Assembly (NCBI GenBank): GCA_003599865.1
Contig: QZKS01000041.1
Coordinates: 1-56,376, forward strand
DNA from: Desulfobacteraceae bacterium
GTDB taxonomy: Bacteria; Desulfobacterota; Desulfobacteria; Desulfobacterales; SURF-7
Direction: 5' to 3'
DNA length: 56,376 nucleotides
In this document: one piece after another, positions 1 through 56,376 of the stretch
How positions within the stretch are numbered: position 1 is the first letter of the stretch
Layout: every line of letters begins with the position of its first letter
Translations under genes and position numbers: made by a program
Notes under the pieces: model-generated
Told to the model about the DNA's origin: nothing
What the model saw: the letters and a program-made list of their open reading frames with translations, nothing else
Databases searched by the model: none

Positions 1-866
1 TCCCAAACCGACAAAGACCGATACTTTTCAGAAAGACTTTTTTTGATATCGTTTTGCATTTTCAGAAAGACTTTCTTTAAATCCGAAAATGATCGAATCC
101 GCTCTATCCGTTTAAAAAATGCCGCTTTTGATTTAACCCGCCTTAAATCCGCGTCTGTATTGATTTTCCAACTTGATGAAGCATCTAACCATTTGCCCAG
201 CTTGATATCATCAATTTTAACCTGTTCGAAATAACGAGCGTATAAGCTTTCATATGCCGTTTCCAGATCGTAATCAATAAAATCAGAAATTGATTGCAGC
301 CCTAACTTTTTTTTGATCTCGCCAGCACCTAATATGCGATGTTCAGAATGATCGCAAAGCTGTCCGTTGATCTTTGACAGGCGCGCGTACCGCGTGTGCT
401 TAAACTTCTTTCCGTAAAAATATGCTGTCGTCCCGCCGATAAGCGTTTTATCTTGTATCCGTCTTGCTTTTGTATGCTGGCCGACTTCATAAAGCTTTGA
501 TCCCGATGACCATTTTTTGTTCAACAGCGCATAATCTTTTTTTATCGAAGATTCGATTGACGAACACGCCCGATATAGTTCGCCCGTTTTGACTGGTGAA
601 AAAATCTCCTTTGCCAGCTCGACGTAAGAAATAAAATACGGCCTTAGATAGCCCTCATAGCGCAACAATGCTTCAAAGAATTTTTTGTCAGCGCCGCATA
701 TCTCAAGCCGATATGTGAACCCGCCATTCAGTTTAGCTTTTTGCGATGCCTCTGAAAGCTTGAAAGAGATGCAATGATTTTTTAATTCCGATTGAGTTGA
801 TTCTGATAAGTAGAAATGACTTTTTGAATTGATCCTGATTTTGTCCCAGTAGAAAAGCTTTTCCAT
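1..866 (-). CDS. Possible replication initiator-like protein, 3' end outside the window
   Basis: An open frame runs leftward from 866 to the window edge (288 codons, no stop), so it is partial. The protein starts MEKLFYWDKIRI. It has a hydrophobic patch YFISYVELAKEI near residue 80, then TAYFYGKKFKHTRYARL near 150 and CDHSEHRILGAGEIKKKLG near 175. This order, a strand with a conserved acidic position, an YG-K-x-RYxRL strand and an H-x-E-x-R-x-x-G strand followed by KKLG, reminds me of replication initiators of filamentous phages and small plasmids. No HUH motif or catalytic tyrosine can be picked out in the visible part, so this is tentative. ATG codons occur at 869 and 866. GGAGG at 873-877 lies 3 nt from the first and 6 nt from the second, so 866 is preferred. 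The folded element at 890-953 lies in its leader. Confidence 0.4.
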   Translation of the reverse strand, partial: MEKLFYWDKIRINSKSHFYLSESTQSELKNHCISFKLSEASQKAKLNGGFTYRLEICGADKKFFEALLRYEGYLRPYFISYVELAKEIFSPVKTGELYRACSSIESSIKKDYALLNKKWSSGSKLYEVGQHTKARRIQDKTLIGGTTAYFYGKKFKHTRYARLSKINGQLCDHSEHRILGAGEIKKKLGLQSISDFIDYDLETAYESLYARYFEQVKIDDIKLGKWLDASSSWKINTDADLRRVKSKAAFFKRIERIRSFSDLKKVFLKMQNDIKKSLSEKYRSLSVW

Positions 867-889
867 CATTCGCCTCCGTATTGGCGGTT

Positions 890-953
890 ATGCCGGGGTT
901 AGAGGGATGATACGGCATCCCTCTATTTACCTGTTGCAACAGGCCCCCGGCAT
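890..953. promoter_or_regulatory. 64-nt three-way junction (nested inverted repeats) before the initiator-like gene
   Basis: The outer arms ATGCCGGGG (890-898) and CCCCGGCAT (945-953) are perfect complements. Inside lie a 9-bp hairpin, AGAGGGATG (901-909) with CATCCCTCT (916-924) and a 6-nt loop, and the palindrome CCTGTTGCAACAGG (930-943). The whole can fold as a three-way junction in single-stranded DNA or in the leader RNA. It ends about 20 nt before the start codon at 866. A replication origin (double- or single-strand) or a translation-control structure would both fit. Confidence 0.55.
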
Positions 954-1014
954 GATCTTTATGTGATTATAGCATATTTTTTTCCATTTTCTGATTCCGT
1001 CGAAAAAAGGTTGC

Positions 1015-1051
1015 TTGCAGGCCAATGATTTTTACATCAAATGGCCTGCAA
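1015..1051 (-). terminator. Intrinsic terminator of the small-gene operon
   Basis: TTGCAGGCCA (1015-1024) and TGGCCTGCAA (1042-1051) form a perfect 10-bp stem with a 17-nt loop. Read leftward, the stem is followed within six bases by a run of T (TTTTTT), as expected for a Rho-independent terminator. It lies just after the 253-residue gene ending at 1128 and separates that operon from the initiator-like gene. Confidence 0.6.
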
Positions 1052-1127
1052 ACTGGGCTTGGCGCATGCCCCCAAGGATAGGCAGCACCATTGCCAAAAG
1101 ACGCCCGTTGCGTCTATCAGCCAAAAG

Positions 1128-1889
1128 TTAAGCAGCTTCGCCAACCGCTTTCCGCCAAAAGTCCTGTTGACGAATCTTGTCAGTTGTCGGAAGCCAGCCG
1201 TAATTCCGAAGCGTTTCGAGCGACCGAAAAACGAGCAGCCGCATCTGTTCGAGCCTTTCGTTTAGAATCTCAATTTCCAAAGTCTCGAAAGGATATTGTT
1301 TGTTCAATCGGATTGATCGCCCTTTTTCGATTTGCTCGGGTGTCAACAAGTCCAGATATTTGGGTGCGCTCTCAAGCGCCTCGCAAAGCTGCAAATCGGA
1401 CAAATCCGCACATGCCATCTGATACAACATATTGATTTCGGTTGCCGATTTGCCGTAAAGCGCCAGCCGAATTTCTGCGTTTTGTAACTCATCAACCACC
1501 TTATCTTTGCCCGCATAGCGTTTGAGAACCCGCGAAAGCTCAAGTTGTCGCAGGCGAGTGTTGAACCCTGATTGCAGATTGCTTTGACGAGCCAAAATCT
1601 GTGTGTATGCTACCTTGAGAAGCTGACCTGCCGCTTCCACGCGCTTTTTCGAGTCGCCATATTCCTGCCCGATCAGCTTTAATTTTTCGATGGTGGCGGC
1701 CAACAAGTCCGCAAAAAACTGACCGTCCATTGCATGCAGGGAGACCTGCATTTTTATAAGTTCATCCAGCTCGATTTTTTCCTGCTCGGACAATATGACT
1801 TCGCCGTTTAAAACCCGTTTAATCACGCTCACCGTGTAAAATTCGAAAGCGTTAACCGCTGCCGAAAGTTCGATATTGTTTCCACTCAT
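1128..1889 (-). CDS. Uncharacterised helical protein of a mobile element (253 aa)
   Basis: I do not recognise this gene. The protein is soluble, almost entirely helical by composition, rich in Leu, Glu, Lys and Arg, with no signal peptide, membrane segment or cysteine pair. A central part (about residues 80-130) is basic and Gln-rich. The start at 1889 is well supported by AGGAGG 8-9 nt upstream, which lies in the last codons of the preceding 79-residue gene; the intergenic gap is 2 nt, so the two are translationally linked. It is the last gene of the small operon and is followed by a terminator-like hairpin. Structural or packaging-related phage proteins have similar looks, but nothing in the sequence proves this. 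Confidence 0.6.
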   Translation of the reverse strand: MSGNNIELSAAVNAFEFYTVSVIKRVLNGEVILSEQEKIELDELIKMQVSLHAMDGQFFADLLAATIEKLKLIGQEYGDSKKRVEAAGQLLKVAYTQILARQSNLQSGFNTRLRQLELSRVLKRYAGKDKVVDELQNAEIRLALYGKSATEINMLYQMACADLSDLQLCEALESAPKYLDLLTPEQIEKGRSIRLNKQYPFETLEIEILNERLEQMRLLVFRSLETLRNYGWLPTTDKIRQQDFWRKAVGEAA

Positions 1890-1891
1890 AA

Positions 1892-2131
1892 TTATTTACC
1901 TCCTGATAAAATTTGTTGCCGTTGTAACTCAATAAAGTCCTGTTTATCTTTAAGCCCGAAGCGCTTTAAAATCTGTTCTATCGCTTGCTCGCTCGGTATG
2001 CCGCCGATAGACATTTCGATTTGCAAAATGCCGTCCCAGAGTTTTTCAGGCAGGTTGTTGTCATACTGCTGGATACCAATTTGCACCTTCAATTTTGATT
2101 CGAGGTTTTCAATTCGATTTTTCAATGACAT
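1892..2131 (-). CDS. Small uncharacterised protein of a mobile element (79 aa)
   Basis: Begins MSLKNRIENLESKLK, a short coiled-coil-like heptad pattern, and continues with an acidic, helical body ending LQRQQILSGGK. No known domain is recognised. It overlaps the end of the 72-residue gene by 23 nt and is followed after 2 nt by the 253-residue gene, so it is in the middle of a tightly packed operon. Such packed short genes are usual in phages and satellites. Function unknown. Confidence 0.55.
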   Translation of the reverse strand: MSLKNRIENLESKLKVQIGIQQYDNNLPEKLWDGILQIEMSIGGIPSEQAIEQILKRFGLKDKQDFIELQRQQILSGGK

Positions 2132-2327
2132 TTTCCAACTCCCTCAATCTGCTTTCAAGGTCCGCGACTTCAATAGCCCGTAATAAAACCGCCGAGGCAT
2201 AAATGATTTTTGACCCCACGACGGGATCGATCTCGCCGCTTTTCAATTCGTGAACCAGTCCGGAAAGCATCCGCCTGACATCGCTTGCTGATTTTAAATA
2301 AAACCGCCTGATTGCCTTTTTATTCAT
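2109..2327 (-). CDS. Small phage-type protein with DVRRML and DLESRLRELE motifs (72 aa)
   Basis: The protein has a basic N-terminus (MNKKAIRRFYL), an SASDVRRMLSGLVHELKSGEIDP segment and a C-terminal DLESRLRELENVIEK helix. I have the impression of many short phage genes with this same pattern (a 'D-V-R-x-L ... G-x-I-D-P ... L-E-x-R-L' protein near packaging genes), but cannot name a family. A purine-rich stretch (GGGGGAT) precedes the ATG at 2327. It overlaps the next gene by 23 nt. Function unknown. Confidence 0.55.
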   Translation of the reverse strand: MNKKAIRRFYLKSASDVRRMLSGLVHELKSGEIDPVVGSKIIYASAVLLRAIEVADLESRLRELENVIEKSN

Positions 2328-2349
2328 TGATCCCCCTATACACTTCAGC

Positions 2350-2376
2350 GTAAGTTACTGAAATTAAATAACTTAC
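2350..2376. repeat. Inverted repeat between the RHH gene and the 72-residue gene
   Basis: GTAAGTTA (2350-2357) and TAACTTAC (2369-2376) are perfect complements separated by 11 nt of AT-rich sequence. They lie just downstream of the ribbon-helix-helix gene and 20 nt upstream of the next start codon. An operator for the neighbouring RHH protein is a reasonable reading; a weak terminator is the alternative. Confidence 0.4.
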
Positions 2377-2385
2377 CTGAATATT

Positions 2386-2553
2386 TCATGTAGTTTTCCG
2401 CCGTTTTCGAGCGGTCTTTTGTGTGTTTTTCTCGTCAAACAACTTTTCCAGTGCCTCAGCAACGACATTGGCCATCGTTTTTTTCTGCTCGATTGCTGTA
2501 ATCTTTAGTTTACCGTGCAGATCATCGTTTAGCTGCATTGAGAATCCGACCAT
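2386..2553 (-). CDS. Small ribbon-helix-helix (Arc/CopG/ParD-like) protein, 55 aa
   Basis: The protein reads MVGFSMQLNDDLHGKLKIT and continues with AIEQKKTMANVVAEALEKLF and a basic tail (ARKRRKTT). A short strand (FSMQL), a first helix (DDLHGKLKITAIEQ), a turn (KKT) and a second helix (MANVVAEALEKLF) are the layout of a ribbon-helix-helix DNA-binding dimer. The start is firm: AAGGAGG lies 6 nt before the ATG at 2553. It is the first gene of the leftward operon and is preceded by inverted repeats (2605-2619 and 2723-2736), so it probably autoregulates, as small transcription factors or copy-number regulators of plasmids and phages do. An antitoxin is possible, but no toxin partner is visible. 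Confidence 0.65.
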   Translation of the reverse strand: MVGFSMQLNDDLHGKLKITAIEQKKTMANVVAEALEKLFDEKNTQKTARKRRKTT

Positions 2554-2604
2554 TTTTAACCTCCTTGTTACGATAACATCTTTAAATTTTATAATTAAAT
2601 TATA

Positions 2605-2736
2605 GTTTACCTAATTAACAAAAAAAAGCGTTTTCTTCGATTATCGCAAAAAAAGCGCTTTTTACTTTGATTTTTAAAATCAAATATGTTTCTATTTGTT
2701 TTTTCTCAATAAATTCATGTTATTAATTAGGTTAAC
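2605..2736. repeat. Widely spaced inverted repeat upstream of the RHH gene
   Basis: GTTTACCTAATTAAC (2605-2619) and TTAATTAGGTTAAC (2723-2736) are inverted copies matching at 13 of 14 positions, about 100 nt apart. The inner copy lies about 50 nt upstream of the RHH start codon, where a promoter would be. Between them is the palindrome AAAAAGCGCTTTTT (about 2649-2662). These could be repressor operators or recombinase arm sites at the element end. Confidence 0.4.
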
Positions 2737-2750
2737 GTACTGCTGAGTAC

Positions 2751-3123
2751 TTTTGCAAGCATTTGATTTTTTTCCATTTTTTCAGTTTGATCGGGTAGGA
2801 GTCGAATTGCCGCTTCCGGTTTCGCAGCAATATTCCACGTTTTTTTCAGGAACAAGATAGTTTGAATGTTTCATAATAGTCAATAGATTATTGAACGAGC
2901 TGTCGATGAAATCGTCATTTCTCCGTTTTTATTTTTGAATGAACAGAACCGGTCGCGGATCGTCAGGAGTCCGATAAAGAATGGAAACTCCCTTTTTTCT
3001 TTAAGATTCTTGGAAACTGTGATAGATGAACCCAGTCATCTGATTTTATGTTCTCAGATTTGGTACTCATAACAATATGTCTGAATGATAACGGACTATT
3101 CATACTGGATGGTTGGAAATACG
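2751..3123. other. Gap of about 370 bases without a recognisable gene
   Basis: AT-rich sequence between the element and lpxC. No frame here looks coding on either strand; I see no tRNA-like fold, no CRISPR-type repeat and no convincing promoter. A short hairpin (GTACT at 2737-2741 with AGTAC at 2746-2750) lies at its left edge. The lpxC promoter should be here but cannot be pinned down by eye. Confidence 0.5.
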
Positions 3124-4029
3124 ATGTTTTATAATCAACGAACGCTGGCAAAACCGGTATCCTGCTCGGGAGTAGGGGTTCACTCTGGAAAAAAGGTAAA
3201 CCTTACGATCAAGCCGGCACCGGCAAACTATGGTATCAAGTTTATCCGGACGGATCTTCCGGCTTCTCCCGAGATTCCCGCTCTGTTTAATATGGTTGTT
3301 GACACAAGCCTTGCGACCGTCATCGGACAGGAGGGCGTAATCGTTTCGACCATTGAGCATTTAATGGCCTGCCTGGCAGGATTTTCAATCGACAATGCCA
3401 TGGTTGAACTGGATAATTATGAAATGCCGATTCTGGACGGCAGTTCCGCGGTTTATGCACAAATGATTAAAAAAGCAGGCATTCTGGAACTCTCTGATCC
3501 CCGATATTTTTTTATTGTGAAAAAGCCCATTGAACGAAAAGAAAATGATAAGTCGGTGATCGCCTATCCATCATCCATACCCAGGATAACCTGCACCATT
3601 GATTTTCCGCATCCCTTGATTCAGCAACAGACCTTTTCCATCAACTTGACGGAAGAGACATTTGAAAAGGAGATCAGCAGCGCCAGAACCTTTGGCTTCC
3701 TGAGTGAGATTGAGTATCTGAAACGTTACGGACTGGCCCGGGGGGCCACACTGGAAACCGGTGTCGCGGTAGATGAAGAAAAGATTTTAAACAAAGAAGG
3801 GCTGCGTTTTGCGGATGAGTTTGTGCGCCATAAAATACTGGATTGCATCGGAGACTTTTCTCTGCTTGGCATGCCGATTCTGGGGCATATTGTCACCAAC
3901 AAATCCGGGCATGCGTTTAATCATGCTTTCCTACGAACTTTCTTTGAACACAAAGACTCCTGGGATACCCGGCCATTAAAAGATTTCACAGGCGTTGAAG
4001 ACCCGTTTTCGAAATCACTTGCCATTTAA
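3124..4029 (+). CDS. lpxC: UDP-3-O-acyl-N-acetylglucosamine deacetylase
   Basis: LpxC removes the acetyl group from UDP-3-O-acyl-GlcNAc, the committed zinc-dependent step of lipid A synthesis in the cytoplasm, so the cell has an outer membrane with lipopolysaccharide. The sequence shows the QRTL start, GVGVHSG, STIEHLMA, LDGSS and RHKILDCIGD motifs. With the ATG at 3124 (MFYNQRTL) the first zinc histidine falls on residue 79, as in characterised LpxC enzymes, and the other ligands on H236 and D240. In-frame ATGs at 3085 and 3109 exist but have no ribosome-binding site and would add a non-conserved extension. Length 301 aa is normal. It heads a rightward run with the DUF4390-like gene and ntrYX, a common neighbourhood in Desulfobacterota. 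Confidence 0.95.
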   Translation: MFYNQRTLAKPVSCSGVGVHSGKKVNLTIKPAPANYGIKFIRTDLPASPEIPALFNMVVDTSLATVIGQEGVIVSTIEHLMACLAGFSIDNAMVELDNYEMPILDGSSAVYAQMIKKAGILELSDPRYFFIVKKPIERKENDKSVIAYPSSIPRITCTIDFPHPLIQQQTFSINLTEETFEKEISSARTFGFLSEIEYLKRYGLARGATLETGVAVDEEKILNKEGLRFADEFVRHKILDCIGDFSLLGMPILGHIVTNKSGHAFNHAFLRTFFEHKDSWDTRPLKDFTGVEDPFSKSLAI

Positions 4030-4150
4030 AAAACGATTCGTTATGAATCAGGCTTGTTGGAATTTCTCACTGGATTGGTAAAGAATTGAATTGATTTTGG
4101 GAATACAGGAACTTTTTTCCGTCAAAGACGGATTCAACGATAGAAAAGCG

Positions 4151-4723
4151 ATGGTTACAAAAAAATTGGTTCAAAAAATAATATGTTACCTTCTGGCCAG
4201 TGTTTTTATCCTGCAAGGAACGGGTATTGCCCAGGATGCGGCCCTGAATAACATCATCATCAATAATACGCGGGATAACTTGCTGCTGTACCTTGAGGTC
4301 GAAGGTGCATTCCGGGACAACATGAAACAGGCGATCATGAACGGAGTACCGGCCTCTTTTTCTTTCTATGTGATGCTGTTTCGTTATCGTGGTTTCTGGG
4401 TGGATGAAAAAATAACGGATATCGAAATTACCCATACCATGAAATATGATAGTCTAAAAAAGGAATATACTGTCCTCCGATCCTGGGAATCGGAATCCCA
4501 GGTGAGGACGAAATCCTTTGAGGAAGCACAAAAGCTGATGAGCGAGATTAAGGGTATGCATGTTGTATCACTTTCCAGGCTGACAAAAGGAACGCAATAT
4601 CAAATAAAAGCAAAGGCGGAACTCAGCAAGATCACTCTGCCTTTGTATCTTCACTATGTTTTATTTTTCATGTCGCTCTGGGATTTTGAAACCGACTGGT
4701 ACACAATTGATTTCACATATTAG
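4151..4723 (+). CDS. DUF4390-like exported protein
   Basis: About 190 residues. The N-terminus (MVTKKLVQKIICYLLASVFILQ, then GTGIAQDA) is a basic stretch and a hydrophobic core with an Ala-x-Ala-like end, so a signal peptide or anchor is likely. The rest is beta-rich with WVDEKITDIEITHTMKYDSL and a hydrophobic patch (PLYLHYVLFFMSLWDFETDW) at the C-terminus; this matches what I know of DUF4390 proteins, which sit beside ntrY in many Desulfobacterota. The function of the family is not known. An upstream TTG (4091) would put an unlikely 20-residue extension before the signal peptide, so 4151 was chosen, although no strong ribosome-binding site precedes either. Confidence 0.75.
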   Translation: MVTKKLVQKIICYLLASVFILQGTGIAQDAALNNIIINNTRDNLLLYLEVEGAFRDNMKQAIMNGVPASFSFYVMLFRYRGFWVDEKITDIEITHTMKYDSLKKEYTVLRSWESESQVRTKSFEEAQKLMSEIKGMHVVSLSRLTKGTQYQIKAKAELSKITLPLYLHYVLFFMSLWDFETDWYTIDFTY

Positions 4724-4776
4724 CAATCATGGAGAGAATACCATAATCGACAATTAACAGCAGGCCCCTGAGAACG

Positions 4777-7023
4777 ATGTTGACCCGTAAAAACCGCCGA
4801 AAATCCATTCCATCGATCTCGGAAGATGAGATTAAAAGACGAAAACGGGAATATCTTATCATTATCGGGATCATCATTTTTTTCCCGATCCTCACCTTTT
4901 TTGAAACCCGTATTATCCATTTTGGCGGAGATTTTCCCATTTCCAACACGGTGTTGATGTTCAGTCTGATCAACATCAATCTGTTGCTGCTGATCCTGCT
5001 GATTTTCCTTGTTTTTCGAAATCTCGTAAAACTGCTGTATGACCGTAGACGCAGAATTACAGGGGCAAAACTCAGGACAAGGCTGGTCGTGGCATTTATT
5101 TCTCTTTCGCTCCTCCCGACAACCGTTCTGTTTTTTTTCGCGATCAACTTCATCACCACCAGTATTGAATTCTGGTTTAATGTTCCGGTGGAACAGGCGC
5201 TTGAAAATTCTTTGGCGGTCGGCAGGCACCTGTATGATCATGTGGAGGATAACAATCTGTTCTTTCTGGAGAGAGCCGCATACCAGATCAGCACCAAAAA
5301 ATATTTAAGTCCGGACAAACAAAAAGCATTTACCCGATATATTCAGGTTGTTCAGCGGGAATTCAATCATCATGCCGTGGAGGTCTATGACGCCAACGCC
5401 AAGAGACTGACCTATTCGCTGTCTCCGCTGCTGGAAAAAAAAGGATTGCCGGTTCTGACACCGGAAAAAATTCTAAAAGAAGCACCGAATGGCAATATTA
5501 AAAGCATTTCGGAGGAAATTCCCCTCGGGGAGCTGATTCGAACAGTCGGGTCCGTGCCGTATGGGGCATCAAGGCTGGATACGGTCGGTTATGTTGTCAT
5601 CAGCAAGGTCATCTCAGGAGACCTGTCCCGCAATATGGAGTCCATTTCAAGAGGCTTTGAAGAGTACCAGCAGATCAAGATGCTGAAGCGGCCGATTCAG
5701 ACAACCTACTATATCAGTCTGTCCATTGTCGCCCTTCTGGTATTGTTCTGTGCGATATGGTTCGGTTTCTATCTGGCCAAATCCATTACCATTCCCATCA
5801 TGAGGCTGGCGGAAGGAACACGCCGGGTTGCCGAAGGGGATTTGAGCTTTAATATTGAACAGATTGCGGATGATGAGATCGGAAGTCTCGTTAATTCGTT
5901 TAATAAAATGACAAGAGACCTCCGGGTCGGACGGGAACAGCTGGAACTCTCAGCCAGAATGCTGCATGAACAGAATGACGAGATCGAAGAACAGCGGCAG
6001 TATATGGAAATCGTTCTGAAGAATGTATCCGCCGGTGTCATCTCTTTGAACAAGGGCGGATTTATCACCACGATCAATAAGTCAGCGGAAAAGATGCTCA
6101 GCATCCGGCCGGATGAGATTGTGGGCAAGAGTTACAAAACGCTGTTAAAAGGTGAATTGCTTGAACTTGCCAATGACACGATGGAAAAAATTACAAATTC
6201 CCGGGACAACAGTATTGTTCTTCCCTATAAACTGGCCATTGACGGTCGGCCGCGCAGTTTGCTGGTACATCTGAATGCGTTAAAGGACGATCTGGATCGT
6301 CATCTGGGAATCGTTCTGGTGATCGATGACCTGACGGAACTGGAAAAGGCGCAGAGAATGGCGGCATGGCGGGAGGTCGCCCGCAGGATTGCCCATGAGG
6401 TGAAGAACCCTTTAACGCCCATATCGCTTTCCGCTCAGCGGTTAAAAAGAAAATATTCCGAACGGGTGGGAGATCCCATTTTTGATGAGTGTACCCGAAC
6501 CATTATTGATCATGTGGATCTGATCCGCAATCTGGTGAATGAGTTTTCAACCTTTGCCCGGTTTCCCGGAGCCAATCCAAAACCCTGCGAGCTTCCTCCG
6601 ATTATCGAGGAAACCGTTGCCCTGTATCGGGAGGGCCATACCAACATCCATTTTGATATTCATATTTCCGATAATATCCCCAAGCTGAAACTGGATCGCC
6701 AGCAGATCAAGCAGGCCATGATCAATCTTGTGGACAATGCCATTGCCTCCATTACACACATTGAGTCCGAGGGCGATATCAACATATCGGTGATGCATGA
6801 TCCCATTTTAAATCTTGTCAGACTGGAAGTGAGTGATACCGGTGCCGGAATTTCCGATCAGGAAAAAACCAGATTGTTTGAACCCTATTTTTCAACCAAA
6901 AAATCAGGTATGGGTCTAGGCCTTACCATTGTAAGCACCATCATCACCGATCATAATGGTTTGATCAGCGTTCAGGACAATCATCCCCGGGGAGCAAAGT
7001 TTGTGATTGAGATTCCGGTATAA
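4777..7023 (+). CDS. ntrY: NtrY-type membrane sensor histidine kinase
   Basis: 748 residues. In order: three N-terminal membrane segments (about residues 25-45, 55-80 and 100-125), an extracytoplasmic sensing region to about 305, a further membrane segment (about 310-330), a HAMP linker (KSITIPIMRLAEGTRRVAEG), a coiled coil, a PAS domain (about 410-520), a HisKA box with RRIAHEVKNPLTPISLSAQR (phospho-accepting His540) and an ATPase domain with NLVDNAIASI, SDTGAGIS and GMGLGL. This architecture is that of NtrY, which senses nitrogen or redox state in other proteobacteria; the signal here is unknown. It is followed after 75 nt by its likely partner regulator. The family resemblance is clear, the name is by homology only. 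Confidence 0.85.
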   Translation: MLTRKNRRKSIPSISEDEIKRRKREYLIIIGIIIFFPILTFFETRIIHFGGDFPISNTVLMFSLININLLLLILLIFLVFRNLVKLLYDRRRRITGAKLRTRLVVAFISLSLLPTTVLFFFAINFITTSIEFWFNVPVEQALENSLAVGRHLYDHVEDNNLFFLERAAYQISTKKYLSPDKQKAFTRYIQVVQREFNHHAVEVYDANAKRLTYSLSPLLEKKGLPVLTPEKILKEAPNGNIKSISEEIPLGELIRTVGSVPYGASRLDTVGYVVISKVISGDLSRNMESISRGFEEYQQIKMLKRPIQTTYYISLSIVALLVLFCAIWFGFYLAKSITIPIMRLAEGTRRVAEGDLSFNIEQIADDEIGSLVNSFNKMTRDLRVGREQLELSARMLHEQNDEIEEQRQYMEIVLKNVSAGVISLNKGGFITTINKSAEKMLSIRPDEIVGKSYKTLLKGELLELANDTMEKITNSRDNSIVLPYKLAIDGRPRSLLVHLNALKDDLDRHLGIVLVIDDLTELEKAQRMAAWREVARRIAHEVKNPLTPISLSAQRLKRKYSERVGDPIFDECTRTIIDHVDLIRNLVNEFSTFARFPGANPKPCELPPIIEETVALYREGHTNIHFDIHISDNIPKLKLDRQQIKQAMINLVDNAIASITHIESEGDINISVMHDPILNLVRLEVSDTGAGISDQEKTRLFEPYFSTKKSGMGLGLTIVSTIITDHNGLISVQDNHPRGAKFVIEIPV

Positions 7024-7098
7024 AGACGGATCGGTGCAGCTTTTCATTCACTTTATTGGGATGGGAATGACGATAATCGGTAAAGGAGTATAGAGAAC

Positions 7099-8457
7099 AT
7101 GTTTCCAACAATCATGATCGTTGATGATGAGCCTTCGATCATAAAGTCGTTGAGCGGGCTGCTGATGGATGAAGATTTCGAAATCATCACCGCATCCAAC
7201 GGATATGAGGCATTGAAGATCATTGACGAAGAATCGCCGGACCTGGTCCTGCTGGATATATGGATGCCGGGAATCGATGGAATTGAAACATTAAAGGAGA
7301 TTAAAAAAAAGAATCCGCACATTCAGGTCGTCATGATTACCGGTCACGGCACGATTGAAACTGCGGTGAAAGCGACCAAGTTCGGGGCATTTGATTTTAT
7401 TGAAAAGCCGCTTTCCATCGACAAGGTGATTGTGGCCATTAACAATGCCTTGAGTTTCAGGCGGCTGGAAGAGGAGAACCGGTATCTCCGAAGAAAGACC
7501 CTTGAGAAAAACTCGATCGACGGCGGCAGCCCTCCCATTCAATTATTGAAACAGCAGGTTGCCGTAGCCGCGCCGACCGATGCATGGATCATGATCACCG
7601 GTGAAAATGGAACCGGTAAGGAGCTTGTTGCCCGAACCATCCATCATTTAAGCAGCCGATCCGAGCATCCGCTGGTTGATGTCAATTGTGCCGCCATACC
7701 GGATGAACTGATTGAAATCGAGTTGTTCGGACATGAAAAAAGTATATTTTCCGGCACCCATGCAAAATCAAGAGGCAAGTTTGAACTGGCCAATAAGGGA
7801 ACGATTTTTCTGGATGAAATCGGAGATATGAGTCTGAAAACCCAGGCAAAAATACTCCGTGTTCTGCAGGAACAGAAGTTTCAGCGCGTCGGGGGCAGCC
7901 GGGTTCTGGAAATCGATGTGCGGGTTATTGCGGCAAGCAATAAGGACATTGAAAAGGAGATCGAAAGGGGAAATTTCAGGGAAGATCTTTTTTTCCGTCT
8001 CAATGTAATTCCCATTGAGATTCCGGCATTGCGGGATCGTGTGGAAGATATACCCGTCCTGGTGGATACCTTTCTGGAAAAATGTGCCGTCCAGTATCAA
8101 AGCAATAAAAAATCCATTGACCGGAAAGCCCTGGAAATGCTGATGCGCTATAACTGGCCGGGCAATGTCCGGGAGCTGAAAAACCTGGTGGAAAGACTGG
8201 CGATCATGGTGGATGGCGAAAAGATTCAATCCCGTCATATTCCGTCGCCGTACCGCGATCCTAGCGAAAAGGAATTAGAGTCATTGGATAAACGATTGTT
8301 TTCCATGGACAGTCTGAAAAAAGCCAAGAAGGCGTTTGAAGAGGAATTTATCCGGAAAAAGCTGTCGGAAAACAACAATGATGTGAAAGAGACGGCAAAG
8401 AAGCTGGGGGTTGAAAAATCGCAGCTGGATAAAAAACTGGAAAATCTGAGATCATAA
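7099..8457 (+). CDS. ntrX: NtrX-type response regulator with AAA+ domain and altered GAFTGA loop
   Basis: 452 residues: receiver domain (acidic DD at 9-10, phospho-acceptor Asp53 in LLDIWMPGIDG, Thr and Lys of MITGHG and IEKPLS), a linker helix, an AAA+ domain (Walker A GENGTGKE near 170, Walker B GTIFLDEIGDM) and a C-terminal Fis-like helix-turn-helix (NNNDVKETAKKLGV). It should be phosphorylated by the NtrY-like kinase encoded just upstream. The loop that contacts sigma-54, normally GAFTGA, reads SIFSGT (residues 215-220), so sigma-54 activation is doubtful. AAGGAG precedes the ATG. rsmD starts 2 nt after its stop, so they are probably cotranscribed. Confidence 0.85.
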   Translation: MFPTIMIVDDEPSIIKSLSGLLMDEDFEIITASNGYEALKIIDEESPDLVLLDIWMPGIDGIETLKEIKKKNPHIQVVMITGHGTIETAVKATKFGAFDFIEKPLSIDKVIVAINNALSFRRLEEENRYLRRKTLEKNSIDGGSPPIQLLKQQVAVAAPTDAWIMITGENGTGKELVARTIHHLSSRSEHPLVDVNCAAIPDELIEIELFGHEKSIFSGTHAKSRGKFELANKGTIFLDEIGDMSLKTQAKILRVLQEQKFQRVGGSRVLEIDVRVIAASNKDIEKEIERGNFREDLFFRLNVIPIEIPALRDRVEDIPVLVDTFLEKCAVQYQSNKKSIDRKALEMLMRYNWPGNVRELKNLVERLAIMVDGEKIQSRHIPSPYRDPSEKELESLDKRLFSMDSLKKAKKAFEEEFIRKKLSENNNDVKETAKKLGVEKSQLDKKLENLRS

Positions 8458-8459
8458 AA

Positions 8460-9044
8460 ATGGGATTGCGGATTATCGGCGGCAAACAGCGGGGAAGGAA
8501 ACTGCTGGCGGTCAAAGGATTGGATACCCGGCCGACAGCAAACCGGATGCGGGAATCCCTGTTCAATATCCTGTCTACCCGTGTGATCGGATCGCATGTA
8601 CTGGATCTGTTTGCCGGTACCGGGGCACTGGGGATGGAGGCATTGAGCCGCGGGGCGGCATCCGCTGTTTTTATCGATAAGGCAAGAGAGGCCCTTTCCG
8701 TTATGGGAAGAAACATCGAAATCGGCGGATGGGGTGAACAGGCACGGATCATCAAGTGGAATATTGTAACCAATTTGAAATGCCTGAAAGGATGGATGCC
8801 GCCTTTTGACATGGTATTTATGGACCCGCCGTATCATACGGGCTGTGTTCAGAAAGCCCTCAAAAATCTGTGTGACAGCGATTGCCTGTCTGCTGCGGCG
8901 ACTATTGTTGTGGAACATTCAATAGAAGAACAGGTGCCGGAAACACTTTTTGGATGGGAAGTTGTGGATCAGCGAATATACAGTCGAACGGTTTTTTCAT
9001 TTTTACATCTTACGTCTACAGCAGAAAAGGAAACACTTGCCTGA
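8460..9044 (+). CDS. rsmD: 16S rRNA (guanine(966)-N2)-methyltransferase
   Basis: RsmD methylates G966 of 16S rRNA in the assembled small subunit. The 194-residue protein has the N-terminal RIIGGKQRGRKL segment, TRPTANRMRESLFNIL, the SAM-binding DLFAGTGALGMEALSRGA and the catalytic MDPPY, all typical for the family, and is of normal length. The start is 2 nt after the ntrX-like stop. Its TGA overlaps the coaD ATG by one base (TGATG at 9042-9046), so the two are translationally coupled, a pairing conserved in many bacteria. Confidence 0.93.
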   Translation: MGLRIIGGKQRGRKLLAVKGLDTRPTANRMRESLFNILSTRVIGSHVLDLFAGTGALGMEALSRGAASAVFIDKAREALSVMGRNIEIGGWGEQARIIKWNIVTNLKCLKGWMPPFDMVFMDPPYHTGCVQKALKNLCDSDCLSAAATIVVEHSIEEQVPETLFGWEVVDQRIYSRTVFSFLHLTSTAEKETLA

Positions 9045-9535
9045 TGAAGAAGAAAATTGCCATTTATCCGGGATCATTCGATCCTCCCACCAACGGTCAT
9101 TTGGATATTATCGAAAGAGGATTGGAATTGTTTGACAAGGTGATTGTTTCGATCATGTGCAATCCGGCCAAACAGTCTCTGTTCACGCTTGAGGAGAGAA
9201 TGGAACTGCTGAAAGAGATCACCAAGCCGTTTTCCAACATTGAAATTGATTCATCCGATGGCCTTCTTGTGGATTATGCGGTGAAACGGAATGCAACCGT
9301 CATCTTAAGGGGGATGCGTGCTGTCTCCGATTTTGAGTATGAATTTCAAATGGCCTTGATGAACAGGCGCTTGAATCGTGATATCCAGACCATTTTTCTG
9401 ATGACGGGGCTCCGGTGGATTTTTATCAGTTCATCGATCATCAAGGAAGCAGCCCGTTTCGGCGGAGATGTTTCCGATATGGTGCCGCCGGCGGTCTGCC
9501 AAAAACTGAAAGAGAAATTCTCATCCATGAAATAA
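9044..9535 (+). CDS. coaD: Phosphopantetheine adenylyltransferase
   Basis: CoaD joins ATP and 4'-phosphopantetheine to give dephospho-CoA, the fourth step of CoA synthesis. The 163-residue protein shows the nucleotidyl-transferase motifs YPGSFDPPTNGHLDII at the N-terminus, ILRGMRAVSDFEYE in the middle and ISSSIIKEAA near the end. The start is the ATG of TGATG that overlaps the rsmD stop, with AAGGAAA upstream inside rsmD; the length is normal for the family. Confidence 0.95.
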   Translation: MKKKIAIYPGSFDPPTNGHLDIIERGLELFDKVIVSIMCNPAKQSLFTLEERMELLKEITKPFSNIEIDSSDGLLVDYAVKRNATVILRGMRAVSDFEYEFQMALMNRRLNRDIQTIFLMTGLRWIFISSSIIKEAARFGGDVSDMVPPAVCQKLKEKFSSMK

Positions 9536-9545
9536 GGGAACCTCC

Positions 9546-10454
9546 ATGAATCTATGGCAGCTTCATATTTTCTGCAAGGTGATCGAGCTGAAGAGCTTTT
9601 CCAGGACAGGAGAAGTCATCCACCTCTCCCAGCCGACCATCAGTACGCATATCAAGGATCTGGAAAACTATTTTGAATGCCGTTTGATCGACCGGATGGG
9701 AAAACAGGCGCTCCCCACCAGAGCAGGAGAGCTTCTGTACGGATATGCCCGCAGGCTTTTACTGCTCAGCGAGGAAACCAAAAGCGCGGTCGCCGCTTTT
9801 AACGGGAAGCTGTCGGGTCGTCTGGTTATCGGCGGCAGCACCATCCCGGGGGCATATCTTCTGCCGAAAGTCATCGGCGAATTTACAAAACAATACAAGG
9901 ATATTACGGTTTCCATATCCATCAGCGACACCAAAAAAATTGTAGAGGATACCCAGAAAGGACTGATCGAGTTCGGTATTGTCGGTGGAAAATCATCAGC
10001 CAAGGGGATTGTTCAGGAAAAGCTGATGGAAGATGAAATGTGTCTGGTGGTTCCCTCGGATCATCGGTGGGCATCCAGAAAATCGGTTACGGTTTCAATG
10101 CTTCAGAAAGAACCGTTTCTGATTCGGGAGCAGGGGTCCGGCACACTTTCTTCCTTAAAGAACAGCCTTTCCCAGAACCATATCGATTTTCAATCCTTTC
10201 ATATCGTTGCCGAGATGGGAAGCACGACCGCCGTGATCCAGGGAATCAAGAACCGGATCGGGGTTTCGATTCTGTCACCGATTGCTATTCAGGAGGAACT
10301 CCAAACCGGGTCACTTTCAGCACTTTCCGTTGACGGGCTGGATTTAAAGAGAAGTTTTTATCTTACACGTCACGGGCAGCGGACGCCTTCTCCGATTGCC
10401 CATACCTTTATCCGGTTTCTTCACGAGACCGTTGAATCGTCGGGCAGTTCATAG
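9546..10454 (+). CDS. LysR-family transcriptional regulator
   Basis: 302 residues. The N-terminal winged helix-turn-helix reads LHIFCKVIELKSFSRTGEVI followed by HLSQPTISTHIKDLE; the rest is a LysR-type substrate-binding domain (LVIGGSTIPGAYLLP onward). The start MNLWQLHIF resembles LysR proteins associated with selenium metabolism in anaerobes, but no selenium gene is near, so the effector is unknown. It begins 10 nt after coaD and ends 39 nt before nhaA, in the same direction. In enterobacteria a LysR protein (NhaR) controls nhaA; whether this one does so is speculation, because regulators of this family usually act on a divergent gene. Confidence 0.85.
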   Translation: MNLWQLHIFCKVIELKSFSRTGEVIHLSQPTISTHIKDLENYFECRLIDRMGKQALPTRAGELLYGYARRLLLLSEETKSAVAAFNGKLSGRLVIGGSTIPGAYLLPKVIGEFTKQYKDITVSISISDTKKIVEDTQKGLIEFGIVGGKSSAKGIVQEKLMEDEMCLVVPSDHRWASRKSVTVSMLQKEPFLIREQGSGTLSSLKNSLSQNHIDFQSFHIVAEMGSTTAVIQGIKNRIGVSILSPIAIQEELQTGSLSALSVDGLDLKRSFYLTRHGQRTPSPIAHTFIRFLHETVESSGSS

Positions 10455-10493
10455 TATGGCAGCAGAATCCCATTACAGACAAACCGGAAGAGT

Positions 10494-11807
10494 ATGAAGG
10501 CAATCACCTCATTTCAGAAGTTTTTCGCCGGAATTGTCAGCGGCAGTTATCCCCTGATGTTGGGGGCCGCCCTTGCCATGATTTGGGCGAATCTGTATCC
10601 CGATTCCTATCATGGGGTATGGCATGCGGAAATTTCTTTTGCTGCCGGTCCTTTTCATGTTGGAAAAAGTGTCAGTCACTGGATCGATGAGGCATTGATG
10701 GCGCTGTTTTTCTTTTCCGTGGGGCTGGAGATCAAACGGGAAGTGCTGGTGGGGGAGCTGGCTTCGATCAAGAAGGCCCTGCTGCCGGTTATGGCAGCTG
10801 CCGGAGGGATGCTTTTCCCGGCTCTGATATACCTTGTTTTTACACGCAACACACCCCACGCTAATGGATGGGGTATTCCCATGGCAACGGATATTGCCTT
10901 CTCTCTTGCGGTATTGGCGGTTCTGGGAAAGAAAATCCCTATCGGTGTCAGGATTTTTCTGACCGCCCTTGCCATAGCGGATGACCTGGGAGCCGTTGTG
11001 GTCATCGGACTTTTTTATACAAAAACCGTCTCCGTCCAGGCCCTTCTTGTCGCCCTCCTGTTGCTGGTCCTCCTGTTTCTGGCAAACCTATTATGGATCC
11101 GGAATTCGATTGTCTATGCCGTTCTCGGTATGATGCTCTGGATGGCTGTTCTCAGTTCCGGTATCCATGCTGCGGTTGCCGGTGTATTGGTAGCACTGTT
11201 CATTCCTGCAAAGGGGAAATATGAAACGCAAACCTTTATTGAACGGATCGGATTATACCTGAATCGTTTTGAATGCAGCAACAGGAATGGAAATGCGTGC
11301 GGGTTTACGATCCTGTTGAATGCCGAACACCTGAATTCGGTTCGTATGATTGAAGAGGCGTGCCATGAAGTGGAAACTCCTTTGCAGCGCCTGGAATATG
11401 GTATTCATCCCTGGGTTTACTATCTGATCCTTCCCCTCTTTGCGCTGGCAAATGCCGGGGTTGACCTGACCGGCATTCAGATATCGGAATCTTTGTTTCA
11501 TCCGGTTTCGCTGGGCATTATCGCCGGGCTTGTTATAGGGAAACCATTAGGAATTCTGATATTTACGTTTATTTCAGTCAAGGTCCTGCGCACCGAACTG
11601 CATAAAGGCGTACACTGGCATCACCTGATCGGCGCGGGTATCCTGGCCGGAATCGGTTTTACCATGTCCCTGTTTATCTCGGGATTATCGTTTGCTTCAA
11701 CGGAAATCATGAATATCGCCAAGCTGGGCATTATTGCCGGCTCAACGTTTTCCGCTTTTGCCGGCCTTACCTTCCTGCTGTATGCAAACCGGATGGACAG
11801 CCGTTGA
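10494..11807 (+). CDS. nhaA: Na+/H+ antiporter NhaA
   Basis: 437 residues, about 11-12 membrane segments. It shows the NhaA signatures: SHWIDEALMALFFFSVGLEIKRE, the cation site MATDIAFSLAVLAVLG, and ALAIADDLGAVVVIGLFY with the paired aspartates, then HAAVAGVLVALFIP and GIGFTMSLFI near the end. NhaA exports Na+ in exchange for protons across the inner membrane for pH and salt homeostasis. A polar loop near residues 245-300 (NRFECSNRNGNAC onward) is longer than in enterobacterial NhaA. GGAAGAG precedes the ATG. Confidence 0.95.
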   Translation: MKAITSFQKFFAGIVSGSYPLMLGAALAMIWANLYPDSYHGVWHAEISFAAGPFHVGKSVSHWIDEALMALFFFSVGLEIKREVLVGELASIKKALLPVMAAAGGMLFPALIYLVFTRNTPHANGWGIPMATDIAFSLAVLAVLGKKIPIGVRIFLTALAIADDLGAVVVIGLFYTKTVSVQALLVALLLLVLLFLANLLWIRNSIVYAVLGMMLWMAVLSSGIHAAVAGVLVALFIPAKGKYETQTFIERIGLYLNRFECSNRNGNACGFTILLNAEHLNSVRMIEEACHEVETPLQRLEYGIHPWVYYLILPLFALANAGVDLTGIQISESLFHPVSLGIIAGLVIGKPLGILIFTFISVKVLRTELHKGVHWHHLIGAGILAGIGFTMSLFISGLSFASTEIMNIAKLGIIAGSTFSAFAGLTFLLYANRMDSR

Positions 11808-11870
11808 TCTGCTGAACAGGAAAATCCCCATTTTTTTAAAAATACCGTTTCGTATGACAGTGCAGGATGG

Positions 11871-12842
11871 TCAATTCCTATCTTCCAGGTTTTCCTGATA
11901 GGCCGTCATCAGCCGTATGGCTTCCTGTCGGGTTGCGATTTGTTTGATGGAGTCCCTGAATGTTGCGGCATGGGGCAGTCCTTTTACAAACCAGCAAAGG
12001 CGGCTGCGCATCATGCGGCATGCATGCATTTCTCCAAAATAGGTTACGGTATCATCCAGATAGCGTTTCATGATTTGAAATCGGTCGGCCGTATCAAATA
12101 CAGGTTCCGGATTCCCGGATAAACGGGCCTGTATCGCCGGAAAGACAAATGGATTTCCAATGGCCGCCCTTCCGATCATGACTCCGTCGCAGCCGGTTGT
12201 TTGAATCATCCGGACGGCATCGTCCGCACAGGTGATATCGCCGTTTCCGATTACCGGAATCGAGAGACATGCTTTCACTTTTTGAATCAGAGACCAGTCT
12301 GCCTTGCCACCAAAGCCCTGGGTGGCAGTGCGGGGATGAACGGTAATGGCATCCACGCCGCAATCTTCCGCAATCCTTGCAATTTCAATGGCCTGATCGC
12401 CGGAATAATCCCATCCTGATCGGATTTTTATGGTCAGGGGGATGGTAATGGCTTTTTTCACCTTTGCCAGAATCGCCCCGGCAATTTCCGGATTTTTCAT
12501 CAAGGCGGCCCCGGAACCGGATTTGATGATTTTTCGGACCGAACAACCAAAATTGATGTCCAGGATATCGGCCCCTGAGTCTTCGATTATTTTGGCCGCC
12601 TCGGCCATGATTTCCGGTACGGCTCCAAACACCTGGACGGAGATCGGCTTTTCCGCGTCGGTACTGTCCATGAGCTGAACGGTTTTCGGGGATTGATAGA
12701 CCAATCCATTGGCACTGATCATCTCGGAGCATACCAGCCCGCAGCCCAAATCCTTTACCATGAGTCGAAAAGGGAGGTTCGTAATGCCGGCAAGGGGTGC
12801 CATGACGGTGTTGTTGGGAATGGAGACCGAACCGATTTTCAT
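11871..12842 (-). CDS. dus: tRNA-dihydrouridine synthase, DusB-like
   Basis: 323 residues beginning MKIGSVSIPNNTVMAPLAGI. Dus enzymes reduce uridine in the tRNA D-arm with FMN and NADPH. Visible motifs are MAPLAGITNLPFR, SEMISANGL, DINFGCSVRKIIKSG, VHPRTATQGFGGKADW, VIGNGDITC and MIGRAAIGNPF; the last three are flavin- and tRNA-binding signatures, and RLCWFVKGLPHA lies in the C-terminal helical domain. The catalytic-loop cysteine is in NFGCSVRK. A longer in-frame start at 13025 would overlap the upstream gene for 175 nt and add a non-conserved stretch, so 12842 was chosen. It ends convergently with nhaA. Confidence 0.9.
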   Translation of the reverse strand: MKIGSVSIPNNTVMAPLAGITNLPFRLMVKDLGCGLVCSEMISANGLVYQSPKTVQLMDSTDAEKPISVQVFGAVPEIMAEAAKIIEDSGADILDINFGCSVRKIIKSGSGAALMKNPEIAGAILAKVKKAITIPLTIKIRSGWDYSGDQAIEIARIAEDCGVDAITVHPRTATQGFGGKADWSLIQKVKACLSIPVIGNGDITCADDAVRMIQTTGCDGVMIGRAAIGNPFVFPAIQARLSGNPEPVFDTADRFQIMKRYLDDTVTYFGEMHACRMMRSRLCWFVKGLPHAATFRDSIKQIATRQEAIRLMTAYQENLEDRN

Positions 12843-12850
12843 GATGGGAT

Positions 12851-13171
12851 TTATTTCCGGTTGTGAAGAGAGATCACGTTTGCCTTGTCTGATTGCTTTT
12901 TCGGTTCGTTCCCTTCCGGTTTCGGGGGATCGTTTTCCTCCGGCGCAACAACCTTCTCCAGCCGCATCCGGTTTCCGTTCATGGTAAATTCCGTACCTTC
13001 GATATAGATGTCTTTCAGGATCCATGTAACCGTCTGCAGCGGTATCTGGAGCATCAGCAGTTTGATATGATACCAGTCCTTCTTGTGATCCGGCAGGATA
13101 TCTTCCACCCGGGCAAAACCGACAGGATTGTCTTCAAAATAGATTAATACAATATCATTTTTCCGCGCCAT
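12851..13171 (-). CDS. Conserved small protein of unknown function (106 aa)
   Basis: Starts MARKNDIVLIYFEDNPVGFA with AAGGAAA 8 nt upstream of the ATG. The first 75 residues look like a small beta-rich domain (strands around IVLIYFED, FARVEDIL, WYHIKLLML, TVTWILKDIYI), and the last 35 are a charged, Pro-rich tail (PEENDPPKPEGNEPKKQSDK). No signal peptide or membrane segment. It ends 8 nt before the dus start, so the two form an operon. I do not know the family. Confidence 0.7.
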   Translation of the reverse strand: MARKNDIVLIYFEDNPVGFARVEDILPDHKKDWYHIKLLMLQIPLQTVTWILKDIYIEGTEFTMNGNRMRLEKVVAPEENDPPKPEGNEPKKQSDKANVISLHNRK

Positions 13172-13355
13172 GCCGTCATTTCCTTTGATTGAAAATATAT
13201 GGTAAATGATCTTCACAAACAACCATTTTATACGGGCCGGGTCAATCGTTTTTCGATTTTTCAGGGATCATCAGCCATTTTATTCTTGTATGCACCGGTG
13301 ATTATGGATATCCAGTGGGGGACTTATTTTTTCGAACAATACTAATGAAGGCAGG

Positions 13356-14630
13356 ATGGTCAATACCATGAAGGAAATATCAGCGCCGGGATCTTTTCCG
13401 GCTTTATCACCATTCCGGCGGCTTGTGATGGTTATTTTTGTTTTCAGCAGTATGCTCTGCGGCCTTTACGGATGCCGGACATTGGTTCCCGGAATCATGG
13501 ACGGATCGGCCCTTGAGAGAATAGATTCCGGGGATTATCCGGAATTTGGGGATGATATGTCCTATGACGGGCTGGAACACAGCATCCGGATGAGTCTTTC
13601 CTATCTGGAGAAACTTCCCCGGGACCGGATGTTTCAATTTGGTGAGGATGCCTATGATTGCCGCCACATGATCCGGTCCCTGGAATATTTTTTACGATTT
13701 TTAAAAACAAGACCGACCAGGAAAGAATTGAATATCTTTATTGCATCCCGATACCTTGTCTATCAATCGATTGCCAATGATGATGAGAATGGGGTTCTAT
13801 TCACCGGATATTATGAGCCGCTGTTAAAAGGAAGCTTTGGGGAGACTCCTGAATTTCCGGTTCCGGTTTTCTCCCTGCCGGAGGATATTGCATTTATCGA
13901 TCTTTCCTTGTTTGATCTGTCTCTTCCCGCGGATAAAAAGCTGGTCGGCCGAATAACCGATGATCATCGGGTCGTTCCGTATTATCAGCGCAGGGAAATC
14001 ACCCGGAGCAACCTGAACGGTAAATCCGTTCCCCTTGCCTGGGTGGGGGACCGCGTCGACCTTTTTTTCCTGGAGATTCAAGGGTCCGGAAAAATTTATA
14101 TGGATGAGGAGACCTATATCAATGTCCATTACCATGCTACAAACGGCCATCCCTATAAAAGTATCGGATCCCTGCTGATCCGGGAAAAAAAGATTCCAAA
14201 GGAAGAGATGTCCATGCAGAAGATACGGGAGTACCTGCGGAATCATCCGGAAGAGATTGATGATATCCTGAATTATAATCCAAGTTATGTTTTTTTCAAG
14301 ACAGAGGAGGATGGGCCGTTCGGATGTCTGGGGGTGAAAGTGACTCCGGGCCGTTCCATAGCACTGCAAAGAAAAATTTTTCCTGCCGCGGCTCTTGGTT
14401 TCATGGAATCCCGGAAGCCTGTGGTTGATGGGGATATGAATATTCAGGAATGGGTGGATTTTCAGCGGTTTGTCATGAATCAGGATACCGGAGGGGCGAT
14501 CAAAGGTGCCGGCCGGGCGGATCTTTTCTGGGGGAACGGAGCGTATGCGGAGATCGCAGCGGGCTATATGCAGCATCCGGGAAGATTGTTTTTTATCGTG
14601 CTGAAACCGGATGATTCCGAAAGGCAGTAG
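13356..14630 (+). CDS. mltA: Membrane-bound lytic murein transglycosylase A
   Basis: MltA cleaves the MurNAc-GlcNAc bond of peptidoglycan to give 1,6-anhydro products. The 424-residue protein has a signal peptide ending in a lipobox (LYGC near residue 40), so it is a lipoprotein, an MltA domain (VLFTGYYEPLLKG, VPLAWVGDRVDLFFLEIQGSG, YKSIGSLLI) and a C-terminal 3D domain with DTGGAIKGAGRADLFWG, which carries the catalytic aspartate. Start at 13356 uses GAAGG 4 nt upstream; an ATG at 13368 is an alternative that keeps the lipobox. It is followed by the tat genes after 140 bases. Confidence 0.93.
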   Translation: MVNTMKEISAPGSFPALSPFRRLVMVIFVFSSMLCGLYGCRTLVPGIMDGSALERIDSGDYPEFGDDMSYDGLEHSIRMSLSYLEKLPRDRMFQFGEDAYDCRHMIRSLEYFLRFLKTRPTRKELNIFIASRYLVYQSIANDDENGVLFTGYYEPLLKGSFGETPEFPVPVFSLPEDIAFIDLSLFDLSLPADKKLVGRITDDHRVVPYYQRREITRSNLNGKSVPLAWVGDRVDLFFLEIQGSGKIYMDEETYINVHYHATNGHPYKSIGSLLIREKKIPKEEMSMQKIREYLRNHPEEIDDILNYNPSYVFFKTEEDGPFGCLGVKVTPGRSIALQRKIFPAAALGFMESRKPVVDGDMNIQEWVDFQRFVMNQDTGGAIKGAGRADLFWGNGAYAEIAAGYMQHPGRLFFIVLKPDDSERQ

Positions 14631-14771
14631 GGCTTTGAATGGCATCGCGCTTGACAGGTATCCGGAAAGACCGTATGTTTCTTCACATATCTGCGATCCT
14701 GCTTGCAGGACGGTCCTTTTTTCCCCGGGCTGGAAAAAAGCGGGTTATTAACTTAACAGGAGAAAAATTTC

Positions 14772-15128
14772 ATGTTTGGTATTGGCATGCCGGAAATGAT
14801 ACTGATCATGGCGATTGCATTGATTGTGATTGGTCCGAAAAAACTTCCGGATCTGGCAAAGTCCCTTGGTAAGGCATTCGGTGAATTTAAAAAAGCGACC
14901 AGTGAATTAAAGGAATCGTTTGATGTGAACGATAACCTGAACAAGGTTAAGCACTCCTTTCGTGAAATGAACGATGATGTCAAGGGTGCTCTGTTGCCGG
15001 ATTCAAAAGAAGTGTCAGGCAAGATGCCGGATCTGGAACAAAACAATGCTGCCGGTGAGTCCGGAACAACAGAAAACCGGAAAGAAAAATCCGATCGGAT
15101 AACGGGAATACCAGATGAACGAAGATGA
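14772..15128 (+). CDS. Twin-arginine translocase TatA/TatB-family subunit
   Basis: 118 residues: a single N-terminal membrane segment ([20 protein letters not shown]), then [20 protein letters not shown], an amphipathic helix, and a charged, disordered tail. This is the TatA/TatB fold, the pore or adaptor of the Tat pathway that exports folded proteins. The tail length of 118 aa and the FxxMxxx-less helix do not settle TatA versus TatB. AGGAG precedes the ATG by 10 nt. It overlaps tatC by 14 nt, so the genes are coupled. Confidence 0.9.
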
Positions 15129-15882
15129 CAAAATTCCCTTTACGGCACACCTCGAAGAGCTGCGGACCAGGCTGATACGATGTTTTATTGCCGTTGGAAT
15201 CGGCTTTGCCGTCAGCTACGGATTTAAGGAAAAGCTGTTTGATATCTTAATGTCCCCCCTTGTTTCCGTGATGAAAGGGGACACCAAAATGATTTTTACC
15301 GGCCTGCCGGAAGCGTTTTTCACCTATCTGAAGGTATCCTTTCTGACCGGTCTGATGCTGGCTTCTCCGGTGATTATTTTTGAATTCTGGATGTTTGTCT
15401 CTCCCGGCCTGTATAAGAAAGAAAGAATGATTCTGGTTCCCATCATCCTTTTATCCATTATTTTTTTTCTGGGAGGGGCGCTGTTCGGCTATTTCATTGT
15501 ATTTCCCTTTGGATTTGCGTTTTTTCTCGGATTTGCCAATGAAAATATTCAGGCATTTCCATCCATGCGGGAATATCTGGGTTTTGCATCCAAGATGCTG
15601 ATTGCATTCGGGCTGGTATTTGAGCTTCCCCTGGTGTTGACCAGCATGGCAAGGCTTGGAATTATTTCCGTGGATTTTCTCAAAAAGAATCGAAAATATG
15701 CAATTCTTCTGTCTTTTATTGTCGGGGCAATATTGACACCGCCGGATGTCATAACCCAGATCATGATGGCGGTTCCTCTCATGTTTTTGTATGAGATCAG
15801 TATTTTGGGAGCAAAGATTTTCGGGAAAAAGCAGCAGCCGGAAGAGGCTCCGCAGGAACCGCTCGAAGCAAAACAGGAATGA
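15115..15882 (+). CDS. tatC: Twin-arginine translocase subunit TatC
   Basis: 255 residues with six membrane segments. The N-terminal [16 protein letters not shown] is the signal-peptide recognition site of Tat[11 protein letters not shown] is the conserved first periplasmic loop region, and [21 protein letters not shown] closes the C-terminal segment. TatC binds the twin-arginine signal peptide and recruits TatA. The start overlaps the upstream tatA/B-type gene by 14 nt; the trmL frame follows immediately. Length is typical. Confidence 0.95.
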
Positions 15883-15935
15883 TTTTTGCCGCCGGAGATG
15901 GAAGCCTTGTGACCCGACCGGATCGGATTCCAACC

Positions 15936-16415
15936 ATGCAACGGCACGTCGTGCTGGTTTGCCCGGAAGTTCATTGGAATACCGGCAATATCGGACGCAC
16001 ATGCCTGGGCGCGGATGCCCATCTGCACCTGATTGAACCCCTTGGGTTTTCATTGGATAAAAAGGAAGTCAGGAGGGCCGGACTGGACTACTGGCACAGG
16101 GTAAAGCTGTCCGTCTGGAACGGTTTTCCGGCATTCATGACCGGGATGGAACCGAAACGAAAAGAGGTTGTCCTGTTCACCAAAAATGGTGAAAAAACAT
16201 TCCGGGACATGCCCGCAAGGGAGGCACGGTTGTTTCTTATTTTCGGAGCGGAAACCCGGGGTTTGCCGGAATCGGTGATATCCTGCTATCCGGATGCATT
16301 GTACCACATACCTACTACCCGGGAGATTCGCTGTCTGAACCTGTCCACCGCGGTAGGGATTGCCTTATACGAAAGCCTTCGGCATGCCGGACCGGCTCAT
16401 GCCTGGCTGGATTGA
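15936..16415 (+). CDS. trmL: tRNA (cytidine(34)-2'-O)-methyltransferase, TrmL
   Basis: 159 residues starting MQRHVVLVCPEVHWNTGNIG. TrmL 2'-O-methylates the wobble base of some leucine tRNAs. The SPOUT (knotted) motifs are present in order: NTGNIGRTC, FGAETRGLP and IRCLNLSTAVGIALYE. An in-frame ATG at 15879 overlaps the tatC stop by ATGA but adds 19 residues before the family's usual start, so 15936 is preferred with moderate certainty. The gene ends one base before the glgP stop on the other strand. Confidence 0.9.
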   Translation: MQRHVVLVCPEVHWNTGNIGRTCLGADAHLHLIEPLGFSLDKKEVRRAGLDYWHRVKLSVWNGFPAFMTGMEPKRKEVVLFTKNGEKTFRDMPAREARLFLIFGAETRGLPESVISCYPDALYHIPTTREIRCLNLSTAVGIALYESLRHAGPAHAWLD

Positions 16416-18893
16416 TTACAAATCAATTTTCCAGATGTCGCGGCAATATTCCCGGATGGCACGATCCGATGAAAATTTTCCGATGCGCGCCACATTCAGC
16501 ATGGACACACGGGTCCAGGCCTCCTGATCCTTCCAGAGCGCATTGACCTTTTCCTGACAATCAAGGTAGGACTGGTAGTCGGCCATCAGCATGTATTTGT
16601 CCTCGTACAGCAAAGAATCGACAAGCGGCCTGAACAGATTTTCGTCCCCCCCGGAAAAGAAACCCGATTGGATGCGGTCGATCACCGCTCTCAGTTCTTC
16701 GTTGCTGTTGCAGTAGTCCATGGGGCTGTATCCCGACGCTTTCCGTTCTTCCACCTGCGTTGCGTCCAGTCCGAATAAAAAGAAGTTTTCCGCCCCGACC
16801 TCCTGTCGGATTTCCACATTGGCGCCATCCAGGGTCCCGATGGTCAGCGCTCCGTTCATGGAAAACTTCATATTGCCGGTTCCGGACGCCTCTTTCCCGG
16901 CCGTGGAAATCTGCTCGGACAAATCAGCCGGCGGATACACCCGGTGTCCGATTTTGACGTTGAAATTACGGATAAATACGATTTTCAAACGCTCCCCTAC
17001 ATCCGGGTCCGTATTGACGACATTGGCCACAGAATTGATGAGCTTGATGATCAGCTTGGCCATTTCATAACCGGGTGCCGCCTTGCCGCCGAACACAAAC
17101 GTGCGGGGGGTGATATCGATGCCTGGATTCTGCTTGATGCGATTGTACAGGGTGATGATGTGCAGCAGGTTCAAATGCTGACGTTTGTACTCATGGATGC
17201 GTTTCACCTGCACATCGAACAGGGAATAGGTGTTCAGGGAAACCTTGGTTTTATTGAACACATACTCGGCCTGTTCCCTTTTATTGTTCTGCTTGACCAG
17301 CCACCATTTGGCCAGAAATTCCTTGTCATCGGCAAAGGCTTCCAGTTCCTTCAGTTTTTCCAGATTTTGAATCCAGCCGTCGCCGATTTTTTCCGTGATC
17401 AGGCTGGTCAGTCTGGGATTGCACAGCACCATCCATCGCCTCGGGGTGACGCCGTTGGTTTTGTTGCTGAATTTTTGGGGTGTAATGGCATAGAAGTCAC
17501 TCAGGGTATGCTTTTTCAACAGTTCCGTATGAAGCTCGGCGACCCCGTTGATGGCATGGCTTCCCACGCAGGCCAGGTTTGCCATGCGAACATATTTCTC
17601 TCCGGTTTCGTCAATCAGGGACAACTGTCCGATACGCGGATTGTTTTGCGGAAAGCGGGCCCGGACATCATCCAGGAATTGTTGGTTGATGTCGAATATG
17701 ATTTCCATATGACGCGGCAGAAGATTGGAAAACAGCGGTACAGACCATTTTTCCAGGGCTTCGGGCAACAGGGTGTGGTTTGTGTAGCAGAAGGTCTTTT
17801 CGGTGATCCGCCAGGCGTTGTCCCACTCCAGATTATATTTATCCACAAGCAGCCGCATCAGCTCGGCGACGGCAATGGACGGATGGGTGTCGTTCAGCTG
17901 GACGGCAAAGGTTTCCGGGAAATCATCCAGGGCGGCATTTTTTAAAAGATGCATTTCAATGAGATTCTGAAGGGAGCAGGAAACGAAAAAATATTGCTGT
18001 TCCAGGCGCAAACGCTTGCCCTGAAGCTGCTCATCATTGGGATACAGGACTTTTGTAATATTCTCGGCCGCCACCTTCATTTCAACGGCACCATAGTAAT
18101 CCCCGGTGTTGAAATCCTGGAAGTCGAAAGATTCATGGGCTTCGGCCTTCCAGAGCCGCAGCATGCCGGCTGTTTCCGTCTTGTACCCCATGATGGGAGT
18201 ATCATAGGCCATGCCTTTGACGATTTTTCCGGGAATCCATTTGACTTTCGTCCTGCCGTTTGCATCCGGATACGATTCCGTATGGCCGCCGAAATAGACG
18301 TCGTACACCCGTTCGGGTCTGGGGATTTCCCATGGATTGCCGAGCTGCAGCCAGTTGTCGGTCAGTTCCACCTGCCAGCCGTCACGGAAGGTCTGATGAA
18401 ACATTCCGTGTTCATAGCGTATCCCGAAACCGATGGCCGGAACACCGAGGGTTGCGAGCGATTCCATATAACAGGCAGCCAGCCGGCCAAGACCGCCGTT
18501 GCCCAGTCCCGGCTCCGGTTCATGTTCGATGATCGCATCCAGATCCATGTTCAGCTCATGGGTTGCCAGCTTCATGGTGTCGTATATGCCGAGACTGATC
18601 AGATTCCGTTTGAGCTGGGGGCCGATCAGAAATTCAGCGGAAAAATAGCAAACCGCTTTTGACGGAGACATGAAAAAGGTTTCAACCGTGTTCATCCAGT
18701 ATTGAATCATCCGGTTACGCACGCTGTAAGCAACCGCCAGATACTGGTCATTCAATGTGATCATGGATGCGGGTTTGCCAAGGATATATTGCAGGTTTTC
18801 GTTGAGATCCTGCTTGATGCCTGAAAGGCTCAGGCTGGTCCGGATGCTTTCCGGGGAGCTGGTGGAACCAGGATTTTTTTTGTCATGTTTCAT
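16416..18893 (-). CDS. glgP: Glycogen/alpha-glucan phosphorylase
   Basis: 825 residues, the normal length. GlgP releases glucose-1-phosphate from the non-reducing ends of glycogen or maltodextrin with a pyridoxal phosphate cofactor. Visible signatures are YFSAEFLIGPQLKRNLI, GNGGLGRLAACYMESLATL, QLNDTHPSIAVAELMRLL, RIHEYKRQHLNLLHII, and the pyridoxal-lysine box EASGTGNMKFSMNGAL with TLDGANVEI. The start has GGAA about 8 nt before the ATG. It is convergent with trmL with no gap between the two stop codons. No other glycogen gene is in the window. Confidence 0.96.
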   Translation of the reverse strand: MKHDKKNPGSTSSPESIRTSLSLSGIKQDLNENLQYILGKPASMITLNDQYLAVAYSVRNRMIQYWMNTVETFFMSPSKAVCYFSAEFLIGPQLKRNLISLGIYDTMKLATHELNMDLDAIIEHEPEPGLGNGGLGRLAACYMESLATLGVPAIGFGIRYEHGMFHQTFRDGWQVELTDNWLQLGNPWEIPRPERVYDVYFGGHTESYPDANGRTKVKWIPGKIVKGMAYDTPIMGYKTETAGMLRLWKAEAHESFDFQDFNTGDYYGAVEMKVAAENITKVLYPNDEQLQGKRLRLEQQYFFVSCSLQNLIEMHLLKNAALDDFPETFAVQLNDTHPSIAVAELMRLLVDKYNLEWDNAWRITEKTFCYTNHTLLPEALEKWSVPLFSNLLPRHMEIIFDINQQFLDDVRARFPQNNPRIGQLSLIDETGEKYVRMANLACVGSHAINGVAELHTELLKKHTLSDFYAITPQKFSNKTNGVTPRRWMVLCNPRLTSLITEKIGDGWIQNLEKLKELEAFADDKEFLAKWWLVKQNNKREQAEYVFNKTKVSLNTYSLFDVQVKRIHEYKRQHLNLLHIITLYNRIKQNPGIDITPRTFVFGGKAAPGYEMAKLIIKLINSVANVVNTDPDVGERLKIVFIRNFNVKIGHRVYPPADLSEQISTAGKEASGTGNMKFSMNGALTIGTLDGANVEIRQEVGAENFFLFGLDATQVEERKASGYSPMDYCNSNEELRAVIDRIQSGFFSGGDENLFRPLVDSLLYEDKYMLMADYQSYLDCQEKVNALWKDQEAWTRVSMLNVARIGKFSSDRAIREYCRDIWKIDL

Positions 18894-19160
18894 GGTACGA
18901 AATTCCTTTTCTTACGGGCTTTTTGATTGCGCATTTTTCGCAGAACGAATTTCGAACAAATGGTTCGGAAATCGTGTCAATGTCAGGCATCCCCGAATTA
19001 CCGGCGGATGGAAGAGAAATGAAGAAGAATACCGGGAAGCCCCGACGGTTCGGTACCATTTGGTGCAATGATGGATAAGATCCTGCTTTTTTTGGAACAA
19101 TATATATGTGAAGGAAGGTTGTGTGTCAACAACATTGATGGTTCGGGAGAAGGACCTTGC

Positions 19161-19201
19161 GCAGCAGGGACGGAATCGGTCTTGGATTCCGCCCCTGCTG
19201 C
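19161..19201 (-). terminator. Long hairpin downstream of the lamin-tail-like gene
   Basis: GCAGCAGGGACGGAATC (19161-19177) pairs with GATTCCGCCCCTGCTGC (19185-19201) over 17 bp with one non-Watson-Crick pair and a 7-nt loop. It starts 20 nt after the stop codon of the leftward gene ending at 19221. There is no T-run after the stem in that direction, so it may stabilise an mRNA end rather than terminate. Confidence 0.5.
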
Positions 19202-19220
19202 CTTGCTTTTGCGGATCAGC

Positions 19221-19898
19221 CTATTCTGTTTTCGATTTTCTTTTGATTCCGACAAGACCGAACAAGCCGGAAGCAAGCATCCATATGGCGGAGGGTACGG
19301 GTACGGTTGACAAGGACCCTGATCCCGGATTGGGGGAGGGATTGATGACCCAGCCATCACCCAGAAATTCAATGCTTTGTCCGGACGGCGCATCGCCGAC
19401 ATCAACAGCGCCGACGGATCCTGTATGATCGATCAGGCTGCTCGAATTGGCTCCTCCATAGATGACCGAAAAAAAAGGCACGGTTGTATTGGTAATGGAT
19501 GATGCAAGGGTGTGAAAAAGGGCAATCCCGTCTGCAATCGTACCGCTGTTCTGGAGATCCGGGCTGATATCAAAAGCCAGGGAATAGGATGGACTGCTGT
19601 TTGACAGGTCACTGGTCGGCCCGCCGACAATGAAATATGCAGCCGGATCAATTGTCCCGTCCAGTTGAAGCGTGCCGTATGAATAAGCGCTTCCCCCCCA
19701 TCCGATACTCCATTCCGCGAGGTCGATGACTCCTGCAGTCCCGTTAAACAGTTCGATCCATTCCCGCTGATCATCGCCGCCGGCAGGATCATACAGCACT
19801 TCCGATATGACGAGGGTATTGACGCTTCCGGCTTGGGCAGCACCCAGGCCTCCGAATACTAATAATAATGAACATACCAGGGTAATCATTGCTTTCAT
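19221..19898 (-). CDS. Exported lamin-tail-like protein with a VPxPSA C-terminal sorting signal
   Basis: 225 residues. Residues 1-23 form a signal peptide (MKAMITLVCSLLLVFGGLGA, then AQAG). The body, from TLVISEVLYDPAGGDDQREW, then IELFNGT, has the pattern of a lamin-tail domain (LVISEVL-x-DP-x-G...WIEL-x-N), seen in many secreted bacterial proteins. The C-terminus carries VPVPSAIWMLASGLFGLVG followed by IKRKSK: a short motif, a membrane helix and a basic tail, the layout of PEP-CTERM or VPLPA-CTERM substrates processed by an exosortase. No exosortase is in the window. A strong ribosome-binding site (AAGGAGG) precedes the ATG. Surface display or secretion after anchor cleavage is inferred. 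Confidence 0.75.
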   Translation of the reverse strand: MKAMITLVCSLLLVFGGLGAAQAGSVNTLVISEVLYDPAGGDDQREWIELFNGTAGVIDLAEWSIGWGGSAYSYGTLQLDGTIDPAAYFIVGGPTSDLSNSSPSYSLAFDISPDLQNSGTIADGIALFHTLASSITNTTVPFFSVIYGGANSSSLIDHTGSVGAVDVGDAPSGQSIEFLGDGWVINPSPNPGSGSLSTVPVPSAIWMLASGLFGLVGIKRKSKTE

Positions 19899-20402
19899 GC
19901 CTTCCTCCTTGTTTGGGTTTAAGATGTTATTTCATGATGGTTGATTTCCGTATTCGGCTTCTCATGGACACGCCTGCTCCCTGTCCGATATTCCGGATGC
20001 CGCTGATACGGAAGGTTGACCGTTCAACTCACGGATTTCTCATTTTTCGCTGAATGATAGCGTTATTCAGGATATTTTTTTCAGTTTGCCGTGAAACAGG
20101 CGCATTGGGTTGAAAATTTTTCGCAGAATATAGGCGAAAAAATTGGGTGTGTCAATGACAATATTACTGCAATATGTGGATTTTTTATGAATTAAATCTA
20201 TTGTCCTGCGCGGGCTGTTTTCGCAAAAAATGATGATATCTGAACGGGAAATCAGGATAAAACGGTGGTTTGAAAATTTTCACGAGACCGGCACCGGTAA
20301 ATTGACAAGGGTCATCCCATGGTTATTTTTAGGCAAAGTACAAAAATGTAATTTGCCTGGAGGTATCCGGGCTTTTTATCATCATGAATCAGGAGAAGGA
20401 AT
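19899..20402. other. About 500-base gap upstream of clpB
   Basis: No gene-like frame is convincing here. The region contains the promoters of the divergent lamin-tail-like gene and clpB. A perfect 12-bp palindrome, TGAAAATTTTCA, lies at about 20270-20281, and a similar TTGAAAATTTTTC occurs near 20110. No clear heat-shock (CIRCE or sigma-32) element was found by eye. Confidence 0.4.
20302..20329 (+). promoter_or_regulatory. Candidate clpB promoter
   Basis: TTGACA (20302-20307), a 16-nt spacer and TATTTT (20324-20329). The -35 box is perfect and the -10 box matches four of six. It would give a leader of about 70 nt to the clpB start at 20403. Assignment by eye only. Confidence 0.35.
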
Positions 20403-23000
20403 ATGCGTTTTGACAAGTTGACCATTAAATCACAAGAATTGATTTCAGAAGCCCAATCTTTTGCCGTGAAACTGAACCATCAGCAGATCGAGCCGGAACA
20501 TCTATTGTCCGTCATGCTGAATACCAAACAGGGGATCACGATATCCCTTTTGCGGAAGCTGGGCGTGTCTCCGGGAAGTCTTGACCGGGAGCTTTCGGTT
20601 CTGCTGGATCGGATTCCAAAGGTCACCGGCGGGGGCGGAAGCGATGCGTTTTTGTCGGTCCGGTCAAAAAGCCTACTCAATACGGCATTTTCAGAAGCCT
20701 CCAAGATGAAGGACCAGTACGTCAGCGTGGAACACATCCTCCTCGCCGTTGCCGAAGAAAAACAGGGTGGTGCCGGCAAGGTGCTTGCCGGACAGGGAAT
20801 CACCCGGGAAGCCATTTTAAAGGCCCTGCTGGAGATCCGGGGGAATCAATCCATTACCGATCCGAATCCGGAGGAAAAATATCAGGCGCTGGATAAATTC
20901 AGCAGAGATCTGACGGATCTGGCCCGTCTGGGCAAGCTGGACCCTGTCATCGGCCGGGATGAAGAGATCCGGCGGGTCGTTCAGGTATTGTCCCGGCGGA
21001 CGAAAAACAACCCGGTATTGATCGGTGAGCCCGGGGTGGGCAAAACGGCGATTGTGGAGGGTCTTGCCCAGCGCATTGTATCCGGTGATATCACGGAAAC
21101 CCTGAAGAACAAACGGCTTGTTTCTCTGGATATGGGGGCGCTGATTGCCGGTGCCAAATACCGTGGGGAATTCGAAGACCGCCTGAAGGCGGTTTTAAAA
21201 GAGGTGGAGGATGCAGACGGAGAAGTGATTCTGTTTATTGATGAGCTTCATACCCTTGTCGGCGCCGGAGCCACGGAAGGCGCAATGGACGCTTCCAACA
21301 TGCTGAAGCCTGCCCTTGCGAGAGGGACGCTCCGGTGTGTGGGGGCAACGACGCTGAACGAATACAAAAAATATATTGAAAAAGATGCGGCCCTGGAAAG
21401 GCGGTTCCAACCGGTTTTGACAACCGAACCTAGCGTGGAAGATACGATTTCGATTCTGCGGGGCCTGAAGGAAAAATATGAGGTTCATCACGGGGTAAGA
21501 ATCAAGGATTCGGCCATTGTTGCGGCGGCAACCTTGTCGGATCGGTATATATCCGATCGTTTTCTGCCGGACAAGGCGATTGATCTCATGGATGAGTGCG
21601 CTTCCAAACTCAGGATTGAAATTGACAGCATGCCGGCGGAGATTGATGAGATCCGGCGGAAAATCATCCAGACGGAAATTGAACGGGAGGCATTGAAAAA
21701 AGAAACGGACCCGTCTTCCCGGGACCGGCTGAAAGGTCTTGAAAAGGAACTGGCCCTGATGAATGAGCGGATAGGAGAGATGAAGGCGCATTGGACCAAT
21801 GAAAAGGATATGATTCAGGCCATCCGGAAGATCAAGGAAGAGATCGAGCAGCTTGGTATCGAGGAACAGCAGGCGGAAAGGGAAGGAAACCTGGCAAAGG
21901 TTGCTGAAATCCGGTACGGAAGGTCAGGAGATCTGCAGAAACGCCTGGAAAAAGCCAATCTGGAATTGTCAGCCCTTCAGGCAGACAAGCGAATGCTGAA
22001 GGAGGAGGTGGATGCGGAGGATGTCGCCCAGGTGGTTTCCCGGTGGACCGGCATCCCGGTTTCCAAGATGCTGGAAGGGGAACGGGAAAAACTCATCCGG
22101 ATGGAAGAGCGTCTTTCCAGGAGGGTGATCGGTCAGGAAGAGGCGGTCATCGCCGTATCCAACGCGGTCCGAAGGGCACGCTCCGGACTGCAGGATCCAA
22201 ACAGACCGATCGGAACCTTTATTTTCATGGGGCCGACCGGTGTGGGGAAAACCGAGCTTGCCAAGGCACTGGCTGCATTTATTTTTGACAGCGAGCAGGC
22301 CATCGTTCGGATTGATATGTCCGAGTATATGGAAAAGCATGCCGTGGCCCGGTTGATCGGTGCCCCTCCGGGATATGTGGGGTATGAAGAGGGTGGGTAT
22401 CTTACGGAGAGTATCCGACGCAGGCCATACTCACTGATTTTATTTGATGAGATCGAAAAGGCCCATCCGGAAGTGTTCAATGTGCTTCTCCAAATACTGG
22501 ATGACGGCAGGATGACGGACGGCAAGGGCCGGACCGTTGATTTCAAGAATACGATCATTATCATGACATCCAATATCGGAAGCCAGTATATTCAGGAACT
22601 GGGACCTTCCCGAAGAGAGGAAATGGTCAAAGCCGTGACGGCTGTTCTCCGGCAGAGTTTTAAACCGGAGTTTCTGAACCGGATCGATGAAACCATTATC
22701 TTCCATAATTTAACCCGGGATCAGATTGTCCATATTGTGGATATTCAGTTTCAAAGACTTTCCAAGCGTCTCCTGGAACAGAATATCGATCTGGAGCTCA
22801 GTGATTCGGCCAGGGAATTTCTGGCGGAAAAAGGATATGATCCGGTGTATGGCGCCAGACCATTGAAGCGGGCGATTCAGCATTATATTGAAAATCCGCT
22901 GTCCATGGAAATTCTGAAAGGCAGCATTGAGGCAAACAGGAAAATCCGGATCGAAGAAGAAAACGGGGGAATCGTATTCAAGTCTGTTGCGGCATCCTGA
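20403..23000 (+). CDS. clpB: ATP-dependent chaperone ClpB
   Basis: ClpB is the disaggregase that, with DnaK, pulls proteins out of aggregates through a hexameric pore. The 865-residue protein has the double N-terminal Clp repeat (to about 145), AAA domain 1 (Walker [14 protein letters not shown] near 205; Walker [14 protein letters not shown]), a long coiled-coil middle domain (about 405-525: [20 protein letters not shown]), AAA domain 2 ([14 protein letters not shown] near 610, [14 protein letters not shown]) and the C-terminal D2-small domain ([14 protein letters not shown]). The middle domain separates it from ClpA or ClpC. AGGAG precedes the ATG. No DnaK gene is near. Confidence 0.96.
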
Positions 23001-23032
23001 TCCATCGTTCGCACTCATCCGGATAACCGGTT

Positions 23033-23063
23033 AAAGCAGCGTTCCCGTGACGCTGCTTTTATT
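23033..23063 (+). terminator. Intrinsic terminator of clpB
   Basis: AAAGCAGCGT (23033-23042) and ACGCTGCTTT (23050-23059) form a perfect 10-bp stem with a 7-nt loop, followed by TTATT. It lies 33 nt after clpB, between it and the convergent MFS gene, and could serve both. Confidence 0.75.
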
Positions 23064-23067
23064 CGGT

Positions 23068-24213
23068 CTATTTTGCTTTAATGCACATCAGACCGCCTCC
23101 GATAAGCGCAACCAATGCGCTTGCGGCAAACAACCAGGAGGATCCGATCTGGTCATAAAACATTCCGTTGATCAGAAAGCCGACGGTCATGCCGAGACCG
23201 TAAGTGACGGCATTGTTGACGGCCTGCCCGAATGTTTTGGCTTCCGAAGGAATGAACTGGTCGATATACAGGATGCTGGCAATATGGAATGCACCGTATG
23301 TAAGGGCATGCAGAAGCTGAGACGCCAGGATGACCGCAGCCGAATCGGCAAAACAGAGAATCAGCCATCGGATGACGGCCGTCAGAAAAGCGGCAACCAG
23401 AACCTTTTCCATGGAGATTTTCCGGAAAATGGCATCGGATTTCATCATGGTGACAATTTCGGCAACCGAGGCCAGACCCCAGGTAATTCCGATAAAGGTT
23501 TTCCCGTAACCCAATTTTTCCAGGTGAATGGAGAAAAAACCATAATAGGTTCCATGGCTGAGCAGCATCAAAAAGGCAGCGGTCAGAAAGATGAGCAGCC
23601 GCGGCTGCAACAAAACCCTGGCTCCGGGGCCGAACGATCCCTTTTGGTGTAATGCCGTATCCGGGATGCGGATGGCCAGGACAGCCTGTATGGAGGAACC
23701 GGCCAGAATCCAGGGGATGATAATATCAACCGATTGCAGGTCGATCAGACGGCCGATCAATACCACAAACAGGATGAAATTAATGGACCCCCAGACTCTT
23801 ATCCTGCCGTATTGTTCTTTCCGGTTTCCCAGAACGTCCATGGTAAACGCTTCCAGAAAGGAGATCACCGGAGAGTAGAAAATACCGTAAAACAGACAGA
23901 TCAGAAGCATCAACCGGAAGTCTGTGGTAAAAAGAAACAAGGCCCATATCAGGCAGCTGATGAAATTACACAGGATATAAACCGGCTTTCGTATCTGAAA
24001 ATGGTCGGCAACCGCTCCCCATACAAGGGGGAATAATACCGTGGTAACCGTCCTGACGGCCGACATGACACCGATCTGAAAACCTGTAAAATCAAGATGG
24101 TAACAATATAAATTAAAATACGGCAGATAAATGCCCAGCACACCGAAATAGAGAAAATACTGAAGGCCGAGAATCCGTTTGGGCGATGATTTCCATTCGT
24201 GTTTTTCGTTCAT
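23068..24213 (-). CDS. Major facilitator superfamily transporter (MFS_1-like)
   Basis: About 381 residues with roughly 12 membrane segments (LQYFLYFGVLGIYLPYFNLY at the start, then repeated 20-residue hydrophobic stretches). The FNLYCYHLDFTGFQIGVMSA segment and the LLSHGTYYGFFSIHLEKLGY segment are typical of the MFS_1-like/3-phenylpropionate-permease subgroup, whose members move sugars, nucleosides or aromatic acids. The substrate cannot be read from the sequence. A longer start at 24318 would add a 35-residue charged, non-conserved leader; 24213 (MNEKHEWKSSPKR) was chosen because the first helix follows it closely. Neither has a clear ribosome-binding site. Confidence 0.75.
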   Translation of the reverse strand: MNEKHEWKSSPKRILGLQYFLYFGVLGIYLPYFNLYCYHLDFTGFQIGVMSAVRTVTTVLFPLVWGAVADHFQIRKPVYILCNFISCLIWALFLFTTDFRLMLLICLFYGIFYSPVISFLEAFTMDVLGNRKEQYGRIRVWGSINFILFVVLIGRLIDLQSVDIIIPWILAGSSIQAVLAIRIPDTALHQKGSFGPGARVLLQPRLLIFLTAAFLMLLSHGTYYGFFSIHLEKLGYGKTFIGITWGLASVAEIVTMMKSDAIFRKISMEKVLVAAFLTAVIRWLILCFADSAAVILASQLLHALTYGAFHIASILYIDQFIPSEAKTFGQAVNNAVTYGLGMTVGFLINGMFYDQIGSSWLFAASALVALIGGGLMCIKAK

Positions 24214-24508
24214 GACGGGTATCGGATTTTCGGCTAAACCCTTTCCGGTTCTTGCGGTCCGTTTCAGGGGTTCGGGTGATGATCGGACATTCGATGAATG
24301 CCGGACTATTTTTATCATGGATCAGCATAGAATGATACATAAAATATAAACGGAATGCTTTCTGATGGAGAATAGTTATTTCTGACTATTTACAAAAATC
24401 ATCCGGGGTGTTAAATTCAACGGAACTCACCAAAACAGGGTAATTTTTGAATGCATATCTTGGATTGTTCCCAATACTTTTTGATGACGGTTTATGCAGG
24501 AGTGGAAA

Positions 24509-24955
24509 ATGGATTTTATTAAGATACGATTCGGTAATGATTTTCTTCATGAAAAATCACGGTTTGAAAAAAACATCGAAGAGATGTTCCAGTCCATGAG
24601 TCCGATTTTTACCCTTTCCGAAGGACCATGGAAACCCCTTATGGATATCTATGAGGCACCGGATGAGATTGTCATTCTTGCCGAGATTGCAGGAGTCAGC
24701 AAAGAGGATCTGGAGCTTGAGATCAATACCAAAGCCGTTCGGATCAGCGGTGTGCGGACATGCATGCCGCGGATGGAAAATTCAAGATTTCGTCTGGCCG
24801 AGATTCAGCACGGTCCCTTTGAGAGGGTTTTGTTTCTGCCGTCTCCGGTGGATACGGAACGTGTCTCCGCTTCCTATTCAAACGGCTTTCTGGAGATCAA
24901 ACTTGCAAAACTGAAATTTGACAAAACCCGCACCATCCCGATACAGGGAGAATAG
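24509..24955 (+). CDS. Small heat-shock protein, Hsp20/alpha-crystallin family
   Basis: About 148 residues. The alpha-crystallin domain spans about residues 45-140: PLMDIYEAPDEIVILAEIAG, VSKEDLELEINTKAVRISG, and FERVLFLPSPVDTERVSASY followed by SNGFLEIKLAK, the strands and the A-x-x-x-G-x-L-like motif of the family. It is an ATP-independent holdase for unfolding proteins. The ATG at 24509 is preferred because GCAGGAG (24497-24503) sits 5 nt upstream; an ATG at 24494 lies before that site. It is 114 nt upstream of lon, in the same direction, forming a stress-protein group with clpB. A sequence faintly like a sigma-32 site (TTGAA at 24447, CCCAAT at 24470, 18-nt spacer) lies upstream; weak. Confidence 0.88.
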   Translation: MDFIKIRFGNDFLHEKSRFEKNIEEMFQSMSPIFTLSEGPWKPLMDIYEAPDEIVILAEIAGVSKEDLELEINTKAVRISGVRTCMPRMENSRFRLAEIQHGPFERVLFLPSPVDTERVSASYSNGFLEIKLAKLKFDKTRTIPIQGE

Positions 24956-25068
24956 ATTCCTCATAATCTATCGTTACGATGACAAAACGGCCGACCGGTA
25001 CTACTTTATATAAAAAGGCTGCCTATGGTTTGCCATAACGAAAAAGAATACCAAATGTGGAGGATGAT

Positions 25069-27423
25069 ATGAATCAGCAACAACTGCCGATGGACATTGC
25101 TCCTGATGATATGCCGAAAAAGCTTCCGATATTACCGCTATTCGATGTGGTTCTCTTTCCGAAAATGGTCCTTCCGCTGGTTGTGATGGAAGATCAATCC
25201 ATTGACCTGATTGATCATGCCATGGCCGGAGACCGCATGATCGGTCTGATTTCTTCAAAGAATGCGGAACCGGGTATTGATGTATATACTCCGGATAAAC
25301 TATACACCATCGGAACAACGGCCGTTATTTTAAAGATGGCCAAGGCGGATGACAACAGGGCACAACTGGTGGTTCAGGGAATCGGAAGATTTCAGATTGA
25401 CAAATTTGTGGAAGGAGAATCCTATCTGCAGGCAATCGTCAAACCGGTCATTGAAAAAATTGTCAAGACAAAAGAGACCCGTGCGATGATGAACAACCTT
25501 CTTACGGTTTACAATGAGGTGGTGAAATTATCCCCCGGGCTTCCGCAGGATATCGGCAATATGGCAAAGTCCATCGAGGACCCCGGGATTCTGGCCGATA
25601 TGATCACATCCACCCTGAACACGTCCATCGAAGATAAACAGAAGGTATTGGAGATCTGGGATGTAAAGGCACGACTGAAGGAAGTCACCCGGCTGGTGAA
25701 TTATCAGCTTGAGATCCTGGAGCTGGGCAGTAAGATTCAATCGCAGGTAAAGGGTGATATGGACAAGCGCCAGAAGGAATATTACCTCCGGCAGCAGTTG
25801 AAGGCGATCAAAGATGAACTGGGGGAAACCGACGAGGCCAGTGTCGAGGTAGATGAATACCGGGCAAAGATTGATGAGAAAAATCTTCCGGAAGAAGCCA
25901 AGAAAGAGGCGGAACGGGAGCTGGACCGCCTTGCCCGCATGCATCCTTCCTCTTCCGAATATACGGTGGCTTCCACCTACCTGGACTGGATCACCGCGCT
26001 TCCCTGGAATGTGAGTACGCAAGACAACCTGGATATTGAGAAGGCCCGAAAAATTCTGGATGACGATCACTTTGGCCTGGAAAAGGCCAAAAAGCGGATT
26101 ATTGAATACCTTGCGGTTCGAAAACTGAAGCCCGACTCCAAGGGACCCATCCTCTGTTTTGCCGGACCTCCGGGTACGGGCAAGACCTCACTGGGACATT
26201 CCATTGCAAGGGCACTGGGGCGTAAATTTGTCCGGATCGCCCTTGGCGGTGTCCGCGATGAAGCGGAGATCCGTGGCCATCGGAGGACCTATGTGGGGGC
26301 ACTTCCCGGCCGCATCATTCAGGGAATTCGGAGAACGGAAACCAACAACCCCGTATTTATGCTGGACGAGATCGACAAGGTGGGAAGCGATTTCAGGGGA
26401 GATCCTTCTTCCGCACTTCTGGAGGTTCTGGATCCGGAACAGAATTTTTCATTTTCCGATCACTATCTGGATGTGCCTTTTGATTTGTCAAAGGTCATGT
26501 TTATCACAACCGCCAACATGCTGGATACCATTCCGCCGGCCTTGCGGGACAGAATGGAAGTTCTGATGCTTCACGGATATACGGAGGATGAAAAAATCAA
26601 TATTGCCAACCGCTATCTGATTCCAAGGCAGCGGGAAGCCCATGGCTTGCAGGCAAAACAGATTCAATTCACCAAAGGTGCCATCAGAGGCATCATTACA
26701 GGATATACCCGGGAAGCCGGGCTTCGGAATCTGGAACGGGAAATTGCATCCATCTGCCGGGGGATTGCAAGTCTGGTTGTGGAGAAAAAGAAAAAAACGG
26801 TCAAGATTTCCGTTAATGATCTTGCCGATTATCTGGGACCTGTAAAAATGACATCCGAGGTCAGCGCCAGAACCGCCGTTCCCGGTGTGGCAACGGGTCT
26901 GGCCTGGACACAGGCCGGAGGGGAAATCCTGTTTATCGAGGCAACGGCCATGCCGGGAGCAAAGGGGCTGACCCTGACCGGCCAGTTGGGTGACGTGATG
27001 AAGGAGTCGGCAACCGCAGCGTTGAGTTTCCTGCGGTCAAACGCAGAAAAAGTCGGGATTGCCGCTGATTTTTTCTCCACCCATGATATTCATATCCATG
27101 TCCCGGCCGGGGCGATTCCCAAAGACGGCCCATCGGCAGGTGTTACCATGCTGACGGCTCTCACCTCGCTGGCAACCGGGAAAAAAATTAAAAACAGGCT
27201 GGCCATGACCGGAGAGATCACCTTGCGGGGACAGGTTCTTCCCGTGGGGGGAATCAAGGAAAAGGTTCTGGCTGCCCATCGTGCCGGGATCAGGGAACTG
27301 ATTCTGCCGGAGTGGAATGAAAAGGATGTGGTGGATATCCCTAAAAAGGTTCGCGATTCCATCAAGTTCCATTTTATCGGAAGCATGTACGATGTCCTCA
27401 AGATTGCCCTGGGACTGAAGTAA
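25069..27423 (+). CDS. lon: ATP-dependent protease Lon
   Basis: 784 residues. Lon degrades misfolded and regulatory proteins. In order: an N-terminal LAN domain (LPILPLFDVVLFPKMVLPL), a long helical region, the AAA+ module (Walker A GPPGTGKTS near 366; Walker B PVFMLDEIDKVG), and a C-terminal serine-lysine protease domain with PKDGPSAGVTM (Ser689) and GGIKEK (Lys732), the 43-residue spacing expected of the Lon dyad. GGAGG lies 5-6 nt before the ATG at 25069; the GTG at 25057 would add only four residues, so 25069 was chosen. A hairpin follows the gene. Confidence 0.96.
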   Translation: MNQQQLPMDIAPDDMPKKLPILPLFDVVLFPKMVLPLVVMEDQSIDLIDHAMAGDRMIGLISSKNAEPGIDVYTPDKLYTIGTTAVILKMAKADDNRAQLVVQGIGRFQIDKFVEGESYLQAIVKPVIEKIVKTKETRAMMNNLLTVYNEVVKLSPGLPQDIGNMAKSIEDPGILADMITSTLNTSIEDKQKVLEIWDVKARLKEVTRLVNYQLEILELGSKIQSQVKGDMDKRQKEYYLRQQLKAIKDELGETDEASVEVDEYRAKIDEKNLPEEAKKEAERELDRLARMHPSSSEYTVASTYLDWITALPWNVSTQDNLDIEKARKILDDDHFGLEKAKKRIIEYLAVRKLKPDSKGPILCFAGPPGTGKTSLGHSIARALGRKFVRIALGGVRDEAEIRGHRRTYVGALPGRIIQGIRRTETNNPVFMLDEIDKVGSDFRGDPSSALLEVLDPEQNFSFSDHYLDVPFDLSKVMFITTANMLDTIPPALRDRMEVLMLHGYTEDEKINIANRYLIPRQREAHGLQAKQIQFTKGAIRGIITGYTREAGLRNLEREIASICRGIASLVVEKKKKTVKISVNDLADYLGPVKMTSEVSARTAVPGVATGLAWTQAGGEILFIEATAMPGAKGLTLTGQLGDVMKESATAALSFLRSNAEKVGIAADFFSTHDIHIHVPAGAIPKDGPSAGVTMLTALTSLATGKKIKNRLAMTGEITLRGQVLPVGGIKEKVLAAHRAGIRELILPEWNEKDVVDIPKKVRDSIKFHFIGSMYDVLKIALGLK

Positions 27424-27431
27424 CTCAAATT

Positions 27432-27464
27432 CCTGCAAGGCCGATTTCCATATCGCCTTGCAGG
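27432..27464 (+). terminator. Hairpin downstream of lon
   Basis: CCTGCAAGGC (27432-27441) and GCCTTGCAGG (27455-27464) form a perfect 10-bp stem with a 13-nt loop, 8 nt after the lon stop. There is no T-run, so this is either a weak terminator or a 3'-end stabiliser. Confidence 0.5.
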
Positions 27465-27816
27465 TCCTTGCAACTCTGGCCGGAGAGCCTGCCGATAAGG
27501 AGAAAAGGCTAAAAGCATGGGAAGACGGCTTGTCTGCGAAGACATAGATTCGTGAATAAGGCGACCTGAAAAAAAATCTTGTATTTTCATATTCTTTTAG
27601 TATAATGTCCCAATATATATATCTCTTCTTCTCATTCCAATACCACATCGTTATAGCTGGCCGGCATTTATGATTTACGAAATGGCTGTATTTAAGAAAT
27701 TTTTGAATTCTTGATCGATATATTTCAGGGAACACTCAAAGAAATACATAGAAAGTATTCATACAGCACATATTCTATTATTGTTTTGACCCGGCTTTTC
27801 CAATCGAGGAGGGAAC
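27465..27816. other. About 350-base gap between lon and the cytochrome operon
   Basis: No gene-like frame is convincing. The gap holds the lon hairpin at its left edge, an AT-rich tract around 27580-27620, and the promoter proposed for the cytochrome operon (27579-27606). The remaining roughly 200 nt to the ATG would be an unusually long leader. I saw no riboswitch-like fold. Confidence 0.4.
27579..27606 (+). promoter_or_regulatory. Candidate promoter of the cytochrome operon
   Basis: TTGTAT (27579-27584), 16-nt spacer and a perfect TATAAT (27601-27606). It lies about 210 nt upstream of the octaheme cytochrome start, which implies a long leader. Confidence 0.45.
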
Positions 27817-29085
27817 ATGAAGAATAAATCGATGGCAACCTTTTTTATTATCAGTCTTTTCATTCTATTCTCCTGCAGCATGGAACAGGAGATCGATATC
27901 AAGGCGTTGACGGCTCAGGAGAAAACCTTTGTCGGCTCAGACACATGTAAAATGTGTCATCTGGAGCATTATGATTCCTGGAAAATGACCCAGCACAGTC
28001 GCATGCTTCAAGATGTAAAAAAGAACGAAGACGCCATTATCGTGCCGATCGAGGAGGCGCGAATTCGCGATGATCTTGCAAAACTGGGCGGCGACCTAAA
28101 GGTTTCTGCCGATAAGATCTACGTCCCCAAAAAAGAAGAGATTCTGTATACCATCGGCAGCCAGTGGAAGCAGCGGTATCTGGTCGAAAAAGAGGGAACA
28201 CTCTACATCTCGCCGATTCAATACAATGCCGATAGCCATCGGTGGGTGAATTATCATGAAGACGATTGGGATAAACGGCCCTGGCTTCTCAAGTGCGGGG
28301 GATGTCATGCCACTGGAGTGGATCTTGAAAAAAGTACTTTTGTTGAGCCGGGTGTAACTTGTGAAGCATGTCACGGCAAGGGCTCATGGCATGCCGCCTT
28401 GCCCAAAACCGCTGTTTTTGAAAAACGAAATACAATTGTCAATCCGGCAAAACTTACCATGGGCGTTGCCGTCCAGATATGCGGCTCATGTCACAACCGC
28501 GGCAAATCCGTAATGAAAAAGGACGCTAGCTGGTCTGTTGGCTATGAGCCGGGAAAAGCGCTGGAAGCTTATTTTGAGTCCACTTCTTTTGAAGCCGGTG
28601 ATGTTAAACATGTGTATGCTAATGAATTCTCAAAAGGCCATCATCAGCAGTATATTGATTGGCGTCAGTCCAGACATTCCACAGAAGGGGTAACCTGTAC
28701 CTCCTGCCATTATGTACACCAGTTGGGTTTGCCGCCGACACGCTCACAGACTTTTGTGGCCGGTTCAAAACAGTGTCTGCAATGCCATGAGATGGTAAAC
28801 AACAATCTCGGCCATTCGATTCATTCCTTTGCCACCTGTGTCGGCTGCCATATGCCGAAAATCGCAAAAAGCGCGGAATCCGGAGATATTCACAGCCATG
28901 TGTTTGTTACCTTGCTGCCGGAAGACACGCTTAAAAATCCAAAGGTACCCAATTCCTGTCAGACCTGTCATAAACACAAGAATGATGACCTGAAAAAACT
29001 GCAGGAAGAATGGGAGTTGCTGGCCAGGCTTCCCAAACCCGTTGGAGAGCAGGTTAAGTCAATAGGCTATCATTACTCCAGGTAA
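27817..29085 (+). CDS. Octaheme c-type cytochrome lipoprotein
   Basis: 422 residues. Eight CxxCH heme-binding motifs are visible: CKMCH, CGGCH, CEACH, CGSCH, CTSCH, CLQCH, CVGCH and CQTCH. The N-terminus (FFIISLFILFSCSMEQE) is a signal peptide with a lipobox (FSC) near residue 20; the residue after the Cys is Ser, which by the E. coli sorting rule favours the outer membrane. The layout resembles cytochrome c-554-type multiheme proteins, but I cannot assign a family. It heads a three-gene operon with a triheme cytochrome (17-nt gap) and a cytochrome b, so it is likely a terminal or bridging electron carrier. GGAGG precedes the start. Confidence 0.85.
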   Translation: MKNKSMATFFIISLFILFSCSMEQEIDIKALTAQEKTFVGSDTCKMCHLEHYDSWKMTQHSRMLQDVKKNEDAIIVPIEEARIRDDLAKLGGDLKVSADKIYVPKKEEILYTIGSQWKQRYLVEKEGTLYISPIQYNADSHRWVNYHEDDWDKRPWLLKCGGCHATGVDLEKSTFVEPGVTCEACHGKGSWHAALPKTAVFEKRNTIVNPAKLTMGVAVQICGSCHNRGKSVMKKDASWSVGYEPGKALEAYFESTSFEAGDVKHVYANEFSKGHHQQYIDWRQSRHSTEGVTCTSCHYVHQLGLPPTRSQTFVAGSKQCLQCHEMVNNNLGHSIHSFATCVGCHMPKIAKSAESGDIHSHVFVTLLPEDTLKNPKVPNSCQTCHKHKNDDLKKLQEEWELLARLPKPVGEQVKSIGYHYSR

Positions 29086-29102
29086 TTGTTCAGGAGTGTG
29101 TC

Positions 29103-29816
29103 ATGAGGAAAAAAAACCGCATTTGCAAACCCCTCATCTTTTATAGTGTCTTGTGTAGCGTATTGCTGATGACCGCTTTTGGGCCATTATCCGGGCCGGT
29201 ATTTGCCCAGGAAGAGCTGGCATCCGCTATCCGGCGCTACAAAGGATATGAAGTGAGCACCGGCTATTATGAAGAATATGAATCCCTTCCGCGCCGCCAG
29301 AGACCTTTTGTGGATGTTCCAGATCTCAGAAGCAGCGCCTTCCCTTACAGTACAACATCCGCTTCGGTTCGAAGTCGCAGTCACCTGGCAGATTCTCACC
29401 AGGGCATCAAATTTTATTGGGGCCGGCGCTGTGAAGACTGCCATATCCATGAAACCCTCGACATCCATACTACCCGAGCCAATCTGACTTGCCGTCAGTG
29501 TCATGGAGGGGAACCGATTGCCGGTATTGATCACTACTACTCACCCCTGAATCCTATTCGCCGGCATGCATATGTCTGCGCCAAATGCCACGAAGGTGCC
29601 GGTGCTTCTTTTGCCGGTTATCTTGTCCATGAACCTGCTCCCGGATCGATCAAAGCAAAGGAGGAATTTCCAGTCCTCTACTATTCATACTGGTTTATGT
29701 CCATGCTTCTGATCGGAACCATGGCGTTTTTTTTACCGCATACCATTCTGATGGGCATCAGAGAATTATTCGGGAAAAAAAAGGAAGAAAAAAATGACAC
29801 CGATGACACGCATTAA
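29103..29816 (+). CDS. Membrane-anchored triheme c-type cytochrome
   Basis: 237 residues. A signal peptide (LIFYSVLCSVLLMTAFGPLS, then GPVFAQ) is followed by three CxxCH motifs (CEDCH, CRQCH, CAKCH) between about residues 115 and 165 and a C-terminal membrane segment (YWFMSMLLIGTMAFFLPHTI) with a charged cytoplasmic tail. It therefore probably sits in the inner membrane with its hemes in the periplasm. Its last codons overlap the next gene's start by 23 nt, so it is translationally coupled to the cytochrome b. AGGAG precedes the ATG. It likely passes electrons from the cytochrome b to the octaheme partner. Confidence 0.85.
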   Translation: MRKKNRICKPLIFYSVLCSVLLMTAFGPLSGPVFAQEELASAIRRYKGYEVSTGYYEEYESLPRRQRPFVDVPDLRSSAFPYSTTSASVRSRSHLADSHQGIKFYWGRRCEDCHIHETLDIHTTRANLTCRQCHGGEPIAGIDHYYSPLNPIRRHAYVCAKCHEGAGASFAGYLVHEPAPGSIKAKEEFPVLYYSYWFMSMLLIGTMAFFLPHTILMGIRELFGKKKEEKNDTDDTH

Positions 29817-30624
29817 CCGATTTACGGTTATCGAAAGGATGTTCCATCTTTTTTTGATTCTGACCTTCCTTGTCCAGACAGTAACCGGATTCAGTCGCTT
29901 GTTTATTTCCACGATATGGGGCAAAAATCTGACCGCCGCGCTTGGCGGTGCTGAAACTTCCATTACAATCCATAAATGGATCGGCATTCTGATGATAGCC
30001 GGTTTCATGGTTCATACCTTATATCTTTTGACAAGGATCAACTGGGGGGATTTAAAAAACAGTCTTTTTGGACCGGATTCTCTGATTCCCAATCGTAAGG
30101 ATGCCAAGGATTTATGGAAACGTATTCAATGGTTTTTCGGTCTCGGGGAACCACCCCGAATGGATCGTTGGGCATATTGGGAAAAGTTTGACTACTGGGC
30201 AGTATACTGGGGAATGCCCTTGCTGGCGGTTACCGGCCTCATGCTGATGTATCCGATACTGACCAGCCGCATTATGCCGGGTTGGACAATCAACATAGCG
30301 GTTCTGCTGCACCGGGCGGAAGCAATCCTCGCCATAACCTATATTTTTATTGTCCATTTTTATATCGGACACCTGCGACCCACCAGTTTTCCCATGAATG
30401 AGGTGATGTTCTCCGGCAGTTTGCCACTGGAAGAAATACAAAAAGAGAAACCGGCATGGGCGGCACGATTAAATCAATCAGATGCACTAAATCATCGTTC
30501 AATAAATCCACCTGCGCGGTGGTATAGGGTTTTTTATTATGTTTTCGGGTATGCTGTACTGGGTTTCGGGATCTATCTGCTGATCAATGGAATTATATAC
30601 AGCCGTTATATACCGATACATTGA
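29794..30624 (+). CDS. Cytochrome b (membrane quinol-interacting subunit)
   Basis: 276 residues with about five to six membrane helices. Histidines lie within or next to helices in the positions seen in the FdnI/cytochrome b561 group: IERMFHLFLILTF, HKWIGILMIAGFMVHTLY, LLHRAEAILAITYIFIVHFY, IGHLRPTSFPMNEVMFSG. Such subunits bind two b hemes and exchange electrons with the quinone pool. The gene begins inside the upstream triheme gene (23-nt overlap). The three-gene set (cytochrome b, triheme, octaheme) lacks iron-sulfur and catalytic subunits, which separates it from the known Hmc, Tmc, Qrc and Nrf complexes. Confidence 0.8.
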   Translation: MTPMTRINRFTVIERMFHLFLILTFLVQTVTGFSRLFISTIWGKNLTAALGGAETSITIHKWIGILMIAGFMVHTLYLLTRINWGDLKNSLFGPDSLIPNRKDAKDLWKRIQWFFGLGEPPRMDRWAYWEKFDYWAVYWGMPLLAVTGLMLMYPILTSRIMPGWTINIAVLLHRAEAILAITYIFIVHFYIGHLRPTSFPMNEVMFSGSLPLEEIQKEKPAWAARLNQSDALNHRSINPPARWYRVFYYVFGYAVLGFGIYLLINGIIYSRYIPIH

Positions 30625-30906
30625 TTGCACTGCCTTTTTGTCTATAAATCCAGTATTCAGATCTCCGGATAGATTTCCAGGATGATAAAAAAGCTATAGG
30701 GAAAATAATTATTTTTGAATGAAGAATGGTAACCTTTCCTCAAGCTTCATATGATGATGCCTGTTCTTAAATCCCACCGTATGTAATGGATTAAACCAAT
30801 ACAATATCCGATGCGTCACGTCTGAAACCCTGTGTCCCCCGTATCCGTAAGGTTGATAACAACCGGCCAGGATGATTCATCATTGAAAAACAGAATGAAT
30901 TTTCTG

Positions 30907-30966
30907 TTGACATTCCATCATTGTTTTGAATATTAGAACAAATGACCCAAATGTTAAAATATTCAA
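30907..30966 (+). promoter_or_regulatory. TetR1 promoter with a 41-bp inverted-repeat operator
   Basis: TTGACA (30907-30912) is followed after 17 nt by ATATTA (30930-30935). Overlapping the -10 box is an inverted repeat from 30926 to 30966: left half TTGAATATTAGAACA (30926-30940), 11-nt spacer, right half TGTTAAAATATTCAA (30952-30966). It ends 7 nt before the TetR1 ATG, the usual position of an autorepressor operator. The same half-site and spacer recur at 35418-35458. Confidence 0.65.
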
Positions 30967-30973
30967 GGTATTC

Positions 30974-31561
30974 ATGAACAAGACGGAAAAACAGCAGGAA
31001 ATCTTTCAGGCGGCCCTTAAAATGTTTGCCCGCTATGGTTTCAAGAAAACCACAGTGGAAGACGTGGCTGCCGAGGTCGGAATGACCAAAAGCAATCTTT
31101 ATTTTTATGTGGCAAACAAGCGGGACCTGTATGAGCAGACCGTGGGTGATGCCTTGAGGCAATGGCGCGATTCCATTGCCTCCGCCATTGCGGAAAAGGA
31201 CGATGCGGTGGACAAATTTTCCGTGATGGCGTCGAAGTCATTTGAATATTTGTCTCATCATCCGGATCTTCGATCCATCCTGATCATGGACCCCGGAATC
31301 TTTACCCTGTCACCCGAAGAAGACCGTTTTGCTGAAATCAACCAGGGGGCCATGCTGCTGATCAAGGATATCCTTGTGCAGGGGGTCCGGGAGGGAGTCT
31401 TTTACGAGGTTGACGTTGACCATATATCGGAACTCCTTTTTTCGATATACATCATGTTTCTGATCAAGACGTATATCAAATCCGAGGGAATCTCGGCGTT
31501 CCGCATGTATGAAGAAGGTTTGGCGCTTATTTTGCGGGGACTGTGCCGGAAAGAACTTTGA
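30974..31561 (+). CDS. TetR-family repressor (TetR1)
   Basis: About 195 residues starting MNKTEKQQEIFQAALKMFAR. The DNA-binding helix-turn-helix reads TVEDVAAEVGMTKSNLYFYV followed by ANKRDLY, the TetR signature; the C-terminal part is an all-helical ligand pocket with DPGIFTLSPEEDRFAEINQG. The ATG at 30974 has AAGG 5 nt upstream; an earlier in-frame start lies inside the operator and was rejected. It is paralogous over its full length to TetR2 (34789-35403), including the ligand-domain motif, and both carry the same operator. It is the first gene of the operon with the membrane protein and methyltransferase. Confidence 0.85.
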   Translation: MNKTEKQQEIFQAALKMFARYGFKKTTVEDVAAEVGMTKSNLYFYVANKRDLYEQTVGDALRQWRDSIASAIAEKDDAVDKFSVMASKSFEYLSHHPDLRSILIMDPGIFTLSPEEDRFAEINQGAMLLIKDILVQGVREGVFYEVDVDHISELLFSIYIMFLIKTYIKSEGISAFRMYEEGLALILRGLCRKEL

Positions 31562-31609
31562 TTTCCGGCTTGTTCTCAATTCATGATATCAAACATACAG
31601 GAGGAGCCC

Positions 31610-32263
31610 ATGACTGAAGCAACTGTTCAGGCATTAAACGGCCTGAGAGATTTTTCAATGATTAAATGGTATATCATCCCGTTGCTGTTAATTGTATTTT
31701 ATATTTATGCAAAGGAAATCAAGCTGGCCCGTTCCAGCGGCAACTGGAATGCGGTTCTTGCAGGACTCACGCTTTTCGGCGTCGATTTTTTCAATGAAAC
31801 CTGGAACGGCTGGGTCATGCATCTGACCCAGCGCTCGGCATTCTGGACAACTCCCGGGGATACCGCTCTTCGCGTCATGGTCGGCTGGAACATTGAAATC
31901 ATTTTCATGTTCCTGATCGGAGGTATTGTTTACTATCATACGCTTTCGGAGAGCACGACGGAAAAAATACTGGGCATGCCGGAAAAATGGTTCTGGGCAA
32001 TCAACTATTCCGTGTTTGCGGTCTTTGTCGAATGCATTCTCAACTATGGAGGACACCTGGTCTGGGAATACCCGTTCTGGAATCGAACGTTTCAGGGTGT
32101 ATGGCTGATCTTTTTCTTCGGCTACTTCCATTTCTACTGTGCCACCATTCTGGTGATCAGCCTGAAAACCATGAAAAATAAAATTTTAACGGTGTCGGCT
32201 ATTTATGCGGTTCCGACCATCATGAACATCCTTGCCTTTGGATTTTTCGGCTGGAATTATTAA
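31610..32263 (+). CDS. Multi-pass membrane protein of unknown function
   Basis: 217 residues with about six to seven hydrophobic segments (FSMIKWYIIPLLLIVFYIYA, AGLTLFGVDFFNETWNG, IEIIFMFLIGGIVYY, WAINYSVFAVFVECIL, LIFFFGYFHFYCATILVI, IMNILAFGFFG). Charged and polar residues lie inside the membrane (FGVDFFNETWN, GWNIEI, FVECIL), which suggests an enzyme or ligand channel rather than a plain anchor. I do not recognise a family. AGGAGG lies before the ATG at 31610, so this start is firm; an upstream ATG at 31583 has none. It follows TetR1 by 48 nt and precedes the methyltransferase by 75. Confidence 0.7.
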   Translation: MTEATVQALNGLRDFSMIKWYIIPLLLIVFYIYAKEIKLARSSGNWNAVLAGLTLFGVDFFNETWNGWVMHLTQRSAFWTTPGDTALRVMVGWNIEIIFMFLIGGIVYYHTLSESTTEKILGMPEKWFWAINYSVFAVFVECILNYGGHLVWEYPFWNRTFQGVWLIFFFGYFHFYCATILVISLKTMKNKILTVSAIYAVPTIMNILAFGFFGWNY

Positions 32264-32298
32264 ATCATAGCAGCTTACAATTTTTGAGCCTTTCTGCC

Positions 32299-32325
32299 GC
32301 CGGTTCCGCTGAATGCGGAACCGGC
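32299..32325 (+). promoter_or_regulatory. Perfect 11-bp hairpin just before the methyltransferase ribosome-binding site
   Basis: GCCGGTTCCGC (32299-32309) pairs perfectly with GCGGAACCGGC (32315-32325), loop of 5 nt. It ends 4 nt before GGGAG and 14 nt before the ATG at 32339. There is no T-run. It may be an attenuator, processing site or transcript barrier that sets methyltransferase output against the membrane protein. Confidence 0.5.
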
Positions 32326-32338
32326 GCCGGGAGATACG

Positions 32339-33367
32339 ATGAAACTGAAAACAGCCGCATCATTGATGAAAAGCGGGAAATGGCTGCTGCTGCTTCGACT
32401 GAAGAGCCTGTTCACGAATTTTTATCGCGTTTGTTTTTTGGCCGCTATCGCCGACAGTAATATGCTGGAAAAGCTGTCTCGCGGGCCTTTCTCCATCCAA
32501 GACCTGACAGCGGATTCTTCGAAAACCCCATCCATTCAATATGCGACGGAAGCCTGGATCAAGTTGGGGGTCAGGCTGGGAGTGTTCAAAGAGGATGACA
32601 CCGGTTACTCTCTCCAGGGTTTTCTGGCCAAAATGCTGGCCGCCCCTGAAAATGATGCAATTCGTGCGCTGGTTCGCGAGGTTGCCGGCCTTCACCATTT
32701 ATACATTACACAAACGCCTGAAAAGCTGAAACAGGGACTGCTCTGGAACCCCGATGAACAGCATGCTGAATATGGTGATGTTATCGCCCGGTCAAGTCAA
32801 ACCCTTGAGCCGTTTTTGTTTGAAGTGATTGACCGTTTTTTTCCTGCATCAGATGATATTCGATTGCTTGAAGTCGGTTGCGGATATGCGGGCTATATTC
32901 TGTATGCAGCGGGCAGGCACGGCAATCTCAATGCCGTCGGGCTTGAACTGGATTTGCATGTGGCAGAGACAGCCAATGCGAATATTCAAAACAGAGGCCT
33001 TCAGGATCGGATCAAAATAGAGATGACGGATGTTCGAAAATACCGGTCTGCCGAATTATTTGATGTCCTGACCCTGTACAATAATATTTACTACTTCCCT
33101 GTAGAAGATCGCATTCAACTGTTCAGGCATCTGCGGAGCCTTTTAAGGCCGAACGGCCGAATTCTGCTGACTACCGGATGCATGGACGGCGGTATTGAGT
33201 TTGAACTGGTCAATCTGATTCACGCAACGACAAAGGGCTGGGGGAGACTTCCATACAAAGACGAGATGCTGCGGCAATTGTACGAAGCCGGATTTGAGCG
33301 AAATTCCGCAGTCAATCTGATCCCCGGCGAACGGTATTATGCCTTTGTCGGGCATAGACCTCTATAG
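32339..33367 (+). CDS. SAM-dependent methyltransferase with N-terminal helical domain
   Basis: 342 residues. A helical, winged-helix-like N-terminal part (FYRVCFLAAIADSNMLEKLS through YSLQGFLAKML) precedes a class I SAM-binding core: LLEVGCGYAGYILYAAG (motif I, near residue 180), VGLELDLHVAETA (acidic loop), DVLTLYNNIYYFPVEDRIQL (catalytic or acidic strand) and RPNGRILLTTGCMDGG. This order matches the O-methyltransferase-like proteins that also carry an N-terminal dimerisation domain, so the substrate is probably a small molecule or lipid. GGGAG precedes the ATG. Its substrate is not known; its operon partners are a membrane protein and, in the facing operon, a radical SAM protein. Confidence 0.75.
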   Translation: MKLKTAASLMKSGKWLLLLRLKSLFTNFYRVCFLAAIADSNMLEKLSRGPFSIQDLTADSSKTPSIQYATEAWIKLGVRLGVFKEDDTGYSLQGFLAKMLAAPENDAIRALVREVAGLHHLYITQTPEKLKQGLLWNPDEQHAEYGDVIARSSQTLEPFLFEVIDRFFPASDDIRLLEVGCGYAGYILYAAGRHGNLNAVGLELDLHVAETANANIQNRGLQDRIKIEMTDVRKYRSAELFDVLTLYNNIYYFPVEDRIQLFRHLRSLLRPNGRILLTTGCMDGGIEFELVNLIHATTKGWGRLPYKDEMLRQLYEAGFERNSAVNLIPGERYYAFVGHRPL

Positions 33368-33460
33368 GCAGGCCGTATTTCCATCAGCTGTTTTATCCCC
33401 GGAAGTTTGCATATCGGTTTTGTTTTTTTTCGTATAACCTGTTTTGGCAAGCCGTGTAAA

Positions 33461-34717
33461 TCAACTGTCCTTACCTGCCGGAAATCCCATGCGCCTGTAA
33501 AATTCAGGCATTTTTTTATCATCATAGGAAGGGCACTCTTTCAGGATTTCCGTTGTGGCCTGTTTTTTCAGGGGCCATTCCTTTGATTTTTTGGCATAAA
33601 TGAAATCATTGCTGAGATTGGCATAGCAGGAGCATCCCGGCTTACAGAAATTCCGGCTGGTCTCCGCCCAGATTTCCCGGATCGGCTTTTCATGGATATT
33701 GCCGAAGGAAAGCATGGTAAAGTCGCAGGGGCAGACATTTCCCTGGGAATCAATGAACATATAGTTGAAACCGGCCCCGCAACCATAGAAGTGCTCACTT
33801 TCAAAAAAATCATAGGCAAAGACACCGGGATAACCTTTGGTCCGGGTGCATTTTTTCTGGATCTCGAAAATGGTTTCCACATTTTCAGGGGTCAGTTTTT
33901 CTTCGGGTTTTGTTGTCAGCCTGCCGCTTAAAATCGGAGAAGTCAGCCGCATGTCATTGATGCCGAGGTCCCTGAAAAAGTCAATGACCTTGAAAATTTC
34001 CGGCCGGTCGCTGACCAGCTTTTTGTCCGGAACAAAGGAAACCGCAACATAGAACCCTTCATCCTGGAACAATCGGATTGCATTCAGGGCATAATCAAAA
34101 ATGCCTTTTGTTCGCCGGCCCTGATCATGGACTTCCGCTTTGTAGTGATCCAGGCTGATGACCGGGATTTCCAGACCGGCCGCCTTCAGACGCTTTACGC
34201 GCTCTTTTGTCAGCTTGTAGCCGGTGGTAAACATGATCGGCATGGATCTTTTGTCAACCGATGCAATAATGTCTTCCAGATCCTCCCGCAAAAGCGGTTC
34301 CCCTCCGGTAAATCCGATAACACTTACCCCCAGGTCCTGAACTTCTGCTATGGCCTTTTGGATTTGATCCAGCGTCAGAATGTCCTTTTTGGATCGGTCG
34401 GAAAAGGAACAGTGCCAGCAGTTGCAGGGACATTTCGGTGTCACGGCAAAGTTTGTCACTACCGGATAGGGTTTTCCGGACGTGATGGAGACCACACCTT
34501 TCAGAAAACGGTCATAGGCAAGGGACGGGAAGTATGGCGTAAATGTGTTGGAGAATATTTTATTGCCGATTCTGGTTAGCTTGCTTTCCTTGGAAACATA
34601 GTTCATGGCAAGCTTTTGTTGCAGCGTAAGAGGTGAAAGCTCTTTGTTCATCCCCATTTTGAGGGTTGCAGCAAGCCTTCTGATTCCATAAAGCTGTGTT
34701 CCGTTATGTTTTCTCAT
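33461..34717 (-). CDS. Radical SAM protein with SPASM-like C-terminal cysteines
   Basis: 418 residues. CPCNCWHC (near residue 95) gives the CxxxCxxC motif for the [4Fe-4S] cluster that cleaves SAM; GFTGGEPLLREDLEDI follows. The C-terminal part has GCGAGFNYMFIDSQGNVCPC, then FGNIHEKPIREIWAE and CKPGCSC, a cysteine pattern like the SPASM/twitch extension that holds further clusters in peptide- and small-molecule-modifying enzymes. Such enzymes modify peptides, cofactors or lipids by radical chemistry; the substrate is unknown. The start has AGGAGG 7 nt upstream. It lies 71 nt after TetR2 in the same direction. Confidence 0.85.
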   Translation of the reverse strand: MRKHNGTQLYGIRRLAATLKMGMNKELSPLTLQQKLAMNYVSKESKLTRIGNKIFSNTFTPYFPSLAYDRFLKGVVSITSGKPYPVVTNFAVTPKCPCNCWHCSFSDRSKKDILTLDQIQKAIAEVQDLGVSVIGFTGGEPLLREDLEDIIASVDKRSMPIMFTTGYKLTKERVKRLKAAGLEIPVISLDHYKAEVHDQGRRTKGIFDYALNAIRLFQDEGFYVAVSFVPDKKLVSDRPEIFKVIDFFRDLGINDMRLTSPILSGRLTTKPEEKLTPENVETIFEIQKKCTRTKGYPGVFAYDFFESEHFYGCGAGFNYMFIDSQGNVCPCDFTMLSFGNIHEKPIREIWAETSRNFCKPGCSCYANLSNDFIYAKKSKEWPLKKQATTEILKECPSYDDKKMPEFYRRMGFPAGKDS

Positions 34718-34788
34718 TCACAAGCCTCCTTTTTTTGACCGGTTTCGTTATCGGATACTGTATGGGGAATCCGCTCCATCCCGAGAGG

Positions 34789-35403
34789 TTATGTTCCCGT
34801 TTTTTCAACGCCCATAAGGGGCGATTCCATAAAAAGGCCATGGGTGACAAGTTCCACGGTTTCCGCAAATACCTGCTGCATGAATTCGGTTTCGCGTTTG
34901 ATATAGGTCCGTATGATGAACATTTTATAAATCAGGAAAATGATTTCCGACACCCGTTCGGTATTGACTTTCCGGAATGCTTTTTCCTCGATTCCCTGCT
35001 CCAGGATGGTTTTGATCATCAGAACGGAATTCTGATTGATCTCTTCAAAAGGATCTTTTTCCGGGAACATGGGGAAAATCTCAGGATCATGAATCAGAAC
35101 CCGGCGAAGATGGTCATCCTGGGAAAGATACTCCACTGCCTTGAAGCACATGACCTCAAAGCGGCGTTTCACATCCGTTTCCCGATCAACGGCTGTTGCC
35201 ACGCGGAACTGCCATTTCTGCAATGCCCACGAGACCGTTTCCCGATAGAGGGCCTTTTTATTTTTCACATACAGGTAAAGATTGCCTTTGGTCATGTTCA
35301 TTGTTTTTGCAATATCTTCCACGGTTGCTTTTTGATAACCGAATTTGGCAAATATTTTCAGTGCTGCCGTATATATGGTCTCAATGTTTTCTTTTTTTCG
35401 CAC
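34789..35403 (-). CDS. TetR-family repressor (TetR2), paralogue of TetR1
   Basis: About 204 residues. The helix-turn-helix reads TVEDIAKTMNMTKGNLYLYV followed by KNKKALY; the ligand domain has DPEIFPMFPEKDPFEEINQ, matching the same place in TetR1 (DPGIFTLSPEEDRFAEINQ). Start: the GTG at 35403 (MRKKENIETIYTAAL) was chosen because AAGGAA lies 8-9 nt upstream and because earlier TTG codons at 35409 and 35433 lie beside or in the 41-bp operator. It is the first gene of the leftward operon with the radical SAM gene. Close similarity in both domains suggests that TetR1 and TetR2 sense related ligands. Confidence 0.8.
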   Translation of the reverse strand: MRKKENIETIYTAALKIFAKFGYQKATVEDIAKTMNMTKGNLYLYVKNKKALYRETVSWALQKWQFRVATAVDRETDVKRRFEVMCFKAVEYLSQDDHLRRVLIHDPEIFPMFPEKDPFEEINQNSVLMIKTILEQGIEEKAFRKVNTERVSEIIFLIYKMFIIRTYIKRETEFMQQVFAETVELVTHGLFMESPLMGVEKTGT

Positions 35404-35417
35404 GAACAAATTCCTTG

Positions 35418-35476
35418 TAGAATAAATGAACAATATTTTTATTTGTTCATTTATTCTATCCTGTCAGCCCTGTCAA
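35418..35476 (-). promoter_or_regulatory. TetR2 promoter with a perfect 41-bp inverted-repeat operator
   Basis: TAGAATAAATGAACA (35418-35432) and TGTTCATTTATTCTA (35444-35458) are perfect complements with an 11-nt spacer. Read leftward, TTGACA (35476-35471) is followed after 17 nt by TAAATG (35453-35448) inside the operator. It ends 15 nt before the TetR2 start. The half-site matches the TetR1 operator in sequence and spacing. Confidence 0.7.
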
Positions 35477-35529
35477 GATAAAATAAAAACCCGGGTCGGG
35501 TTAATTATTTCCGGTATGACAATTTAATG

Positions 35530-35565
35530 TTGACAGAATATTGGGAAATAACGTAACAATGTTAC
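35530..35565 (+). promoter_or_regulatory. Candidate promoter and palindrome upstream of TetR3
   Basis: TTGACA (35530-35535) is followed after 17-18 nt by a -10-like TAACAA, which is covered by the palindrome GTAACAATGTTAC (35553-35565). The palindrome could be the operator of TetR3. It differs from the 41-bp operators of TetR1 and TetR2. It lies about 165 nt upstream of the TetR3 start. Confidence 0.35.
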
Positions 35566-35730
35566 AGATTAGACGGGACCCGGAGGAAGTGTTATTATTT
35601 TAATTGTATTTTTTCAATTATTTATCATTATATTTCCGGGAAAACCACATTCTGAATGAGGTATATCAGACCGTTTGGAAAAAGATTTATAATTTAATAA
35701 ATTTAAATAGTTAACTGTATATGGAAGGTT

Positions 35731-36369
35731 ATGGCCGAGAAGGAAAACCAGGGTGGCAAAACAATGTTTCAGGATTTGAAGCCGGATGTTTATGAGCGGC
35801 TTGAAAAGGCTGTTGAGGAGATTTTTTCCAGTTCGGATTTTCACAAGGCGAGCATGAGGGATGTGGCCCGCAAGGCCGGTGTGAGTTTCAGCACAATCTA
35901 TCAGTATTATGGCAGCAAGGAGAATCTGCTTTTTTCTTTTGTGGATATCTGGCTTGGTATGCTCACGGAAAGAATCATCGATCATCTGCAGGGGATTGAG
36001 GATCTGAAGGAAAAAATGAGAAAGGTATTATGGGTACAGATCAACTATTATGAAAAACATCCCGGGCTGGCCAAAATATTGTTCATGACCCTTCCCATGA
36101 AAACCTGGATGGCGGATCGAACGTTTCAGCAGAAGAAGATGATCAATCTATACCTGGATGTATTGAAAAAAGGACAACAGGAAGGTATCCTGAACCCGAA
36201 TGTCCGTGCCGGAATCCTTCTTGATTTTATGTTGGGTTTTGTTCAGAGATCTTTCTTTATGTGGGTATCACGAGGGCAGAAAGAGAGCCCTTCCGAGCAG
36301 GCCAATGTCATGTTTGAAATGGTCTGGCGGGCCATTTCAAATCCGGATTATGAATCAGAAAAAAAATAG
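35731..36369 (+). CDS. TetR-family regulator (TetR3), next to the methylmalonyl-CoA genes
   Basis: 212 residues. The helix-turn-helix reads ASMRDVARKAGVSFSTIYQY followed by YGSKENLL; the rest is helical, with LGMLTERIIDHLQGI and LLDFMLGFVQRSFFMW. It is not close to TetR1 or TetR2 by eye. Its position directly before the mutase gene (21-nt gap) suggests that it regulates propionate or branched-chain acid metabolism, as TetR proteins often do for fatty-acid pathways. The ATG at 35731 has GGAAGG just upstream but very close; an ATG at 35764 is an alternative. Confidence 0.75.
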   Translation: MAEKENQGGKTMFQDLKPDVYERLEKAVEEIFSSSDFHKASMRDVARKAGVSFSTIYQYYGSKENLLFSFVDIWLGMLTERIIDHLQGIEDLKEKMRKVLWVQINYYEKHPGLAKILFMTLPMKTWMADRTFQQKKMINLYLDVLKKGQQEGILNPNVRAGILLDFMLGFVQRSFFMWVSRGQKESPSEQANVMFEMVWRAISNPDYESEKK

Positions 36370-36390
36370 ATGATATTAAGGAGACAAATT

Positions 36391-38520
36391 ATGTCTGAAC
36401 ATCCGAACAAGCAAAAATGGGTAGACCTGGTGAGTAAACAGCTCAAGGGACAATCTCTTGACTCTCTGGACTGGATGACTCCGGAAGGAATCAAGGTAAA
36501 ACCGCTGTATACGGCAGAGGATATTGAAGGTCTTCCCTGCGTCAACACCCTTCCCGGCCTGCCGCCGTATGTCCGGGGACCCATGGCGACCATGTATGTG
36601 GGTCGTCCCTGGACCATCCGTCAATATGCCGGTTTTTCCACAGCCAAGGAGTCCAATGCCTTTTATCGCAAAAATCTTGCCGCAGGCCAGATGGGACTTT
36701 CCGTTGCCTTTGATCTGGCGACCCATCGCGGATATGACTCGGACCATCCCAGGGTGGCGGGTGACATCGGGAAGGCCGGTGTGGCCATCGATTCGGTGGA
36801 GGACATGAAGATTCTGTTTGATCGGATTCCCCTGGACAAGATGTCGGTTTCCATGACCATGAACGGCGCCGTCATTCCCATTCTGGCATCCTATATCGTT
36901 GCTGCGGAAGAGCAGGGCGTCAAACATGAACAGCTGAACGGAACCATCCAGAACGATATTTTGAAAGAGTATCTGACACGAAACACCTATATCTATCCGC
37001 CGCAGCCGTCCATGCGAATTATCTCTGATATTATGGCCTTCTGTTCCAAGAATATGCCCAAGTATAATACGATCAGCATCAGCGGCTACCACATGATGGA
37101 GGCCGGGGCGGATTCCGTGCTGCAGACCGCCTTCACCCTGGCAGACGGCCTGGAATACGTGAAGGCGGCACTGAAGGCCGGGATGGATATCGACAGCTTT
37201 GCGCCACGGCTGTCCTTTTTCTTTGGCATCGGCATGAACTTTTTCATGGAAATCGCCATGCTGCGGGCCGCCCGGTTCCTCTGGCACCGGCTGGTCAGCC
37301 GATTCAATCCGAAAAATCCCAAATCAACCATGCTCCGAACCCATTGCCAGACATCCGGCTGGAGCCTGACCGAGCAGGACCCGTATAATAATATCATCCG
37401 CACGACGCTGGAATGTCTTTCCGCCGTCCTTGGCGGAACGCAGTCCCTGCATACCAATTCTTTTGACGAGGCGGTGGGGCTGCCTACCGATTTTTCCGCA
37501 AGGATTGCCCGGAATACCCAGATTGTGGTTCAGGAAGAATCCCAGGTCTGCCATGTGGTCGATCCTCTGGCCGGATCATATTATATAGAGAGTCTGACCA
37601 ACAGCATTATCAATGAGGCCCAGAAAATTATCGACGAGGTGGAGGAGCTGGGTGGAATGGCAAAGGCGATCGAGTCCGGAATGCCCAAGATGCGGATCGA
37701 GGAGTCTGCTGCCCGCAAACAGGCAAGGATCGATCAGGGCAAGGACGTGATTGTTGGTGTGAATAAGTATAAGGTTCAAGAGGAAGTGAATTTTGAGATC
37801 CGTGAGGTTCCTGCATCTGTTCGTGACGAGCAGATCGCAAGACTCAAAGAGATCCGGGCCAAACGGGATGCCAAGGCGGTTCGGAAAGCACTGGATGATA
37901 TTACGGCAGCGGCGCAATCGGATGGAAATCTTTTGGAGGTCGCCTTAAAGGCGGTACGGCTCCGGGCAACGGTAGGTGAGATATCCGATGCCATGGAAAA
38001 GGTTTTTGGCCGTTTTGTGGCAACCACCCAATGCATTTCAGGCGTGTATGCTTCCGAATATGGTGAGAGTGAAGTCATTGATTCCCTTCAGAAGCGCACA
38101 AAAGCGTTTAAGGATAAACATGGACGACGACCCAGAATACTGGTCACCAAGATGGGGCAGGATGGACATGACCGGGGAATCAAGGTGGTGGCGACGGCGT
38201 TTGCGGACCTTGGATACGATGTGGATATCAGCCCGATGTTTCAGACCCCTCAGGAAGCGGCGAAGATGGCTATTGAAAATGATGTTCACGTTGTAGGCGC
38301 TTCCAGCCTGGCTGCCGGGCATAAAACACTGGTTCCGGAATTGATCAAATCCCTGAAAGAACAAGGCGCCGGAGATATCCTTGTGGTTGTGGGCGGCGTG
38401 ATTCCGCCGGGTGATTACCAGTTTCTGTACGATGCCGGTGTGGTTGGTATTTTCGGGCCCGGGACATCCATCGTGGATTCCGCCGGCAAGGTTCTTGCGG
38501 CAATTGAAGAGAAATTATAA
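36391..38520 (+). CDS. Methylmalonyl-CoA mutase, single-chain
   Basis: 709 residues. The enzyme interconverts (R)-methylmalonyl-CoA and succinyl-CoA with adenosylcobalamin. The N-terminal TIM-barrel shows [47 protein letters not shown] and [17 protein letters not shown]; the C-terminal B12 domain has [15 protein letters not shown] with the cobalt-ligating His593, [18 protein letters not shown] and [11 protein letters not shown]. Barrel and B12 domain are in one chain, so this is the ScpA-like homodimer form. AAGGAG precedes the ATG at 36391. meaB follows after 19 nt. No methylmalonyl-CoA epimerase gene is visible. Confidence 0.95.
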
Positions 38521-38539
38521 TTTTCCGGTTTTTGTGCAT

Positions 38540-39535
38540 ATGTCAGAACGGATGACCAATACGGATCAGGCAGAGATCTATCGCAAGGGTCTGCTGAACG
38601 GGGACCGGCGGCTTTTATCACGGGCCATTACCTTGATTGAAAGCTCGCTGCCCCTTCATCAGCAGATCGCCGGAGAGCTGCTCGATACGCTGCTGCCCTA
38701 TACGGGAAAAGCCATTCGGCTCGGCATCACCGGCGTTCCGGGTGTGGGAAAGAGCACATTTATCGAAAGCATCGGGATCTATCTGACGGCCAAGGGCCAT
38801 CGGATTGCCGTGCTGGCGGTTGATCCGAGCAGCAAACGCAGCGGCGGGAGCATTCTGGCGGATAAGACCCGTATGGAAAAACTGTCCATTGATCCCAATG
38901 CCTTTATCCGTCCTTCACCTTCCGGGGGAACCCTGGGAGGGGTTGCCCGGAAAACCAGAGAGACCATGCTTCTTTGTGAAGCCGCCGGCTTTGATATTAT
39001 CCTTGTGGAAACCGTAGGGGTCGGACAATCGGAAACCACGGTGGCGTCCATGGTGGATTTTTTTCTGGTGCTGATGCTGGCAGGAGCGGGTGATGAACTG
39101 CAGGGGATTAAAAAGGGAGTGCTGGAACTGGCGGATGCCGTCGTGATCAACAAGGCGGATGGTGACAATATCAAAAAAGCACAATATGCCAGAAAGCAGT
39201 ATGAAAATGCCCTTCACCTGCTGCGGCCTTCATCGGCGGTCTGGTCACCGCCGGTTCAGACCTGCAGTGCGCTCGAACATTCCGGTATGGATCAGGTGTG
39301 GGATATGATTCTATCCCACCGTGAAAAGACGGTTGCGGCTTCTGAATTTGCCATGAAACGAAAACGGCAGTCTCTGGACTGGATGTGGTCGATGGTCGAA
39401 GACGGTCTTCAAGTGCGGTTTGAAAAAAATCAAAATGTAAAAAAGGAGCTTCCGGGGATTCTTGCAGCGGTTGAAAAAGGGGAGATTTCCCCGACGGCAG
39501 CCGCAAACAGGCTGTTATTTTTTCTTGACAATTGA
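38540..39535 (+). CDS. meaB: MeaB/ArgK-type GTPase, methylmalonyl-CoA mutase chaperone
   Basis: 331 residues starting MSERMTNTDQAEIYRKGLLN. MeaB gates cofactor loading of the mutase and protects it, using GTP. The P-loop GVPGVGKST (about residues 65-73) is followed by DPSSKRSGGSILADKTRM, the family-specific switch segment, PSGGTLGGVARKTRE, ETVGVGQSE and NKADGDNIKKA. The start at 38540 was chosen over an upstream start inside the mutase gene, because the conserved N-terminal helices begin here; no strong ribosome-binding site is present, so it may be translationally coupled to the mutase (19-nt gap). Confidence 0.92.
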   Translation: MSERMTNTDQAEIYRKGLLNGDRRLLSRAITLIESSLPLHQQIAGELLDTLLPYTGKAIRLGITGVPGVGKSTFIESIGIYLTAKGHRIAVLAVDPSSKRSGGSILADKTRMEKLSIDPNAFIRPSPSGGTLGGVARKTRETMLLCEAAGFDIILVETVGVGQSETTVASMVDFFLVLMLAGAGDELQGIKKGVLELADAVVINKADGDNIKKAQYARKQYENALHLLRPSSAVWSPPVQTCSALEHSGMDQVWDMILSHREKTVAASEFAMKRKRQSLDWMWSMVEDGLQVRFEKNQNVKKELPGILAAVEKGEISPTAAANRLLFFLDN

Positions 39536-39688
39536 CCGCTGATATAGAAATCTGTCGGATTATTGTAATGATGATAAGTGTGGCAAATCAGCTTTTTTAT
39601 CAATGATATGTCATATGAGTAGCAACTTCGGAAAGATAGGCCGGTGTTGCCATTTCCGCACCCTGTTGCTGAATTTGAAAGACAGAGG

Positions 39689-39718
39689 AACAGCCGGATT
39701 CTGTTAGAGCTGTTTTTT
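39689..39718 (+). terminator. Possible terminator or attenuator between meaB and the carboxyltransferase
   Basis: AACAGC (39689-39694) can pair with GCTGTT (39709-39714), followed by a T-run (39713-39718). A second pairing, CCGGA with TCCGG, competes with the first. Stems are short. It lies 50 nt before the carboxyltransferase start, in a 234-nt gap with no gene. Confidence 0.35.
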
Positions 39719-39769
39719 CCGGACCGGACGACTGATGTTTAACCTTTGCCAGAAGAAAGGATGATAATA

Positions 39770-41323
39770 ATGGGTATTGTTGCTGACAAAATCAAGGATC
39801 TGAAAGAGAGAGAAAAAAAGATTCTTCAAATGGGCGGGGAAAAAGCAATTGCCAAGCAGCGTGAAAATGGCAAACTGAATGCCCGGGAAAGATTGAATCT
39901 GCTTTTTGATTCCGGAACGTTTCGGGAAATCGATATGTTTGTGGAGCATCGGTGTGTCAATTTTGGAATGGATAAGGTGGAAGTTCCATCCGACGGCGTC
40001 ATCACCGGACATGGTCTGGTGGATGGACGTCCGGTATTTGCCTATTCCCAGGATTTTACATCCAGAGCCGGCAGCCTGGGGGAAATGCATGCCAAAAAGA
40101 TCTGCAAGGTGATGGATATGGCACTAAAGGCAGGGGTTCCGATTGTCGGGATGAATGATTCCGGGGGCGCCAGAATTCAGGAAGGCGTGGATGCCCTTTC
40201 CGGCTATGGGCAAATCTTTTTCCGGAATGCCCGTTCCTCGGGAGTGATTCCCCAGATTTCAGCCATCATGGGAACCACGGCAGGAGGGGCCGTGTACTCT
40301 CCGGCCATGACCGACTGGATTTTCATGGTCAAGAACAGCAGCTATATGTTCATTACCGGTCCGCAGGTTATCAAGTCCGTGACCGGTGAAGAGATCTCCT
40401 TTGAAGATCTGGGCGGGGCCATGGCCCATAATGAAAAAAGCGGAGTCTCTCATTTTGCTTGTGAGAGTGATGAAGATGCGGTAGCACAGATCAAGAAGCT
40501 GCTTTCCTATATTCCCGCCAACAACATGGAAGATCCGCCTTTTGCGGATACCGGGGATGACCCGGGACGGACCGATCCGGCACTGGATACGATCATTCCG
40601 GATAATCCCAACCAGTCCTATGACATGAAAAAAGTGATTGCCTCCATTGTGGACAATGGAGAGATTTTTGAACCGCATCAGTACTATGCTAAAAATATCA
40701 TCGTCTGTTTTGCACGTTTGAACGGCAGAAGCATCGGGATCATCGCAAATCAACCGGAAAATCTGGCCGGCTGTCTGGATATCGATGCATCGGACAAGGC
40801 CACAAGGTTTATTCGTTTCTGTGATGCGTTTAATATCCCGATCCTGACCATCGCGGATGTTCCCGGATATCTGCCGGGAAGCAATCAGGAGTGGGGCGGA
40901 ATTATCCGGCATGGCGCAAAACTGCTGTGGTGCTATTCGGAAGCAACGGTACCGAAACTGCTGCTGGTCACCCGAAAGGACTATGGCGGTTCCTATCTGG
41001 CCATGTGCTCCAAAGATCTGGGTGCGGACATGGCATTCGCCTGGCCGAGTGCGCAGATTGCGGTGATGGGAGCCGGCGGAGCGGCCAATATTATCCACAA
41101 GAAAGAGATTGATTCCGCTGCCGATCCGGCCGGGAAACGAAAAGAGAAGATTGCGGAATATGAAGACCTGTTTTCCAATCCCTATTGTGCGGCAAGGCGC
41201 GGATACATTGATGCGGTGATTGTTCCCAGCCGGACCAGACCGAGGTTGATTGACGCACTGGAAATCATGTGTTCAAAGAGGGAGATTTCACCACCGAAAA
41301 AACATGGGAACATCCCTTTGTAA
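39770..41323 (+). CDS. Methylmalonyl-CoA carboxyltransferase (12S/MmdA-type)
   Basis: 517 residues. This family moves the carboxyl group between methylmalonyl-CoA and a biotin carrier. Visible crotonase-type motifs: NDSGGARIQEGVDALSGYGQ and GTTAGGAVYSPAMTDW (CoA-binding oxyanion loops), YMFITGPQVIKSVTGE, and ADVPGYLPGSNQEW, with AWPSAQIAVMGAGGAANI near the C-terminus. It is closest to the large subunit of transcarboxylase or methylmalonyl-CoA decarboxylase. The start at 39770 (MGIVADKIKDL) has AAAGG about 9 nt upstream; an ATG at 39761 abuts that site. The biotin carrier and partner carboxyltransferase are encoded downstream (41611), so together they could form a methylmalonyl-CoA:pyruvate transcarboxylase. 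Confidence 0.92.
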   Translation: MGIVADKIKDLKEREKKILQMGGEKAIAKQRENGKLNARERLNLLFDSGTFREIDMFVEHRCVNFGMDKVEVPSDGVITGHGLVDGRPVFAYSQDFTSRAGSLGEMHAKKICKVMDMALKAGVPIVGMNDSGGARIQEGVDALSGYGQIFFRNARSSGVIPQISAIMGTTAGGAVYSPAMTDWIFMVKNSSYMFITGPQVIKSVTGEEISFEDLGGAMAHNEKSGVSHFACESDEDAVAQIKKLLSYIPANNMEDPPFADTGDDPGRTDPALDTIIPDNPNQSYDMKKVIASIVDNGEIFEPHQYYAKNIIVCFARLNGRSIGIIANQPENLAGCLDIDASDKATRFIRFCDAFNIPILTIADVPGYLPGSNQEWGGIIRHGAKLLWCYSEATVPKLLLVTRKDYGGSYLAMCSKDLGADMAFAWPSAQIAVMGAGGAANIIHKKEIDSAADPAGKRKEKIAEYEDLFSNPYCAARRGYIDAVIVPSRTRPRLIDALEIMCSKREISPPKKHGNIPL

Positions 41324-41359
41324 ATCAGAACGGAACCATCGAAACAAGGAATTCTGAAC

Positions 41360-41581
41360 ATGAAAGAAAAGAAAATAGCAGCAGCCGTTTCCGCGGTCAT
41401 GGCCTATATCAAAACCGAAGAGGAGATGGCAACCATGCAGGCTGCGGATCAGGACCAGTCGGCAAAACCGAAAAAAGTCCCTGCCGGCTTTACGCTCTGG
41501 GGGTTGAGCGGTCGACAGTCCATCATGAGTACGCGGACCATGATGCAGATGAAATCTTTTCACGGATCAAAATTACGATAA
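41360..41581 (+). CDS. Small accessory subunit of the carboxylase complex (73 aa)
   Basis: MKEKKIAAAVSAVMAYIKTE at the N-terminus, a Pro/Lys-rich middle and a C-terminal LWGLSGRQSIMSTRTMMQMK. The first half resembles the helix found in small gamma, delta or epsilon subunits of biotin-dependent decarboxylases, but without a clear membrane segment (the Ala/Val-rich helix is short and flanked by Lys). It sits between the carboxyltransferase gene (36-nt gap) and the 5S-biotin gene (29-nt gap), so it is very probably part of the same complex. Family name uncertain. Confidence 0.65.
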   Translation: MKEKKIAAAVSAVMAYIKTEEEMATMQAADQDQSAKPKKVPAGFTLWGLSGRQSIMSTRTMMQMKSFHGSKLR

Positions 41582-41610
41582 TTTAAACGGCGTAAGGGGA
41601 GAATAATAAG

Positions 41611-43665
41611 ATGAGTGAACATAACAAAGTATCAATGACCACCATGAATTACAGCAAGGACAGGGCACCTGCGGAAAACCCTCTGAAGATCATGGATTTA
41701 TCCTTGCGTGATGGCCACCAGTCCCTGTTCGCGACCAGGGGGCGAACCGAAGACATGATTCCGGTTGCCGAAATGATGGATGAGGTTGGTTTCTGGGCCA
41801 CGGAAACATGGGGTGGGGCTACGTTTGATACCATGCACCGGTTTTTGAATGAAGATCCCTGGGAACGAATCCGTACCCTGAAACGATATTTCAAGAAAAC
41901 CCCTTTTTCCATGCTGCTCCGGGCACAGAATCTGGTGGGTTACCGGAATTATGCCGATGACCTGGCCGAAGCGTTTGTGGAGAGAGCTGCTGCAAACGGC
42001 ATGGATATTTTCAGAACCTTCGACGCACTGAACGACTATCGAAATTTTGAAACGGTTGTGCCGATCATCAAGAAGTGCGGAAAACACTTTCAGGGCTGTA
42101 TCTGTTATACCATGACCGAACCGCGGCTTGGGGGTGATGTCTATAATATTGATTATTTTGTGAAGAAAGCTCAGGAGCTGGAAAAAATGGGTGCGGATAC
42201 CATCTGCATCAAGGACATGGCAGGCCTGATTGCACCCTATGACGCCTATAATGTCATCAAGGCCATCAAGGGAAAGGTATCGGTTCCGGTTCATCTTCAC
42301 AGCCATTTCACATCCGGTCTTGCGCCCATGTCGCATTTAAAGGCGATTGAAGCCGGGGTGGACATTGTCGATACCTGCATGTCTCCCTATGCCTATCGGA
42401 CATCCCATCCGGCTGTTGAGCCGCTGGTGATGGCCCTGATCGGCACAAACCGGGATACCGGATTTGACATCAAAAAACTGGCGGATATCAATGAAGTCCT
42501 GGAAAAGGAGATCATGCCCAAATACCGGCATCTCCTGGCCGATAACAAGATGTCCATCATTGATATCAATGTTCTGCTTCATCAGACACCGGGCGGCATG
42601 CTGTCCAATCTGGTGAACCAGCTCCGGGAAATGGATGCCCTGGATAAGATTGATGCGGTCTACAAGGAGCTTCCAAGAGTCCGGAAAGATCTTGGCCAGA
42701 TTCCGCTGGTCACGCCTACCAGCCAGATTGTCGGTATCCAGACCGTTAACAACGTGTTGTTTGACGATGATAAAGAGCGGTATAAAATGATTACCGCGCA
42801 GGTTAAGGATCTCTGCTACGGACTGTATGGAAAGACGGCGGTGCCGATCAATCCGGAAGTTCAGAAAAAAGCGCTCAAGGGATATTCCCGCGGGGAAGAA
42901 CCCATCACATGCAGGCCAGCGGAAGTTCTGGAGCCGGAATTGCCAAAAGCCAAGGAAGAAGTAAAAGGCCTGGCGGTTGATATCGATGATGTCATTTTAT
43001 ATGCCCTTTACCCGGTAACCGGTAAAAAGTTCCTGCAATGGAAATATGGAAAGGAAGAACCCCCGAAAGAGGTAATGGCCAAATCTCTTGCCGAAGCACT
43101 CCGGGAGCAGGAGCTGGTGCTCAAGGCGCGCAAGGGAGAACTTGTTGAAAAGAAAAAAGATGCTCCGGAAAAGGGAGAACATATTCGAGAGTTCAATGTG
43201 TTTGTGGATAGCGAATATTTCAGCGTCGGTGTGGAGGAGATCGGCGGATCACCGGTTATCCGTTATGTGCAGTCTGAGCAGATCGCACCACCGGCAGCGA
43301 AGGTCCCGGCCGTTCCTGTAGCGCATATGACCCCGGCCGCTCCTGCCGCTCCGGCGGCACCTGCTGCGCCGAAAGCGCCCGCTGCCCCTCCGGCGGCCGC
43401 TCCTGCCGTTGCACCGAAAGCAGCACCTGCACCTGCTGCCGGTGCTGCGGATGGAACGCCTCTGAAGGCACCCATGCCGGGAATGATTGTCAGTTATGAA
43501 AAACAGGTGGGTGATTCCGTGAATGAGGGTGAAACCGTTGTCATCCTGGAAGCCATGAAAATGGAAAATGCTCTGATTGCGCCGGTATCCGGTGTGGTCA
43601 AAGCGATCAATTACAAGAGCGGCGACAATGTCGCTAAAAATAATGTTTTGTGCGTGATCGGATAG
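41611..43665 (+). CDS. Carboxyltransferase 5S/pyruvate carboxylase subunit B-type, fused to biotin carrier
   Basis: 684 residues. An HMGL-like TIM barrel (RDGHQSLFATRGRTEDM, FGRTF-like MDIFRTFDALND, metal site HLHSHFTSGLAP, the CIKDMAGL lysine) is followed by a PYC/OADA domain (TPGGMLSNLVNQLREMD), a roughly 50-residue Ala/Pro hinge (about 560-615) and a biotinyl domain with EAMKMENA (biotin Lys650). This arrangement is that of oxaloacetate decarboxylase alpha and of the transcarboxylase 5S part, moving CO2 between pyruvate/oxaloacetate and biotin. The usual RDAHQS reads RDGHQS. The start has AAGGGGAG 10 nt upstream. No membrane Na+-pump beta subunit is in the window, which favours transcarboxylase over a sodium pump. 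Confidence 0.9.
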   Translation: MSEHNKVSMTTMNYSKDRAPAENPLKIMDLSLRDGHQSLFATRGRTEDMIPVAEMMDEVGFWATETWGGATFDTMHRFLNEDPWERIRTLKRYFKKTPFSMLLRAQNLVGYRNYADDLAEAFVERAAANGMDIFRTFDALNDYRNFETVVPIIKKCGKHFQGCICYTMTEPRLGGDVYNIDYFVKKAQELEKMGADTICIKDMAGLIAPYDAYNVIKAIKGKVSVPVHLHSHFTSGLAPMSHLKAIEAGVDIVDTCMSPYAYRTSHPAVEPLVMALIGTNRDTGFDIKKLADINEVLEKEIMPKYRHLLADNKMSIIDINVLLHQTPGGMLSNLVNQLREMDALDKIDAVYKELPRVRKDLGQIPLVTPTSQIVGIQTVNNVLFDDDKERYKMITAQVKDLCYGLYGKTAVPINPEVQKKALKGYSRGEEPITCRPAEVLEPELPKAKEEVKGLAVDIDDVILYALYPVTGKKFLQWKYGKEEPPKEVMAKSLAEALREQELVLKARKGELVEKKKDAPEKGEHIREFNVFVDSEYFSVGVEEIGGSPVIRYVQSEQIAPPAAKVPAVPVAHMTPAAPAAPAAPAAPKAPAAPPAAAPAVAPKAAPAPAAGAADGTPLKAPMPGMIVSYEKQVGDSVNEGETVVILEAMKMENALIAPVSGVVKAINYKSGDNVAKNNVLCVIG

Positions 43666-43684
43666 CATTGCCGTAGCAAAAAAA

Positions 43685-43719
43685 GTATCTATCCGGATCG
43701 CGATGGTCCGGATAGATAC
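43685..43719. terminator. Perfect 13-bp hairpin after the 5S-biotin gene
   Basis: GTATCTATCCGGA (43685-43697) and TCCGGATAGATAC (43707-43719) are perfect complements with a 9-nt loop. An A-run (8 A) lies to the left, so the T-run would be on the leftward strand; rightward it is followed by ATACTTAAAAATT. It lies 20 nt after the 5S-biotin stop. Confidence 0.6.
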
Positions 43720-44032
43720 ATACTTAAAAATTCAATATTTCCGTTTCGGAAACCCACGATATCCTCTGTACCTCGTACCATGGACGCGGTCAGAGAGACT
43801 GGTTTTTTCCGGCATAGGCCTTTTGACGGTTTCCTGCGTGTCAAAGGCTTGGGATAAAGCTGTGCACTCTGAGCGTGGAGTCCGGATTGTCTGTATCCAT
43901 CGAAGGGTTGAATCCATTCATCTTTCGTCATGAGGATTCAGGCAATTTTCAAGCATGTAATAACACAATATAGTTGATATTTTATTTCGTGTTTTTTTTG
44001 AGTTGAACAAACGACAGCAAGGAGAGGGAATC
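43720..44032. other. About 310-base gap before sucC
   Basis: Several frames of 60-80 codons stay open here on both strands, but none starts with a ribosome-binding site, none has a recognisable motif, and the frames overlap one another. I see no known RNA. The stretch 43750-43930 is more GC-rich than its flanks and could be a decayed gene or an unannotated RNA. The sucC promoter must lie in the AT-rich part after 43940. Confidence 0.35.
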
Positions 44033-45193
44033 ATGAAGATCCATGAGTATCAGGCAAAGGAGTTGTTTCGAAAATACAAGATCCCGGTACCGGAGGGAGG
44101 GGTGGCATATTCAGCCGATGAGGCTTTGGGTGTTGCAGAAAAACTGGCCACTCTGCCGGTGGTCGTGAAAGCACAGATTCATGCCGGCGGACGCGGGAAA
44201 GGCGGCGGCGTAAAGCCGGCCCGGTCTCTCAAGGAAGTGAGGTCGATCGCCGGTGAAATTATCGGGATGAATCTGGTAACCCATCAAACCGGTCCCGGCG
44301 GACAAAAGGTCAAAAAGGTTCTGGTGGAGCAGGGCCTTAACATTGACAGGGAATTGTACCTGAGCGTCGTTCCGGACCGGGAAACCGCCACCATCGTGAT
44401 TATGGCCAGCGAGGCCGGCGGGATGGACATTGAGGCCGTTGCCGCAGAAACACCGGAAAAGATTATCCGGGTTCATGTTGATCCGCTTGCCGGTATTCAG
44501 CCGTTTCATTGCCGGAGAACCGCTTTTGGATTGAATCTGTCTCCTGCCGTGATGAAAGCGTTCAACAGGATGATCACGGACCTGTATCATCTTTTTGTCG
44601 ACTATGACTGTTCACTGGTGGAAATCAATCCGCTTGTCATTACAAAGGAAGAAACCATCATAGCACTGGATGCCAAGGTGAATTTTGACGGCAATGCACT
44701 GTTCCGGCACAAGGACATCCTGGCGTATCGCGATCTGGATGAGGAGGACCCGCTCGAGGTGGAGGCATCCAAGTTCAACCTGAACTATATCAATATGGAC
44801 GGCAATGTCGGCAATATGGTCAATGGCGCCGGACTGGCCATGGCAACCATGGATATCATCAAGCAGGCGGGCGCGGAACCGGCCAACTTTCTGGATGTCG
44901 GGGGCGGGGCCAATGCGGAAATGGTCGAAAACGGATTCAGAATCATTTTAAGCGATGACAAGGTCAAGGGAATCCTGATCAATATTTTCGGGGGCATTCT
45001 GCGATGCGACATCCTTGCCACAGGTGTTGTTCAGGCGGCAAAAAAAATCGGTGTCACGGTTCCCATCGTGATCCGGATGGAGGGAACGAACGTCGAGGAG
45101 GGAAGGAAGATCCTTGCAGAGTCTGGGCTGAATCTGATCACAGCGGTGGACTTGAAGGATGCGGCGGAAAAGGTGGCTTCCATTGTGAATTAG
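44033..45193 (+). CDS. sucC: Succinyl-CoA synthetase beta subunit (ADP-forming)
   Basis: 386 residues. SucC with SucD makes ATP (or GTP) and succinate from succinyl-CoA. The ATP-grasp start [56 protein letters not shown] and [29 protein letters not shown] are diagnostic. The ATG at 44033 is preceded by AAGGAGAG; the earlier in-frame ATG at 44003 has none. It follows the methylmalonyl-CoA genes and precedes sucD with a 71-nt gap; it would convert succinyl-CoA made by the mutase to succinate with energy gain. Confidence 0.96.
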
Positions 45194-45264
45194 TTTTTTA
45201 TGCAACATCATAAAGATATTGATTTGATTCCGGCTTGTCCGGGTCAGGATATGAGGAAAGAAAA

Positions 45265-46134
45265 ATGAGTATATTTGCAGATCGAAATACCAGGCTTCTG
45301 GTTCAGGGGATTACCGGAAATGAAGGGAAATTCCACACACGGCAATGCATTGAATACGGCACAAATGTCGTCGCAGGTGTGACCCCCGGAAAGGGCGGTC
45401 AGAAAATGGATGATGTGCCGGTTTTTGATTCCGTCCGGGAAGCGGCGGTCCATACCCGGGCCAACTGCAGTATGATTTTTGTACCGCCCCCTTTTGCTGC
45501 GGACGCCATACTGGAGGCGTTGGATGCGGGAATAGAGCTGATCGTGGCCATCACGGAAGGAATTCCGGTGATGGATATGATGAAAGTGAAAAATCTGCTG
45601 AAGCATTCCGGTTCCCGTCTGATCGGTCCGAATTGTCCGGGTATTATTACACCCGGCAAGGCAAAAATCGGCATCATGCCGGGAAATATTCACCTCCCGG
45701 GCGGGCCGGTCGGTGTGGTATCCAGATCCGGAACCCTGACCTATGAGGTGGTGCATCAGCTTACCCGGCAGAAGCTCGGGCAGACAACCTGTATTGGAAT
45801 CGGGGGAGATCCGGTCAATGGGACCAACTTTATCGATTGCCTTAAGGCGTTTGAGGCAGATCCTGAGACCCGCGCGATTGTCATGGTTGGCGAAATCGGA
45901 GGGAATGCCGAAGAGGAAGCAGCAGCATTTATTGCCGATCATGTCAGCAAACCGGTGGTGGGTTTTATCGCAGGCCTGACCGCACCTCCGGGGAGACGGA
46001 TGGGACATGCGGGTGCGATCATCAGCGGAAACAGCGGTACGGCTCAGGGAAAGATCGCCGTCATGAAAGAGGCGGGCATCCATGTTTGTGAAAACCTTGG
46101 AGAGCTCGGTGAAGTATGTGCCGAACATTTTTAG
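45265..46134 (+). CDS. sucD: Succinyl-CoA synthetase alpha subunit
   Basis: 289 residues starting [20 protein letters not shown]. Family motifs: [20 protein letters not shown] (CoA-binding Rossmann domain), [50 protein letters not shown] and the active-site [17 protein letters not shown], whose His is the phospho-acceptor. GAGGAAAG precedes the ATG at 45265. It pairs with SucC encoded upstream. Confidence 0.96.
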
Positions 46135-46164
46135 CGCACCTGAAACCGGGAAAGGATCCGATCC

Positions 46165-46509
46165 ATGCATGAGATGGGTATTGCAATGCAGATTATTGAA
46201 ATCGCGGCCGCTTCCATACCGGCGGAAATGAAAGACGCCGTCGTTAAAAAAGTGAACATCAAGGTGGGGAAGCTCTCTGCCGTGGTGCCGAGCAGTCTCC
46301 GTTTCTGCTTTGAGATTGCGGCAAAAGATACCCGGCTGTCCGGCGCTGAGCTGGATATTGAAGAGATTCCGGTCAGGGCCAGGTGCCGTGAATGCCGCGG
46401 GGAGTGGACCATTCATGATCCGGTGTTTACATGCATAACATGCGGTTCCGGCAGCATTGACGTCATATCCGGCCGTGAATTGGATATTGCTTCCATTGAG
46501 GTGCAATGA
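46165..46509 (+). CDS. hypA: Hydrogenase nickel incorporation protein HypA
   Basis: 114 residues. HypA delivers nickel with HypB to NiFe hydrogenase precursors (and sometimes urease). The N-terminal MHEMGIAMQIIEIA has the Ni-ligand His2. Zn-binding cysteines lie at C74, C77, C90 and C93 (CRECRGEW and CITCGSG). AAAGGA precedes the start. It begins 30 nt after sucD and is followed by hypB after 45 nt. No hydrogenase structural gene is in the window. Confidence 0.92.
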   Translation: MHEMGIAMQIIEIAAASIPAEMKDAVVKKVNIKVGKLSAVVPSSLRFCFEIAAKDTRLSGAELDIEEIPVRARCRECRGEWTIHDPVFTCITCGSGSIDVISGRELDIASIEVQ

Positions 46510-46554
46510 GGATGGATTCAAGGCGTACACTCAACAACAGGAGAAGTTTTAGGT

Positions 46555-47220
46555 ATGGAAATCAAGGTGGTGAGAAAGGTTCTGGATGTCAATGCAAAAA
46601 TGGCGGAACAGAACCGGAAGCTGTTTGCAGAAAAAAAAGTGTTTGTATTGAATGTGATGAGTTCACCCGGTTCCGGCAAGACAACCACACTTCAGAAATC
46701 CCTGACCCGATTGATGCCGGATCTGAAATGCGCCGTGATCGTCGGGGATATCTGTACGACAAACGACGCAGACAGACTGGCGGTCTCCGGTGCACCGGTT
46801 GTACAGATCAATACCGATGAATTCGGGGGCGACTGCCATCTGGCGGCCCATGTTATCGAAAAGGCGGCCTTGGATCTGGATCTGGATAATATCGACCTGC
46901 TGATTGTGGAGAATGTCGGAAACCTGGTCTGTCCGGCAGAGTTTGATATTGGTGAGGATGCCAGGACCGTTGTCCTGAGCGTTACGGAAGGGGAAGATAA
47001 ACCGGTGAAATATCCGCTCATGTTTCGGGAATGTGATTCCGCGATCCTGAACAAGATAGACCTTCTTCCCTATCTTGATTTTGATATGGATCTGGTGCGG
47101 AAATATATCCGGGAGGTTCATCCGGGCATGCCGATTTTCGAGATTTCCGCCAAAACCGGAGAAGGCTTTGATCCATGGCTGGACTGGTTGAAAAGCCTGG
47201 TTCTGAAAAAGATTCGGTAA
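46555..47220 (+). CDS. hypB: Hydrogenase nickel incorporation GTPase HypB
   Basis: 221 residues. HypB is the SIMIBI-class GTPase that drives nickel insertion. Motifs: SSPGSGKTTTLQKSL (P-loop), VGDICTTNDADRL, NTDEFGGDCHLAAHVIE, ENVGNLVCPAEFDIGED, NKIDLLPYLDFD and SAKTGEGFDPWLDWL. It lacks both the N-terminal CxxCGC nickel site and the His-rich stretch of some HypB proteins, so its metal site should be only the internal GTPase one. AGGAG precedes the ATG. It ends the sucCD-hypAB run. Confidence 0.93.
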   Translation: MEIKVVRKVLDVNAKMAEQNRKLFAEKKVFVLNVMSSPGSGKTTTLQKSLTRLMPDLKCAVIVGDICTTNDADRLAVSGAPVVQINTDEFGGDCHLAAHVIEKAALDLDLDNIDLLIVENVGNLVCPAEFDIGEDARTVVLSVTEGEDKPVKYPLMFRECDSAILNKIDLLPYLDFDMDLVRKYIREVHPGMPIFEISAKTGEGFDPWLDWLKSLVLKKIR

Positions 47221-47243
47221 CGATAGGGTGTTTCGGGGTTTCC

Positions 47244-47274
47244 ATGCGGGAGCGGCGAAATGCCGCTTCCGCAT
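47244..47274 (+). terminator. Hairpin between hypB and the convergent PstS-like gene
   Basis: ATGCGGGAGCGGC (47244-47256) pairs with GCCGCTTCCGCAT (47262-47274) over 13 bp with one G-U-type position and a 5-nt loop. It starts 23 nt after hypB. It lacks a T-run and may serve both convergent genes. Confidence 0.55.
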
Positions 47275-47312
47275 CAGACCTCAGGATGATTTCCTGATAG
47301 CTGCGGGCGGCG

Positions 47313-47897
47313 TTAATAAAAGATACGATTGAATATTGTCCGGGACTTATTCTCCTGCGTGGTTTCCGGAATGGCCGGCAGGACCTGGTTTTGAATGGGT
47401 GCGGGTGTTTCAGCAGCCGCCTTTTCCATAGCGGCCGTACTCTCCTCAATGATATGAATTTTTTTGACACCGGAGAGCCTGGTTTCCTGGGAAACATAAC
47501 CGATGGCACCGCTTGTGAGAGCGACGTGAGCCATCAGGCTTTTCTCATCACGGAAGGTTATCGGGGGTACGCCCCTGCCGGAAAAAACCAGCTTTTTCCA
47601 GTACCGATGATATTGTGCCGGTGTTTTTTGCAGATAATTACGGACAAACTGCTGGTGTGTTTTACCGCTGTCCAAAAGGGCAAAACTGATTTTCCGGCCA
47701 TCCTCCCATGTTGTTTTTTTCCGCTGAAAGATATCCTTCAGTTCACTGGAACTTAAGGAATCAAATGAAAGCCGGCTGTTCCCGATAACAACCACCTCGC
47801 CTTCCGATTTGTCGGACGCATAAGCCGGATCCGGAAAACCCTGGAGCAGTATGGAAAAAATTCCAAAGAGCAAAAGGAACGCTGCTGATTTTTTCAT
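47313..47897 (-). CDS. Small PstS-like periplasmic protein
   Basis: About 194 residues. A signal peptide (KKSAAFLLLFGIFSILLQGF, cleaved after about residue 27 near AYASDK) is followed by a short substrate-binding-like domain: VVVIGNSRLSFDSLSSSELK, DIFQRKKTTWEDGRKISFAL, and GAIGYVSQETRLSGVKK. This is the compact PBP-like fold seen in some PstS-related proteins (a single lobe rather than two), so phosphate binding is not certain. The C-terminal 40 residues are Pro/Ala/Gln-rich. GGGAG precedes the ATG at 47897. It starts 12 nt after serA in the same direction. Confidence 0.7.
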   Translation of the reverse strand: MKKSAAFLLLFGIFSILLQGFPDPAYASDKSEGEVVVIGNSRLSFDSLSSSELKDIFQRKKTTWEDGRKISFALLDSGKTHQQFVRNYLQKTPAQYHRYWKKLVFSGRGVPPITFRDEKSLMAHVALTSGAIGYVSQETRLSGVKKIHIIEESTAAMEKAAAETPAPIQNQVLPAIPETTQENKSRTIFNRIFY

Positions 47898-47908
47898 CTG
47901 TGCTCCCT

Positions 47909-49510
47909 TCAACCCAGCTTCACCTGAGTGGCGGAAATGATATTGGGTAGGAGGCGGATCTGATTGAGAATGCCGTCATTCATCGGCGTATCGATATTCA
48001 CCATGCAAAGGGCCTGCCCTTCCCGTCTTCCCAGTTGAAAACGCCCGATATTGATATTGTGTTTTCCCAGCAGTGTGCCCAGGTTTCCAATGACACCGGG
48101 CTTGTCATGGTTGCGGATGACAGCCATATAGCCTTCCGGAATGGCATCCATCGAGATGGTCCCCAGGCGGACAATTCTGGGATATTTTTCTCCAAAGATG
48201 GTTCCCCAGACCTCATCGGGAGCACTCTCGCAGCCTTCCAGCTTGATTTTGATCAGCCCGGTGAAGTTTTCGGTTGCCTGGCTCATGGTTTCCTTGATCG
48301 TGATCCCCTTTTCTTTGGCAAGCGAAAGCGCGTTGATCTGATTCACCGGTCTGTCGGTAAAGGATGACAGCAGCCCTTTTATGGCAGCGTGGGTGAGCAG
48401 CCGGGTATCCAGCTTGGTAAATTCTCCGCTGTAGGTAATGTTGATATCGTGGATGGCGGTTCGGACAAGCTGCCCCATGAGAGATCCCATTCTTTCACTC
48501 AAAGAGAGATGGGGGGCGATATGGATCAGGATGTCTTTTGAGATGGACGGAAAATTTACGGCATTGGTAATGATTTCCTTATCCAGATAATCGGCGATCT
48601 GATCCGCAATCATAATGGCCACCTTGTCCTGCGCTTCCCCGGTGCTGGCGCCGAGATGGGGCGTAAAGATGATTTTCGGATTTTTCAGGATCGGGAGGGA
48701 TGGGTCCGGCGGTTCTTTGGGAAACACATCGAGAGCAGCTCCGGCTACATGCCCGGTTTGAACGGCCTCATGCAGTGCATCCAGGTCGACAACCTCACCA
48801 CGGGAGCAGTTGATAATCCGAACACCGGGTTTCATCTTTTGGATGGTTTCGGCATTGATCATACCGGCGGTTTCCGGCAGGCGCGGCACATGCAGGGTAA
48901 TAAAATCAGCAAGGCGAAAAAGTTCGTCAAGGGTCACCAGCTCGACTCCCATTTCCCTGGCCGAGGATTTGCCGACAAACGGGTCGGATGCAATCACGCG
49001 CATCTTCAGTCCTCCGGCTCTCTCCGCTACAACTCTTCCGATCTGTCCCAGCCCGACAATGCCCAGAATTTTTCCCGTGATTTCAATGCCGGTCAGAGTT
49101 TTTTTCTCCCATCTTCCTTCCCGCAGAGAAGCGGTTCCCTGCGGGATATTCCGTGCCAGAGAAAGCATCAGGGATATGGCGTGTTCCGCCGTTGTAACGG
49201 TATTGCCGCCCGGCGCATTCATGACCACAATCCCGCGTTTTGTGGCAGCTTCCACATCGATATTGTCTACGCCCGCACCGGCACGACCGATAACCTTGAG
49301 ATGGGGCGCATTGGCGAGAACCTGATCCGTGATTCGGGTGCCGCTTCGAATGGCAATGGCATGAAAGTCTTTGATGATGGCGGAAAGGGCTTCCGGAGAG
49401 TTGGTTTCCTTGTTGTTGTCTACGACCACCTCAATGGAATCGATTGCTTCCAGTCGTTCTTTTGCAATGGGGGACATATTGTCCCGGATCATAACTTTGA
49501 ACATATCCAT
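47909..49510 (-). CDS. serA: D-3-phosphoglycerate dehydrogenase (long form)
   Basis: 533 residues. SerA oxidises 3-phosphoglycerate to phosphohydroxypyruvate, the first step of serine synthesis. The NAD fold has GIVGLGQIGRVVAE, NCSRGEVVDLDALHE and the catalytic FTPHLGASTGEAQDK; the C-terminal part adds an allosteric substrate-binding domain and an ACT domain (DKPGVIGNLGTLLGKHNINI), the long form that serine may inhibit. The start at 49510 (MDMFKVMIRDN) is preceded by a weak CAGG; 49504 (MFKVMIRDN) is an equally good alternative. The PstS-like gene follows. Confidence 0.95.
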   Translation of the reverse strand: MDMFKVMIRDNMSPIAKERLEAIDSIEVVVDNNKETNSPEALSAIIKDFHAIAIRSGTRITDQVLANAPHLKVIGRAGAGVDNIDVEAATKRGIVVMNAPGGNTVTTAEHAISLMLSLARNIPQGTASLREGRWEKKTLTGIEITGKILGIVGLGQIGRVVAERAGGLKMRVIASDPFVGKSSAREMGVELVTLDELFRLADFITLHVPRLPETAGMINAETIQKMKPGVRIINCSRGEVVDLDALHEAVQTGHVAGAALDVFPKEPPDPSLPILKNPKIIFTPHLGASTGEAQDKVAIMIADQIADYLDKEIITNAVNFPSISKDILIHIAPHLSLSERMGSLMGQLVRTAIHDINITYSGEFTKLDTRLLTHAAIKGLLSSFTDRPVNQINALSLAKEKGITIKETMSQATENFTGLIKIKLEGCESAPDEVWGTIFGEKYPRIVRLGTISMDAIPEGYMAVIRNHDKPGVIGNLGTLLGKHNINIGRFQLGRREGQALCMVNIDTPMNDGILNQIRLLPNIISATQVKLG

Positions 49511-49766
49511 GGCCTGTGCTGTTGTAAGAGAATCCGCATCATGTTGTCTTTGGATACAACGATCATTCCGGGAACCGTCTGGAAATCATATGACTGATTT
49601 ATGATGGTACACTATATCCAAACCGGCTTTAATTTCAAGATGTTTTTCACATTTTTTCCGTTTACGGACAGGTGGCTGATGAAAACAGCAATCCGGGCAG
49701 AGGCTGTTTACCGGCATGCCCGGATAATTGTATGCAATCTGGATCGGTCTTTCCGTTGACAACGAA

Positions 49767-50930
49767 TTATTGATTTCCTTTCCAAAATGGCGACATATTG
49801 CGAAGCGTCCGGATAATGTTCGGAAGCTTTTCAATGATCAGATTGATTTCATCCATGGTATTGTACGTACTCAGGCTGAAACGAATGGTACCATGGGCTG
49901 CCGTAAACGGAACACCCATTGCCCGCAGAACATGAGACGGTTCCAGGGAGCCTGAGGTGCAGGCTGACCCGGATGAAGCACAGATCCCAAACTCATCCAG
50001 CATCAGCAGAATCGCCTCTCCTTCCACATATTCAAAGGCAATGCTGGTGGTATTGGGGAGTCTTTTTTCCGTTGCGCCATTGACAAACGAGTGCTCGATT
50101 TTTGCAAGAAGACCTTTTTCAAGCGTGTCCCGAAGCTTTTTGACATCGGTATTCTCTTTTTCCATCAGTTCCTGAGAAAGCTTTGCAGCCGCGCCCAGGC
50201 CAATGATGGAGGCAACGTTTTCGGTTCCGCCGCGTCTTCCTTTTTCCTGGTGCCCGCCGATCAAAAACGGTGAAAATTTGGTCCCCTTCCGGATGTACAA
50301 TGCTCCGATTCCTTTGGGCGCGTGGAGTTTGTGCCCGGACAGGGAGAGCATGTCGATACCGGTCTTTTTCAGGTCAATGGGGATTTTGCCGACTGCCTGA
50401 ACCGCATCGGTGTGAAAAGCAATCCCTTTATCTTTCACAACGGAGGCAATTTCCTCCACCGGGAAAATGACGCCGGTTTCGTTATTGGCCCACATGATGC
50501 TCACAATGGCGGTATCTTCGGTAAGATTTTGATAGAGAAAATCAAGGTCAAGGGCACCATTCTGATCTACCGGAACATAGGTGATGCGGAATCCTTCCTT
50601 GGCCAGTTTTTCACACAGGTTTTTCACAGCCGGGTGCTCGACCCGCGTGGTGACGATATGTTTTTTGGACGGGTTGGACATGATTGCCGCCCGGATAGCC
50701 GTACTGTCGCTTTCCGTCCCGCAGCTGGTAAACAGGATTTCCTCCGGTGTCGCGTTCAGGAGAGAAGCGATCCGGGTCCGGGCTTCGAGTATTTTTTTTC
50801 CGACCTGACCGCCGAAGGTATGCATGCTGGACGGATTACCGTAATATTCCGTAAGGTACGGCATCATCTCATCCAGAACACTCGGAGCGATCTTCGTTGT
50901 TGCATTGTTGTCTGCATAGATAACAGCCAT
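49767..50930 (-). CDS. nifS: Cysteine desulfurase NifS
   Basis: 387 residues starting MAVIYADNNATTKIAPSVLD. NifS takes sulfur from cysteine and passes it to the NifU scaffold. Signatures: ADNNATT, SGHKLHAPKGIGALYIRKG (pyridoxal lysine), RRGGTENV and SSGSACTSGSLEPSHVL (active-site Cys loop). The ATG at 50930 overlaps the nifU stop by one base (TGATG), and GGAGG lies 6 nt upstream; a longer frame from 51023 is out of frame with the family start. The gene pair nifU-nifS is cotranscribed. Confidence 0.95.
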   Translation of the reverse strand: MAVIYADNNATTKIAPSVLDEMMPYLTEYYGNPSSMHTFGGQVGKKILEARTRIASLLNATPEEILFTSCGTESDSTAIRAAIMSNPSKKHIVTTRVEHPAVKNLCEKLAKEGFRITYVPVDQNGALDLDFLYQNLTEDTAIVSIMWANNETGVIFPVEEIASVVKDKGIAFHTDAVQAVGKIPIDLKKTGIDMLSLSGHKLHAPKGIGALYIRKGTKFSPFLIGGHQEKGRRGGTENVASIIGLGAAAKLSQELMEKENTDVKKLRDTLEKGLLAKIEHSFVNGATEKRLPNTTSIAFEYVEGEAILLMLDEFGICASSGSACTSGSLEPSHVLRAMGVPFTAAHGTIRFSLSTYNTMDEINLIIEKLPNIIRTLRNMSPFWKGNQ

Positions 50931-51763
50931 CAGTTCACCTCCTGGACTTCCAGAGAGTCGGAAACCAGTTCGCGCAGTTTGGTCTCCACATAATTTTTCA
51001 GGGTGATCTGTGATTTGCTGCATGTTGCGCAGGTTCCCCTCAGTTTTACGGTCACCTTGTCACCGTCCACATCGATCAGCTCGATATCCCCGCCGTCTTT
51101 TGCCAGGGCCGGCTGAATTTCGCGGGTAAGGGTTTCTTCGATCAATTTGATTTTCTGGATATTGGTTAACTCCTTTTTTTTCATTCTGGGCAGAATCTGA
51201 ATGCCGCCAATCTGCTGGTCGATAATGGCTTGAATGTTTTCATGGCATTTCCCGCATCCGCCGCCGGCCTTGACATAATCCGTCACTTCTTCAACGGTTT
51301 TCAGCCCGTTTTCGGTGACCGCCCGTTTGATTTCCAGATCGGTTACGCCAAAGCATTCACAGACGATTTCCCCTTCAATCTTTTTTTCCGACTCGCCCCG
51401 GTAATAAGTGATGGCTTTTTCCAGAGCATCCCTTCCCATGACCGAGCAGTGCATTTTTTCTTTGGGCAGGCCGCCGAGATAATCCGCAATATCCTCATTG
51501 GTAATCTTTTCCGCCTCTTCCAGGGTAATCCCCTTGAGCATTTCCGTCAGTGCGGATGAAGACGCAATGGCGCTGGCGCATCCAAAGGTCTGAAATTTGG
51601 CATCTGCAATCCGGCTTCGGTTCTCATCCAGCTTGAATGTCAGCTTGAGCGCGTCGCCGCAGGCCAGCGAACCGACCTCTCCAATACCATCCGGATCTTT
51701 GATCTCACCGACATTCCGCGGATTCAAAAAATGATCCTTTGTTTTTTCCGTATATTCCCACAT
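50930..51763 (-). CDS. nifU: Three-domain Fe-S scaffold protein NifU
   Basis: 277 residues. NifU builds iron-sulfur clusters from sulfur given by NifS. The N-terminal IscU-type domain has its three cysteines at C35 (ACGDA), C62 (FGCAS) and C106 (HCSVMG). The middle [2Fe-2S] ferredoxin-like domain has C135, C137 (CECFGV), C170 and C173 (GCGKC). The C-terminal Nfu domain has C245 and C248 (CATCSK). AGGAGG precedes the ATG. The full three-domain form is typical of diazotrophs and some anaerobes, where it can serve general cluster supply; no nif structural gene is in the window. Confidence 0.95.
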   Translation of the reverse strand: MWEYTEKTKDHFLNPRNVGEIKDPDGIGEVGSLACGDALKLTFKLDENRSRIADAKFQTFGCASAIASSSALTEMLKGITLEEAEKITNEDIADYLGGLPKEKMHCSVMGRDALEKAITYYRGESEKKIEGEIVCECFGVTDLEIKRAVTENGLKTVEEVTDYVKAGGGCGKCHENIQAIIDQQIGGIQILPRMKKKELTNIQKIKLIEETLTREIQPALAKDGGDIELIDVDGDKVTVKLRGTCATCSKSQITLKNYVETKLRELVSDSLEVQEVN

Positions 51764-51945
51764 AACAAAACCTCCTGAAAGAGTAGACCGATATTGATCG
51801 AACGGGATATGATATCCGGAACTTCCATTCCCGTTTCCGTTTTATTGTTTGTCTGGGCATATAATATAATACCAAAGCAGTATGTTACAATACATGAATA
51901 CGAAATAATTTGAAAAAGCCCGGCTTTCCGGAATCTCCAAATTGA

Positions 51946-51974
51946 TTGACAGGAGCGGATGCAAATCATAGATT
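51946..51974 (+). promoter_or_regulatory. Candidate promoter of the Memo-family gene
   Basis: TTGACA (51946-51951), 17-nt spacer, TAGATT (51969-51974). The -35 box is perfect, the -10 box matches four of six. It lies about 60 nt upstream of the start at 52039, in the divergent gap with nifU. Confidence 0.4.
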
Positions 51975-52038
51975 GGTGATATCTTATCCAAAAAAATATT
52001 CAATCCGGAGAGATCCGCAGATCATCGGGAGGTGCAGC

Positions 52039-52893
52039 ATGAAAATCAGGAAATCTGTTTTTTCCGGCAGCTGGTATCCGTCAAAGGCATCGGAATGTGA
52101 GGCCATGATCCGGCAATTCCTTTCCGGGGCAAAGGATCATCGGATACATCCGGCAGGGCAATATATCGGCGGGATTGTTCCCCATGCCGGTTGGTATTTT
52201 TCCGGACAAATCGCCTGCCAGGTGATGCACCACCTGCAAACAGAACAGCCGCCGGATATCATGGTTGTTTTCGGAATGCATCTGCACCATCGGGATTCCG
52301 GATACATCATGCCCACGGGAGCTTGGGAAACCCCTTTTGGAACCATCCCGGTTGCCGAAGATCTGGCACAGGAGATTGTTGATCATTTTTCCTTTGTGGT
52401 GGAAACGCCGGATGATTTTCACCAGGACAATACCATTGAGCTGCAGCTTCCGTTTGTGAAATATTTTTTTCCGGATGCAAAGATTGTAGCCATGGGAGTT
52501 CCACCCACGGATACGGCGGTCAAAATGGCTGACTTTATTGTGGAAGCGGCAAACCGTCTAGGGGTTTCCATCCGGGTGATCGGTTCAACGGATTTAACCC
52601 ATTACGGGCCGAATTATGGTTTTTCCCCCAAAGGGACCGGCGTCAAAGCCCTTGACTGGGTGACAAAGGTGAATGATCGGGGCGTGATCGACCAGATGCT
52701 GGCCATGAATCCGTCCGGCGTGATCCGGGAAGCCCGTGAAAACGGGAATGCATGCTGTGCAGGAGCGGCGGCCGCAGCCATAGCCGCAGGTAAAAAAATG
52801 GGAGCCCGGCAGGCCGTTGAGATCGATTATGCCACCAGTTATGACAAAAGTCCCGGAAGCAGTTTTGTGGGATACACAGGGATTGTCTTCTAA
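52039..52893 (+). CDS. Memo-family protein (AmmeMemoRadiSam system protein B-like)
   Basis: 284 residues starting MKIRKSVFSGSWYPSKASEC. The Memo fold is recognised from GGIVPHAGWYFSGQIACQVM, VFGMHLHHRDSGYIMP, TIELQLPFVKYFFPDA, GSTDLTHYGPNYGFSPKG and CCAGAAAAAIAAGKKMGA. His and Asp residues in these motifs line the putative active site of the family, whose biochemical role is unclear; in many anaerobes it occurs beside an AMMECR1 domain and a radical SAM protein, which are not next to it here. The ATG at 52039 has GGGAGG 6-7 nt upstream; a longer frame from 51946 lacks one. Confidence 0.85.
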   Translation: MKIRKSVFSGSWYPSKASECEAMIRQFLSGAKDHRIHPAGQYIGGIVPHAGWYFSGQIACQVMHHLQTEQPPDIMVVFGMHLHHRDSGYIMPTGAWETPFGTIPVAEDLAQEIVDHFSFVVETPDDFHQDNTIELQLPFVKYFFPDAKIVAMGVPPTDTAVKMADFIVEAANRLGVSIRVIGSTDLTHYGPNYGFSPKGTGVKALDWVTKVNDRGVIDQMLAMNPSGVIREARENGNACCAGAAAAAIAAGKKMGARQAVEIDYATSYDKSPGSSFVGYTGIVF

Positions 52894-54131
52894 GACGGAA
52901 GTTTTCTCAGGATCAGGCTTGCATTGGTTCCGCCAAAGCCGAACGAGTTGGTCATGGCGCAGGTGACCTCTTGTTTTCGGGCAATATTCGGCACATAGTC
53001 GAGATCACACCCTTCTGCCGGATGGTCAAGATTGATGGTCGGCGGAATGATTCCGTGTCTGATAGTCAGGGCGGTGAAAACCGTTTCCACGCCGCCCGCA
53101 CCCCCGATCAAATGTCCTGTCATGGATTTTGTCGAAGAAATGGGAATGGACGCGGCTTTTTCTTTGAAAACCGTTTTAATGGCCATGGTTTCACAGATAT
53201 CGTTCATAGGGGTTCCGGTTCCATGGGCATTGATATAGTCAATGCTTTCCGGCGGAATAAGGCCGTCATTTAGAGCAGCCTGCATGCACCTGGCAGCACC
53301 GTCACCACCCGGAGCAGGTGCCGTTATGTGATATGCATCTCCGCTCATTCCGAATCCGGCGACCTCCGCATAAATGGAAGCACCTCTTTCCAGGGCATGA
53401 TCCAGGGATTCCAGAATCAGGATACCGCATCCTTCACCCAGAACAAATCCGTCCCTGTCCCGGTCAAAGGGTCTGGAGGCTTTTTCCGGTTCATCATTCC
53501 GGACGGAAAGGGCTTTCATGGCATTAAAGCCGGCAACGCTTGTAGGGGTGATAATGGATTCCACACCGCCCGTGATCATGACATCCGCATACCCTTTTTT
53601 GATGAAGTTTGCGGCTTCCCCCACAGCATGGGTTCCGGCCGCGCATGCTGTCGAAACCGAGGCGTTCGGGCCTTTGGCGCCTACATGAATGGAAATCTGA
53701 CCAGCAGCCATATTGGTGATCATCATGGGGACAAAAAAGGGACTTACCCGTCTGGGGCCGCGGTCCCGGATCAGCGCAATGTTTCTTTCCAGGCTGGCCA
53801 GTCCGCCCATGGCGCACCCCATCAACACGCCGACCCGTTCCGCATTGGAGGGATTGATGGTCAGGCCGGCATCTTTCATGGCCATCTGGGCTGCAGCAAC
53901 GGAATAGGCGATATGGGGTTCTGTCCGATTGGCTTCTTTTTTGGGAAGAAAATCAGCCGCATCAAAATTTTTTACTTCACCGGCAATCCGTGTGAGAAAA
54001 TCCGTAGAATCAAATCTGGTGATTTGTCCGATTCCGGATTTTCCGTTGCATACGGCATTCCAGGATTCATCTGTCCCGATACCGACGGGCGTGACCAGTC
54101 CGACACCTGTAATAACAACCCTTGTATTCAA
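52890..54131 (-). CDS. fabF: 3-oxoacyl-[acyl-carrier-protein] synthase II
   Basis: 413 residues. FabF condenses malonyl-ACP with acyl-ACP in fatty-acid elongation. Signatures: VVITGVGLVTPVG, the catalytic VSTACAAGTHAVGEA (Cys), YINAHGTGTPMNDICE and SSTKSMTGHLIGGAG (the two His). The start is a TTG at 54131 (MNTRVVITGVG), with GGGAGG 4 nt upstream; no ATG is in a suitable place. It overlaps the Memo-family gene by 4 nt at the 3' end (convergent). It follows acpP after 88 nt, the usual order. Confidence 0.95.
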   Translation of the reverse strand: MNTRVVITGVGLVTPVGIGTDESWNAVCNGKSGIGQITRFDSTDFLTRIAGEVKNFDAADFLPKKEANRTEPHIAYSVAAAQMAMKDAGLTINPSNAERVGVLMGCAMGGLASLERNIALIRDRGPRRVSPFFVPMMITNMAAGQISIHVGAKGPNASVSTACAAGTHAVGEAANFIKKGYADVMITGGVESIITPTSVAGFNAMKALSVRNDEPEKASRPFDRDRDGFVLGEGCGILILESLDHALERGASIYAEVAGFGMSGDAYHITAPAPGGDGAARCMQAALNDGLIPPESIDYINAHGTGTPMNDICETMAIKTVFKEKAASIPISSTKSMTGHLIGGAGGVETVFTALTIRHGIIPPTINLDHPAEGCDLDYVPNIARKQEVTCAMTNSFGFGGTNASLILRKLPS

Positions 54132-54219
54132 ACAACCTCCCTCCGGATCGGAAGAATGGATTCATATGCAGAACCGGTTGCCGGTAAATCATGTACCGGC
54201 TGTCTTATCCATGCCTGGA

Positions 54220-54450
54220 TCAGGAATTTGCTTTGATATAATCAATGGCGTTTTGGACGGTGATGAGTTTTTCAGCTTCTTCATCCGATATCTCGATATC
54301 AAACTCTTCTTCCATTGTCATCACGAGTTCCACCAGATCCAGTGAGTCTGCGCCGAGGTCATCCACCAGGGAGGCCTTGGGTACGACTTCATTTATATCA
54401 ACATCCAGTTTTTCGGAAATAATTTTGATGATTTTATCTTCAACCGACAT
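54220..54450 (-). CDS. acpP: Acyl carrier protein
   Basis: 76 residues. ACP carries the growing fatty acyl chain on a phosphopantetheine arm. The attachment motif [12 protein letters not shown] places the serine at position 36, as in well-studied ACPs, and the protein is acidic throughout. GGAGA precedes the ATG by about 7 nt. It lies between rpmF and fabF. The plsX, fabH, fabD and fabG genes that often stand between rpmF and acpP are missing here. Confidence 0.97.
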
Positions 54451-54580
54451 AAAAGTGAGTCTCCTTTAAATGTGAACATTCCACTGATCGCACGAATGGC
54501 CTCTTTTGCTCTTCCGCGGTGCAAGGCTATACTGTCAAGAGAAATGCGGCGTTTTTATCGTAATGGCTGTCTTTTCAGGA

Positions 54581-54763
54581 TCATTCATCATCAACGTCAA
54601 TGGCGGTTCGACCCTTGTAGTCTCCACAGGCTGCACATGCGTGATGGGGCATTTTGGTCTCACCGCACTGTGGACAGGTTGACAGACCCGGTGCTTCTGT
54701 TTTCTGATGGGTTCTTCTCTTGTCTCGTTTTGATTTCGAGGTTCTACGCTTTGGTAGAGGCAT
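54581..54763 (-). CDS. rpmF: 50S ribosomal protein L32
   Basis: 60 residues. The N-terminus MPLPKRRTSKSKRDKRRTHQ is the conserved basic L32 start, and C30, C33, C43 and C46 (CPQC and CAAC) form a zinc ribbon. The length is normal. GGAGA precedes the ATG. No yceD (DUF177) gene precedes it in the window: the upstream gap to gltX (about 215 nt) is empty. Confidence 0.96.
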   Translation of the reverse strand: MPLPKRRTSKSKRDKRRTHQKTEAPGLSTCPQCGETKMPHHACAACGDYKGRTAIDVDDE

Positions 54764-54978
54764 GGCCGATCTCCTAACTGATATAATTAAATAATAAACC
54801 TTAAAGGTGTCACAAATTTATAAACCCCTTCTATTAATTGATATGGTGACTGTTGTCAAGAATTATTCACGGATATTTGCGCTGAACTATTGTGATCCAG
54901 GGTTGGTTGTGGTAAACGGAACCGGTTACAATGTCGTACCCGGATTGCTTTGATCAAAAAATCGAAAGGTGAATGAAT

Positions 54979-56376
54979 ATGGAAACCATCATTACCCGTT
55001 TTCCGCCGAGTCCCACAGGGTATCTTCATGTCGGAGGAGCGCGGACAGCGTTGTTCAACTGGCTGTATGCCCGCAATCAAAAAGGGAAATTTGTGCTGCG
55101 GATTGAAGATACCGATACGGTGCGATCCACACAGGAATCCGTTGACGCCATATTTGAAGCATTGGAATGGCTGGGCATTGACTGGGATGAAGGGCCCTAT
55201 TTCCAGTCCAGGCGCTTTGACCTGTACCGGGAGTATATTCAGAAATTGGTACAATCCGGGCATGCCTATTACTGCACCTGTTCTCCGGAACGGATCGAGG
55301 AAATGAGAAAACAGGCCATGGCTTCCGGAGGGAAACCCAAATATGACGGAACCTGCCGGGAAAAAGGCCTTTCGGCAGCCGACAATGCGGTGATCCGTTT
55401 TAAGGCGCCTCTTTCCGGGACCACGGTTTTGCAGGATATCATCAAGAAAAACATTGTGTTCCAGAATTCGGAACTGGATGATTTTATTATCCAGCGAAGC
55501 GACGGGACGCCGACCTATAATCTGGCAGTGGTGGTGGATGACATCACCATGAACATCAATACCATTATCCGGGGCGATGATCATGTCAACAACACCCCGA
55601 AACAGATTCAGCTGTATGAGGCATTCGGGGCAGCGCTTCCGGTTTTCGGTCATGTTCCCATGGTTCTCGGGAAAGACAAAACCCGGCTCAGCAAGCGGCA
55701 TGGCGCCATGTCCGTAACCGAATACCGGGATATGGGATATCTGCCGGATGCGCTTTTGAATTATCTGGTCCGGCTGGGATGGTCGTTCGGGGATCAGGAA
55801 TTTTTTACACGGGATGAGCTCATTGAAAAATTCAACCTGACGAATATCGGGCGTTCCGCCGGGGTATTTGACCAGGATAAGCTTCAATCCCTGAATGCGG
55901 ACCATATCAAGGTGACGCCGCCCATGGAACTTGCAAAGTATCTCCTGCCGTTTCTGGTTAAAAAAGGATATGCGGCTGAAAAAAATCAGTATCTGGAGAG
56001 CGTGATCCGGACATTGAACACCCGGAGCAAAACCCTGGTGGAGATGGCGGACAGTGCCGATTTTTATTATCAGGATGATGTTTCATATGATGAAGCGGCA
56101 GCCAAAAAATTTTTGAATTCTTCTGCCCTGCCGTCACTGGAAAGCCTGGTTACCGAACTGGGAAAATTGACCGGTTTTTCGGAAAAAGATCTGGAAGCGG
56201 CGTTTACGGCGGTCATGGAAACCACCGGCCTGAAACTGGGAAAGATCGCCCAGCCGGTGAGGGTGGCCCTGACCGGGAAGACCGTGAGCCCGGGAATTTT
56301 TGAAATCATTGAGGTTCTCGGCAGGCAGCGGGTGATTTCACGCTTGCAAAGGGCCGTCGAATATATTAAATCAACA
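54979..56376 (+). CDS. gltX: Glutamyl-tRNA synthetase, 3' end just outside the window
   Basis: An open frame of 466 codons runs to the window edge without a stop. Family size is about 460-500, so it is close to complete. GltX charges tRNA-Glu (and in some bacteria tRNA-Gln). The class I signature near residue 10 reads PPSPTGYLHVGGARTALFNW (the HIGH-type motif), RIEDTDTVRST follows, and the second signature reads KTRLSKRHGAM near residue 240. The anticodon-binding helical domain follows. The ATG at 54979 has AAAGGTG 7 nt upstream; the ATG at 54973 is too close to it. It is divergent from rpmF. Confidence 0.96.
   Translation, partial: METIITRFPPSPTGYLHVGGARTALFNWLYARNQKGKFVLRIEDTDTVRSTQESVDAIFEALEWLGIDWDEGPYFQSRRFDLYREYIQKLVQSGHAYYCTCSPERIEEMRKQAMASGGKPKYDGTCREKGLSAADNAVIRFKAPLSGTTVLQDIIKKNIVFQNSELDDFIIQRSDGTPTYNLAVVVDDITMNINTIIRGDDHVNNTPKQIQLYEAFGAALPVFGHVPMVLGKDKTRLSKRHGAMSVTEYRDMGYLPDALLNYLVRLGWSFGDQEFFTRDELIEKFNLTNIGRSAGVFDQDKLQSLNADHIKVTPPMELAKYLLPFLVKKGYAAEKNQYLESVIRTLNTRSKTLVEMADSADFYYQDDVSYDEAAAKKFLNSSALPSLESLVTELGKLTGFSEKDLEAAFTAVMETTGLKLGKIAQPVRVALTGKTVSPGIFEIIEVLGRQRVISRLQRAVEYIKST

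Follow-up and report, generated by a model that had tools for sequence, protein, structure and literature searches.

A forked three-stem fold ahead of a gene for a probable divergent Rep_trans-like initiator: a candidate rolling-circle origin in DNA that interrupts comM

We analyzed a stretch of 56,376 bases (the window), which is the whole of contig C31 in a genome of 5.0 Mb and 100 contigs. Near its left end lies a short remnant of a gene that we take, from its protein sequence, to be comM. Read leftwards from this junction on the minus strand, the DNA encodes a ribbon-helix-helix (RHH) protein, two small proteins and a 253-aa protein, followed by a structured gap and a candidate initiator gene that runs off the contig. 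The features are listed here in order of position.

3-869, minus strand: gene for a divergent Rep_trans-like initiator candidate, N-terminal part of 289 aa, 3′ end cut by the contig start (motifs, structural comparison)
890-953, no strand assigned: three-stem fold (three-way junction), candidate double-strand origin (complementarity, z, shuffles)
1015-1051, no strand assigned: second perfect hairpin, 10-bp arms 1015-1024/1042-1051, 17-nt loop (inverted-repeat search, exact check)
1128-1889, minus strand: 253-aa protein, function unknown (ORF list)
1892-2131, minus strand: 79-aa protein, unknown (ORF list, no useful match in Pfam or PHROGs)
2109-2327, minus strand: 72-aa protein (ORF list)
2386-2553, minus strand: 55-aa RHH protein with a strong Shine-Dalgarno sequence (Antitox_RHH, E 7.4e-5, below the Pfam cut-off)
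2605-2736, no strand assigned: 17-nt inverted repeats 2605-2621/2720-2736, 88% identical, at the inner edge of the element (inverted-repeat search)
2736-2762, minus strand: comM remnant, first nine codons (MLAKVLSST; exact check), right junction near 2735

In three genomes of the same genus, a divergent comM lies ahead of lpxC (its start was seen in G009 and G010 and its full length in G010 and G011). The window shares this homology upstream of lpxC only as far as the ninth codon of comM, near 2735. The remainder of comM gave one strong match in the genome, to codons 214-506 on contig C2 (L064, 12094-12972), where it is preceded by other genes; codons 10-213 were not found by genome search. 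Because homology stops after codon nine and codons 214-506 on C2 follow other genes, we conclude that foreign DNA interrupts comM. Comparison of the comM junction with the examined C2 and C21 stretches gave no attachment repeats beyond 12 bases; a T-rich stretch of 15 bases occurs at both 2766 and 976 of the window, but we did not count it as such a repeat. The part of the element that the window covers contains no integrase gene. A+T-rich inverted and direct repeats occupy 2605-2736, between the RHH gene and the comM junction; the 17-nt inverted repeats are candidate sites for a recombinase or regulator, and the RHH protein is perhaps the element's regulator.

The other small genes gave few leads. 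By eye, the 72-aa protein looks like the C-terminal portion of an ORF close to the initiator gene of one relative (L047, 5078-5638; DUF5681 at E 1e-4, below the cut-off). Among the 389 genomes searched, ten besides the window's own hold weak matches to the 253-aa protein, at 22-33% identity and E 8.4e-7 at best; at the six places that we inspected by reading, PilZ-like genes stood beside four and a terminase-like ORF beside one. With 11 of 389 genomes positive, the window's own included, and PilZ-like neighbourhoods in four of six places, we rejected this protein as a marker of the element. At L032 (4256-5038), a distant relative of it follows an apparent partial phage terminase gene.

Where the element is cut off at the left, a second contig (C21) ends in 238 bases (L004, 10686-10923) that are 98% identical (233/238) to window positions 238-1. 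This copy is a truncated later part of the initiator gene and breaks off at the window's own end base; no further copies of the gene were found. Since both contigs break at the same base, these data suggest that a shared repeat stopped the assembly of C21 and C31. The initiator gene also holds an internal direct repeat of 20 nt at 95% identity (window 25-44 and 59-78, starts 34 bases apart).

The fold at 890-953 had been described in preliminary form as perfect 9-bp outer arms enclosing a perfect 9-bp hairpin and a 14-bp palindrome. Exact complementarity checks bore out the outer arms (ATGCCGGGG at 890-898 and CCCCGGCAT at 945-953, perfect reverse complements of 9 bp) and the perfect palindrome (CCTGTTGCAACAGG, 930-943); the inner hairpin is indeed perfect, and its length is 10 bp rather than 9 (TAGAGGGATG, 900-909; CATCCCTCTA, 916-925; loop ATACGG). 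Bases 899, 926-929 and 944 are left unpaired. Folded as plus-strand DNA, the segment 885-958 reached −22.7 kcal/mol (z −6.42), and as minus-strand RNA −40.4 kcal/mol (z −6.64), with none of 200 dinucleotide shuffles as stable in either case. In a contig-wide scan of 14,076 folds with RNA energies (74-nt windows, both strands, step 8), the top three energies (−40.4, −40.4 and −39.6) all covered this fold, and the runner-up, at position 43329, came close at −39.2. These results confirm that the fold is real as a structure. A search of the genome at E 0.001 found one copy of the fold, and we rejected a repeat family as its explanation.

How unusual the fold appears depends on the measure. By a single-stem measure it is unexceptional, an equally good inverted repeat being present in 42 of 555 other 300-nt windows. 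We then scanned for nested structures in which perfectly paired outer arms (9 bp or longer) enclose two perfectly paired inner stems (5 bp or longer), criteria set after the fold had been seen; the 56,376 bases yielded one case, the fold itself with 25 pairs in total, and 40 dinucleotide-shuffled windows yielded two, both weaker at 19 pairs each. The earlier contention that such nested stems are unlikely by chance agrees with this count. An inert chance structure, or a relic in a decayed element, could be suspected from the contig break that cuts the element, from the missing comM codons 10-213 and from the second, shortened copy of the gene's later part with which contig C21 ends. We regard this as highly improbable given the scarcity of nested stems in the shuffled windows and the state of the initiator gene, whose reading frame is open with its candidate active-site residues intact.

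The gap that holds the fold (870-1127, 258 nt, before the next gene) is structured throughout (z −6.48 as RNA and −6.45 as DNA; none of 200 shuffles as stable in each case). Both the three-stem fold and the second hairpin thus lie within the 258 nt ahead of gene 3-869, and the hairpin is a candidate initiator-binding repeat or single-strand origin. The ATG of gene 3-869 lies 20 nt from the edge of the fold at 890, with a Shine-Dalgarno-like GGAGG between the two, and the fold therefore sits in the leader of that gene, as had been claimed. Because of this position, the fold may serve not as a DNA origin but as part of an RNA leader through which translation or transcription of the initiator gene is controlled (copy-number control). 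Its energy as minus-strand RNA would suit such a role, as would a small adjoining hairpin predicted over the ribosome-binding region, but the ribosome site itself lies outside the 890-953 fold, a scan of 700-3100 found no terminator-like site in the gap, and no Rfam family was matched at its gathering score (the best match, at E 0.49, fell far short of that score). On balance we consider an RNA leader unlikely.

We further investigated whether the product of gene 3-869 resembles known initiators. The published Rep_trans motifs are an N′ Asp, RxD, T/SxY/ExG, YxKxxE and RxE (PMC5714925, PMC4797284). The candidate counterparts in the window protein are D9, E84, T148, Y150, Y161, R163, H174 and E176. 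In the first alignment, D9, E84, T148, Y150, Y161, R163, E176 and G181 were invariant in all five members; a sixth, more distant member has the same residue order with a longer loop, and D9 and E176 are invariant across all six. At motif I the window protein reads YxE instead of RxD: Glu (E84) replaces Asp in all six members and none has the Arg two residues earlier, and the A-x-D that follows is kept as A/S-x-D/E in all six. Motif II is T-x-Y in 5/5 members of the first alignment, with Gly two residues on in 3/5. Motif III is Y161-x-R163 in all five, that is, YxR where Rep_trans has YxK, and its Glu position holds Lys in four and Asn in one. The position two residues before E176 is Arg in two of six members and His in four.

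An ordered pattern built from the published motifs, written after the alignment had been seen and with spacing chosen to include the window protein, matched all six family members; of the five Rep_trans proteins that served as controls, it matched three. When it was run on 197 ORF translations (200 aa or longer) from the loci examined, it gave 8 matches, all to family members or annotated Rep_trans proteins, and it occurred in 6 of 9,850 shuffled sequences. The first version of the pattern, with other spacing and an obligatory Gly, matched one member and none of the five controls. The His-hydrophobic-His metal motif of HUH endonucleases is absent in that no H-x-H occurs within the 289 known residues of the window protein.

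A structural comparison made without reference to the motifs pointed the same way. With one row per entry and 999 chains aligned, the model of the window protein gave 4cwe (Z 6.8, 161 residues), 4cwc (Z 6.6, 169 residues) and 4cij (Z 6.0, 179 residues) as rows 1, 2 and 4, all of them Rep_trans rolling-circle initiators, at Z values below 8 that by the tool's own warning may mean a common arrangement only and with unrelated rows scoring up to 6.2. The absence of other families from this list carries no weight. The model is of low confidence (mean pLDDT 53), and that of the L013 relative is poorer (41.5). Foldseek with the window model found no PDB match at E 0.001 and two viral matches, whose names are absent from the table.

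Sequence libraries did not place the protein. Pfam gave no PF02486 match to the window protein at E up to 1, to the relatives at L007, L014, L015 (E up to 5 for the last two), L037 and L047, or anywhere in the window's genome. Pfam and PHROGs returned chance-like weak matches only (best E 0.05) for the initiator candidate and the next three ORFs, and NCBIfam returned none; neither the window protein nor a five-row profile matched the PDB by sequence. The relatives were compared with Pfam in all five cases and with PHROGs and NCBIfam for L013, L014 and L015; their sole match under E 0.001 was that of L015 to phrog_5746, of unknown function (E 9e-4, 47 residues). A profile-profile alignment (hhalign) of five family members with five Rep_trans proteins, thin on both sides (Neff 2.7), gave a probability of 0.4% over 26 columns outside the motif region. 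Because both the Pfam model and the profile-profile alignment failed to connect the protein with PF02486, we keep it out of that family, as a candidate that probably works like the Rep_trans enzymes. That gene 3-869 encodes a Rep_trans-like endonuclease nevertheless seems likely to us.

Five relatives of the gene 3-869 product were retained, at 22-29% identity, as follows.

G105: locus L007/L013
G217: locus L047
G536: locus L014/L030
G551: locus L015/L031
G789: locus L037

The threshold was E 0.01 or better in the class, the phylum and the relatives' classes, and E 0.001 in the family. The class sample gave 4 of 389 genomes with the single protein as query (including the window's own and two later dropped) and 3 of 389 with the five-row profile (own included). 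Hits came from 4 of 395 genomes in the phylum sample (own included, one dropped), and from 2 of 46 and 1 of 22 in the classes of two relatives, counts that include the relatives themselves. In the family sample, 1 of 12 genomes was positive at E 0.001, the window's own. Three candidates were rejected as false: G362 (E 0.0075) and G264 (E 0.0098), whose frames hold four and five stops, and G520 (E 0.0012), which by reading lies in a flagellar-type neighbourhood. Five viral-contig scans and a first genome-contig scan found no relative, and a second genome-contig scan found one locus, apparently L007; scans of this kind depend on short exact-type patterns and have little power at such divergence.

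In plasmid and phage records (50,697 of the latter), neither the window protein nor those of L007 and L037 had a match. This bears on a further explanation, that the fold is a recombination or packaging site, either a folded single-stranded attachment site or the intergenic hairpin of a single-stranded DNA phage. In filamentous phages the gap ahead of the initiator gene is typically highly structured, and the gap described here has that character. However, three family members without a match in the phage records speak against this explanation, the ORFs of 3-2553 (four of them compared with Pfam and PHROGs) include none that we recognised as a coat or packaging gene, and the comM junction lies 1.8 kb off, near 2735. 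We consider such a site very improbable.

The surroundings of the relatives were more informative. A tyrosine integrase is encoded on the initiator's strand in three of the five (L030, L037 and L047); as for the remaining pair, the L031 contig is 3.9 kb long and its ends do not overlap, and the flanks in G105 were seen in part. At L030, a perfect second copy of the 3′ end of tRNA-SeC gives rise to 63-bp direct repeats 9,553 bp apart, and because these repeats enclose both integrase and initiator, L030 is a site-specific integrated element. Its 9.5 kb (1670-11285) include DNA methyltransferase-like and endonuclease-like genes, recognised by reading only. At L037 the integrase gene overlaps the end of tRNA-Cys, of which the stretch examined has no second copy of at least 13 bases. 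An AlpA or HTH_17 gene lies upstream of the initiator in L031 and L047.

Such a context is also that of MOBT relaxases, which share the Rep_trans domain, act on integrating elements and are described as carrying an N-terminal helix-turn-helix (HTH) ahead of the catalytic domain (PMC6499999). The window protein could accordingly be a MOBT-like relaxase of a mobilizable element, with the structured gap as origin of transfer. The N-terminal HTH so described is at odds with the window protein, in which the first candidate catalytic Asp is already residue 9, and no conjugation genes were noticed among the ORFs of L030, L037 and L047, most of which were read by eye without a library. We therefore hold a relaxase to be quite improbable. 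As for the neighbouring gene being a replication initiator, as the preliminary description supposed, the proposal gains from the residue order shared by all six members, from the Rep_trans rows of the structural comparison and from the relatives in integrated elements, whereas no family of known function was matched and the profile-profile alignment failed.

We also compared the DNA upstream of the relatives' genes. As a blind control, the 300 nt upstream of each gene were set against other windows of the same locus by the single-stem measure. At L047, arms of 17 nt lie upstream of the gene, and none of 186 control windows was as good; at L037, 15-nt arms enclose two inner stems, and 2 of 114 were as good. 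The regions upstream at L030 (29 of 116 controls as good) and L013 (48 of 120) were unremarkable by this measure, and at L031 (28 of 32; z 0.1) the fold is absent. The stretches folded for z values were picked after the repeat search. Here L013 showed a nested hairpin (z −3.4 as DNA, −3.8 as RNA), L047 reached −3.8 for the fold and −1.6 for the gap in its entirety, L037 −2.3 for the fold and −0.9 over 300 nt, and L030 −2.4 over 300 nt. At both L037 and L047 the fold of minimum energy is a fork, with two inner stems enclosed by long arms, and in this it resembles the fold of the window; at L047 the inner stems have two pairs each and are missing from the centroid.

Overall, three of five relatives have a forked or nested fold upstream of the gene, and two have none of note. 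The preliminary description had made its reading depend on the presence of the fold in relatives: three carry one, of other sequence and in two cases unusual by the blind control, and the other two show none of note. Neither the sequence of the fold nor, where it is present, its distance from the gene is conserved. At L037 and L047, about 170-285 nt separate the fold from the start codon, which again argues against an RNA leader. Taken together, the upstream folds are suggestive of recurrence, short of proof of a conserved site. TGTTGCA-A/G-CA is common to the window palindrome and an inner stem of L037, a likeness seen by eye and not counted as evidence. At L031, the strongest inverted repeat (1450-1481; 11-nt arms, 10-nt loop) is downstream of the initiator gene and not upstream.

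We propose that the 890-953 fold and the hairpin at 1015-1051 form the double-strand origin of an integrated element that replicates by rolling circle once excised, and whose initiator would be the product of gene 3-869, either a divergent Rep_trans protein of the pT181/RepSTK1 type or a look-alike. We put the chances of this combined reading at one in two, and those of the fold being an origin, taken alone, at about even. On this proposal, expression of the element would be under the control of the RHH protein, and a tyrosine integrase, presumably encoded past the contig break, would excise it. In the supercoiled circle the palindromic region may then extrude; the initiator would bind one of the repeats and use Tyr161 to nick a single-stranded loop, D9, E84 and E176 serving as metal ligands. 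The nicked 3′ end would prime leading-strand synthesis, and the forked fold could re-form at the end of the round for termination.

A broader and more tentative idea, which we think possible but rather doubtful, is that an undescribed lineage of tyrosine endonucleases, convergent with Rep_trans or very distant from it, is responsible for the rolling-circle replication of elements with integrases in relatives of the delta-proteobacteria, and that it knows its origin by a forked three-stem DNA shape and not by sequence. Literature titles on Rep_trans and other rolling-circle initiators and on integrase elements included none describing such a system among the matches listed. Since none of the six members matches a family of known function in the libraries tried, and none of three matches phage or plasmid records, a replication system of integrated elements may escape current annotation. 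If the proposal is true, Rep_trans-type initiation extends to elements with altered motif letters, the family offers a marker for such integrated elements, and the locus becomes a test case for an initiator that reads forked DNA shape rather than sequence.

Three known systems invite comparison. The MOBT relaxases (RelSt3 and relatives) resemble the window family in having a Rep_trans-type catalytic core on integrating elements, and they differ in that the window protein has no room for their N-terminal HTH and that conjugation machinery was not noticed. Rep-Arvir (PF25227/DUF7845; PMC13107129), a protein family of archaeal viruses and plasmids, likewise consists of distant Rep_trans-like endonucleases on integrating elements, and a hairpin origin and a nearby inverted repeat accompany the gene. 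It differs in its archaeal hosts, in the position of the hairpin downstream of the gene and in a fused MarR-like domain, the last two points being set against a window gene that is cut at its 3′ end; by sequence, the comparison with this family was the Pfam scan. The third system is that of the Rep_trans proteins themselves (RepD/RepC of pT181-family plasmids and RepSTK1). The window family departs from them with Glu for Asp and no Arg in motif I and with Arg for Lys in motif III, and it lies on chromosomal contigs with integrases rather than on plasmids, with no Pfam or significant profile match. The residue order is alike (acid, acid-x-A/S-x-acid, T-x-Y, Y-x-basic, H/R-x-E), and the window gene adjoins a hairpin and a palindrome that recall the bipartite bind and nick sites of the Rep_trans double-strand origin.
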